The notes under the pieces: generated by a model
What the model was told of the DNA's origin: nothing
Databases searched by the model: none
What the model saw: the letters and a program-made list of their open reading frames with translations, nothing else
Origin: Thermovibrio sp.
GTDB taxonomy: Bacteria; Aquificota; Aquificia; Desulfurobacteriales; Desulfurobacteriaceae
Length of the DNA stretch: 43,540 nucleotides
Reading direction: 5' to 3'
Assembly: GCA_015490195.1 (NCBI GenBank)
Contig: WFYG01000017.1
Coordinates: 1-43,540, forward strand
Part shown: one piece after another, positions 1 through 43,540 of the stretch
How the letters are laid out: the number at the start of each line of letters is the position of its first letter
How positions within the stretch are numbered: the first letter of the stretch is position 1
Position numbers and translations under genes: made by a program

Positions 1-576
1 CTTCCAGGAGAAACGAAGGAGACCTTCAGGAAAAACATTGACTTTCTGAAGTCTATCTTAGATGAAGGGCTGCTGGTTAGAAGGGTAAACATAAGGCAGG
101 TTATGGTGTTTGACGAAACGCCGATAGCGGATATGGTTAAAAGGCCGAAAACGAAACATAGAAGGGAGTTTGAGAGGTTTAAGGAGTGGGTGAGGGAAAA
201 TTTTGACCTGCCTATGATGAGGAAAGTTTTTCCTGTTGGAACAGTAATAAAGGACGTTCTCCTTGAAGCCTACGACGGAGCCCACACTTTAGGAAGGCAG
301 ATAGGAACCTACCCGATTCTGGTGAGAATTCCCGAGAAATTAGAACTTTTCAGGACAACAGACGTGGTGGTTGTTGGCCACAGGGAAAGGTCTGTTATCG
401 GAATTCCCGTTCCAATAAAAATAAATGAGATTTCACACAAACTACTTTCCTACATTCCGGGAATTTCAAAGAAGACGGCATCAGAAATCGTTCTTAAAAG
501 GCCGTTTAAGGATAAGGGGGAGCTCCTCTCACTCTTCCCCCAGCTTGAGAAGTTTTCAGATGAAATAGAGGTTTAA
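1..576 (+). CDS. Radical SAM protein with C-terminal helix-hairpin-helix (3' part)
   Basis: The reading frame is open from the first base, so this is the C-terminal 191 codons of a larger gene. It starts with LPGETKETFRKNIDFL, the typical LPGET segment late in a radical SAM/B12-type barrel. The last 50 residues hold a helix-hairpin-helix signature (YIPGISKKTASEIV, then RPFKDKGELLSLFP), as used for DNA or RNA backbone binding. This domain order matches COG1031 (radical SAM enzyme with C-terminal HhH), common in methanogens and other archaea and of unknown substrate. The CxxxCxxC cluster motif lies upstream of the window and was not seen. It faces the ADH synthase gene tail to tail with a 16-bp gap. 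Confidence 0.8.
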   Translation, partial: LPGETKETFRKNIDFLKSILDEGLLVRRVNIRQVMVFDETPIADMVKRPKTKHRREFERFKEWVRENFDLPMMRKVFPVGTVIKDVLLEAYDGAHTLGRQIGTYPILVRIPEKLELFRTTDVVVVGHRERSVIGIPVPIKINEISHKLLSYIPGISKKTASEIVLKRPFKDKGELLSLFPQLEKFSDEIEV

Positions 577-579
577 GGC

Positions 580-594
580 AGGGGAAATTCCCCT
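580..594. terminator. Short palindrome between convergent genes
   Basis: AGGGGAAATTCCCCT is a near-perfect palindrome between the radical SAM stop and the ADH synthase stop. It could act as a bidirectional terminator, but no T-run follows on either strand, so the assignment is weak. Confidence 0.3.
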
Positions 595-1390
595 ACCCCT
601 CTAAAAGCTTCGCAGCCTCTTTTGCAGTTTTACCTTCGTGGACTATAGCAGCAATAGCCCTGACAATCTTTTCGGGGTTCTCATGTTGAAAGGCGTTCCT
701 TCCAATTGAAACACCTTTAGCGCCGGCCTTCATAGCCCCTTCAACCATCTCTAAGATCTCCATATCGTTGCTCATCTTGGGACCGCCGGCGATAACAACG
801 GGAATGGGGCATCCTTCGGTTACCCTTCTGAATGTTTCAGGGTCTCCTGTGTAGGCAACCTTAACGATGTCTGCTCCAAGCTCTGCAGCGACCCTTGCGC
901 AGTGGGCAACAACGTCCGGGTCAAAGGGGTTTTCAATGTGTTCTCCCCTTGCGTACATCATTGCAATAAGGGGCATTCCCCATTCCAGACACTTTTCAGA
1001 GACTTTACCAAGGTCTTCAAGCATCTTATCTTCGTTCATATCTCCGAGGTTAACGTGAACGGAAACTCCATCAGCTCCGAGCTTAATTGCCTCCTCAACG
1101 GTGCAAACCAGTACCTTTGAGTTGGGCTTAGGGGAGAGGTTTGTACTGGCAGAAAGGTGAACTATAAGTCCAACGTCCTTTCCTCCTTTCCTATGGCCGT
1201 GGCGAACCAACCCTTTGTGAATAATAACCGCATTGGCTCCACCGTTCGCCACCTTATCAATGGATTCCCTAATATCTATGATTCCCGGAATGGGTCCCAT
1301 TGAAACGCCGTGGTCCATCGGGATAATAACCGTATTTCCCGTTTCCCTGTTTATAATCCTCTCCATCCTTATGGCTTTTCCTATTTTCAT
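593..1390 (-). CDS. 2-amino-3,7-dideoxy-D-threo-hept-6-ulosonate (ADH) synthase, DhnA-type class I aldolase
   Basis: 265 codons, full length for the DhnA/FbaB-like class I aldolase family. Residues match the archaeal ADH synthase group (MJ0400 type): PMDHG (Asp26), LIAMMYARG (Tyr146) and [10 protein letters not shown], where Lys177 is the expected Schiff-base lysine, followed by VVIAGGPK and the phosphate-binding [11 protein letters not shown]. In archaea this enzyme makes the seven-carbon precursor of 3-dehydroquinate and replaces DAHP synthase. A plain fructose-bisphosphate aldolase role is possible but fits the motifs less well. It is the last gene of a leftward run, 73 bp after gmhA. Confidence 0.85.
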
Positions 1391-1463
1391 AACGGAAACC
1401 TCCGAAACTGTTTTTAGGGTTTTAAAAGAATCTGGATGGGATTTTACGATATTTTAAGGTGAA

Positions 1464-2072
1464 CTACTCCCTTCCCTCCCCGAAGGGAGGGAAGTAGTTG
1501 TTGTAGGAGAAGAGATACTTCTCAACGAAGTCGCAGAGGACGTGACCTAAAGTGATGTGAACTTCTTGAATTCTTGGTGTTGAAAAGCTCTTTACTATAA
1601 ATGCGTGGTCAACCATTTCAGATAGTTTCCCGCCGTCTCTTCCAAGGAACCCAACTGTTAGAATTCCCATCTTTTTCGCCTTCTCAACAGCCTTTATAAC
1701 GTTTTCTGAGTTTCCGCTTGTGCTTATTCCTATTAAAACGTCTCCTTCCTGCCCTAAGGCTTCAACCTGCCTTTCAAAGATTCTATCAAAAGAGTAGTCG
1801 TTTGCAACGGCAGTAAGGATTGAAGTATCAGTTGTTAGGGCTACGGCGGGGAGAGCCCTCCTCTCCATGTTAAACCTTCCAACCAGCTCGGCGGCTATGT
1901 GCTGGCAGTCTGCGGCAGAGCCCCCGTTTCCACAGAGGAGGATTTTGTTTCCGCTCTTTACCCTCTCTGCAATCTCTTTAAAAACGGAAAAAATTCTCTC
2001 CCTGTTTTCCTCTATAAACTCCCTTTTAAGGTCTGCGCTCTCTAAAAAGCTGTAGTAGATGAGCTCCCTCAT
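1464..2072 (-). CDS. gmhA: Phosphoheptose isomerase
   Basis: 202 codons, a single SIS domain. The motif [19 protein letters not shown] near residues 45-65 and the later STSGNSENV are the sugar-phosphate loops of GmhA, and [13 protein letters not shown] carries the C-terminal metal-binding His. The cytosolic enzyme converts sedoheptulose 7-phosphate to D-glycero-manno-heptose 7-phosphate, the first step toward LPS inner-core heptose, which points to an outer membrane with LPS. Its ATG overlaps the rho stop as ATGA, so the two are translationally coupled. The last codons form a very stable hairpin (separate entry). Confidence 0.93.
1471..1494 (-). terminator. Perfect 10-bp hairpin with UUCG loop at the gmhA 3' end
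   Basis: On the minus strand CTTCCCTCCC, the tetraloop TTCG and GGGAGGGAAG form a perfect 10-bp stem closed by C(UUCG)G, one of the most stable RNA tetraloops. It lies within the final codons of gmhA, whose TAG is at 1464-1466. No clean T-run follows, so it may be a processing, stability or attenuation element before the ADH synthase gene rather than a full terminator. Confidence 0.5.
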
Positions 2073-3340
2073 GCGTTCATAGCCTTTAAGAAGTCTTCAT
2101 TTGTTTTATACTTCCTGAGCTTTTCAAGGAGAAACTCCATAGCCTCAACGGGAGACATTGATGTTAAAAGCCTTCTAAGAATCCAGACTCTATTGAGTTC
2201 CCACTCAGGTAAGAGGAGCTCCTCCTTTCTGGTTCCAGACTTGTGAATGTTTATTGCAGGGAAGACTCTCCTCTCAACTAAAGATCTGTCAAGGACAATT
2301 TCCATATTTCCGGTTCCCTTGAACTCCTCAAAGATAACGTCGTCCATACGGCTTCCCGTCTCAACGAGGGCAGTTGCAAGGATCGTAAGGCTTCCACCCT
2401 CCTCAATGTTCCTTGCAGCTCCGAAAAACCGCTTTGGCTTGTGGAAGGCGTGGGCGTCAATACCACCGGAGAGAATCTTACCGCTTGGTGGAGTAAGGGT
2501 GTTGTAAGCCCTTGCAAGCCTTGTGAGAGAGTCTAAGAGGATAACAACGTCCTTTTTGTGTTCAACGAGCCTTTTGGCCTTCTCAATAACTATCTCTGCA
2601 ACCTGAGCGTGCCTCTCTGGGGGCTCGTCAAAGGTTGACGAGATAACCTCGTCAGCCAGAGTGTTCCTCTTCATATCTGTAACTTCTTCCGGTCTTTCGT
2701 CTATCAGGAGAATGATTAGGTAGGTATCGGGGTAGTTTGTCTTTATTGCGTTTGCAATCTTTTGAAGGAGAACCGTTTTTCCAGCCCTCGGAGGAGCAAC
2801 GATGAGCCCCCTCTGTCCCTTTCCAACGGGAGTTATCAGGTCAACAACACGGGTGGAGAGCTCCGAAGGGTCGTGCTCCAGCCTGAACCTCTCCATAGGG
2901 TGGAGGGGGGTAAGCTGGTCAAACTGTGGGCGGGTTTTGGCAACTTCCGGAGGTTCCCAGTTTATTGCATGAACCTTCAAGAGGGCGTAGTACTTCTCCC
3001 CTTCCTTTGGAGGCCTTACCTCTCCTGCTACCGTATCTCCCGTTCTAAGGCCGAACTTCCTTATCTGGGAGGGTGAAACGTAGATATCGCTTGAGCTTGG
3101 AAGGTAGTTATTTTCAGGAGAGCGTAAGAAACCGAAACCGTCTGGAAGAACCTCTAAAACTCCAACCCTGAAGTTGGAACCTCTCCTCTCTGCATCCTTT
3201 TCAAGAATCTTCTTAATAAGTTCTTGCTTCTTTACAGACTTTACCTCTAACCCCAAAGATTTGGCGATTTTCCTCAGGTCAAAAATACTCATCTTCTGAA
3301 GCTGCTCTAAAGAAAAACCTTCGGCCAAGTTTTCAGCCAT
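2069..3340 (-). CDS. rho: Transcription termination factor Rho
   Basis: 423 codons, normal length. The N-terminal domain ([20 protein letters not shown]) is followed by the RNA-binding cold-shock-like domain with [19 protein letters not shown] near residues 64-82. The hexameric ATPase has Walker [10 protein letters not shown] (about 181-189), [12 protein letters not shown], the Q-loop region [20 protein letters not shown], and a C-terminal RKEELLLP. It terminates untranslated transcripts. It lies between tatC (25-bp gap) and gmhA (ATGA overlap) in a leftward operon. Confidence 0.97.
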
Positions 3341-3364
3341 GAATGGCTCCCTCCAAGTAGTTTC

Positions 3365-4120
3365 TTAATGAATTGTATCCTCTTCCTCTCTCTCTTTCCC
3401 TGCAAGCTTTGAAACCCATATACTGAGCTCGTAAAGAACTAAAAGTGGAATAGCCATCATGATTTGAGAGAACGCATCAGGCGGAGTTAGAAGTGCTGCT
3501 ACTATGAATATTACAAGTATTGCATACTTTCTGTTCCTTTCTAGTAACCTGTAATTTATTATTCCCAGTTTTGAAAGCAACCAAACTACAACCGGTAGAA
3601 GAAATACGAAGCCAAAAGCAAGGATCATCTGAATAACGAAAGAAACGTAGTTACCTACAGTAATCTGTGGTATTAAAAGGTTACCCATAAAGCCAAGGAG
3701 AAACCTTAAACCAAACGGAAGAATAACGAAGTAGGCAAAAGAGGCTCCTAGAAAGAAAAAGAGTAGAGAGAAAAACATAAAGGGAAGGATAAATCGCTTC
3801 TCATGTTCGTACAGACCAGGCTCTATAAACTTCCAAACCTGATAGAGAACAAAGGGAAGAGATATCAAAATTCCGGCAAAGAACGAGATTTTAAGGGCAG
3901 TAAAGAAAGCTTCTGGAGGCGACAGGAATATAAGCTTCCCCTGAAGGTTCTCAGGAAGAGGTCTTTCAAGGAAAAGGAGTATCTTTTTTTTAAACGGCCA
4001 CGCAATCAGAAAACCTATGCCTATAGCAATAAAAGATTTAAACAACCGCTGACGGAGCTCCTCTATGTGTTCAGTTACGGGGAGCTCCTCTTCGGGGGTC
4101 TGGTAGTTCTTCTCTGGCAT
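3365..4120 (-). CDS. tatC: Sec-independent protein translocase TatC
   Basis: 251 codons. The cytosolic N-terminus has the family motif EHIEELRQRLFKS, followed by six hydrophobic segments; the periplasmic PLPENLQGKLIFLSPPEAFFT loop and FEP-like FIEPGLYEHEKRF region are conserved. It is the membrane receptor for twin-arginine signal peptides. tatA lies 12 bp upstream. NapA and NapG in this window both carry twin-arginine leaders and are likely clients. Confidence 0.95.
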   Translation of the reverse strand: MPEKNYQTPEEELPVTEHIEELRQRLFKSFIAIGIGFLIAWPFKKKILLFLERPLPENLQGKLIFLSPPEAFFTALKISFFAGILISLPFVLYQVWKFIEPGLYEHEKRFILPFMFFSLLFFFLGASFAYFVILPFGLRFLLGFMGNLLIPQITVGNYVSFVIQMILAFGFVFLLPVVVWLLSKLGIINYRLLERNRKYAILVIFIVAALLTPPDAFSQIMMAIPLLVLYELSIWVSKLAGKEREEEDTIH

Positions 4121-4132
4121 TTCCTACTCTGC

Positions 4133-4378
4133 TTATTCCTTAACCTTTATTTTCTCTACCTTTTCCTCTTCCTTCTTGGCCTCAGACTTTGCTACATTTT
4201 CCTCTTTTTTCTCTTCCTTCTTCTCTTCTTCCTCGTCAATTATCCCGGCGGAGGCCTTTCTGAACTCGTTTATAGCCTTACCGGTTGAACGGGCAAGCTC
4301 AGGAAGCTTCTTAGGGCCAAAAATAAGGAGAGCAATTACTAAAATAATTATAAGCTCCTGCGTTCCCAAACCAAACAT
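4133..4378 (-). CDS. tatA: Twin-arginine translocase pore subunit TatA/E
   Basis: 81 codons: one short N-terminal transmembrane helix (ELIIILVIALLIFGPKKLP), the FGPKKLPELARSTGKAINEF hinge and amphipathic helix, then a highly charged Lys/Glu tail. This is the standard TatA design and forms the protein-conducting assembly with TatC. No separate TatB is visible here, as in minimal TatAC systems. It sits directly between trpA and tatC. Confidence 0.95.
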   Translation of the reverse strand: MFGLGTQELIIILVIALLIFGPKKLPELARSTGKAINEFRKASAGIIDEEEEKKEEKKEENVAKSEAKKEEEKVEKIKVKE

Positions 4379-4393
4379 GTTTCCTCCAGAAAG

Positions 4394-5176
4394 TTAAGAT
4401 TTTGTAGCAGCCTTAAGGCTGGAAAGGAGTTCCTTCAGTTCAGGGAGGTTCCAGGACTCAATTCTCTTCACAACAGCACTTCCAACAACAAATCCATCAG
4501 GACTATTATACATCTGCTTTATGTGTTCCGGTTTTGAGATTCCAAAGCCGACAACAGTTCTCTTTCCAGTAACTTTCTTTACTCTCTCAATATCTCTCTC
4601 TATTTCGGCGTAGGCAAGCTCTTCCCTCTCTCCAGTTATCCCCGTAACCGAAACGTAGTAGATGAACTCACCGGTAGCCTCTCCTATGAGTTTTAACCTT
4701 TCATCTGTACTTGTGGGAGCGGCAAGGAAAACGGGAGAGAGTTTCAGGGACTTTAACTTTCTTGAAAAGTCTATTCCTTCTTCTGGAGGAAGGTCTGGAA
4801 CTATGAAACCGTCTGCTCCGGCAGACTTTGCGTCCCTTATGAACTTCTCCTCACCGTACACGAATATGGGGTTATAGTAGCCCATCAATATAATGGGCTT
4901 ATCGGTAAACTCTCTCAATTTTGAAACCAGCTCAAGAACTCTACAGGTGTTTGCCCCTGCAGAGAGAGCTCTCTCGTGGGCCTTCTGAATCGTCGGACCG
5001 TCTGCCAAAGGGTCTGAGAAGGGCATTCCCACCTCAACCATATCGGCAAACTCAAGGATGAGCTTAAAGACGTCTAAAGAATTCTCACAGTTCGGGTCGC
5101 AGACAGTTGCGTAGACTATAAGAGGCTTTTCTCCTTTCCCTTCAAGCTCTTCAAACGTTCTTCTTATCCTTTCCAT
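4394..5176 (-). CDS. trpA: Tryptophan synthase alpha chain
   Basis: 260 codons, full length TIM barrel. VEVGMPFSDPLADGPTIQ holds the catalytic pair Glu48 and Asp59; GADGFIVPDLPPEE and FGISKPEH/VVGSAVV are the phosphate-binding loops. It cleaves indole-3-glycerol phosphate to indole and glyceraldehyde 3-phosphate for TrpB. trpB is not in the window, so the trp genes are scattered, as is common in Aquificota. The start codon lies 26 bp inside the end of dedA. Confidence 0.97.
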   Translation of the reverse strand: MERIRRTFEELEGKGEKPLIVYATVCDPNCENSLDVFKLILEFADMVEVGMPFSDPLADGPTIQKAHERALSAGANTCRVLELVSKLREFTDKPIILMGYYNPIFVYGEEKFIRDAKSAGADGFIVPDLPPEEGIDFSRKLKSLKLSPVFLAAPTSTDERLKLIGEATGEFIYYVSVTGITGEREELAYAEIERDIERVKKVTGKRTVVGFGISKPEHIKQMYNSPDGFVVGSAVVKRIESWNLPELKELLSSLKAATKS

Positions 5177-5783
5177 AGTTTCTCCAGAGGAAGTAGAGTA
5201 ACAGAGTAAGGGCTATAACAACAGCAGACACCAGTTTATGGCTAATAATAGTTGAAATCAGTTTACCTATCAAGTTGCCCAAAAAGAGGTAGGAAACTGC
5301 CCAGAGGAGAGCTCCAATCCCGTTGTAAACGGTAAACTTCCAGTAGCTCGGCTCAAACGCCCCTATAACTACCGGAAGTGTCGGCCTTACAACGGGAATG
5401 AATCTTCCGAATATTAGAGAGACCTCCCCCCTCTTCTCAACAAACCTTCTAACCTTTTCAAACTCCTCTTCAGATACTCCAAACTTTGAGAAGAGTCTGT
5501 TTAGATAGTGTTCCCCTATAAAGTCTCCCATAAAGTAGGAGAGCTGATAACCTAAAAAGGTTCCAGCCGAAACACAGAGGACGAAGGAGACAGGAGATAC
5601 CACTCCTTTAGAAACCAGAACAGAAGAGAGAATCAGAACCTTCTCTGCAGGAAGAACCAAACCCAAGAGGAAAGCCGTTTCAAGGAAAGACCATCCGAAG
5701 AGGATAAGACAGGTAAGTTTCGGGTGCTCCTCTATAAAGTGAAGGCTTGATTCAACAAAACTGTAAAGGGCTGAAAGCTCCAC
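5151..5783 (-). CDS. DedA-family membrane protein
   Basis: 210 codons from a GTG start at 5783; AGGTG lies four bases upstream, and any longer version would run into rpmE on the other strand. It has several hydrophobic segments and the DedA signatures FLETAFLLGLVLPAEKVL, GTFLGYQLSYFMGDFIG and the GRFIPVVRPTLPVVIGA loop with conserved Arg/Pro. DedA proteins are polyprenyl-phosphate or phospholipid transporters needed for envelope homeostasis and proton-gradient maintenance. It is the first gene of the leftward operon that continues into trpA (26-bp overlap). Confidence 0.9.
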   Translation of the reverse strand: MELSALYSFVESSLHFIEEHPKLTCLILFGWSFLETAFLLGLVLPAEKVLILSSVLVSKGVVSPVSFVLCVSAGTFLGYQLSYFMGDFIGEHYLNRLFSKFGVSEEEFEKVRRFVEKRGEVSLIFGRFIPVVRPTLPVVIGAFEPSYWKFTVYNGIGALLWAVSYLFLGNLIGKLISTIISHKLVSAVVIALTLLLYFLWRNYGKDKKNV

Positions 5784-5812
5784 TTGACACCTGAGAGGGT
5801 CTAAATTAAACT
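5784..5812 (+). promoter_or_regulatory. Likely sigma-70 promoter of rpmE
   Basis: A perfect -35 TTGACA (5784-5789) is followed after 17 bases by TAAACT (4 of 6 matches), placing transcription start about 35 bases before the rpmE ATG. It touches the opposite-strand dedA start codon. Confidence 0.5.
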
Positions 5813-5854
5813 TTCCAATCGCACAACGGCCAATTATAACAGGAGGTTGAGATA

Positions 5855-6061
5855 ATGAAGAAGGGTATCCACCCTGAATACAGGGAAACAAGGGTAACTT
5901 GCGCCTGCGGAAACACATGGATAACCAAGTCAACCAAGTTTCCCGAGATTAAAGTTGAAGTGTGCAACGCCTGTCATCCGTTTTTCACAGGAACACAGAA
6001 GCAGAAGGTTGTTAGGGGTAGGGTAGAGAAGTTTATGGCCAAGTATCAGGGTAAATACTAA
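5855..6061 (+). CDS. rpmE: 50S ribosomal protein L31 (zinc-binding type)
   Basis: 68 codons, preceded by AGGAGG. The sequence [19 protein letters not shown] and [12 protein letters not shown] is diagnostic. The Cys pairs CxC and CxxC show it is the C+ zinc-binding version, not the zinc-free paralog. The ThyX-like gene begins 1 bp after its stop. Confidence 0.97.
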
Positions 6062-6062
6062 G

Positions 6063-6455
6063 ATGAAGGTGGAGCTCCTCTCAACAACCGAGAACTACCT
6101 GAAGGTAATTGCAACGGCGGCCAGGGTCTGCTACTCGGGGCTGCCCGTTGAGGAGCTCCTCTCCCGATACTCAGAAGATGAGGACAGGGCCCTCATAGAG
6201 AGGGTCGTTGGAATGGGACACCTCTCTGTGGTTGAGCACGCGGTTTTCACGTTTAAGGTTGATAAATCCTTCAGAGATGAGCTTTTCAAAATCTTCATGG
6301 AGAAACCGTTTATAAAGGTGAGCGAGCAGGAAGACTCGTTCATAGTTTCCCTGAACCTCAGAACTGCAGCGGAGCTCCTCTCAGAAATGCCAAACCTTAA
6401 TTTCACAAAGGCCATAGAGCCATACATTCCAGACTTTATCAAACCGAAAGGTTAA
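6063..6455 (+). CDS. Internally deleted ThyX-like protein (no catalytic motif)
   Basis: 130 codons against about 220-250 for flavin-dependent thymidylate synthase. The N-terminus (MKVELLSTTENYLKVIATAARVCYS-type start, VVGMGHLSVVEHAVFTFKV) fits ThyX well. The segment that should follow, with RHR(X)7S and the FAD/dUMP residues, is missing: FTFKVDKSF runs almost at once into FIVSLNLRTAAELL, which corresponds to the late ThyX stretch with the NARxL motif, then a short tail ending in PDFIKPKG. It is therefore unlikely to be a thymidylate synthase. The frame is intact, starts 1 bp after rpmE and looks maintained. Its function is unknown. Its end overlaps the opposing FliK-like gene by 17 bp. Confidence 0.7.
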   Translation: MKVELLSTTENYLKVIATAARVCYSGLPVEELLSRYSEDEDRALIERVVGMGHLSVVEHAVFTFKVDKSFRDELFKIFMEKPFIKVSEQEDSFIVSLNLRTAAELLSEMPNLNFTKAIEPYIPDFIKPKG

Positions 6456-7443
6456 CAGAAATCCCTTCTCCCTTGAAAAACTCCCCTTTAAAACTCTCCG
6501 CCTCATCCTTTGAAATGGCTCTAACCACAATCGGCTTCAACCCGGCAGACTCAAGTTTTCTCTTAATCTCTTCCGGGTCTATCCTCTCAAGAACCTCTCT
6601 GCTTCCCCAGTATTCAACGGAAAGGTTCTTACCGAGGAGCTTTAGGAGAGCTCCAAACTCCCCAAGTGCCGTGTCAATTTCAATAAACGCCTGAGAGAGT
6701 TCCTCTTTCCCCCGTCTGAAGAACACCCTTCCTCTAAAACTCTCATCAACGTATATGGGAATTTCAAGAACACCTAAAAGGGTGTAGAGGGAGTAGAGCC
6801 CTAAAATATGATTTATAAGCTCTTTAACCTCACCTTCAGCAGGGAGCTTTACTCCTCTCTTTTCAATCTCAGAGCGGACTTCAGGTTTTAAGAGTAAAAG
6901 GAGTGAGAAAATGAGATAGGGAGAGAAGACCCGCTCCGAAACAACAAAACTCTTAAAGCCGTGGGCTATCTCTGGGTATTCTCTCTCAACAAAGGGGATG
7001 AGAAGGGAAAGAACTGTTTTATCGGGAAAATTAACGGTTTTTAACAAAAGGTTGGGGAGCTCCCCTTTGAGTATTTCAGACAGTTTTTTCCTGACTGGTA
7101 AAACCAGAGAGAACTCTATCTTCTCACCTATCCCCTTTAGCCTTAAAAGGATTTCTTCCCCCGGCTGGAAGGCTCTGTCAACCTCAAGCTGAGCAGTAAA
7201 CTGGGTGTTCCCCAGTTTGAACCTTCCCCTGTTTTTCCCCTCATAACCTAAAAATACAGCTTTTAAGAGGGACTCAAACTCTGTGTTTGCCTTCCCTTTC
7301 TGCTCTCCCGCCCCTATCTGAGAGAGGAGTTTCTTCATCTCGTGGTAGGAGAAGTTCTCAAGCTTCAGGGGAAGGTCTCTGTTTATCCCCTCAACAGGGA
7401 TTATCCCCTCTACCCTCCTTATCTCCACAGCCCACCTACTCAA
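6439..7443 (-). CDS. Hypothetical protein, possibly FliK-like
   Basis: 334 codons from a TTG (a GTG five codons later has a GGTGG in front and may be used instead). No clear enzyme motif. The C-terminal 90 residues (ALGEFGALLKLLGKNLSVEYWG, then RKLESAGLKPIVVRAI) have the look of the C-terminal domain of the flagellar hook-length control protein FliK: a Leu-rich beta hairpin followed by a helix and an 'L..aGl..i.V' strand. The middle is a helical, Leu/Glu-rich region. It overlaps the cysteine synthase stop by 8 bp, so it is the third gene of that operon. No other flagellar gene is in the window, which weakens the assignment. Confidence 0.4.
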   Translation of the reverse strand: MSRWAVEIRRVEGIIPVEGINRDLPLKLENFSYHEMKKLLSQIGAGEQKGKANTEFESLLKAVFLGYEGKNRGRFKLGNTQFTAQLEVDRAFQPGEEILLRLKGIGEKIEFSLVLPVRKKLSEILKGELPNLLLKTVNFPDKTVLSLLIPFVEREYPEIAHGFKSFVVSERVFSPYLIFSLLLLLKPEVRSEIEKRGVKLPAEGEVKELINHILGLYSLYTLLGVLEIPIYVDESFRGRVFFRRGKEELSQAFIEIDTALGEFGALLKLLGKNLSVEYWGSREVLERIDPEEIKRKLESAGLKPIVVRAISKDEAESFKGEFFKGEGISVNLSV

Positions 7444-8347
7444 AGAGGTCTGTTGACAGGTAGCGTTCCCCCGTATCTGGAAGAACGGTTACAACTCTGT
7501 CTCTTATTCCAAGCTCTCTGGCAACCCTTACTGCAACAGCTACGTTGGCTCCAGAAGAGATACCGGAGAGAACACCAAACTCCCTTGCCAGAAGCCTCGC
7601 GTAGTGTTTGGCCTCCTCGTAGCTTACCTTTTCAACCCTGTCAATCAAAGAGGTGTCAAGGACTTCCGGAACAAAACCTGCCCCTATCCCCTGAATCTTA
7701 TGAGAACAAACCTCTTCACCCGATAAAACGGCACACCCCTCAGGTTCAACTGCAACGCAGACGCAGTCAGGGTTCTCTTCTTTAAACCTCTTTGAAATCC
7801 CAGTAAACGTTCCACCGGTCCCTATACCGGCAACAAAAAGATTGGGGAGAAACCCCATCTGTTCAAGAATCTCTTTAGCCGTTGTTTCGTAGTGGACCTT
7901 CGGGTTAACGGGGTTATCAAACTGCCTTGCAGGGAAGTATTTTTCAGGCTCTTTTTCAACGAGCTCTCTAACCTTCTCAACTGCCCCCTTTACTCCCTCA
8001 TCTGCCGGTGTTAGAAGGAGCTCCGCCCCGAAGGCCCTCAAAATCCTCTTTCTCTCCTCGCTCATATTCTCAGGCATTGCAATTAAACACTTATAACCTT
8101 TTGCGGCACATACGAGAGCAAGGCCTATCCCTGTGTTCCCGCTCGTTGCCTCAACAACCGTTTTCTCAGGGGTCAGCTCTCCTCTCTTCTCTCCGTCCTC
8201 AATAATTGCAAGTGCTACCCTGTCTTTAATTGAGCCACCGGGGTTAAACATCTCAAGCTTTAGAAAGAGCTCCATCCCCTCAATCTCAGCCCTCAAAAGG
8301 GGCGTGTTACCTATTGAGCTAAGGATACTTCGTAACAACGTCCTCAT
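7436..8347 (-). CDS. cysK: Cysteine synthase (O-acetylserine sulfhydrylase)
   Basis: 303 codons, a complete fold-type II PLP enzyme. SIGNTPLL, then NPGGSIKDR with the PLP lysine Lys41, the substrate loop EATSGNTGIGLA, the phosphate-binding GIGTGGTFTG, and a C-terminal TVLPDTGERYLS. It makes cysteine from O-acetylserine (or O-phosphoserine) and sulfide, a natural fit for a sulfide-rich habitat. CysK and CysM cannot be separated with certainty by eye. Its ATG lies 29 bp inside the upstream Trm10-like gene. Confidence 0.93.
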   Translation of the reverse strand: MRTLLRSILSSIGNTPLLRAEIEGMELFLKLEMFNPGGSIKDRVALAIIEDGEKRGELTPEKTVVEATSGNTGIGLALVCAAKGYKCLIAMPENMSEERKRILRAFGAELLLTPADEGVKGAVEKVRELVEKEPEKYFPARQFDNPVNPKVHYETTAKEILEQMGFLPNLFVAGIGTGGTFTGISKRFKEENPDCVCVAVEPEGCAVLSGEEVCSHKIQGIGAGFVPEVLDTSLIDRVEKVSYEEAKHYARLLAREFGVLSGISSGANVAVAVRVARELGIRDRVVTVLPDTGERYLSTDLFE

Positions 8348-9407
8348 CGCTGAGCTCCTCTAAGATAAAAACTCTCTTTTTCCTCTTAACCGTTTCACCA
8401 TTTACTTTACCAAAGAGGCTCTCCTTAAAGACGAAAAACCCGCTTACGTGCTTTGCCGCCTTCCTGAAGAAGAAGTCCGTTAAATCAAACTCCTTCTTTA
8501 ACCATTTGAACTTCTCTTCTGAAAGTCCCCGAAGGAGCTCCCCCCTGTACAGAAACCTGACCAGGTTATCCTCCAGAAACTCCCTCAGAAACCTGAGCTT
8601 AGAATCCCTGGTAAAGTTCCTCTTTACCGCGGTGTAGAGGTCCCCCTCTGAGGTAAGGTAGTCGGCAACTATTCTGATTATTTCGTTAATCCTGTCGGGA
8701 ACTACGGAAACGATCCCTTTGTAAGTTATCTTCCTGTGTTTGAAATCGGGAAGGAGCTCCCTCGTTGAACCCTTCAGCCTCTGAGAAGAGTCAACAATTC
8801 CTCCAACAACGATGAGGGTATTCTCGTCAACCTCTTCGTGGGTAAACTCCTCTTCTCCGTTTGGGTCAAGAACTATCACCTGAGAGTAACCTGAAATCTC
8901 CTCTCTTACCGGAAAGGGAACTTCAGGGGAGAAGAAGCTCTCCATAAACTCTTTCCCCTGCAGGGGAGAGTTAAAGACGAAAAAATTCTCTAGTGTAAAG
9001 AAGTCCTTAACGGTTCCGTAAGCTATCTCAAGCTGAACCATGAGAGATTTCCTCTCAGAAGGTAGAAGCCTATCAAAGAGGGAAAGGTCAACGGCAAAGT
9101 CGGGGTAGCGAAACTCAAGTTTAGAAAAATCAACAGAGCCCGGTCTCCTGACAACAGCTGCATCTGCCTCTACTTCACCCCTAAAGGCCAGAAGCTCAAT
9201 CTCGCCCCACTCAGCAACCACCTTTCCCGGCCTTATTGGCTCCTCAAATTCGTCGGCCCTAAGAACTCCACATTCCCCTTTAACCAGCCTGTAGGCCAGC
9301 CTGTTAAAAAAGTCTCCCCTCCCCGGGTTAAAGAGAAGCTTCGGTCTCTTTATGCCCTCGGCTGCAAGCTTCTCTGAAACAAGAACCTTAGGCGTTTTAA
9401 ACTTCAA
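8319..9407 (-). CDS. Trm10-like SPOUT tRNA methyltransferase (archaeal type)
   Basis: 362 codons from a TTG start with GGAG six bases upstream. The central region VIVLDPNGEEEFTHEEV, LIVVGGIVDSSQRLKGST and the later VVPDRINEIIRIV resembles the SPOUT fold of Trm10: the 'GGIVD' turn and 'KG.T' are its knot region. The length and the extended N- and C-terminal parts fit the euryarchaeal COG2419 family, which methylates N1 of purine 9 in tRNA. In Trm10 proteins this site binds S-adenosylmethionine. The family assignment is from motifs only. It heads the leftward operon with cysteine synthase. Confidence 0.6.
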   Translation of the reverse strand: MKFKTPKVLVSEKLAAEGIKRPKLLFNPGRGDFFNRLAYRLVKGECGVLRADEFEEPIRPGKVVAEWGEIELLAFRGEVEADAAVVRRPGSVDFSKLEFRYPDFAVDLSLFDRLLPSERKSLMVQLEIAYGTVKDFFTLENFFVFNSPLQGKEFMESFFSPEVPFPVREEISGYSQVIVLDPNGEEEFTHEEVDENTLIVVGGIVDSSQRLKGSTRELLPDFKHRKITYKGIVSVVPDRINEIIRIVADYLTSEGDLYTAVKRNFTRDSKLRFLREFLEDNLVRFLYRGELLRGLSEEKFKWLKKEFDLTDFFFRKAAKHVSGFFVFKESLFGKVNGETVKRKKRVFILEELSDEDVVTKYP

Positions 9408-9459
9408 CTTCCACTCCAGCAGTTATAAACTTTAACTCAGAATTATAGAAGGAGGAGCG

Positions 9460-10632
9460 ATGAAGAAAGGATTGGCGGAAGTCCCAGGTATAAAGTGTGG
9501 AACTGCACTTGCAGGGATAAAAAAGACAGAAAAACCGGTAAACAGATCAGACCTTTTAGTAGTTGTAACCGATGAGCCTTCAGAATTTGCAGCGGTATTT
9601 ACTAGAAACGACATTAAGGCAGCTCCCGTTAAGGTAAGTATGGAGATAAGCGGAAAGGTCTCAGGAATAATTGCAAACAGCGGAAACGCCAATGCCTGCA
9701 CCGGAGAGAGAGGAATAGCTGACGCCCTTGAGATGTCTAAGCTAACCTCACAGCTTACGGGAAAGGGGAAGTTTCTGGTTGCCTCAACAGGGGTAATCGG
9801 CGAACCGATGCCGATGGAGAGGGTAAGAAATGGGATTGCTGAAGCCGTTAAAAACCTTGGAAAGGCAAAAGGTGAAAAGCCAGCTTTGGCAATAATGACG
9901 ACAGACACGTTTCCCAAGCTCTCTTTCAAAGAGGGAAATGGATTCGTAATAGGGGGAATTGCTAAGGGAGCCGGAATGATAGACCCGGCAATGGCCACAA
10001 TGCTCTCTTTCGTTGCAACAGACGCAAAAGTCTCTAAGGGACTCCTCCAGAAAGCCCTTAAAGAAGCGGTTGAGGTCTCGTTTAACGCAATAACTGTTGA
10101 CGGAGATATGAGTACAAACGACTGCGTCTTTCTCCTCTCAACGGGGAAAAGTTCAAAAGAGATAACAGAGGAAAACTACGGAGAGTTTAAAGAAGCTCTG
10201 ACAGCAGTTTTAAAAGACCTTGCCTACCAGATAGTCAAAGATGGAGAAGGGGCAACAAAGGTTGCAAGGGTTTTAGTTGAAAAGGCAAAAACTAAGGAAC
10301 AGGCAAAAGCCGTTGCAAGGAAAATTGCACTCTCTCCTCTGGTTAAAACGGCCCTCTTTGGGTGCGACCCAAACTGGGGAAGAATAGCAGCAGCTGCAGG
10401 GGCTGCAATGGTGGGAGTTGATGAGGAGAAGTTAGAAATTTATATAGGAAACTACCTCCTTTTTAAAGGTGAAAGGGCAGACTACAGGGAGGAGGAAGTC
10501 TTCAGGTATATGAAAGAGAACGACGAAATTCTGATAAGAGTTGTTCTCAATCAGGGTAGCGAGAGTTTTGAATACCTCACCTGCGACCTAACCTACGACT
10601 ACGTGAGGATAAATGCCGAGTACAGAACCTGA
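9460..10632 (+). CDS. argJ: Bifunctional glutamate N-acetyltransferase / amino-acid N-acetyltransferase ArgJ
   Basis: 390 codons, preceded by GGAGGAG. It carries NSGNANACTGERG, the autocleavage site DPAMATML, where the chain is cut before Thr180 (the nucleophile of the beta chain), and GCDPNWGRIAAAAG. ArgJ transfers acetyl groups from N-acetylornithine to glutamate, closing the cyclic arginine pathway. The 3' end overlaps coaX by 20 bp. Confidence 0.97.
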   Translation: MKKGLAEVPGIKCGTALAGIKKTEKPVNRSDLLVVVTDEPSEFAAVFTRNDIKAAPVKVSMEISGKVSGIIANSGNANACTGERGIADALEMSKLTSQLTGKGKFLVASTGVIGEPMPMERVRNGIAEAVKNLGKAKGEKPALAIMTTDTFPKLSFKEGNGFVIGGIAKGAGMIDPAMATMLSFVATDAKVSKGLLQKALKEAVEVSFNAITVDGDMSTNDCVFLLSTGKSSKEITEENYGEFKEALTAVLKDLAYQIVKDGEGATKVARVLVEKAKTKEQAKAVARKIALSPLVKTALFGCDPNWGRIAAAAGAAMVGVDEEKLEIYIGNYLLFKGERADYREEEVFRYMKENDEILIRVVLNQGSESFEYLTCDLTYDYVRINAEYRT

Positions 10633-11323
10633 AGTTCTACTGATAGACGCAGGGAACACGAGGGTAAAGGGAGCTCTCTACAGCAGGGGAAGAATTCTCC
10701 CTCTCTTCTCTTTAAAAACCGCAAAAGTTCTGAGAAGGGGGGAGCTCCCCTATTTAAACTTTCCCAACACTATCGCAGCCTCAGTGGTTCCACAGGTAAC
10801 AGAGATTATTAAAAGGGTTTACCCGGGAGCTCTCCTCATCTCCAGCAACTTAAAGCTCCCTTTCCGAATCTCTTACCGGGGAGAACTGGGAGCAGACAGA
10901 ATAGCCAACATTGCAGGAGGACTCAAGTACTCAAACAGTTTCATCGTTGTAAGCTGTGGAACCGCCACAGTAATTGACATCGTAAAGGAAAAGGAGTTTG
11001 TAGGAGGTTACATACTCCCCGGAGTTGAAACAATGGCAAAGGAGCTCTACAAAAAGGGAGCTCTCCTTCCCGAAGTTAAGTTAGAAGAACTTACACTTAA
11101 ACCGGGAAACTCAACAAAGGAGTGTATTAAGTCTGGAATATCGCTGGCAACAGCAGGGGCTATAGAAAGCGTAAAAAATCTCTACCCATTTCCCCTTTTC
11201 ATAACCGGAGGACTTGGGAAAAAGGTAGCAGAAGTAATTGGCGGGAACTTCCTGAAATGGCTCACTTTTGAGGGCATACTGGAGATATGGAAAACAGAAA
11301 GGGGGGAGTTCACCCCCCAATAA
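10613..11323 (+). CDS. coaX: Type III pantothenate kinase
   Basis: 236 codons. It shows the ASKHA-fold motifs of CoaX: LLIDAGNTRVKGALY (phosphate 1), GADRIANIAG, and VVSCGTATVIDIV (phosphate 2), then GGYILPGVETM. It phosphorylates pantothenate in coenzyme A synthesis. Start inside argJ (20-bp overlap, GAGGATAA upstream) implies coupling. Its last codons are part of the G6/C6 hairpin that separates it from the convergent cytochrome gene. Confidence 0.95.
   Translation: MPSTEPEVLLIDAGNTRVKGALYSRGRILPLFSLKTAKVLRRGELPYLNFPNTIAASVVPQVTEIIKRVYPGALLISSNLKLPFRISYRGELGADRIANIAGGLKYSNSFIVVSCGTATVIDIVKEKEFVGGYILPGVETMAKELYKKGALLPEVKLEELTLKPGNSTKECIKSGISLATAGAIESVKNLYPFPLFITGGLGKKVAEVIGGNFLKWLTFEGILEIWKTERGEFTPQ
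11301..11318. terminator. G6/C6 hairpin between convergent coaX and cytochrome gene
   Basis: GGGGGG AGTTCA CCCCCC forms a 6-bp all-GC stem at the end of coaX, 7 bp before the end of the opposing cytochrome gene. The T-run is missing, so it may act as a bidirectional block or an RNA 3'-end stabiliser. Confidence 0.45.
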
Positions 11324-11324
11324 C

Positions 11325-11579
11325 TCACTTGCCAAAGATCTCCTTAGCAGCAGCTTCAAGAGCAGCTTTGTTACCCTTTATAGCAGCCATCATAGGATTT
11401 GTAGTTTTTTCAGCAGCAGCTATAAAAGCTTTGGCATTCTTGAACTTTGCCTTGAGTTGAGACTTTGAAGGAGCAAGAGAACCGTTGTGGCAACCAGCAC
11501 ACTGAGCTTCCCAAACACCTGCAGAAGCTGGAGCTGCAAGAAGAGCTACTACAGCAAGAGCTCCGAGAACTTTCTTCAT
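11325..11579 (-). CDS. Small periplasmic monoheme cytochrome c
   Basis: 84 codons, GGAGG before the ATG. A signal peptide ends at APASA (residue 20). The mature part has one heme site CAGCH (Cys27, Cys30, His31) and a Met-rich NPMMAAIKG that should give the distal ligand, as in small class I cytochromes c (c-551/c-553 type). The mature chain is only about 64 residues. It follows napH by about 80 bp and is the likely soluble electron shuttle of the respiratory cluster; its exact donor and acceptor cannot be told. Confidence 0.85.
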   Translation of the reverse strand: MKKVLGALAVVALLAAPASAGVWEAQCAGCHNGSLAPSKSQLKAKFKNAKAFIAAAEKTTNPMMAAIKGNKAALEAAAKEIFGK

Positions 11580-11658
11580 CCTTTACCTCCTTAAGCCAGT
11601 TTTCCTAGTATCAATTTATTTGCAGAAAAGCTGTTTGGCAATAATTATAAAACTTTAA

Positions 11659-12555
11659 TCAAAGTTTAACTTCTTTCATAGAAGCCGAAGGAACCTTAAT
11701 TACACCCTTATCCCTCCAAGTAAACTGGAGAGCATTTGTAGGACAGGCATCAACACACTCAGCACAGTTCCAACAGTAAACGCTCTGGCTCTCTCCAACA
11801 CTCGGTTTAATCCCCATAGGACACCTTGTATCACACACCTTACATCCTACACACTTGCTGGCATCGTACCTTATAACCAACTGTCTCCACTTTCCTATAA
11901 GAGCTAAAGTTGCCCCAAGAGGGCACAAGTAACGGCAGAAAAACCTTCTCGTTGGAAGATTCAGAAGAAGAACAACCACAACTACAGCAATCTCAACGGT
12001 TATGTGCTTATAAAAGACGTAAAACATTGTCTCCCTTCCAACAAGACCAGGAGGAGACCACCAGACAAAGAGAGGGTAGCCGATTATCATCGTAAGCATC
12101 AGCTCAGTGACAAGGGCAAACCAGAGAAGCTTTTTGGGAAGTCGGATAAGGTCAGGACGGTACTTCAGTTTCGTTCCCCACTTCGGAATAAGGCCGAGAA
12201 TTTTGTCTGTTAAAAAAGAAAGGAACTCAATAGGACACATCCAGCTACAGAAGACCCTTCCCATCAGGAAAGCCAGAGTAACTGGAACAACCATCCCTAT
12301 GAGAGAAGGCATGTAAAAGGCCTTGGCAGTCAGAATTGACTCCAAACCCTCAAGGGGAGAAACTACCCACAGGTTACCAACACCTAAAGACTGAAACCAA
12401 CCCTGGATAAAGTTTATGTTCCAGTAGTAGTTCGTAAATGGATTTCCAACAATAACTATAAAACAGGCTAGAAGAAAAAGATAGCGCCAGATTGTTATCC
12501 TTTTCCAGAAACTCTTTCTGGCCAATTTTCCACCCCAGTTACGAATTTTTAACAC
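11659..12555 (-). CDS. napH: NapH, membrane quinol dehydrogenase subunit of the nitrate reductase system
   Basis: 298 codons from a GTG. Four to five transmembrane helices, with two membrane-proximal FCxxxCP motifs (FCSWMCPIEF and FCRYLCPLGA) typical of the NapH/NosR family, then a C-terminal cytoplasmic ferredoxin domain with CVGCKVCDTRCPMG and CWNCAECVDACP. With NapG it feeds quinol electrons to the periplasmic reductase. Its start overlaps napG by 17 bp. Confidence 0.95.
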   Translation of the reverse strand: MLKIRNWGGKLARKSFWKRITIWRYLFLLACFIVIVGNPFTNYYWNINFIQGWFQSLGVGNLWVVSPLEGLESILTAKAFYMPSLIGMVVPVTLAFLMGRVFCSWMCPIEFLSFLTDKILGLIPKWGTKLKYRPDLIRLPKKLLWFALVTELMLTMIIGYPLFVWWSPPGLVGRETMFYVFYKHITVEIAVVVVVLLLNLPTRRFFCRYLCPLGATLALIGKWRQLVIRYDASKCVGCKVCDTRCPMGIKPSVGESQSVYCWNCAECVDACPTNALQFTWRDKGVIKVPSASMKEVKL

Positions 12556-13216
12556 TTTTAAGACTTACTTCCTTTATCTTCTTCCATTTAATAGGCATTA
12601 TAGTTATAGCTTTTTTCCCTTTATTTTCGTACCAGGTGTCTGCTATACACGAGTAAGCACAGATACCGCAACCAGTACAGTTTTCTTCAATTATGTAAGG
12701 TCTGAAGTCATGGTCTATTTTAATGGCAATACCGGCAAACGGACAGACATCAAAGCAGGTTTTACACATAAGACCTGTTTTCTGCTGCTGCCATGTTACA
12801 CAAATCTGTCTGTTAATTACAGCAACACCCATTCTTACATCTTCTTTAGAACAGGGAACCAAGGAACCGGTAGGACACACGTAAACACACTTCATACAAA
12901 GGTAACAGGGCTTTTCCATAACGTTTATGTAGGGAGTTCCTGAAAAAACGCCGGCCTCCTTTACATCAAAATACTTTATAGAGTGGTAAGGACACACCTC
13001 ACCGCACCTTCCACAGCGGATACATTTTTGAGCAAAGTGCTCTTCCGGAACAGCTCCGGGAGGCCTGAGTATGTTCGGCCTGATAGGGGACTTAATCATC
13101 GTTCTTGGATTTTTTAGTTGGGAGAGGTCACAAGAAGTTAAAGCTCCAGAGAGAAACATCCCAAGAGTAACTTTCAGGAACTCTCGTCTACCTTTAGTGT
13201 TCTTCTCTTTCTTCAT
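12539..13216 (-). CDS. napG: NapG, periplasmic ferredoxin-type protein
   Basis: 225 codons from the ATG at 13216, chosen because GGAG stands six bases before it; four extra codons from a TTG at 13228 are possible. It has a twin-arginine leader (GRREFLKVTLG) and four [4Fe-4S] sites: CIRCGRCGEVCP, CYLCMKCVYVCP, CKTCFDVCP and CTGCGICAYSC. It partners NapH. The start lies 23 bp inside napD. Confidence 0.95.
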   Translation of the reverse strand: MKKEKNTKGRREFLKVTLGMFLSGALTSCDLSQLKNPRTMIKSPIRPNILRPPGAVPEEHFAQKCIRCGRCGEVCPYHSIKYFDVKEAGVFSGTPYINVMEKPCYLCMKCVYVCPTGSLVPCSKEDVRMGVAVINRQICVTWQQQKTGLMCKTCFDVCPFAGIAIKIDHDFRPYIIEENCTGCGICAYSCIADTWYENKGKKAITIMPIKWKKIKEVSLKSVKNS

Positions 13217-13562
13217 TATCCTCTCCAAGCCAAGCTCTCTCAGCCTCTTTTTCCGCTTTTTTAAGCCCTCTAAAGGGATTTTCCGGGTGGAGCTCTCCAG
13301 CTTCTATTTTTTCAAACTCATCAAGGAAGTGTGCTTCTACAACAGAAAGCTGAAGAACTTCATCAATTTCCTTTATTTTTTTCTCTATCTCTTCAAGTTC
13401 AGAATACCTTTCAGCGTCAAGAACAATTATTATGTGATAAGCATTCTCCTCTTTTTTAACTCCTCCACCGTAAACTTCAACTCCCGGAATGTTTAAAAGC
13501 TTTTCCTCAACCTTTTTTCCATTTTCAGGAAGAGTAGTTACAACACAACTAACTATAGGCAT
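13194..13562 (-). CDS. napD: NapD, NapA maturation chaperone
   Basis: 122 codons. The start MPIVSCVVTTLPENGKKVEE and the ferredoxin-like fold (GVEVYGGG, then AYHIIIVLDAE) match NapD, which binds the twin-arginine leader of NapA and controls export and cofactor insertion. The last 35 residues are an acidic extension beyond typical NapD. It lies just after the terminator that follows napA, so it needs read-through or its own promoter. Confidence 0.85.
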   Translation of the reverse strand: MPIVSCVVTTLPENGKKVEEKLLNIPGVEVYGGGVKKEENAYHIIIVLDAERYSELEEIEKKIKEIDEVLQLSVVEAHFLDEFEKIEAGELHPENPFRGLKKAEKEAERAWLGEDNEEREEH

Positions 13563-13610
13563 AAACCACCTCTTTAAACTTCAGGATTTTAAAAAACGGA
13601 ATTAACGGTG

Positions 13611-13635
13611 AAAAAGGGGAGGAGAAAACCTCCCC
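13611..13635 (-). terminator. Rho-independent terminator after napA
   Basis: On the minus strand GGGGAGG, loop TTTTCT, CCTCCCC, then TTTTT: a 7-bp GC-rich stem with a T-run, 9 bp after the napA stop. It sits between napA and napD, inside what would otherwise be one operon. Confidence 0.85.
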
Positions 13636-13644
13636 CATTCAAGT

Positions 13645-16317
13645 TTAGTACTCAGCACGGTCAATTTCAACGTTGTGGAGGTATCCACCTTTGACCTTAA
13701 CGAGCTTAACGAGGAACTGCTTGAGAGGACGGGCAGGAGCGTACTTACTAATACGGCAGGCACAGATCTTAAATTCAGGCTGCTTGGAACCTGGGTCGTA
13801 AGCGTCAATAGTACAGAAGTTAATCATTCTATGCTTCTCCTGGTCGTACCAGTAAACAAAGACCATTCCTTCCATCGGACCTTCGTCTGTAGAAATCCTG
13901 GCAGGAATAATGTTCCTACCACGCCTCGTTTCAATAAGCACTAAGTCACCGGGGTTGATACCAAGACGCTGAGCATCTTTCGGGTTAATTTCAACCCAAG
14001 CGTAAGGATAGTCGTTAGCAAGCTCTGGAATACGACCTGTCATGTCTCCAGAGTGCCACATATCAATAACCCTACCTGTTGAGAGATAGAACGGATACTC
14101 AGCATCTGGTGGCTCAGCAGGCCCCTTGTAAGGTCTGAGCCAGATCCAGAACCTTGCTCGGCTCTCTGGAGGTAACGTAGGAAGATTGTGGAGATGTCCA
14201 TAGTCAACAACCTTCCATCCTCTATACTCTGGATGTTTCTCTACAAATTCTGTAGCAAGTGGGTCTTTTCCTACAACAAACCTTCTAAGGGTTCCACCTT
14301 TCATAGCAATTTCTACTGTTGGTGCAGGCCACTGAACACCGTCCGGTCTTGCAAGGAGAACTTCGTAAGTTGCACCGGAAAGGTCGTTATCCCTTCCCTT
14401 GGTAACTTTCCCAGCATACTCACTCCAGACCTCTTTAGCAAGAGTCCACCATGGATCTTTCTTAGCAGCCTCAATAAACGGAGCTACACACTGGTAAACT
14501 GTGTGGGCTCTTGCACGAAGCCTTGGATCACGCTCTCTCCTGAGCTTCTTGGCAAGAACCTGAGCAAACTCAACAATAATCTGAAGTTCCGGCTTGGTGT
14601 TTCCTGGGGCCTTAACTGCAACAGGTGTCAGCTGAGAACGACGCTCTGTACATCCGTAAACACCAGTCTTTTCAAAGTGGAATGGTGTAGGAAGAATTAG
14701 ATTTGCAAACTCTGTTGTCCTTGTTGGAAAGATCTCATTTACAACCACAAAAACGTCTTCTCTCTCAAATCCCTTTCTGTAGTGTCCAACGTTTGGAAGA
14801 GACTGCATTGGGGTAGTTTCTTCTACCCAGATAAAGTGGATAGGCTTAAGACCGGGGAACCTCTTCTTGTCTCTTTCGCTATAGGTAATAGCGGAGAACA
14901 TTTTAACTGTGTGGTAACCAGGCTTTGGAGGAATAGTTCCCTTTGGCACTCCCCAAATCTTCTCAAGGTTCTCCCTGTCGGCCTTGCTTTTAACAAATCT
15001 GTGTCCAGGCAGGATGTGGCAAAGTCCTCCACCCTCACGAACACCACCACAGGCATTTGGTTGACCTGTAAGTGAGAGAGAGTCTGCTCCGTCCTTACAG
15101 AGGTTACCTGTTAAGAGGTGCAAGTTGGTTACAAGGTTGTTAGCCCAAACACCTCTTGTCCTCTGGTTAAGTCCCATTGTCCAGATAGAAACAGTTCTCG
15201 TTGTTGCAAAACGGCGTGCAACTTTACGGATCATTTCAGGAGTGATGTTTCCACCGCAGATTTGAGCCGCATATTCAGGAGTGTATCTCTGAAGGAACTG
15301 TTTGTACTCCTCAAAGGATACCTGATGACCCAGTAGAGGAACTTTGTCTTTTCCTTTTGTATAGATGTGGAAAGCACAGTATTTGCTTACGAACTCCTTG
15401 TTGTAAAGCCCTTCGTTAACGATAACGTGAGCTATTGCGTTAAGGAGAGCAAGGTCTGTTCCCGGCTTAAACTGCATGTGGATGTCAGCAATCTTTGAAG
15501 TAGGAGAAATCCTCGGGTCAACGTTGATAACCATGTAACCGTTGGGATTCTTCAGTTTGTTGTGCATGATACGGCGGAAAAGAATCGGGTGACACTCAGC
15601 TGTGTTGGAACCGATGATAAAGACAGTTTGCGCCTTGTCAAAGTCTGCATACCCACCAGCAGGCTCGTCTGTTCCGTAAGATGTAAGGTATCCACCAACA
15701 GCAGATGCCATACAAAGCCTTGGGTTACCCTCAACGTGGTTTGTTCCAATACACCTGAAGAGTTTCTGGAAGAGGTAGGTTTCTTCTGTTAAAGCCTGAC
15801 CAGAACCGTAGTAGGCAATTCCAGACCATCCGAATGGTGTCCACTCGCCCTTCTTAATAGCCTTGATCATTTCATCGGCGATAATCTCGTAGGCCTTCTC
15901 CCAGGAGATTGGCTTGAAGGGTTCCTTCTTGCTCTTCCTGTAGAGAGGCTGTGTAAGCCTGTCCGGATGTCTGAAAAGCTTGTAGAAAAGCATTCCTTTC
16001 ATACAGAGAAAGCCAAAGTTAATAGCAGATTTCCTTTCTCCCCTTATAACAGCCGGTTTCCCATTTCTAAAACCTAACCAGACTTTACAACCGGTTCCAC
16101 AGAAACGGCATGTACCCCTTACCCAGGTGTATCCATCTTCCTCTTTATAAGCAGGGGACTTCTTAACCTCTTCAGGAATTCTCATTAAGTTTTCACCTGC
16201 AGAGGCAGATTCACCAAGGGTTACACCATCAGTCTTTATCTTAAGGTTAATCCCCACAAGAGATGCTGCTGTTAGAGCAGCACTCTTTTTGAGGAAATCT
16301 CTCCTTCCAATTCCCAT
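13645..16317 (-). CDS. napA: Periplasmic nitrate reductase catalytic subunit
   Basis: 890 codons. Twin-arginine leader GIGRRDFLKKSAALTAASL. One [4Fe-4S] cluster from Cys70, Cys73, Cys77 (CRFCGTGC) and Cys105, followed by K in CMKGMLFYKLF. The molybdenum ligand is Cys202 in NPRLCMASAVGGYLTSYG, so no selenocysteine. The bis-MGD domains follow, with MWHSGDMTGRIPEL near the C-terminus. It reduces nitrate to nitrite in the periplasm. The length and order CMADGH match the Campylobacterota/Aquificota branch of Nap enzymes. AGGAGGGC precedes the ATG. Confidence 0.98.
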   Translation of the reverse strand: MGIGRRDFLKKSAALTAASLVGINLKIKTDGVTLGESASAGENLMRIPEEVKKSPAYKEEDGYTWVRGTCRFCGTGCKVWLGFRNGKPAVIRGERKSAINFGFLCMKGMLFYKLFRHPDRLTQPLYRKSKKEPFKPISWEKAYEIIADEMIKAIKKGEWTPFGWSGIAYYGSGQALTEETYLFQKLFRCIGTNHVEGNPRLCMASAVGGYLTSYGTDEPAGGYADFDKAQTVFIIGSNTAECHPILFRRIMHNKLKNPNGYMVINVDPRISPTSKIADIHMQFKPGTDLALLNAIAHVIVNEGLYNKEFVSKYCAFHIYTKGKDKVPLLGHQVSFEEYKQFLQRYTPEYAAQICGGNITPEMIRKVARRFATTRTVSIWTMGLNQRTRGVWANNLVTNLHLLTGNLCKDGADSLSLTGQPNACGGVREGGGLCHILPGHRFVKSKADRENLEKIWGVPKGTIPPKPGYHTVKMFSAITYSERDKKRFPGLKPIHFIWVEETTPMQSLPNVGHYRKGFEREDVFVVVNEIFPTRTTEFANLILPTPFHFEKTGVYGCTERRSQLTPVAVKAPGNTKPELQIIVEFAQVLAKKLRRERDPRLRARAHTVYQCVAPFIEAAKKDPWWTLAKEVWSEYAGKVTKGRDNDLSGATYEVLLARPDGVQWPAPTVEIAMKGGTLRRFVVGKDPLATEFVEKHPEYRGWKVVDYGHLHNLPTLPPESRARFWIWLRPYKGPAEPPDAEYPFYLSTGRVIDMWHSGDMTGRIPELANDYPYAWVEINPKDAQRLGINPGDLVLIETRRGRNIIPARISTDEGPMEGMVFVYWYDQEKHRMINFCTIDAYDPGSKQPEFKICACRISKYAPARPLKQFLVKLVKVKGGYLHNVEIDRAEY

Positions 16318-16335
16318 CGTGCCCTCCTTTTTTAA

Positions 16336-16752
16336 TTAATACTGTTGTGGGTTAAAGTCTTTTGCTGTTTTAATGTTCTTCACACCGTTGCCGTGGAACT
16401 CAAAGATGTGGGCTTCGTGGCAGTCCCAACACTTAGCTCCAGGCTTTTTCTGCTGCATGGTAACAACTTCCTGGTAGTGGCAGGCCATACACTTCGTAAT
16501 AGGTGGAACCTTGTGGAAATCGCTAAAGGTTCCGTGGCACTGAAAGCAACGAACATTGTTTATACCGTGCTTTGAGTGTGCCCACTGTTGATAAATTTTT
16601 GGAGTTACTTTTTGATGGCATACCCTACACTGCTGTTGTTGAGGTGGTAATTGAGCAATTACATTTGGCGGAACAGGGTGCTGGTCTGCCATTGCCAGCC
16701 CGTTTCCGGCTATCATCAGGCCGGCAAGCAGTGATAACGTTTTTACCTTCAC
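16336..16752 (-). CDS. napM: NapM, tetraheme periplasmic cytochrome c
   Basis: 138 codons. Signal peptide to about residue 22 (GLAMA). Four CxxCH sites: CRVCH (42-46), CFQCH (69-73), CMACH (88-92) and CWDCH (108-112), with extra His residues that can serve as distal ligands. In the napCMADGH arrangement NapM is thought to pass electrons from NapC to NapA in place of NapB, which is absent here. It lies 18 bp upstream of napA. Confidence 0.88.
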   Translation of the reverse strand: MKVKTLSLLAGLMIAGNGLAMADQHPVPPNVIAQLPPQQQQCRVCHQKVTPKIYQQWAHSKHGINNVRCFQCHGTFSDFHKVPPITKCMACHYQEVVTMQQKKPGAKCWDCHEAHIFEFHGNGVKNIKTAKDFNPQQY

Positions 16753-16775
16753 TTTGCACCTCCCCTATAGATGTT

Positions 16776-17345
16776 CTATTCGTGCCCTTCCTCTCCTGAT
16801 TTTACACCTTTTTTCTCAAAGAACTCCCTCAACTTTTCCTCAAAGTCAAAACCGTGGCCAACGTACCAGTGGCAAGTTAAGCAATCTCCTTTAATTTCAC
16901 CAGACTTGAGCTTTTCGTGCATAACGTTGTCAGGAAGGTGTACGTGGCAACGCTCACAGTTAGAAACGAAAACGTAGTGTTCCCTCTCTTTCCTCTTCTC
17001 AATCCAGTGCTCAAGGTCGTCGGCGTAACCGCCTTTGAAGTAGTGGCTTATAGCGTCGTTCATTCCAAATTTAGCTTTATTTATCAGGTAAGCCAGAACA
17101 CTTGTATGAGGTAGATGGCAATCTACACAACCAGCTCTTATGGCACCAGCCCTGTTGCCTAAAGGACCATGAGGCCCTGTTTCCCATGCTTCAAACATGG
17201 GCTTCATCTCGTGACAGGAACCGCAGAATTCCGGTTCTGCTGTGTTTTCAATCATCTGAGCTGAAATGAGAGCCCCTACTCCAGCAATTACGATACCTAC
17301 GACACCACCTACTATAAATGCTTTCGTCTTTTCTGTCACTTCCAC
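16776..17345 (-). CDS. napC: NapC/NirT-family membrane tetraheme cytochrome
   Basis: 189 codons. A single N-terminal membrane anchor (about residues 9-30), then four heme sites: CGSCH (41-45), CVDCH (73-77), CERCH (130-134) and CLTCH (155-159), the standard NapC/NrfH spacing. It oxidises menaquinol and donates to periplasmic cytochromes. It could serve NapM/NapA, the HAO-like cytochrome, or both, since it lies between them. It is 71 bp downstream of the TPR lipoprotein gene. Confidence 0.92.
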   Translation of the reverse strand: MEVTEKTKAFIVGGVVGIVIAGVGALISAQMIENTAEPEFCGSCHEMKPMFEAWETGPHGPLGNRAGAIRAGCVDCHLPHTSVLAYLINKAKFGMNDAISHYFKGGYADDLEHWIEKRKEREHYVFVSNCERCHVHLPDNVMHEKLKSGEIKGDCLTCHWYVGHGFDFEEKLREFFEKKGVKSGEEGHE

Positions 17346-17416
17346 CCCCCTTCAACTAAAATCTATAACTAATTTCTTATGAAGCAATACAATTCTAACC
17401 TAAAAGAAGGGATGTT

Positions 17417-17911
17417 TCAATAGTTGTCGTCTTCAAAGTAGTGTTTCAGCTCTTTTACCTCTTTCCCGTTGGGGTTAATAGAAAGCATACCGGAGTAGCA
17501 TTTAAAGGCACTGTCCATGTCTCCTTTTTTTATGTATCCCTTTGCTGCCCTGTAGTATAGTTTGTAGGCTTTACTATCCTTCTCGTTTATGTCGGCCACA
17601 ACGGCTTCCATATAAAGAAGCTTCGGATCATCTGGACTACAGTATTTTTGAGCCTGTTTTATCTCATCTTCTGCATCTGGATAGTCGGAAGCAGTTATGT
17701 ACTGGTCTGCAAAAAGTAAATGACGAGTGCAGAGGTCTAAGTTTTTCGGATTAACGGGAGCAGTTATAGGGAGCTCCTGCACACCTCCTGCTACCTTCCG
17801 GTCTAACGGAGAAGGAGATGGAGGAGCGGGAGCCCAGGTTACCTCTTTTTGATTACTTCCACAGGAGGTAAAAAGGAAAAACAGAGGAAAAAGAAGAGAT
17901 AACTTACGCAT
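17417..17911 (-). CDS. TPR lipoprotein of the nitrate/HAO cluster
   Basis: 164 codons from the ATG at 17911, whose ATGCGTAA overlaps the stop of the upstream TPR gene. A lipoprotein signal ends in the lipobox LFTSC. A proline-rich stretch (APAPPSPSP) follows, then about three helical pairs of TPR character (LLYMEAVVADINEKDSKAYKLYYRAAKGY, cut here into a loose repeat, and the final LSINPNGKEVKELKHYF). It is probably membrane-tethered in the periplasm. Its function is unknown. Its position between hao and napC suggests a role in assembling or docking multiheme cytochromes. Confidence 0.75.
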   Translation of the reverse strand: MRKLSLLFPLFFLFTSCGSNQKEVTWAPAPPSPSPLDRKVAGGVQELPITAPVNPKNLDLCTRHLLFADQYITASDYPDAEDEIKQAQKYCSPDDPKLLYMEAVVADINEKDSKAYKLYYRAAKGYIKKGDMDSAFKCYSGMLSINPNGKEVKELKHYFEDDNY

Positions 17912-18812
17912 TCTTATTTCCCTTCTCTTCAAGGAGTTTTAGATACTTGGAATTGGGATTGAGCATCTTCAATCTTTTAACAACCTCCTTGTAGCCTTCC
18001 ATATCTTTCTGTTTTTTCAGAAGGAGTGCAGCTCTATAGTAAGCCTCCTCTGCTCCTTCAGAATCCTGAGGAGCTCCTTCACCTAAAACTCCACTATAAA
18101 GGTTACCGAGTTGGTAGTAGGCTATGGCGTTATTCGGGTCAACATTTACCGCTTTTCTAAATTCCCCTACAGCCTTTCTAAGATACGAAAGTCTCTCTTT
18201 TTCAAGTTTACTGGAGGCCTTTTGAGATTCCTCCATAAGTTTATCTATATCGCTCTCTTTGACTCCCATCTCTTTTAAAAGCTTGGTGTACTTCTCATTA
18301 TCCTTTTTAGTAAATGCATCTGGGAAGAGCTTTTTCTTACTATAAAGGTTCATAAGCTCACTTATCTGGAAAAAGTCAAAGCCTTTTTTCTCAAGCTTTG
18401 AGTAGAAGTTTCTGTAAATCTTTTTAACAGAATTATCTTTTAAGTGCATTGATTTCTGATAGTAAAGCATTCCAAGAAGAAGGTGAAGGTCAGAAGCAAC
18501 AGCTTTTACATGAGGATCTCTCAATTTTGCTTCTTTTTGAACAGCGTTTGGAACTATCGCATCTGGATTTTCCTTAAGAAGAGGCTCAATTTCTTTTAAA
18601 GCTTTCTGAGCCCTCTCTATTCCTTCATCATACTTGTGATTATGATAATCTCTGTAAATGCAGTAAAAATAGACAGGAGGATTTTTCAAGAAATCAGAGG
18701 GGCAAACTATTTTCTTTTCAATACTTTTCTCAAAATTTGCTTCTTTCGCTTTTAAATGTGCAGGAGTCAGAACTAAAGCGGCTATAAGAGCAACCAGGAT
18801 TTTCTTCCTCAA
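17904..18812 (-). CDS. Exported TPR protein downstream of hao
   Basis: 302 codons. Signal peptide MRKKILVALIAALVLTPAHLKA, then a Lys/Glu-rich helical protein with a clear TPR unit near residues 212-245 (AVGEFRKAVNVDPNNAIAYY, LGNLYSGVLG) and a second helical pair after it. No heme or catalytic motif. GGAGG precedes the ATG. It lies between the terminator after hao and the TPR lipoprotein gene, with which it overlaps by 8 bp. I infer a scaffold or maturation role for the periplasmic electron-transfer chain. Confidence 0.75.
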   Translation of the reverse strand: MRKKILVALIAALVLTPAHLKAKEANFEKSIEKKIVCPSDFLKNPPVYFYCIYRDYHNHKYDEGIERAQKALKEIEPLLKENPDAIVPNAVQKEAKLRDPHVKAVASDLHLLLGMLYYQKSMHLKDNSVKKIYRNFYSKLEKKGFDFFQISELMNLYSKKKLFPDAFTKKDNEKYTKLLKEMGVKESDIDKLMEESQKASSKLEKERLSYLRKAVGEFRKAVNVDPNNAIAYYQLGNLYSGVLGEGAPQDSEGAEEAYYRAALLLKKQKDMEGYKEVVKRLKMLNPNSKYLKLLEEKGNKNA

Positions 18813-18830
18813 GATAACCTCCAGTGGGAA

Positions 18831-18860
18831 AAATTAAAAAGGGGGAGCTGCTGCTCCCCC
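18831..18860 (-). terminator. Rho-independent terminator after hao
   Basis: On the minus strand GGGGGAGC, loop AGCA, GCTCCCCC, then TTTTTAATTT: a perfect 8-bp GC-rich stem with a T-run, 19 bp after the hao stop and 18 bp before the next start codon. It is expected to lower transcription of the downstream genes relative to hao. Confidence 0.9.
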
Positions 18861-18879
18861 GAAAGGTAGTATGAAGGCA

Positions 18880-20256
18880 CTACTGTGCAGTTTCTCCGTA
18901 ACGCTTAGCGTAGTACTCAGCAATCTTCCTGAGCTCAGATTTAGGCATACCGAGGAACCACTTGTGCTCAGGAGTGCTGAAGAGCTTTTTCTTGAACTCA
19001 GCCCAAGCTCTCTTGTCAGCTCTTGTTCCTTTCTCCTTAACGATCTTGTCAGCCTCAGGAATGATGTTGAAGTAGAAGTCGTAAGCAACTTCAAAGAGAC
19101 CGTGCCAGTGTGTGTAGTCTGGAGACATCATAGAAGCACCCATACGAGCCCTACGTCCTTCATGGTGCCAGAGGAGGAAGTAATCCCACTCAATCTTCTC
19201 GTTGAAAGGAGTAGGATCAATTAAGTGTCTGCTTCTGAGGAACTTCATAATAGCAGCAGCAGGCTTAGCAAACTTGTTGTTGTAGAGTTCTACAAGGTTA
19301 TCATACTGATAGTAGAAACCATCTATCCATACTCTCTGGTGGCAAGCAGCACAAACCTTCTTCATCTCAGCACGTTTAGCCTGCCAGTTAGGCTTGTGCT
19401 TGGAAATTGGTGGACGGAGTGTCCAGGAGAGCCTTGCACCAACGTCGTGAGTAGCCTTAGCTCCTGTCACAGAAGCACCCATGTGACATGTTACACAGTT
19501 TGGAGCCTGGTAGTAGTCCTCTCCGAGAACCCACTTAGCCCTGTCAAGGGTAGGTTCAATTTCAGAGAGATGAGCCTTGTAGGCAATACCGTGCTTGGAG
19601 AGTTCCCAGATCTCAATCTGAGGATGGTCAGGTCCCTGGTGACACTTACCACAAGTATCGGGCTCACGAACTTGCTTGAGGCTGAAGTTGTGCCTGTAGT
19701 GACATGCAGAACAGTTACCCTTGGAGCCATCAGGGTTAATTCTACCAATACCCTCATTCGGCCACGGTCCGAGAACGGGAAGTCCGTTCTTAACAGGAAT
19801 TGTCCTACCGTGACACTGAGCACAACCGAGGTTAAAGAGAGGCTCTCCTTCAACGATTCTTCCAAGAACGTTATCAAGAGAACCTACAAAGTGAGCAGCG
19901 TGTGCGTGGTAGGAGTTCAGGAACTCCTTAGCTTCTGTGGGGTGACATTTTCCACAGTCAAGTGGAGATACGATTGTAGAAATCGTAAATCCGAAGTGCT
20001 GGAAGGCGTCCTTGTCACCTTTGTTGGCCATGTGACACTCGTAACAACCAACTCCGGCATCGGCGTGCTTGCTGGTTGCCCACTGCTGAACAAGGGCAGG
20101 GTTCATCCCTTTGTGACAGCCTATACAGGCCTGAGACTCTTTAGAGATGTTTCTCAGGGCTGCTTGAGAATCGGTAGTATTAAGACCAATTACTGCTGCT
20201 GCAGCAAAGGTTACAGCAAGCAGCCCTGTGCGAAGCTTGCTGAGCTTCCCCTTCAT
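18880..20256 (-). CDS. hao: Octaheme HAO-family cytochrome c (putative nitrite/hydroxylamine reductase)
   Basis: 458 codons. Signal peptide to about residue 32, then eight CxxCH sites starting at Cys44, 71, 101, 145, 182, 202, 254 and 302, followed by a heme-free C-terminal helical domain. The stretch WHHEGRRARMGASMM and DYTHWHG is characteristic of the hydroxylamine oxidoreductase family. The protein is shorter than the ammonia-oxidiser enzyme and closer to the epsilon-HAO type of Campylobacterota, which works in reductive direction. Next to nap genes it is a candidate for reducing nitrite to hydroxylamine or ammonium. No NrfA is visible. Whether the heme-tyrosine crosslink residue is present needs an alignment. 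Confidence 0.9.
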   Translation of the reverse strand: MKGKLSKLRTGLLAVTFAAAAVIGLNTTDSQAALRNISKESQACIGCHKGMNPALVQQWATSKHADAGVGCYECHMANKGDKDAFQHFGFTISTIVSPLDCGKCHPTEAKEFLNSYHAHAAHFVGSLDNVLGRIVEGEPLFNLGCAQCHGRTIPVKNGLPVLGPWPNEGIGRINPDGSKGNCSACHYRHNFSLKQVREPDTCGKCHQGPDHPQIEIWELSKHGIAYKAHLSEIEPTLDRAKWVLGEDYYQAPNCVTCHMGASVTGAKATHDVGARLSWTLRPPISKHKPNWQAKRAEMKKVCAACHQRVWIDGFYYQYDNLVELYNNKFAKPAAAIMKFLRSRHLIDPTPFNEKIEWDYFLLWHHEGRRARMGASMMSPDYTHWHGLFEVAYDFYFNIIPEADKIVKEKGTRADKRAWAEFKKKLFSTPEHKWFLGMPKSELRKIAEYYAKRYGETAQ

Positions 20257-20297
20257 GTTTCCCTCCTTTGCTTGAAGTGATATTCTTTCAGATTAAG

Positions 20298-20326
20298 ATT
20301 TTAGCTTGCAATATTTTAAATGTCAA
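20298..20326 (-). promoter_or_regulatory. hao: Strong sigma-70 promoter of hao
   Basis: On the minus strand TTGACA (20321-20326), a 17-base spacer, TAAAAT (20298-20303). Transcription would start near 20291, giving a leader of about 35 bases with AGGAGGG before the ATG. No clear FNR-type box was recognised upstream. Confidence 0.8.
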
Positions 20327-20347
20327 CCCAATTGTTTGTTTGAAATA

Positions 20348-21208
20348 TTACGGTTTTATTATCGTACTGAAAACTCTCAAGGGTAAAGTAATATCTTTCT
20401 CGGTCAGGTTGAGGAAACCCAAAGAGATGCAAGGCTTATTCTTTCCGTGAAAGTCTGACCCCCCTGTTGTGTAGAGTTGAAATTCTTCTGTTATCTCTTT
20501 TAAGATTCTAGCGTCTGACGGTCTATGTCTATAGTGGTACACCTCAACTCCAGAAAGTCCTTCTTCTTTAGCCTTCTGAAAGAAGCAGTAGAGAGACCGG
20601 TAGTCAAGATTCATACTTACAGGGTGAGCAACTATAGGGAACCCTCCTGCTTCCCTTATTAAGGAAAGAATCTCTCTGTAGTCCATCTTCTCCCTTTTGA
20701 TTCCTAGAGAGGAGAGGAAATCTATTGCCTCTTCACGGTCTCTGTAGTAGCCGGCATCTATTAACACTTTTGCAACGTTTGGTTTCCCAAAGTTCTCTCC
20801 AAACTTTTTAACCATATCTGCGTAGTTTACAGGATAGCCGAGCTCCTCCAGCCTTCCGCAGAGTTCCCTGTTCCTCTTTATACGGGAGCTCCTGAAAAAC
20901 TCTGTCAGCTGCCTCATTGCGTCTGAATTCGGGTTAAAGTGGTAGCCGAGGATGTGGAGCTCCCTCTTTCCCTCCCCTAAAAATGAAGTGTCAGCAGTAA
21001 CCTCTATTCCGGGAATAACGTTTATACCTAACTCTTTTCCCTTTGAAACGGCCTCGTCTAAACCGCTAACTGTATCGTGGTCTGTAAGTGCTATGTGGGA
21101 AATACCTTTTTCTGAAGCCAGCTCAACCAACTCTGAAGGAGTTAGAGTCCCGTCTGAAGCAGTTGAGTGGCAGTGGAGGTCTACTTTCTGCACAAGAAAG
21201 CTATCCAT
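20348..21208 (-). CDS. PHP-domain metal-dependent phosphoesterase
   Basis: 286 codons. VDLHCHSTASDGTLTPSEL (HxH motif at the N-terminus), ALTDHDTVSGL, GIEVT, a mid-protein FPIVAHPVSM and a C-terminal GGSDFHGKNKP give the full set of PHP metal ligands. It matches COG0613 (YciV/RNase AM-like; 3',5'-nucleoside bisphosphate phosphatase or 5'-3' exoribonuclease activity is known in relatives). It is the last gene of the leftward SPFH-nfeD-alr-prmA operon and overlaps prmA by 28 bp. Confidence 0.88.
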   Translation of the reverse strand: MDSFLVQKVDLHCHSTASDGTLTPSELVELASEKGISHIALTDHDTVSGLDEAVSKGKELGINVIPGIEVTADTSFLGEGKRELHILGYHFNPNSDAMRQLTEFFRSSRIKRNRELCGRLEELGYPVNYADMVKKFGENFGKPNVAKVLIDAGYYRDREEAIDFLSSLGIKREKMDYREILSLIREAGGFPIVAHPVSMNLDYRSLYCFFQKAKEEGLSGVEVYHYRHRPSDARILKEITEEFQLYTTGGSDFHGKNKPCISLGFLNLTEKDITLPLRVFSTIIKP

Positions 21209-22002
21209 TCTCCTTCTCCTCTCTCGGAAACAGGTTTAAACCCCACCCTCTCAAGCTCCTTCAAGAACTCCTCCCGCTGACTTTTAAGTATCCCCGAGAA
21301 AATAGCAGTTTCTTTTGTCTTCCTGTAAATTTCCCCAAGGAGCGGCGTAAGTAGGTGCTTTTCTATGTTTGCAACAACAACGTCAAAGGTTTCGTTAACC
21401 CTGTCAACGCTTCCCTGAACAAACTCTATTCCGGAAACTCCGCTAAGCTCTGCATTTCTTTTAACCTCTTCATCAACCCCTTCCTGAATGTCGCAGGCAA
21501 CAACTTTTCCAGCTCCAAGTTTCTTAGCAAGGATTGAAAGGATTCCGCTTCCCGTTCCAACGTCTAAGAACGAAACTTCCGGCTTTAAAATCTCTTCCAT
21601 GAATCTCATAACTAAACGGGTCGTCTCGTGGGTTCCTGTTCCAAAACCCCTTCCCGGGTAGATGTAGATAACTATCGCTCCTTCAGGCTCTTTAAACGTT
21701 CCCTTCTCCCAAGAGGGAACAACCCATATCTTTTCAGAAACCTTTACCGGTTTGTAGTATTTTTTCCACTCTGAGTTCCAGTCCCTCTCCTCAAGCTCCG
21801 TTTCAGACACAATGAACATTTTTAAATCCTGAGGAATTGTGAAGTCTGCCGGAGCGTAAACCTTAAACAGAACTTCCTTTCCCTCTTCCACAACTTCCGT
21901 TCCCAGAGCTCCCTCTTCAAAGAGCCTGTCAACAACTAAGTCAAACCGTTCCTGCGGAACTTTCAGCGTTACACTTTTGTAGTCCAAAGTAGACCCTCTC
22001 AA
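21181..22002 (-). CDS. prmA: Ribosomal protein L11 methyltransferase
   Basis: Up to 273 codons. VSFLDVGTGSGILSILAKKLG (SAM motif I), ACDIQEG, and DVVVANIEKHLLTPLL (the 'NI' catalytic loop) with GRGFGTGTHETTRL identify PrmA, which trimethylates L11. The longest frame begins 62 bp inside alr; a TTG at 21987 (giving MDYKSVTLKVPQ) with GAGAGGG upstream fits the family N-terminus better and may be the true start. Confidence 0.9.
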   Translation of the reverse strand: MRGSTLDYKSVTLKVPQERFDLVVDRLFEEGALGTEVVEEGKEVLFKVYAPADFTIPQDLKMFIVSETELEERDWNSEWKKYYKPVKVSEKIWVVPSWEKGTFKEPEGAIVIYIYPGRGFGTGTHETTRLVMRFMEEILKPEVSFLDVGTGSGILSILAKKLGAGKVVACDIQEGVDEEVKRNAELSGVSGIEFVQGSVDRVNETFDVVVANIEKHLLTPLLGEIYRKTKETAIFSGILKSQREEFLKELERVGFKPVSERGEGEWIAFLCRK

Positions 22003-23029
22003 CCCTTGGGCTTATTGAGCACATGAGCTCGTAGGGAATTTTACCTATCTTTTCAGCAACAGACTTAAAGGTAATAGCATCTCCGTAAAGAGTTGCAACA
22101 TCCCCTTTTTCTGCACTAACTCCGTCAACTGAAACAACTGTCATGTCCATACAGACTCTGCCCCTTACAGGGCACATCTTCCCCTTTATCAGAACCTCCC
22201 CTCTGTTTGAGAGCTCCCTCGGGTAGCCGTCTGCATATCCAAAGCTGATAACTGCAACTCTTTCTCTTTCTTTAGTTCTGTAGGTTTTTGAGTAGGAAAC
22301 GGGATAGTTCGGCGGGAGCTCCTTCACAGTCAGAACCTTCGCCTTCACCTTCATAACCTGACGGAGCTCCGGATACCCTTCCTCAGGCGGAACGCCGTAG
22401 AGTGCAAGGCCAACTCTACAGTGGGTTAAGAAGTTGTTGAACCTGTAGAGGGCTGCTGCACTGTTCTCTGCGTGAATTTCTATGTTTGGAAATTCCTTTT
22501 TCAGAGTGGATACAAACTTTTCAAATTTTTTAAGCTGGCAGAGTGTAAACTCCTCATCTTCATCGGCGGAGGAGAAGTGGGTCATAACGCCGGCAACGGG
22601 AAGACCTTGTAGTTCTGAAAGGAGCTCCCCCCACTCCTCCTCTAAAAATCCCAGTCTTCCCATTCCCGTATCAACCTTTAAGTGGAAAGGGACGTTTAAC
22701 TCTTTTGCCAGGCGGAGCTCCGTAAAGTCGTAAACAACGGGAGTAAGCTCATACTCCTTTAAGAATTCCCTTCCCTCCTCAAGGGTTGAGGACATAACCA
22801 AAATCGGCCTCTTAACGCCTGCCTCCCTTAAACAGGCTCCTTCTTCATACGTTGCAACGGCAAAGCCGTAAACGTCACTATTTTTTTCAAGGAAAGTTGC
22901 TACCTCTCTACTTCCGTGGCCGTAGGCGTTCGCCTTAACAACGGCGTAAACCTGCTTCCGGCAAAGTTTTTTTACTGTTTTGTAGTTCAGGAGCAACCTT
23001 TCAAGGTGAACCTCAGCCCACCTAAGCAT
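21941..23029 (-). CDS. alr: Alanine racemase
   Basis: 362 codons. VYAVVKANAYGHGS with the PLP lysine Lys32; the barrel segments HLKVDTGMGRLGF and HCRVGLALYG; the C-terminal beta domain with VSYSKTYRTKERERVAVISFGYADGY, written here as a loose guide, and the catalytic-tyrosine side region RVCMDMTVV. It supplies D-alanine for peptidoglycan. Its ATG overlaps the NfeD-like stop as ATGCTTAG. Confidence 0.94.
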   Translation of the reverse strand: MLRWAEVHLERLLLNYKTVKKLCRKQVYAVVKANAYGHGSREVATFLEKNSDVYGFAVATYEEGACLREAGVKRPILVMSSTLEEGREFLKEYELTPVVYDFTELRLAKELNVPFHLKVDTGMGRLGFLEEEWGELLSELQGLPVAGVMTHFSSADEDEEFTLCQLKKFEKFVSTLKKEFPNIEIHAENSAAALYRFNNFLTHCRVGLALYGVPPEEGYPELRQVMKVKAKVLTVKELPPNYPVSYSKTYRTKERERVAVISFGYADGYPRELSNRGEVLIKGKMCPVRGRVCMDMTVVSVDGVSAEKGDVATLYGDAITFKSVAEKIGKIPYELMCSISPRVERVYFGLQKCNAESSAGTV

Positions 23030-23459
23030 CTGCCACCTTTTTAACTATCAGCTTGTTTCCCTTTATTCCAGTGACTTTAACCTTATCGCCGTAGCGGAGC
23101 TCCTCTTCTGAATATGCGTTCCACACCTCCTCTCCGGCAGCTCCTAAGGGAAAACGAACTTCATAGGTAAAGTCGTCAATCTTCTTTATAACCACGCCTT
23201 CCTGAGAGGAGAGCTCCTCTAAGATGTCCCGAGTTCCCTTTATCCTTTTTATATATTTAAAGGAAACCCAGTAGAAAAATGAACAGACAACTGCAAAGGT
23301 TAAAAGAGAAGCCCAGAAAGAGGGATAAAACAGATAAACAAACCCGGCAGCTATGAGGCCAGCTCCTACGGGAAAGATGTAAGAGGTAAAGGCCAGAGCC
23401 TCTACAACGAGGAGAAGAACGCCGGCGATTACAGAGAGAGCTCCCGGGTTAAGACTCAC
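23022..23459 (-). CDS. NfeD-family membrane protein
   Basis: 145 codons from a GTG at 23459, chosen because GGAGG lies four bases upstream; a TTG four codons earlier is less likely. Three to four hydrophobic helices in the first 75 residues are followed by a C-terminal OB-fold-like domain (SSQEGVVIKKIDD, GDKVKVTGIKGNKLIVKKV). NfeD proteins pair with SPFH proteins in membrane-domain organisation, and here the gene directly follows one with an 11-bp overlap. Confidence 0.88.
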   Translation of the reverse strand: MSLNPGALSVIAGVLLLVVEALAFTSYIFPVGAGLIAAGFVYLFYPSFWASLLTFAVVCSFFYWVSFKYIKRIKGTRDILEELSSQEGVVIKKIDDFTYEVRFPLGAAGEEVWNAYSEEELRYGDKVKVTGIKGNKLIVKKVADA

Positions 23460-24306
23460 GCTTCCTCCCAAGGAGCTCTAATAGGCTCTCAACAGAGGGC
23501 GGCAGAAGAACAACCTTGCTGTTCTGTGAATTTGCCACCTTCTCAACAGACTTTACGTAGTCGTTTCCAATTAAGAGCCTTCCTGCAAGTTCAGGGCTTC
23601 CAACGGCTTCAGATACGCTCCTTATGGCGTTGGCCTGAGCTTGGCCTATCCTCTCTATAGCCTCAGCCTCCTGCCACTTGGCAAGCTTATAACCTTCTGC
23701 TTCAAGCTCTGCAGCTTTCTTCTTACCTTCTGCCTCTGTAATCATCGCCCTCTTCTTCCTGTCGGCCTCTATCAGCATGCTCATCGCCTGAACGATGTTT
23801 GCCGGAGGCTCAATCTCCTTCACCTCAACCCTGTTAATGAGAATTCCCCACGTAGATGAGGCTCCCTGAAGAACTTCTTTAATTCTTGCGTTTATCTTCT
23901 CGCGGGAGGAGAGAATCTCGTCAAGCTCCATATTTCCAACAATATCCCTCAGGTTCGTCTGAACCGTTTGAACGATTGCATACTCAAGGTTTTCAATGTT
24001 GTAAACGGCATCTTCAGGCTTAACAACCGTAAAGTAGCAGACGGCGTCAATCCGAACAACAACGTTGTCTTTCGTAATTACTTCCTGCTTTGGAATGTCA
24101 AGAACCTGCTCTTTAAGGCTCACCTTTGCCCTTATTCTATCTATAAATGGAACAATAAAGTGAAGACCTGCTGTCAAAGTCCTGTGGTATTTTCCGAGCC
24201 TCTCAACTATCCAGGCCTCTTTTTGCGGAACGATCTTTACAGAGATTGCTATTAGAATGATGAGGAAAACTAAAAGGACTATCAGCAGAGGGATAATGTT
24301 TTCCAA
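23449..24306 (-). CDS. SPFH/Band 7 membrane protein (paraslipin/QmcA type)
   Basis: 285 codons. One N-terminal transmembrane segment, then the SPFH domain ([45 protein letters not shown]), followed by an Ala/Glu-rich coiled coil ([19 protein letters not shown]) and a C-terminal [16 protein letters not shown]. It matches the stomatin/paraslipin subgroup, which forms oligomeric membrane scaffolds with NfeD partners. It heads the five-gene leftward operon. Confidence 0.92.
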
Positions 24307-24372
24307 AGGCCACCTCCTCTTGCCGTATTATACAATTGCCCCAGCCAAAAAGGATTAAAGGAGGAAAGAGGT

Positions 24373-25968
24373 ATGAGACCTGTTAGAGCTCTCATCTCCG
24401 TTTCAGATAAAACGGGAGTTGTTGATTTTGCAAAAGCCCTCTCTGAGCTTGGAGTTGAGATTGTTTCAACAGGAGGAACGGCAAAACTCCTCAAAGAGAA
24501 TGGAATCCCAGTAAGGGAAATCTCAGACCTTACAGGATTCCCGGAGATTATGGAGGGGAGAGTTAAAACGCTCCACCCGAAAGTCCACGGTGGAATACTT
24601 GCAGACAGGTCTAAAGACGAGCACCTTCAGGCGATGAAAGAGCTTGAGATAGAGCCGATAGACATGGTTGTTGTCAACCTCTACCCGTTCAAGGAAACTG
24701 TTGCAAGAGGAGCCGATTTAGACGAGATAATTGAGAACATAGATATCGGCGGCCCAACGATGGTAAGGGCTGCAGCCAAGAACTTTAAACACGTTGCAAT
24801 CGTTACAGACCCTTCAGACTACGAAAAAATTGTTGAGGAACTCAAAAACACCGGAGAGATTTCTCTTAAAACTCGCTTCTACCTTGCAAGGAAAGCCTTT
24901 AACCTTACAGCCTACTACGACGCCCTCATCTCAGACTTCCTCTTCAGTATAGATGAGGAGGGAAAGCAGGTTTCCTGCAGGGAACTCCGCAACCCTCTAA
25001 CAATCACATTTGAGAAAGTTCAGGACTTAAGATACGGAGAGAACCCCCACCAGAGAGGAGCTTTCTACAGAGAGGTTTTCGTTAAAGAGCCCTGCGTAAC
25101 AAGGGCTGAAAAGCTCCACGGCGAAAAGGAGCTCTCCTTCAACAACATCTACGACTTAGACGGAGCTCTCAACCTCGTTTTAGAGTTTGACCCTGAGAAA
25201 GAGGGAGCAGCCTGTGCAATCATAAAACACGCAAACCCCTGCGGAGTGGCACTTGGAGAAACACCTGAAGAGGCCTACGAGAAAGCCTTAAAAGTTGATC
25301 CCCTATCAGCCTTCGGCGGAATCATCGCCTTCAACACAAAGGTTTCACCAGAAGTTGCAAGGCTGATAACAGAGAGGTTCTACGAGTGCATAATCGCTCC
25401 AGACTACGACGAGGAAGCCCTTGAGATACTGAGAACCAAGAAAAACCTGAGGGTTCTAACAACAAAAGGTTTAACGGGAATTGAGAGGAGAGGACAGGAC
25501 TCACCCTTTGACTACAGGAGGGTTGTTGGAGGCCTTTTGGTTCAGGACAGAGACCTGATAACCGTTGACCCTGAAAAGTTGAAAGTTGTAACAGACAGGG
25601 AGCCTACAGAGAAAGAGTGGGAAGACCTCCTCTTTGCCTTCAAGGTTGTTAAGTGGGTTAAATCAAACTCCGTTGTTTACGCAAAAGACAAGGTGGCAGT
25701 TGGAATTGGAGTAGGCCAGACATCTCGGGTTGACTCGGCACGCTGCGCAGCAGAAAAGGCAAAGCTGATGGGATTAGATCTCTCTGGCTCCGTTCTGGCT
25801 TCTGAGGCCTTCTTCCCCTTCAGAGACAGCATAGACGAGGCTGCAAAGGTTGGAGTAACGGCAGTAATACAGCCCGGCGGCTCAATAAGGGATAAAGAGG
25901 TTATAGAGGCTGCCAACGAGCACGGAATGGCAATGGTGTTCACAGGAATTAGACACTTCAGACACTAA
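24373..25968 (+). CDS. purH: Bifunctional AICAR formyltransferase / IMP cyclohydrolase
   Basis: 531 codons. The N-terminal IMP cyclohydrolase domain has [18 protein letters not shown] and [15 protein letters not shown]; the C-terminal formyltransferase has [14 protein letters not shown], the catalytic KHANPCGVA and the end [14 protein letters not shown]. It performs the last two steps of purine synthesis. GGAGGAAAG precedes the ATG. Divergent from the SPFH operon across a 66-bp gap that holds TATAAT (minus strand, 24327-24332) as a possible -10 for that operon. Confidence 0.98.
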
Positions 25969-25979
25969 AGTTGTATAAT
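25950..25979 (+). promoter_or_regulatory. Promoter for the FmdE-family gene
   Basis: TAGACA (25950-25955, 5 of 6 matches to the -35 consensus), an 18-base spacer and a perfect TATAAT (25974-25979). The -35 lies in the last codons of purH. It would start transcription about 20 bases before the next gene. Confidence 0.55.
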
Positions 25980-26007
25980 TTCGTCAAACTGCGAAATGGA
26001 GGATTCA

Positions 26008-26616
26008 ATGGACGAGAAGTTAAAAGAGCTCTTAGAGCTCGGATTCAAGTTCCACGGACACAAGTGCCCTGCAATGCCGATGGGACTGAGGGCAGGCCTA
26101 AAAGCAATGGAAGTTCTGGGCGTTGACAGGGCTCAGGATAAGGAGCTCCACGTAATCTCAGAAACCGGAAAAGGTCACGCCGCAGGATGCTTTTTAGACG
26201 GAGTAATGGTTGCAACAGGGTGCACCTACGGTAAATCAAACATTGAAAAGAAATACTGGGATAAAATGGCCTTTACACTGATAGACAAAAAGACAAACAG
26301 GGCTGTAAGGGTTTCACTGAAGCCCGAATTCTTTGCTCAAGCCCTGAAATCCCCATTTGTTGAGATGAGGAAGAAAGGAATTCCGCCTCAGGAGATTCCA
26401 TTTGAAGTTTTAAAACCTCTACTTGACAAAATACTCACAATCCCTGCAGAGGCCTTTTTAGACATCAGCGATGTGTTTGAGTACAAGATGGAGTCCAAAC
26501 CTGGATGCTTTACGGCAGTTCCCTGCGCAGTCTGCGGAGAGATGACATTTGAAAAGGCCTTAAGAGTGAAAGACGGGAAACTCGTCTGCATTCCCTGTTC
26601 AGGATACGAAAGCTAA
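26008..26616 (+). CDS. FmdE-family protein with C-terminal zinc ribbon
   Basis: 202 codons from the ATG at 26008, which has GGAGG five bases upstream; the ATG at 25996 overlaps that site and is rejected. [18 protein letters not shown] and [25 protein letters not shown] are the metal-binding motifs of the FmdE/Tra1 fold (formylmethanofuran dehydrogenase subunit E-like), and CAVCGEM with CIPCSGY forms a C-terminal zinc ribbon. These proteins often occur near molybdopterin enzymes but their biochemical role is unsettled. No formylmethanofuran dehydrogenase is in the window. Confidence 0.85.
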
Positions 26617-26634
26617 CCCTCCCTTTATATCCCC

Positions 26635-26680
26635 GCTCCCCTTCCTTTTTATTCTGGGAGGGGGAGCTCCTTTCATTTTA
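26635..26680 (+). terminator. Terminator after the FmdE-family gene
   Basis: GCTCCCCTTCCT (26635-26646) pairs with GGGAGGGGGAGC (26656-26667) around a 9-base loop, with one G-U pair, and is followed by the T-rich TCCTTTCATTTTA. It separates the gene from the CRISPR array. Confidence 0.65.
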
Positions 26681-26764
26681 ATCAACAAAAACCAACAAAT
26701 TTCAACTTGGGAAGTTTCTTGAATTTACTTTTCAAATCAGAAGACCCTTTTAGGCAAGTATCCT

Positions 26765-27175
26765 GCCAAAATCCCTTCAACTTTTCAGGGCATTTCAAGT
26801 GGAGGGTGGTTTACTTTAGAGAACCCTGTGTTACCGAGCTCGTCGCAATCCCTTCACTTTTTCAGGGCATTTCAAGTACTATAAGTGCGAAATTCCCTTC
26901 TACTGCACAATCTTGTCGCAATCCCTTCACTTTTTCAGGGCATTTCAAGTATTTTATCTTCAAAGAAAAACAAGAAATGAGGGAAAGTCGCAATCCCTTC
27001 ACTTTTTCAGGGCATTTCAAGAGTTAACAGAGGAGTCAATTGTAGATGAAGAGGAAGAGATTATTTCAGTCGCAATCCCTTCACTTTTTCAGGGCATTTC
27101 AAGTCTCAAAGAATCAAGAAAAATTTATGTAGTTTGTATTGTCGCAATCCCTTCACTTTTTCAGGGCATTTCAAG
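26765..27175 (-). CRISPR. Six-repeat CRISPR array without adjacent cas genes
   Basis: Five identical 35-base repeats start at 26842, 26915, 26987, 27069 and 27141; a sixth at 26765 has five mismatches. In minus-strand sense the repeat begins CTTGAAATGCCC, has the short stem CCCT/AGGG around GAAAAAGTGA, and ends GGGATTGCGAC, resembling the 8-base ATTGnnAC-type crRNA handles of type I/III systems. Spacers are 42, 38, 37, 47 and 37 bases. The decayed repeat at the low-coordinate end marks the trailer, so the leader and the promoter should lie at 27176 and above. No cas gene is in the window, so it depends on Cas proteins encoded elsewhere or is inactive. Confidence 0.95.
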
Positions 27176-28018
27176 AGTACCTATTCATAACTCATTGAAA
27201 TAACTGGTATTCATTTTCAAACAAAAAGTAATACCCTTGTGCTTCAAGGGCTTTTACATTCTCGGCAGATTCACCCTTTTGAAGGGATTCCCTATTCAGT
27301 TTTCAAGGAACTTTATTTAGAATGATATACCATTCTACCTGACCAAGTCAAGTTCTATTGAACACCATTCATAAATGAAAGTTCCACTTTAATAAACCTT
27401 AATCTGAAAAACTCCATTGAGCTTTAAAACTATTAGTTATGAAGATTTTAGAAGTTATAACCAGATTATTAGTCCAATTTTTCTGAAAAGCTTTAAATAC
27501 TGAAGACCTTTAAGTCATATACTTAAGGTAAATATTACTTAATAAAAAAGAGCGTAACTGCTGCATAAAGGCAGCTTGAAAATTTAGAGGATTTTAGAAC
27601 AGACTTAAAACATTCGTTAAATCCGAGTTAAATACTCATACAGAAAACCTAAACCTACTTATATTTGCCAAAATTTTGTTTCAGTTCAACATAACTTATA
27701 TTTATCTAATAAAATTAGAATATCCAAATACCGGGTCTTTTTAAAATTTGCCGATTTTTCAGATTAAACAAAATTTAAAAAGAAAATACCAGCATTTTGC
27801 CATCTTTTATATAAAATTAGCAAGAGAAATGCAGTTCATACTAAATTCCAGGCTGAAAATTCCAAAACTTCTTTACCTGTATTGGAGAACTTTCGATTAA
27901 CTTCTTCTAAAAACACCACAATGTAACCGGCCGTTTCTAAAAATAGAACATAAAGAAATGCTTAAAACTGAATCTATACATAGGCAAAGCGGCCTCTCAG
28001 AGGGAGGCCGCAGAGAAG
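27176..28018. other. AT-rich gene-free region, probable CRISPR leader plus unassigned DNA
   Basis: 843 bases with no credible reading frame on either strand and strongly AT-rich. The part next to the array is expected to be the leader. Small hairpins are visible: CCCTTG/CAAGGG (27234-27250) and CCCTT/AAGGG around TTG (near 27274-27286). No further CRISPR repeat, tRNA or recognised gene remnant was found; the right end is the gltB terminator. Confidence 0.5.
27980..28011 (-). terminator. Terminator after gltB
   Basis: GCGGCCTC (27989-27996) and GAGGCCGC (28004-28011) form a perfect 8-bp stem with a 7-base loop, 8 bp after the gltB stop; on the minus strand it is followed by TTTGCC, a short T-run. 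Confidence 0.7.
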
Positions 28019-31000
28019 TTAGTCTGGAAGTTTGTCAAATCCTGAAAGTTTAATTTCAAGCTCTTTAACGCCAATAGGAACTATTTTCCTGAGTGATTCT
28101 AAGAGAGCTCTATCTTCAAGAATTCTCGCTGCAGTTTGGCTCTTTGTAAACTTGTAGTGTTTTGAAAGGAGAGACTTCAGAACGTCATAATCTCTCGGCT
28201 CAAGGCGCCTTACCTCTACGTAGTCTCTGTTTATCTTCTCCTCTATTTCAGGGTCTAAAACGAAAGCTGTTCCTCCGGTCATTCCGGCTCCAAAGTTCTT
28301 TCCAACACTTCCAAGGATTACAACAATTCCCCGAACCATGTACTCGCAGGCGTGCTGTCCGGCTCCCTCTACAACGGCTATGGCTCCGCTGTTCCTTACT
28401 GCAAACCTCTCTCCTACTACTCCGCTGGCAAAGAGAGCTCCCCCTGTAGCTCCGTAAAGTATGGTGTTTCCGGCTATAACGTTTTCTGTAGGCTTTCCTC
28501 TAAACTCCTCAGGAAACCTTAGAACTATCGTTCCACCGCCTAATCCTTTACCAACGTAGTCGTTGGCCTCTCCAACAACCTCTAAGAGAACACCTCTTGA
28601 TATAAAGGCTCCAAAGCTCTGGCCGGCAACTCCTCTAAACCTTAGGTGAACAAGGTTTTCAGGAAGCCCGTCCTTCCCGAACAGGTTGACTATGTGGTAA
28701 GCAAGTGAAACTCCAACGCTCCTGTCTGTGTTTTTAATCGGGTATTCCTTGAAGAACTTCTCTCCTTTCTTAAGGTGTGGAAGAACGTCTTCTACTATCT
28801 GGTCGTTGAGCTTTGATTCAACAGGGTTGTAGGGTAGTTCCTTCCTCTTAAGCCTGTAAACAGGGTTTTTGACTATGGCTGAAAGGTCTAACTTCCTTGC
28901 AAGGGGGTATTTCTCAAGGAGCTCCCTGTTCTCCTCAAGCAGATCGTAACGACCGATTATCTCGTCTAAGCTCCTGTATCCCATCTGTGCCAGAATCCTG
29001 CGGATATCCTCGGCAAGGAGCTTGAAGTAGTTGACTACCGTCTCAACGGCTCCTCTGAAACGTTTGATTCTGGCCTCATCCTGAGTTGCAATTCCAACGG
29101 GACAGCGGTTCGTGTGGCAGTCTCTGTCCATAACGCAGCCTTCGGCAATCATTGCTGCTGTTCCAAATCCAAACTCCTCTGCCCCCATAAGGGCGGCAAT
29201 AACAACGTCTCTTCCAACTTTAAAACCGCCGTCTACCCGTAAGGCTACGCTCTCTCTCAGCTCGTTGTTTATAAGCTCCCTCTGGGTTTCAGAAAGACCA
29301 ATCTCCCAGGGAAGGCCTGCTCCTTTAATAGATGAGAGTGGAGAAGCCCCCGTTCCGCCGGAAGCTCCGCTAACCTGAACTATGTCTGCCTTTGCCTTTG
29401 CAACTCCGCAGGCAACGGTTCCAACGCCAACTTCAGAAACAAGCTTTACGGCAATTCTTGCTTTTGGGTTGGCGAGCTTCAGGTCGTAGATGAGCTGGGC
29501 AAGGTCTTCTATAGAGTAAATGTCGTGGTGGGGAGGAGGTGAGATGAGAGCAACGCCGGGAACTGAGAACCTTAAAGAGGCGATATAGGGAGTAACTTTG
29601 TGGCCGGGAAGGTGGCCTCCCTCTCCGGGCTTTGCTCCCTGGGCAATTTTTATCTCTATCTCCTCGGCAGATGCAAGGTAAGCAGGAGTTACGCCGAAAC
29701 GGCCTGAAGCAACCTGCTTAATCTTGCTGTTCCTGATTGTTCCATATCTTTCAGGGTCTTCTCCGCCCTCTCCGGAACAGCTCTTGCTTCCCAAGATGTT
29801 CATAGCCTCAGCTATTACCTCGTGGGCGATTTTAGAGAGAGCTCCCACAGACATCCCCGGAACCATAAGCCTCTTAACAATTGACTCAACGGGTTCAACC
29901 TCTTCAATCGGTATCGGTTCCCTATCAGACTTAATCTTCAGCAAATCCCTTATGTAAACCGGCCTTTCATTAACCGCCTCAACAACTTCCTTAAAGTCTT
30001 CATACTTTCCGCTCTTCGCCGCTTTGAAAATTCCGCGAACAACTTTCGGGCTCCAGGAGTGGTAGATACCGCCGGGGCGGAAGCGGAGCTCCCCTGAAGG
30101 CTCTGGCCCTGATTTTTCTTCAGCCAACTTAACTCTTTCCCTTACAACTGCTTCAATCTCCTCAAGCCCAATTCCGCCAATTGGAGAAGCCGTGTGGGGG
30201 AAGTACTCATCAACAACCTCTTTTCCAATCCCTACAATGTCAAAGAGGTGTGAGCGGTGGTAAGAGGAGATAACCGAGATTCCCATCTTAGACATAATCT
30301 TTAAAAGACCTGCGTTTATGGCCCCTTTATAGTTCCTCTCAAGTTCTCTGTAAGGTTTGTTAAGCTCTACCTCGTTAGCCTTTAAGTATTCAAAAACTAA
30401 GTAAGGGTAAACACCGGAAGCTCCAAAGGCCACAAGTGCGGCAGTCTGGTGGGTATCCCTTACCTCTCCGGTTTCAACAATTATTGAAACTTTATGCAGG
30501 AGCTTTTCCCTCTCTAAAAAGGCGCAGAGGCCTGAAACTGCAAGGAGGGAAGGAATCGGGTATTTAATGTCTCTGTCTGAAAGAATCACTATCTCAACGT
30601 CTTCTTCCTCTATCGCCCTTTTTACAGAGTTAAATAGGTTCTCAAGCCCCTCTTTAAGGGAGTTTTCAAACTCCATCTTGAAAGTTTTAACCCGAACGAA
30701 AGAGGTGTTTTTAATCTCCTCAAACTCAGTTGGAGTGAGGAGGGGAGAGTCTATCTCTATTCTCCGCTTGAGCTTTCCGGAGAGGTCAAGGAAGTTTACT
30801 TTTGAGCCGAGCCTCAGCTTAAGGCTCATAACAGCCTTTTCTCTTATGGGGTCAATGGGAGGGTTTGTAACCTGGGCAAACCTCTGCTTGAAGTGGCGAA
30901 AGAGGAGGTAAGGCCTGTCTAAAAGATTTGGAAGGGGAGTATCGTCTCCCATTGAGAAGACGGGCTCTTTACCCATTTCGGCCATGTATTCAACAACTTC

Positions 31001-32353
31001 TTCAAGGTCTTCAGTTGAGTAGCAGAACTTAACCAGCTCTTTAAAGAGGTTATCTGAAGGCTCAGGCTCAACGTAGTTTTCTCTTTTCAACCTGTAAAGC
31101 TTCCTGCGAACTTCCTTTTCAACTAAGAACTTATCGGCAATTTCCCTTAGAACCTCAGAGTTCTCCTTAATTTCGTCGCTTTCCGTATCTACAACGAAAA
31201 TCTCTCCCGGCATGAGGCGGCCAAAGTGAGAGACTTCACTTTCTGGAATATCAACCATTCCGACTTCAGAGCCAAAAACCACTAAACCGCTCTCTGTAAC
31301 AACGTATCTGGCGGGGCGAAGGCCGTTCCTGTCAAGCTTTCCGCCAACCACTTTTCCGTCTGTAAAGGCTATCGCTGCAGGGCCGTCCCACGGTTTCATT
31401 AAAAGGGAGGCGTACTCAAAGAAAGCCCTTTCTTCGTCTGTTATGTGGTCTAAGAGCTCGTAGGCCGGCGGAACTAAGAGGGTTATTGCAGTTGCAGGGT
31501 CAACTCCGCAGATAACTAAAAGCTCAAAGACTCTGTCTAAAGAGGCTGAGTCGCTTTCAGTGAACTCAACTAAGGGAAGAACCTCTTTTATCCTCTCTCC
31601 GAGAACGGGAGAGGAGAGAATGGGCTCAATGGCCTTAATAAAGTTCCTGTTTGCAGTAATTGTGTTTATCTCTCCGTTGTGGGCTATGAGCCTTAAGGGC
31701 TGTGCAAGTCTCCACTCCGGGTTTGTGTTTGTTGAGTAGCGCTGGTGGAAGATGGCTATTGATGAGGAGAGCTCTTCGTTTTGAAGGTCTAAAAAGAAGT
31801 TTCTAAGGTCTGGAGCTAAGAGCATTCCCTTGTAGGCAACAAGGTCTGAAGAGAGGGAGACGACGTAGTTTTCAGAGTGGAGCTCCGCCAGTCTCTTTTC
31901 CAGTTTTCTCCTTAATAAGTAGGTCTCAACCCTGTCTCCCACCGGAGCAATTACCTGGTAGAAGGCCGGCATTGAACGCCTTGCAATTTCGCCACACTGG
32001 GTTGTATCAACGGGGACTTCCCTTAAAACGGCATCTCCGAGGGTTTCCTTAACTTCACTCTCTATGATAGAGAGAGCTCCGTCAACGTCTCCCTTCAGGA
32101 AAAAGGTTCCAACTGTAACTTTTTCAGCCTCAAAATCTCCCCTTATTTTCTTTGCCTCTTTGATGAAAAACTGGTGGGGAACCTGAAAGAGAATTCCTGA
32201 ACCATCTCCCGTTCTTCCGTCTGCTAAGGCGGCTCCCCTGTGGGTAAGGTTAGCAACAGCCTTTAATCCTTTATCTATTATCTCGTAGCTCTTTTCTCCG
32301 TTAACCGAGGCTATGAATCCAACACCGCAGGAGTCTTTGTGTCTATAAACCAT
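28019..32353 (-). CDS. gltB: Glutamate synthase large subunit
   Basis: 1444 codons. The N-terminal glutaminase domain starts almost directly with the nucleophile Cys9 in KDSCGVGFIA, so the propeptide would be only eight residues. The FMN-binding synthase domain has GEGGEDPERYGTIRNSKIKQ, cut here to its core, and the [3Fe-4S] site CVMDRDCHTNRCPVG near residue 1070-1085; the C-terminal GXGXG beta-helix (GGGTIVLRF, NTILYGATGG, GMTGG) is complete. It makes two glutamates from glutamine and 2-oxoglutarate. The small subunit gltD is not in the window. It should assimilate ammonium formed by the nitrate pathway. Confidence 0.97.
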   Translation of the reverse strand: MVYRHKDSCGVGFIASVNGEKSYEIIDKGLKAVANLTHRGAALADGRTGDGSGILFQVPHQFFIKEAKKIRGDFEAEKVTVGTFFLKGDVDGALSIIESEVKETLGDAVLREVPVDTTQCGEIARRSMPAFYQVIAPVGDRVETYLLRRKLEKRLAELHSENYVVSLSSDLVAYKGMLLAPDLRNFFLDLQNEELSSSIAIFHQRYSTNTNPEWRLAQPLRLIAHNGEINTITANRNFIKAIEPILSSPVLGERIKEVLPLVEFTESDSASLDRVFELLVICGVDPATAITLLVPPAYELLDHITDEERAFFEYASLLMKPWDGPAAIAFTDGKVVGGKLDRNGLRPARYVVTESGLVVFGSEVGMVDIPESEVSHFGRLMPGEIFVVDTESDEIKENSEVLREIADKFLVEKEVRRKLYRLKRENYVEPEPSDNLFKELVKFCYSTEDLEEVVEYMAEMGKEPVFSMGDDTPLPNLLDRPYLLFRHFKQRFAQVTNPPIDPIREKAVMSLKLRLGSKVNFLDLSGKLKRRIEIDSPLLTPTEFEEIKNTSFVRVKTFKMEFENSLKEGLENLFNSVKRAIEEEDVEIVILSDRDIKYPIPSLLAVSGLCAFLEREKLLHKVSIIVETGEVRDTHQTAALVAFGASGVYPYLVFEYLKANEVELNKPYRELERNYKGAINAGLLKIMSKMGISVISSYHRSHLFDIVGIGKEVVDEYFPHTASPIGGIGLEEIEAVVRERVKLAEEKSGPEPSGELRFRPGGIYHSWSPKVVRGIFKAAKSGKYEDFKEVVEAVNERPVYIRDLLKIKSDREPIPIEEVEPVESIVKRLMVPGMSVGALSKIAHEVIAEAMNILGSKSCSGEGGEDPERYGTIRNSKIKQVASGRFGVTPAYLASAEEIEIKIAQGAKPGEGGHLPGHKVTPYIASLRFSVPGVALISPPPHHDIYSIEDLAQLIYDLKLANPKARIAVKLVSEVGVGTVACGVAKAKADIVQVSGASGGTGASPLSSIKGAGLPWEIGLSETQRELINNELRESVALRVDGGFKVGRDVVIAALMGAEEFGFGTAAMIAEGCVMDRDCHTNRCPVGIATQDEARIKRFRGAVETVVNYFKLLAEDIRRILAQMGYRSLDEIIGRYDLLEENRELLEKYPLARKLDLSAIVKNPVYRLKRKELPYNPVESKLNDQIVEDVLPHLKKGEKFFKEYPIKNTDRSVGVSLAYHIVNLFGKDGLPENLVHLRFRGVAGQSFGAFISRGVLLEVVGEANDYVGKGLGGGTIVLRFPEEFRGKPTENVIAGNTILYGATGGALFASGVVGERFAVRNSGAIAVVEGAGQHACEYMVRGIVVILGSVGKNFGAGMTGGTAFVLDPEIEEKINRDYVEVRRLEPRDYDVLKSLLSKHYKFTKSQTAARILEDRALLESLRKIVPIGVKELEIKLSGFDKLPD

Positions 32354-32377
32354 TGTCTCTCCTCTCTTAAAGCTGAT

Positions 32378-32980
32378 TTATTGAGAATCAATTCTATCAA
32401 AGCGGAAAATGTACTTGCCTTTAGGTGAAACAACATCTTCAAGGCCAACGTAAACAGTATCTCCAACTCTCTCTTTTCTATACTCTGAAGAGGGGTAGAA
32501 GAGGTATTTAGGTTTTGTCATTTCCAGAACTTCCCTGAAAACCGGCCTTTCTGGAGAGTCTGCAATAACTAAAAAGTCAAGCCTTTCAAGTCCTGAACGT
32601 TTAAAGAGCTCTATTAGAGCTTCAACGTCTTCCCTGAACACTGCGTTCTGCTTGCTCTTTCCGATTTTCCCTTTAATCTTCACCCACTCAGCCCTTGTGA
32701 ACTTTGCAGTTGACGGGTTGTAAACGCCGCTGATCCCGCTAAATGAAAGCCCCTCTTTTGTTCTGAAAAGACGGGAAAGAAAATCAGTACCGGAAGATTT
32801 ACTTAAAACGTCAAGGTTATCACTTCTCCCTCTACAGTAGAACCAGGTTCTGGAAATCTTCACAGGCTCTTCAAAGTTATGAGGACCAATGGTAATAACG
32901 ATGTCTGGCTGAGAAACCTCTACAAGTCCGGTAAACCTTTCAACCGCTCCCTTTACAGGACCCAAAATCAATATCTCCAT
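32378..32980 (-). CDS. Degenerate calcineurin-like phosphoesterase-fold protein
   Basis: 200 codons. The layout MEILILGPVKGAVERF, DIVITIGPHN, WFYCRGRSDN, GLSFSGISGVYN resembles the 'GDxHG...GN...GNND...G' strands of metallophosphoesterases, most like the lariat-debranching/CWF19 N-terminal domain, but the usual metal ligands Asp and His are replaced (GPVKG, IGPHN). It is probably not a phosphatase. The assignment is structural guesswork from the pattern. It lies 24 bp upstream of gltB and is likely cotranscribed with it. Confidence 0.4.
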   Translation of the reverse strand: MEILILGPVKGAVERFTGLVEVSQPDIVITIGPHNFEEPVKISRTWFYCRGRSDNLDVLSKSSGTDFLSRLFRTKEGLSFSGISGVYNPSTAKFTRAEWVKIKGKIGKSKQNAVFREDVEALIELFKRSGLERLDFLVIADSPERPVFREVLEMTKPKYLFYPSSEYRKERVGDTVYVGLEDVVSPKGKYIFRFDRIDSQ

Positions 32981-33010
32981 AGTTCACTCCCCTGCTGTTT
33001 AGGGTGGAAA

Positions 33011-33016
33011 ATTATA
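33011..33016 (-). promoter_or_regulatory. Possible -10 element of the gltB-side operon
   Basis: TATAAT on the minus strand about 30 bases before the start of the phosphoesterase-like gene. No good -35 is seen at 17-18 bases. Its upstream part would overlap the -35 of the divergent tRNA promoter. Confidence 0.35.
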
Positions 33017-33026
33017 TCTGAACCAC

Positions 33027-33056
33027 TTGACACCATCTCAGCTTCTCCTATATTAT
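33027..33056 (+). promoter_or_regulatory. Promoter of the tRNA operon
   Basis: Perfect -35 TTGACA (33027-33032), an 18-base spacer and TATTAT (33051-33056), placing the start about 10 bases before the tRNA-Thr gene. Confidence 0.85.
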
Positions 33057-33072
33057 TCACCGTCCACAATGT

Positions 33073-33149
33073 GCCGGCTTAGCTCAGCTGGCTAGAGCGG
33101 GTGACTTGTAATCACCAGGTCGGGGGTTCGACTCCCTCAGCCGGCACCA
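33073..33149 (+). tRNA. tRNA-Thr (anticodon TGT)
   Basis: 77 bases with encoded CCA. Acceptor GCCGGCT pairs with AGCCGGC; anticodon arm GGTGA CTTGTAA TCACC reads TGT; T arm GGGGGTTCGACTCCC. First of three tRNAs behind one promoter. Confidence 0.97.
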
Positions 33150-33154
33150 TACGT

Positions 33155-33240
33155 GGAGGGGTGGCCGAGTGGTCAAAGGCAGCGGACTGTAAATCCGCCG
33201 GCTTACGCCTACGCAGGTTCGAATCCTGCCCCCTCCACCA
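33155..33240 (+). tRNA. tRNA-Tyr (anticodon GTA)
   Basis: 86 bases with encoded CCA and a long variable arm, as expected for a class II bacterial tRNA-Tyr. Acceptor GGAGGGG pairs with CCCCTCC; anticodon arm GCGGA CTGTAAA TCCGC reads GTA. Confidence 0.97.
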
Positions 33241-33244
33241 CTGA

Positions 33245-33321
33245 CGCGGGGTAGAGCAGTCTGGTAGCTCGCCGGGCTCATAACCCGGAGGTCGCGGGTT
33301 CAAATCCCGCCCCCGCAACCA
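33245..33321 (+). tRNA. Initiator tRNA-fMet (anticodon CAT)
   Basis: 77 bases with encoded CCA. The first acceptor position is C opposed by A (CGCGGGG against CCCCGCA), the mismatch that marks initiator tRNA, and the anticodon stem has the three G-C pairs (CCGGG CTCATAA CCCGG). The recombinase gene on the other strand ends inside this tRNA, which is probably the attachment site of the element to the right. Confidence 0.96.
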
Positions 33322-34810
33322 ATCCTATTTTTCTATTGAAAGCACAAAGCGGGTTCTTAAACACAAACTCCACCCAGTAAGTTCCCTCTATTTCAGGGTC
33401 CTCAACAACCTTTATCTCTTTTAAAACTTTCTCAATAATACTTCTGCCCTCTCTAATGTCCATTGTCAGAACTCTATCCATCTGCTCTATCAGTAAATCA
33501 ATTACAGAATCGTCAATATCCACAAAATCAACGTCACTAATGGATGCAAGCTGCAGTCTTAACCTATCAATTTCCTCTTCATAGTCTCTTATCTGCTTTG
33601 CAACTGTTTTACTTGGAACATCATTGAACACCTCAAGTGCTTTCTCAAGTTTTTCTTCCAGTTTCTCTATGTCCCGTTTAATCTCTTCTGCCGTTCTTTT
33701 CGGAGAAAACTCCCTTTTCAGGAATTTCTCAAGTTCTTCTTTAAATTTGTACTTGTTTTCCTTGAGGTAAGACTTAATAGCATTAACGGCAAGTTTATTG
33801 AGCATACGCTCATTTATGAGAATACTGGCATCGCAGTAGCCGTTTATCACTCCAGAACACTTAAAAGAGGCTCTTGTAGCCTTAATGAAGTTGGAACCGC
33901 ACTTGGCACACTTGATAAATCCACCAAGAAGAGTTGTGTAACCTACTCCCTTACCTTTCCTCTGAACTCTACTCCTGCGTTCTCTTATTCTTTGACACTC
34001 TTCCCAGACTTCAGGATTTACAATCTGGAGATCTGGACGTTCTAACCTAACCCATTGCTCAGGAGGATTGGGAATCTTTTTTCTCTTAGAAAACCCTGGA
34101 ATTTTCTTATACTGAGCCTTGTTCCAGACAAACTCTCCCTTGTAAAGCTCATTGATAAGAATTTCTCTTACTGCATTATGAGTCCACCTTGTCCCCCTCG
34201 GAGCTGGAATACCTTCTCTGTTCAACAACTGAGTAATGTATTTGTAACCGTAACCCTGTCTGTAGAGTTCATAGATCCTCCTTACAACCTTAGCCTCTTT
34301 TTCATCTATCTTTAGTTCTCCGTCCTCAAGCCTGTAGCCGTAGCGGGGAGCCATTACAGCCTTCCCCGAAAGGAGACGACCGTAAAGCCCCCGCCAGGTA
34401 TTTTTACGAACGCTCTCTATATACTGCTCATCGGCTATACCATAGGCAGAAAAAAGTAGCTCAAAGTTTTCATTCTCCGTTGATATTCCCTGAGAAACAA
34501 ATATGATCTTTACTCCGTACAGATACACCAACTCCCTTGCCATAATTTTCAGCTCGGCAGTATCCCTGCTGATCCGACTCGTGTGATGAACCAGAAGATA
34601 TTCAATCCGGTTTTCCTTTATGTAATCAAGAAGAGCCTTGTACCCCGGACGGTCTGGACTGTAGCCAGACTCTTCTATGTCAAAGAAGACAGCAACAATA
34701 TCTATTCCTCTCTGTTCAGCCTCAACCTGGCAAATCAGAACCTGATCCTTTATGCTCTTCCTGTCCTGCTTCGGAGTTGAATACCTTGCGTAGATTACTC
34801 CTCTTTTCAT
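33278..34810 (-). CDS. Large serine recombinase (integrase of the element)
   Basis: 510 codons, AGGAGG before the ATG. The N-terminal resolvase domain has the catalytic Ser11 in IYARYSTPKQ and the Arg pair HTSRISRD (Arg79, Arg82). The recombinase domain follows (GYRLEDGELKIDEKEAKVV, cut at its core, and YKYITQLLNREGIPAPRG), then a zinc ribbon CAKCGSNF...KCSG...YCDAS and a long coiled coil (about residues 380-430). These are the parts of a large serine integrase. The last 11 residues, GAGFEPATSGL, are translated from the antisense strand of tRNA-fMet, so the gene runs into the host tRNA. Confidence 0.95.
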   Translation of the reverse strand: MKRGVIYARYSTPKQDRKSIKDQVLICQVEAEQRGIDIVAVFFDIEESGYSPDRPGYKALLDYIKENRIEYLLVHHTSRISRDTAELKIMARELVYLYGVKIIFVSQGISTENENFELLFSAYGIADEQYIESVRKNTWRGLYGRLLSGKAVMAPRYGYRLEDGELKIDEKEAKVVRRIYELYRQGYGYKYITQLLNREGIPAPRGTRWTHNAVREILINELYKGEFVWNKAQYKKIPGFSKRKKIPNPPEQWVRLERPDLQIVNPEVWEECQRIRERRSRVQRKGKGVGYTTLLGGFIKCAKCGSNFIKATRASFKCSGVINGYCDASILINERMLNKLAVNAIKSYLKENKYKFKEELEKFLKREFSPKRTAEEIKRDIEKLEEKLEKALEVFNDVPSKTVAKQIRDYEEEIDRLRLQLASISDVDFVDIDDSVIDLLIEQMDRVLTMDIREGRSIIEKVLKEIKVVEDPEIEGTYWVEFVFKNPLCAFNRKIGLVAGAGFEPATSGL

Positions 34811-34922
34811 AGTTCCTCCTGATAACTATTTTCTTACCAACCTTCTCTATTTCAACGTTACCGTCTCGTTCAAGAACACGCAAGTACTCAACACACAGTT
34901 TGGCGATAGCATGAATTAACAT
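34722..34922 (-). CDS. Small hypothetical protein between polyprotein and recombinase
   Basis: 66 codons. GGAGGGGGAACC stands directly before the ATG, and the start overlaps the polyprotein stop (ATGTTAA), so coupled translation is likely. The first 40 residues (MLIHAIAKLCVEYLRVLERD, then VEIEKVGKKIVIRRNYEK) could form a helix followed by a beta hairpin; the rest overlaps the recombinase start by 89 bp in another frame and is of low complexity. It may be a small regulator or excision factor, but no family is recognised. Confidence 0.5.
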   Translation of the reverse strand: MLIHAIAKLCVEYLRVLERDGNVEIEKVGKKIVIRRNYEKRSNLRKVFNSEAGQEEHKGSGSDLPG

Positions 34923-37900
34923 GGTTCCCCCTCCCTCTCTACATTTTCTCCGTCTACAACTTCAACCTCAACCGGAGTGGGGAACTCTCCGATAAGCTCT
35001 AAGGCAGATTCTTCCATAGCCCTTTTGAGGAGTTCTTTTGCTTTGGCTAAATGGTCAGCAGAGGTTTCAACGACTATTTCATCATGAATTAGGTTTATTA
35101 TTTGAGCATCAAGGTTTTCTTCCTTACAGAGAATCCTGAAACGAGCAGCAGCCAGCTTTAACAGATCTGCACCAGAACCTTGGACGGGAACATTCAAAGC
35201 TTTAGTTAACGTATCAACAGCTACAACTCTTCCGTAAAGGGTTGCGATCCTGACAATTCCACTTTTGGAAGACTTTAGTTCCTGCTCCGTTAATCTGTGC
35301 CAGTGAACTATCCCGGGATAAGCCTTAAAGAACTTGCGTCTGAATTCTTTCGCTTCTTCATCAGTTAATCTCACTCCGTAGTTGTGAAAGGCATATTTCT
35401 TAAACGTTTCTGCACTCATTCCGTAGAGAAATCCGAAGTTAACAGCCTTTGCTCTCTGTCTTTCTTCAGGAGTTATCTGATTTACAGGTTTTCCGGAAAT
35501 CAGAGAAGCAGTGAGCGTATGAAGATCCTCTCTTTTCTGAAAAGCCTGAATCATCCTCTTATCATGGGCTATCTTAGCTGCCAGACGAAATTCAATAGCC
35601 GGATAATCAGCTCTTATAATTACTCTTCCTTTAGGGGCTTTATAGAAGTTTTTCTTTAACTCCCGGGGAATCTGCTGGACATTGGGATCTCTTGCAGACA
35701 TTCTGCCGGAATGGGATTCCAACTGGCTAAATTCAGGATACAGTCTGCCTCCCTTTGTCTTAAGGAACTGCTCGGCATTAATAAGCTTCTTCAAATTCTT
35801 CAGCTTTAGAAGTTTGGCAACAACGGGATGTTCTCTGTATTTGCAAAGCTCAGCCTTACTAACCGACTCAACTTCCAGACCATAGCGTGATTTAAGAATT
35901 TTCAAAACTTTCTGAGCGCTCTGAGGATTAACTCCAAGCTCTCCTTTAAGCTCAGCATGCAGAGTTTTAAACTCTCTTTCAGCACGGGAAACTGTATCTT
36001 TAAGGAATTCTTCGTTTACCGGAATGCCTGCGAGTTCCATCTCCACTAAAATCGGAAGAAAACGACCCTCAAGCTGAGCAACAGGGTTGGTAAGACCCAA
36101 ACTATCAGGAATTTCTTGATGTTCAACAGACAGTGAATTCAACAGCTGTACCTGAATTCCAGCAATACCCGACAGTGCTTCAACTTTTCTGAGAACGTAG
36201 TCAATATGAGATGGTGTAAGGTCTCCGTTGAAATCAAACTCCGGTAAAACCTTGCTAAAAGAAGTCTTGGTATATTTCTTAGCAAGGCTATGAAAAGAAA
36301 GAGCTTTTTCAGTAGCTCTCTCTGGATTCCAGGAGTTCCACAGGAGCTTTTCAGCTAAGTAAACATCAAAAGTTTCATCAGGCAGAATCTCCCTACCGTA
36401 GTTAGAAGCTAAAGCCTTCAGAATATGCTTTAACTTATAGCCCACTATAAGTTTTCCAGGTATCAGGGCTATAACAGACCTTACAATATCATTTGATAAC
36501 TCCTGCACATCAAAAACGTAGAAATTATTACCGTCACCAATTGAAATGAGTCTTAGGAGAGAATCGGCAGACAGAACAACGTCTAAATACAATTTACGAG
36601 CATTCTTCAGGTAGCGTAGGATTCTTAAAGCGTGTTCATCTGAGATAACATAGTTTTTAGGAAAACCAAAAGACGTGGAATGTTGAGACTTGATGTTAGA
36701 CTCTAAAGAATGGCACATTCCACTTCTTAAGTCGTTAGAAACTAAAACCTTTTGCTGGGGCGTGGAATGTATGGATAGTTCATCTCCTGACTTCTCCCTC
36801 TCGTGCCTACCTGAAAAACTCCTATCGCTTATTCCCTCAACCTCAAGATTCTGAGACTGTAAGAAAGGATTCTCACAAACATTCAAACATTCCACGCTTG
36901 AGCTGGAACTATTGCTTTTTAGAGACTTGACGTGTGGAATGTTCTGACAGCTACACTCCTCAATATCCAGCCGATCATCCTCAGGATTATCGGATTCAAC
37001 CTTAGAGATCGTTCTGTAGTTTCCACTACTTTTTGCAGTTAAAGAGATGTTGTAGCCTAACTCCTTAAACAGAGGAACTGATTTGTTCAGACACTTCCCA
37101 AACTTCCGAGAGTTGGTCTTGAAAGAGTATCCCTTTTCCTTGGCAAAGTTTACAACCTCTTTTAACCACTCAGATGTTTTCTTAGTAATAGGAAGTTTAT
37201 CCTTAAACCGTTCCTCTATCAGGTAGTAGAAGAAAGGTAAGATAGGCTCTATCTGTTCCAGTGATTTAAGAATCAGTTTCTTACTTCCCCTGTTTATTGC
37301 CCTTATAACTTCCTTTTCTACTCCTACAGAACGGGAAATTGCTATAGCCCAGTAGCTCCAGGAAGACAACCTGTGAACAGGTCTGTATTCGTTTCTAACT
37401 GAAAGATATAGTTTTATAGCGTCTGAAATTACGTTAAATATGGCTGGTAGAATAAAAGGAATTTCTTTCTCAAAAGCTTTAGTTAAAGCAGTCTCCTCCA
37501 GCCTCTTATTTCTGTTAATCCTTTCAAGCTCTATAATCAGTGAACGGTCAAGCAGGTCAGGGGGAATTCTATTAAGATCTATGGCTGTAATGTCAAAAGT
37601 TCCTTTGAGTTGGACGATATCAAGGTCTCTATCTGTGTAGAGTCTTCTGGTTGATTCTGTGCCGCCAGTTATCGCTCTGCACAGGAAGTCAGACAACTCC
37701 TGGCTGACAGAGGAAAGGTTGTCCAACACTAAAAATACATTGGAGTCAAGCAGAGGACGGAGCTTGTTAACGATATTTCCATCACGATTTCTACTGTTTA
37801 TACTCTCCATAACAGAGGCTGTTGGGTCGTAGAGGAGCTTGTTAAGTAAACTCCTCTTTGTTTTCCCAGCCCCCTGCGGACCTATATAGATAGCAATAGG

Positions 37901-39397
37901 CTTGGAAATATCCGGAATAAACAGTGTAATCAGACGGACAACGTCCAGAATAAAAGCATCCTCATCTTTATAAACGGGAGCATATTTTAAAAATCGTTCT
38001 AAGACATCCCTACCTCTGTAGCTTTCATCTATTTTGGGTAAGTCTGTCTGGATAGGTACATACCTAAACCTGTTTACACTGGAGTGCGGTAAAACTCTGA
38101 ATCCGTGTTCATTTATTTCAACCACATAGAAACCTGCGTTGAAGTAAATAGATCTGTTTTCTTCTTTCCAGGCAACCCGTTTTGGTAAAGGTTTACCTTT
38201 TGGACTGTTAGAGTATTCCAGACGTAAGAGAGTGAGAAGTTTTTCCAGTTCATCCCTACTGAGGATTTCACCAATAGACTCGTAAACGAGTTTTTGCAGC
38301 TTATCCCGACCAAGGGAGCTCCTGAGTTCATAAAACCTGCCGTCGTAGAGGAGATAGTAATCATCATCGGTAACCTTATAAACTGTTACTTTATTGTGAA
38401 TTCTCTCCCAGGCGCGCCTGTAGCGGGGTATTTTCTCCTTATTCTTTTTCGCATACGGACAGTCTTCACTACAGACTGGAACTTCAACGCTTATCTCCTC
38501 ATTTTCTCCTTTGAGGATAGAACAACCAGCTACAGTTTCTTTGCTGTAAGTACTGCGTATAACGTGTTCTCTCAGGCTTAGCTCTTCATCGTTCCTTGCA
38601 CGGGCTATACTGAGGATAATTTTTAAAGCTTCATCTTCTGGCAGTTTCAGTAGGCTTTTACACACTCCGGCTAAACCGAAAGTGTAGTTGTTCCGGTAAC
38701 CCTCTTGCCAGTTCTCGTAGGCATTTAGGAAACAGGGAGGCAGGTCTTTGAGCTTATCTACAAACTCTAAAGTTCTGGTATTCTCTGCTGCGAAATCCTG
38801 ATAGTAGTCAGCCCAGTTTAGAAGAGGCTTTTCTAAACTATCCGGTTTTAAAATGGCATTGTGTAAGGTCTCCAGAAATTCAGGTGATATTTCGTTATTG
38901 TCTGTAAGTGACGAAAACAGCGGTAAAAACAGACATGTCTTTTTAGGCGGAAGAATCTCAATCTTACTCTTATAAGGATAAGAAGAAGACTGCCTTACCC
39001 TTTCTAACAGCCATATAACCGTTTTAGCATTAACCGGTTTACTAAAGGGTATCCAGATGTGATATCCCTTGCTCTTTGATTTCTCTATAAAAGGTTTAAA
39101 TCCTAACTCTCTGAGTTTACTGTAGATCTCATACGTGTATTTCTGCCTTTCCTCTTCTAGGAGCTCTCCTAAATCCAGATCAACTGCAGCAAAGATTACC
39201 TCATCACTGTTAACCCACGGAGAAACTCCTATGCGATGTTTCCCCTGCAGGTGCATAAGAATTTTCTCTTCTGGAGATTCCCTGAAAGCTTTACTCTTTT
39301 TGGTAATGATGTTCCCTGTTTGAGGATCTTGGACATTAACGCTCTTAGACCTTTCAAAGAGTTTTGAAAGAATATCTACAATAAGCTTAACATTCAT
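34916..39397 (-). CDS. Primase-helicase-DNA polymerase A polyprotein
   Basis: 1493 codons from the ATG at 39397, which has GGAGG seven bases upstream; in-frame starts at 39520 and 39613 would add 41 or 72 residues. Residue order: archaeo-eukaryotic primase (AVDLDLGE with Asp73/Asp75, SKGYHIWIPF with His113, KIEILPPKK with Glu147); four Cys (222, 292, 309, 313) suited to a metal or Fe-S site as in PriL-like domains; ATPase with Walker A GPQGAGKT (506-513) and Walker B FLVLDN (Asp559); a Ser-rich linker (about 790-905); a 3'-5' exonuclease-like domain lacking its acidic residues; PolA with motif A RADYPAIEFR (Asp1264), motif B RQRAKAVNFGFLYG and motif C HDE (1438-1440). Aquificae viruses of the pyrovirus type encode comparable roughly 1600-residue polyproteins. 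It should prime, unwind and copy the element. Confidence 0.9.
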   Translation of the reverse strand: MNVKLIVDILSKLFERSKSVNVQDPQTGNIITKKSKAFRESPEEKILMHLQGKHRIGVSPWVNSDEVIFAAVDLDLGELLEEERQKYTYEIYSKLRELGFKPFIEKSKSKGYHIWIPFSKPVNAKTVIWLLERVRQSSSYPYKSKIEILPPKKTCLFLPLFSSLTDNNEISPEFLETLHNAILKPDSLEKPLLNWADYYQDFAAENTRTLEFVDKLKDLPPCFLNAYENWQEGYRNNYTFGLAGVCKSLLKLPEDEALKIILSIARARNDEELSLREHVIRSTYSKETVAGCSILKGENEEISVEVPVCSEDCPYAKKNKEKIPRYRRAWERIHNKVTVYKVTDDDYYLLYDGRFYELRSSLGRDKLQKLVYESIGEILSRDELEKLLTLLRLEYSNSPKGKPLPKRVAWKEENRSIYFNAGFYVVEINEHGFRVLPHSSVNRFRYVPIQTDLPKIDESYRGRDVLERFLKYAPVYKDEDAFILDVVRLITLFIPDISKPIAIYIGPQGAGKTKRSLLNKLLYDPTASVMESINSRNRDGNIVNKLRPLLDSNVFLVLDNLSSVSQELSDFLCRAITGGTESTRRLYTDRDLDIVQLKGTFDITAIDLNRIPPDLLDRSLIIELERINRNKRLEETALTKAFEKEIPFILPAIFNVISDAIKLYLSVRNEYRPVHRLSSWSYWAIAISRSVGVEKEVIRAINRGSKKLILKSLEQIEPILPFFYYLIEERFKDKLPITKKTSEWLKEVVNFAKEKGYSFKTNSRKFGKCLNKSVPLFKELGYNISLTAKSSGNYRTISKVESDNPEDDRLDIEECSCQNIPHVKSLKSNSSSSSVECLNVCENPFLQSQNLEVEGISDRSFSGRHEREKSGDELSIHSTPQQKVLVSNDLRSGMCHSLESNIKSQHSTSFGFPKNYVISDEHALRILRYLKNARKLYLDVVLSADSLLRLISIGDGNNFYVFDVQELSNDIVRSVIALIPGKLIVGYKLKHILKALASNYGREILPDETFDVYLAEKLLWNSWNPERATEKALSFHSLAKKYTKTSFSKVLPEFDFNGDLTPSHIDYVLRKVEALSGIAGIQVQLLNSLSVEHQEIPDSLGLTNPVAQLEGRFLPILVEMELAGIPVNEEFLKDTVSRAEREFKTLHAELKGELGVNPQSAQKVLKILKSRYGLEVESVSKAELCKYREHPVVAKLLKLKNLKKLINAEQFLKTKGGRLYPEFSQLESHSGRMSARDPNVQQIPRELKKNFYKAPKGRVIIRADYPAIEFRLAAKIAHDKRMIQAFQKREDLHTLTASLISGKPVNQITPEERQRAKAVNFGFLYGMSAETFKKYAFHNYGVRLTDEEAKEFRRKFFKAYPGIVHWHRLTEQELKSSKSGIVRIATLYGRVVAVDTLTKALNVPVQGSGADLLKLAAARFRILCKEENLDAQIINLIHDEIVVETSADHLAKAKELLKRAMEESALELIGEFPTPVEVEVVDGENVEREGEPC
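36675..36942. repeat. Five iterons GTGGAATGT inside the polyprotein gene
   Basis: The nine-base word occurs at 36675 and 36762 and 36934 (plus orientation) and as ACATTCCAC at 36715 and 36887. Two inverted pairs, 36715/36762 and 36887/36934, have the same 38-base gap. A second nine-mer, GAGACTTGA, is repeated at 36685 and 36922. On the coding strand the copies read in different frames (HST, HST, PH, GMC, VEC), so the conservation is in the DNA, not the protein. They coincide with the Ser-rich linker. They may be binding sites for a replication initiator or regulator of the element. Confidence 0.75.
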
Positions 39398-39989
39398 ATT
39401 ACTTCCTCCTTTTAGGAATTCAGATTTAGAAATGGCTTGGCGCTCCTTATCTCTGCTGAAATGTTCGGAGTTGAAAGGCTTATCCTGCTGTTTAAACCTT
39501 TTTGTGTTATCTTTATTCATGGTAAATACCTCGCAATATGGTTTGGTGTCTTGTTTTTCCTGGGAGCTCCTGAGAGGAGCTCCTCCTTTTTTAATTGCTG
39601 AGAAACTCCTCAAGCTCAGGGAAATCCCAGCAACGTGGTAAAAATTTTCTTACTCATTTCACACCTCTTGTAAAAACTTTTCATCTCCAATTTGCAATTA
39701 GCTCTTCAATACAACTGATTCCAATCAACATTTATCTCATCTCCATCTGTCTCATCTTCTCTACACTTAATTATAGGTATCAAAACCCTTCCCGTATGGG
39801 AAAAGCAAGGGGGAATATCCATATAAAATTTCCTAAATAATTATCAAAGTGGAACCTAAAGATAGATTTTTACTAACTCAGCTCTCTATTTTTTGATGTC
39901 AAGAGATATGAATTAAGCTTAATAGCAATAAGTTTCTTTTAGAAAAGTTTCTTTTAGAAAAATTCCGCGTGAAAGTTTGTTCCTTTTAA
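39398..39989. other. Upstream region of the polyprotein gene
   Basis: If the polyprotein starts at 39397 this stretch is about 590 bases without a gene, although the frame stays open to 39613. It holds two GGAGCTCC palindromes (39563, 39576), a TTCCC/GGGAA hairpin around GTAT near 39790, and a 15-bp tandem repeat at 39930-39959. It is AT-rich above 39650. The promoter of the polyprotein must lie here but no convincing -35/-10 pair was picked. Confidence 0.5.
39930..39959. repeat. Two tandem copies of a 15-bp unit
   Basis: AAGTTTCTTTTAGAA occurs twice head to tail with no mismatch. Each unit also contains the inverted repeat TTTCT/AGAAA around TTT, so the site has both direct and mirror symmetry, as in operators or iterons. 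Confidence 0.7.
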
Positions 39990-40325
39990 AGGGGTATCAA
40001 AGCTATAAAAAAGTGGGAATCAAAGTATCCCAATCCCAGGGTTGTGAAATACCGGGAACGGGAACTTCATAAGCTTCTTACGTTTCTCAAGTATCTTGAG
40101 CCTATTCAGAGGGTGGTATACACAACGAACCTGATAGAGAGGACGATAAAGGAAATAAGGAGGAGGGTTAAGGTCATAGGATCATTGCCCTCTGTTAGTT
40201 CTGTTGAGAAGTTTGTTTATTTAAGAGTAGCGATGCTTAATGTTAGATGGTCTAACAGGGTGGTGAACGGCTTTTTAGAAGCCAGGGAGGAGATTCAGGA
40301 AATGTTCTCCAGGAGGTACTCCTGA
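39990..40325 (+). pseudogene. IS256-family transposase, C-terminal fragment 1
   Basis: The frame is open from 39990 to the TGA at 40325 and reads AIKKWESKYPNPRVVKYRE, then VVYTTNLIERTIKEIRRRVKV and FVYLRVAML, which are the C-terminal motifs of Mutator/IS256 transposases (the TTNxIE...IRRR.K segment). About three quarters of the gene, including the first two catalytic acidic residues, is missing on the left. An IS end follows four bases later. It is not functional. Confidence 0.85.
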
Positions 40326-40328
40326 TGG

Positions 40329-40353
40329 CTTACACAAAATTATTGACACAACC
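40329..40353 (+). repeat. IS256-type terminal repeat A
   Basis: CTTACACAAAATTATTGACA followed by CAACC, right after transposase fragment 1. The same 20 bases recur at 40541, and such ACACAAAATT..TTGACAC ends are typical of IS256-family elements. Confidence 0.7.
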
Positions 40354-40510
40354 CGGCAAGAGGGTATTTCCCAACGACCAGGCACTTTTAAAGAGTCTGT
40401 ATTTGGCTGTGATGGAACTTGAGAAGAAGTGGAGCAGAAGTGCTGTAAGAGACTGGGGTATTATTTACGGTCAGCTTTCTGAAATTTTTGGGGAGAGACT
40501 TGAGGTATGA
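40354..40510 (+). pseudogene. IS256-family transposase, C-terminal fragment 2
   Basis: In frame from the end of repeat A: KRVFPNDQALLKSLYLAVME, then KKWSRSAVRDWG and QLSEIFGERLEV up to the stop. This is the extreme C-terminus of a second, different IS256 transposase. The ATG at 40325 belongs to the inserted IS end and is not its original start. It shows that the first IS inserted into the second. Confidence 0.8.
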
Positions 40511-40515
40511 TAGAA

Positions 40516-40566
40516 TTTACACAGTTCTATGGACACTCCCCTTACACAAAATTATTGACATAACCC
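40516..40566 (+). repeat. IS ends B and C, abutting
   Basis: B (40516-40540) reads TTTACACAGTTCTATGGACA plus CTCCC and follows fragment 2 directly, so it is that element's right end. C (40541-40566) repeats the first 20 bases of end A and continues TAACCCC. No transposase lies between B and C. Confidence 0.65.
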
Positions 40567-40622
40567 CTTCTAATCTATGGTTTGATATTTTTACACTCTT
40601 GGGTGGACATTCCCCTCCCGGA

Positions 40623-40644
40623 TTTACAAAGTTTTATGGACATT
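40623..40644 (+). repeat. IS end D, fused to the end of the next gene
   Basis: TTTACAAAGTTTTATGGACA plus TT resembles end B with few changes. The opposing long gene stops inside it at 40624, so its last eight codons come from this repeat. Confidence 0.55.
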
Positions 40645-43540
40645 ATTATATTTTTTATAGATTTCAAAAAGGAAATTCTCGTTTCCATACTGACTAAACA
40701 TAATTCCATATAAATTGCATATCATATTAGCGGTTTCTTTCTCTCCTTTCTCATATAGAGTTTCCACCAGTTTCTGAACATCTTCTTTTTTATAGGTGAA
40801 ATAAATCCCCTTCTTGGTAAGATATAGAAATATAGAGGCTATTTCCTTTGGATTTCCTTTAACTTTACCAAGCATGTACTCGAGAATCTCTAAAGGAGGG
40901 AATGCCTTGCTAGAATCATTAAAATGTTTAATAGAAATTTTGAGCCACTCAAGAATTTCTTTATCTATCCTGTTTATTAGAAATACTACATTTGATAGCT
41001 TAGCCAAAAGCTTTTGATATTCTAATTCTTGTTCTCTTTTGATAGCTATATCGTATAGTCTTCTCAGAAGAAGTTTCACTTTATCTGCAATGTTGGCAAT
41101 GTTTTCTCTTCTCCTGCTTAACAAAGAAAAGTAATTCACAATAGCATTTAGCTGTTCAACATTACTTTTTTCTATAAGCCTGTAAATAAGGCTGTTTTTA
41201 TCCTCTAAGCTTTCCCATCCCTGTAAATACGCAATACATATATGTTGAACAAGCTGCTCCGTAAATGATGAGTCAAAAGGAACGGTTGTTAAAGCTCTCT
41301 CATAGTGTCCACTTTCTTTGAGTAGGGTATAAATACTTTTATATATTACGCGCGCAAAGAAGAGATAACTCGTAAAAGCTCCTTTCCAGTGTTGTTCGTT
41401 ATCTTCTGGAAAAATCTTGTTAATGTTTTCTATTACCCAATTTTTGTCAATTCTGTATAAATCTACCAGTCGCTCACCAAGAACAACAGAAAACTCAAGA
41501 GATGGCTCAACTTTCCGGTTTAATCTTCTTGAAATTTCTTCTTTTATTGTTTGTAACCACTTAGTCCTGCTTTCCTTCATACATCTTAGAGAATAGTCAA
41601 TTGCTGCAGAAACAACTTTACCTTTCGGAGAGTTCAAGACAGCAGTGATTAAATCCTCTTCGCTTTCCAATACTGATTCTGTATTTTCTATAAGGATTGA
41701 TAGAATTTTCTCAATCTTTGTTGAAAGTTCTTTTGTCAAAGAAAAGTTTTCTCTCTTACTAACATTTTCAACAATTTCTGCTATCCTTGAAATAATCCAA
41801 CTTTTATAATTAATAATTGGTCTGCTTTTTTCTCTCCAAAAATCTTTGCTATCAAGTAAGTTTTCTATAAAGTTAAAAACTTCCACCCAATCAATATCGT
41901 AACCTGACTCCCATGCTTCCAAAAATCCCCATAAAAGTGCGTGCTGATAAAGTGATGGTATATTTAAAAACATCTCTAATTCAGATATAAATTTTTTAGG
42001 ATTTGATGCAACACTATCTCTAAAGATGTCTGCAAGATCTTCTCTATCTATTGCTCTCAAGTTTCCTTTATAATCTATAAGAAACTGTGCGATTTCCTTA
42101 TTACTTTTTTCTAAGAATTTCGCATATAATCGTTTTCGTTCTTTGGAATCTCTTATTTTTCCTTTCTCCATCCAGAATAAAAATCCCGGATGCTTAATCT
42201 CATAGGGATATAGTTGATTGTATTTCTCATACAAAGACTTTACCTTCGGATTATCAAGAAGGAGAAATGCAGTTAACCATTCTTTTCTTTGAGAAGCAAT
42301 CATTTGCTCAATCTGTTCTTCTGTGTATTTTCCATTCAAATTTTCCTTGTCAATAGATAATTCTTCTATCCAGCTTATAATTCTATTTATCTGCTTTTCA
42401 TTAAACTCTTCAACGCGATTTTTAAATAATTCATAAAGTTCATGTTTTAAAAAATCCTGCTTTAAAAGATTCTCTCCTGATTGCCAGAAAAGTTCACTTA
42501 AAGCATGATAGTGATAATTAATCGTATGAATGGCTATCCTCTTGAATATAGAATGTTCTTCTTTTAGAAGGTTTTCTACTTCACTTTTTATTTCTCCAGG
42601 TGAAAGCATTTCAAAAACATTTCTGACAAAGTGAACTAATTGGCATTCGTACCTATCTGAAAAAATTTCAGTTTGAGGATGGTCTTCTATTGTAGGAATC
42701 CATATAACATTAAATTGTTTTGCATCCTCAGACACTATAGTTTTTATTTTCTCTATAGCAACTTTAGCGGCTTCAATACCACAAAGTTTTGCTATATCTT
42801 TTGCGTGCTTTTCTAATGCCTTCTGAAGCCAGTACTCATCCATAATAGGAAAATATTCAATCCTCCTTCCCTCATCCCAAATGGAGATTGTTTCTTCTTT
42901 TTTATAATCAAAAATAATTTCTATCAGTTGTAAGACATGTTCTACCGCTTTTTTATTAATCAATTTTGGCAAGATAGTTTCACTTACTTCAGATGATACT
43001 AAATTATTTTGTTTTAATGCTTCTTTCAGAAATTGAAAATGAGCTTCAGTTATTTTTTTGACAGGAAGAGAAAATATTATTTGTAATAAATACCAATGTA
43101 GCAAATGCTGATTTATATGCTTCCTTACTTCTTTCTCATCATTTAATAAGAATTTGCCTATTGAATCAACTATTTCAACAAGAGCATTCGTTATCTCCTC
43201 TGAAGGATTCTCATTATTCTTATCAGCAACTGTTTTTAAGTATTCAAATACAACTGGTTCAAATGAAAAATACTTTTGTAGGTCAAAGAATCCTTTTTCT
43301 TTTAGGCGTCTGAACCAGAGAATCGAGTTAGAAGCCTGAGATAGTTTTTTGAAGAAGAGGTTTCTATATGTTGAATCATTTTTAATTGTTTGGAAAATCC
43401 GAAGAATCTCAGCTTCTTCTAAATTATCTTTTTTTACAAGTTTTTCTACTTCATGATTTATAGAGTAAAGTTCTGCAGAACGAACTTTCACTTGAGTACA
43501 CCAATCTTTAATCACATAGTAAAGCTGATCATAACCTTTT
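40624..43540 (-). CDS. Large helical-repeat protein, partial, function unknown (possible defence ATPase C-terminal part)
   Basis: At least 971 codons. A GTG at 43515 would give 963 residues, but it has no ribosome site and the frame stays open to the window edge (GYDQLYYV before it), so the true start is probably outside. The visible part is helix-rich with many Trp and charged residues and no nucleotide-binding or nuclease motif. The segment VLNSPKGKVVSAAIDYSL, then LGERLVDLYRIDKNWV and FPEDNEQHWKGAFTSYLFFA, recalls the C-terminal helical regions (DUF4020-like) of large STAND-type or SIR2-linked defence proteins; this is by eye only. It is much more AT-rich than the core genes. Its last residues (NVHKTL) derive from IS end D. 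Confidence 0.6.
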   Translation of the reverse strand, partial: KGYDQLYYVIKDWCTQVKVRSAELYSINHEVEKLVKKDNLEEAEILRIFQTIKNDSTYRNLFFKKLSQASNSILWFRRLKEKGFFDLQKYFSFEPVVFEYLKTVADKNNENPSEEITNALVEIVDSIGKFLLNDEKEVRKHINQHLLHWYLLQIIFSLPVKKITEAHFQFLKEALKQNNLVSSEVSETILPKLINKKAVEHVLQLIEIIFDYKKEETISIWDEGRRIEYFPIMDEYWLQKALEKHAKDIAKLCGIEAAKVAIEKIKTIVSEDAKQFNVIWIPTIEDHPQTEIFSDRYECQLVHFVRNVFEMLSPGEIKSEVENLLKEEHSIFKRIAIHTINYHYHALSELFWQSGENLLKQDFLKHELYELFKNRVEEFNEKQINRIISWIEELSIDKENLNGKYTEEQIEQMIASQRKEWLTAFLLLDNPKVKSLYEKYNQLYPYEIKHPGFLFWMEKGKIRDSKERKRLYAKFLEKSNKEIAQFLIDYKGNLRAIDREDLADIFRDSVASNPKKFISELEMFLNIPSLYQHALLWGFLEAWESGYDIDWVEVFNFIENLLDSKDFWREKSRPIINYKSWIISRIAEIVENVSKRENFSLTKELSTKIEKILSILIENTESVLESEEDLITAVLNSPKGKVVSAAIDYSLRCMKESRTKWLQTIKEEISRRLNRKVEPSLEFSVVLGERLVDLYRIDKNWVIENINKIFPEDNEQHWKGAFTSYLFFARVIYKSIYTLLKESGHYERALTTVPFDSSFTEQLVQHICIAYLQGWESLEDKNSLIYRLIEKSNVEQLNAIVNYFSLLSRRRENIANIADKVKLLLRRLYDIAIKREQELEYQKLLAKLSNVVFLINRIDKEILEWLKISIKHFNDSSKAFPPLEILEYMLGKVKGNPKEIASIFLYLTKKGIYFTYKKEDVQKLVETLYEKGEKETANMICNLYGIMFSQYGNENFLFEIYKKYNNVHKTL

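Follow-up and report, generated by a model that had tools for sequence, protein, structure and literature searches.

A probable DSR1-like antiphage protein cut by a contig end in Thermovibrio, and the effectors joined to relatives of its presumed helical sensor

The window analysed here, a stretch of 43,540 nucleotides, makes up the entire contig C17, one of 46 in a Thermovibrio genome of 1.68 Mb. The 971-codon reading frame at its end very probably belongs to a DSR1-like antiphage system of one gene, and encodes all but the N-terminal fifth of a protein of about 1,240 residues, which would consist of an N-terminal SIR2 NADase and a helical solenoid of about 930 residues (Table 1). The frame is real, as a preliminary description of the window had stated, and it is interrupted solely by the contig end, on its 5′ side. 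Our reading is based on homology, on the end helix of a SIR2 domain, on the expected SIR2 motifs in relatives and on a predicted helical fold; an antiphage role and NAD+ hydrolysis would follow for the window protein. The gene is an ordinary addition to an already known type of defence, and the apparent modular use of its sensor is more interesting than the gene itself.

Table 1. Coordinates of the frame at the contig end, its parts and the neighbouring IS-like features.
Feature	Position	Strand	Evidence
C-terminal remnant of a Mutator-family transposase	40044..40325 (match 40044-40322)	+	PF00872 positions 312-376 of 379, E=1.6e-10
Second, similar IS-like end, same orientation	40515..40535	-	21-mer copy
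IS-like end, source of the stop codon and of the five codons before it (VHKTL)	40622..40642	-	21-mer, one of two genome copies
DSR1-like protein without about the first 266 residues	40624..43539 (stop at 40624)	-	971-codon frame open at the 5′ side; PADLOC PDLC04166 match
All-helical solenoid, presumed phage sensor, residues 36-966	40642..43434	-	AlphaFold2 model, helical-repeat matches, alignment A5
Last helix of the SIR2 NADase domain, residues 1-20, motif GYxQLYxVxxxW	43480..43539	-	Alignment A7, split systems, L042 model

The PADLOC Dsr1 model PDLC04166 matches the frame with an E-value of 1.3e-265, residues 1–965 corresponding to profile positions 267–1225 of 1227, and the sensor region is colinear with the profile. 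No Pfam family scored above its cut-off. The NCBIfam equivalog for Dsr1, NF041818, gave 51.3 bits (E=4.1e-14; residues 271–743 against profile positions 609–1070), below its curated cut-off of 1400 bits, though a fragment alone could not decide the matter. Two intact relatives also fall far short of that value, L035 with 51.4 bits (mostly from the SIR2 part) and L042 with no match, and we therefore call the group DSR1-like rather than DSR1. The preliminary description had likened parts of the frame to C-terminal sensor regions of STAND or SIR2-associated defence proteins and had placed the effector outside the window; for SIR2 and for the position of the effector, both the Dsr1 match and the SIR2 end helix bear this out.

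On the Vibrio coralliilyticus plasmid pOCN014, adjacent genes encode a SIR2 protein of 306 residues, equivalent to PDLC04166 positions 5–301, and a protein of 942 residues, equivalent to positions 311–1213. Since the window frame begins at profile position 267, it starts within the SIR2 part. In fused relatives the counterpart of its opening residues, KGYDQLYYVIKDW, is the terminal stretch of SIR2, and seven positions of the end-helix motif (G, Y, Q, L, Y, V and W) are invariant in 9/9 rows of alignment A7, rows that were partly chosen by a pattern lying in this motif itself. In Methanoflexus (L045) and Vibrio, the two split systems compared, this stretch belongs to the stand-alone SIR2 polypeptide: the first 45 residues of the frame, compared with these SIR2 proteins, beat 2000 of 2000 shuffles for the former and 1996 of 2000 for the latter. 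The motif is looser in Vibrio and in genome G145, and the stretch is less clear in the SIR2 proteins of genomes G376 and G392 (scores of 27 and 26). An AlphaFold2 model of residues 1–400 of the relative L042 (mean pLDDT 82.9, pTM 0.65) places the stretch in a helix at residues 271–288. The SIR2 part of this model aligns with ThsA, KomC and DSR2 at Z 20–21 over about 250–260 residues, with an rmsd of 3.3–3.8, and in the DSR2 rows with Z ≥20 the alignment reaches residue 284 or further, so that it covers the end helix. Because the end helix is present and profile positions 5–301 match SIR2, the missing 266 or so codons most likely encode a SIR2 NADase. SIR2 alone fills positions 1–266 in the SIR2-bearing relatives, and there is therefore no space for an ATPase.

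Scanning genome contigs with alignment A3 yielded nine loci among 137 pattern-matching stretches, from Anammoxibacter, a Thermoplasmatales archaeon, Verrucomicrobia, Atribacteria, Methanoflexus, Methanophagales, a Clostridia MAG (the G250 contig), Desulfurellales and Clostridium ganghwense. SIR2 sequence lies upstream in all nine, fused in frame in seven (two of which, L044 and L048, run off their contigs within the sensor), split in L045 and present as a broken N-terminal remnant in L046; one of the two search patterns was located in the SIR2 end helix, which biases this set towards SIR2. The nearest relatives are 48–52% identical to the window protein, and in L035, L042 and L041 SIR2 and sensor form a single protein, 1,230–1,238 residues long when counted from the chosen ATG. 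The motifs GAGxS, TTNxD and [IL]HG occur in 10/10 aligned SIR2 rows of relatives.

At the other end of the frame, the earlier suggestion of a tail captured by an IS end holds in part: the stop and the last codons do lie inside an IS-like 21-mer, but this supplies five residues (VHKTL) rather than eight codons, in addition to the stop and to the third base of the codon ahead of VHKTL. With up to two mismatches the 21-mer has exactly two copies in the genome, 107 bases apart, and none in the five other genomes of the genus. No complete IS element was seen for these two copies, which may be IS ends, and a search at E≤0.001 found the region 39980–40680 nowhere else in the genome. The proteins of relatives stop at the sequence YNN or a few residues from it (YQEYNN in L041, against YKKYNN-VHKTL in the window protein). 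As nothing beyond VHKTL and the stop comes from the IS-like end and relatives stop at nearly the same place, the tail is essentially complete; the truncation that had been suspected there would have removed almost nothing. Probably an insertion event supplied the present stop, without evident cost.

The IS-like debris at this 3′ end is one of two observations that speak for a relic, that is, a gene whose 5′ part is truly lost rather than just unassembled. The other is that the genome, although its completeness is rated at 99.81%, did not yield the missing part: the SIR2 of the window copy did not turn up in the assembly in searches with the PADLOC model, with Pfam SIR2_2 and with the SIR2 of the closest complete relative (this third search had no positive control), and the 19 bases that close the contig have no other occurrence in the genome. 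We nevertheless consider a relic unlikely, given 971 codons without a stop, conserved blocks that have been kept and a complete C-terminus, whilst a gap in a 46-contig assembly accounts for a break exactly at the contig end. A DSR1-like gene that continues beyond that gap remains our preferred reading.

The frame is AT-rich, as had been noted, with a GC content of 0.313 (GC3 0.259) compared to 0.463–0.479 in four core genes of the same window, named from their translations as gltB-like, purH-like, molybdopterin-oxidoreductase-like and rho-like; the neighbouring polymerase and recombinase genes are at 0.41–0.42. For L035, among the closest complete relatives, the gene has a GC content of 0.312 and its locus 0.442; the loci surrounding L041, L042, L047 and L049 are AT-rich too. 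Since the frame lies far below the core genes, and the L035 gene likewise below its locus, the low GC content travels with the gene, which would fit a mobile defence gene. PDLC04166 matches one of six genomes of the genus and two of 136 in the phylum, these two being the window's own and G054, where part of the sensor alone is matched. The frame would add a defence gene of the DSR1-like NADase type to a lineage in which few genomes have one.

Two neighbouring genes were noted in their own right. At 33245–34810 a large serine recombinase (PF00239 and PF07508) overlaps tRNA-Met at the end of a cluster of three tRNAs, in what looks like an integration site. On the minus strand at 34916–39613, a 1565-codon frame combines a primase-like N-terminal part (PF22548) with a family A DNA polymerase at its C-terminal end (PF00476), and resembles in size and layout the Aquificae virus PolA polyprotein of 1,606 residues, as far as the accessible part of its description goes (PMC7689252). 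Phage records gave partial matches to this frame, none covering 80% of it.

The sensor was described earlier as helical, and AlphaFold2 run on alignment A5 (10 rows) indeed gives a model composed almost entirely of helices (mean pLDDT 82.8, pTM 0.51). The best matches in two structure searches were CAND1, importins and the PP2A scaffold, which would reflect the common helical-repeat arrangement alone. DSR2 was absent among the best 50 structural matches listed in either search, which excludes nothing. By sequence, an hmmsearch of PDB sequences with the A5 profile returned no DSR2 chain at E≤10, and the window protein as query matched no solved structure; the sole A5 match in PDB sequences, Vang-like protein 2 (E=0.0024), was taken as chance. 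Searches with the window protein alone against genome contigs and viral contigs, and with alignment A3 against viral contigs, produced nothing useful, and tblastn against phages found no match. The solenoid is presumed to be a phage sensor.

Relatives of this sensor are found behind different effectors. PDLC04166 matched 17 of 391 genomes; five of these (G186, G221, G313, G336 and G372) match in the SIR2 part only and were not counted as sensor relatives, leaving 12 sensor-bearing genomes that include the window's own. SIR2 is fused to the sensor in G145 (cut by a contig end), G250 and G276. G376 has a TIR-sensor fusion adjoining a separate SIR2 gene, a pairing seen again in G392, which was found in a later search, and a PIN domain is fused to the sensor in G383. 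The N-terminus in front of the sensor has no assigned domain in G375, nor in G054, which has part of the sensor only; G387 is cut by a contig end. Immediately upstream of the sensor in G179, G305 and G373 lies a small frame without an assigned domain.

Several of these loci deserve a separate description. At L030:5746-10222 and L056:1494-5997, in two genera of one family, a SIR2 gene is followed by a TIR-sensor fusion gene, and such pairs are possibly an unnamed two-gene NAD+ defence system. At L036:5647-9339 (minus strand) a PIN_12 domain (E=4.7e-22) is fused to the same kind of sensor. The small frames upstream of sensor genes, of 238–273 codons, lie at L031:5218-5934, L032:5434-6195 and L033:8337-9158 (minus strand); identity to the L031 frame is 38% for L033 and 22% for L032. 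None has a Pfam match at E≤0.01, and the sole PADLOC match is a weak one for L032 (Aga_Nuclease, E=0.00052). A HEPN-like reading of the small frames in G179, G305 and G373 and of the L029 N-terminus found no support in Pfam or PADLOC, and BLASTP detected no relation between L029 and L031. The G054 N-terminus had appeared nuclease-like by eye alone, and profile searches gave no such match.

More distant relatives lie on haloarchaeal plasmids. From eight haloarchaeal records, four plasmid proteins were examined: ahead of the sensor, L007 and L060 carry AAA_16 above the Pfam cut-off, and L006 and L008 show weak NTPase matches under it, L006 with a weak Avs4 match as well. The A5 profile matches 25/25 sensor rows tested, some of which were used to build it; the weakest, a Streptomyces plasmid protein, scores 48.7 bits, compared to a maximum of 3.2 bits for reversed sequences. 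Searches of further phyla fell on small ones, yielding 3 matches from 7 genomes, 2 from 3 and 1 from 3, so effector counts are anecdotal.

We placed 22 of these 25 sensors in a tree, omitting three truncated rows (L044, L048 and L012) and letting L047 also represent G250. The clade of the window protein has seven rows (SH-aLRT 100), the other six being four in which SIR2 is fused, one in which it is split, and L029, the N-terminus of which has no assigned domain; four STAND-labelled rows form a separate clade (SH-aLRT 100). The tree was made by a quick method; 14 of 22 rows carried a warning on sequence composition, the placement of five long branches is unsure, and its 'HEPN' label is our own, with no library behind it. 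As L029 has a different N-terminus within the same clade, effector exchange has probably taken place near the window protein's branch. Together with the fusion of sensors of this family to TIR, PIN or AAA/STAND elsewhere, L029 also lends some colour to the idea that another effector lies upstream of the window sensor. Such a swap is nonetheless very improbable, as the frame already holds the SIR2 end helix, which L029 does not show, its match starting at A5 position 28. Least credible of all is the C-terminal part of a STAND/Avs protein with its ATPase upstream: the distant relatives on haloarchaeal plasmids do bear AAA/STAND-like NTPases, but no Avs or NTPase match is listed for the frame, the STAND rows group apart and the SIR2 helix is present. 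The Avs, DUF4020 and ATPase elements of the preliminary description accordingly fall away, with no Avs family among the PADLOC matches listed at E≤1, neither DUF4020 nor a P-loop among the Pfam matches listed at E≤1, and SIR2 directly before the sensor in SIR2-bearing relatives; an upstream ATPase is not expected.

With an N-terminal SIR2 NADase still preferred for the window protein itself, the same sensor, found elsewhere with PIN, with AAA/STAND or with TIR next to a SIR2 gene of its own, behaves like a portable module. We lean, by a modest margin and from a small, unsystematic sample, towards regarding the helical region of about 930 residues as a portable sensor module that would define a superfamily of defence proteins of bacteria and archaea, joined to several killing mechanisms: SIR2, fused or split; TIR alongside a distinct SIR2 gene; a PIN nuclease; AAA/STAND NTPases; and small partners with no assigned domain. 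Should all of these sensors respond to a single phage feature, the window protein would be just one of many interchangeable arrangements, and TIR and SIR2 together would form an NAD+ system of two enzymes, outside the families searched here. The range of effectors among the sensor relatives makes the question of what the sensor detects testable in laboratory strains. Our literature search, in sources seen in part, found no earlier account of this modular use, which does not prove its absence.

Most likely the target of the solenoid is a protein that the phage produces as it infects the cell. Binding would open the SIR2 pocket, the open pocket would hydrolyse NAD+, and the loss of NAD+ would halt phage production. 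The available portions of two reports describe DSR2 as a tetramer in which SIR2 is activated once the C-terminal domain has bound the tail tube protein of a phage (PMC10973363, PMC10981675), and according to a review, available likewise in part, the cell does not die when DSR1 inhibits phage replication (PMC10952713). By analogy, the principle of DSR2 may be carried over to the window protein, its trigger not. We infer that the window copy has an intact SIR2 domain, is expressed, has NADase activity and responds to a phage protein.

In conclusion, the closest known counterparts of the window protein include the PADLOC Dsr1 model, which it matches colinearly over the full frame and whose full-length matches combine SIR2 with a long helical C-terminus; the difference is that the SIR2 part of the window protein would lie beyond the contig end. 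NF041818 matches the sensor weakly, and the window protein and its relatives thus appear as a diverged DSR1-like group. The pairs of Vibrio coralliilyticus pOCN014 and Candidatus Methanoflexus have the same kinds of SIR2 and sensor in adjacent genes, but as two polypeptides rather than one. DSR2 of Bacillus, an NADase activated by a tail tube protein according to the accessible parts of the reports cited above (PMC10981675, PMC10973363), would share an N-terminal SIR2 domain, with which the L042 model aligns at Z 20.6 over 252 residues with an rmsd of 3.4, and a mostly helical C-terminal sensor. The window-type sensor differs from it in showing no detectable sequence relation when the A5 profile is compared with PDB sequences at E≤10.
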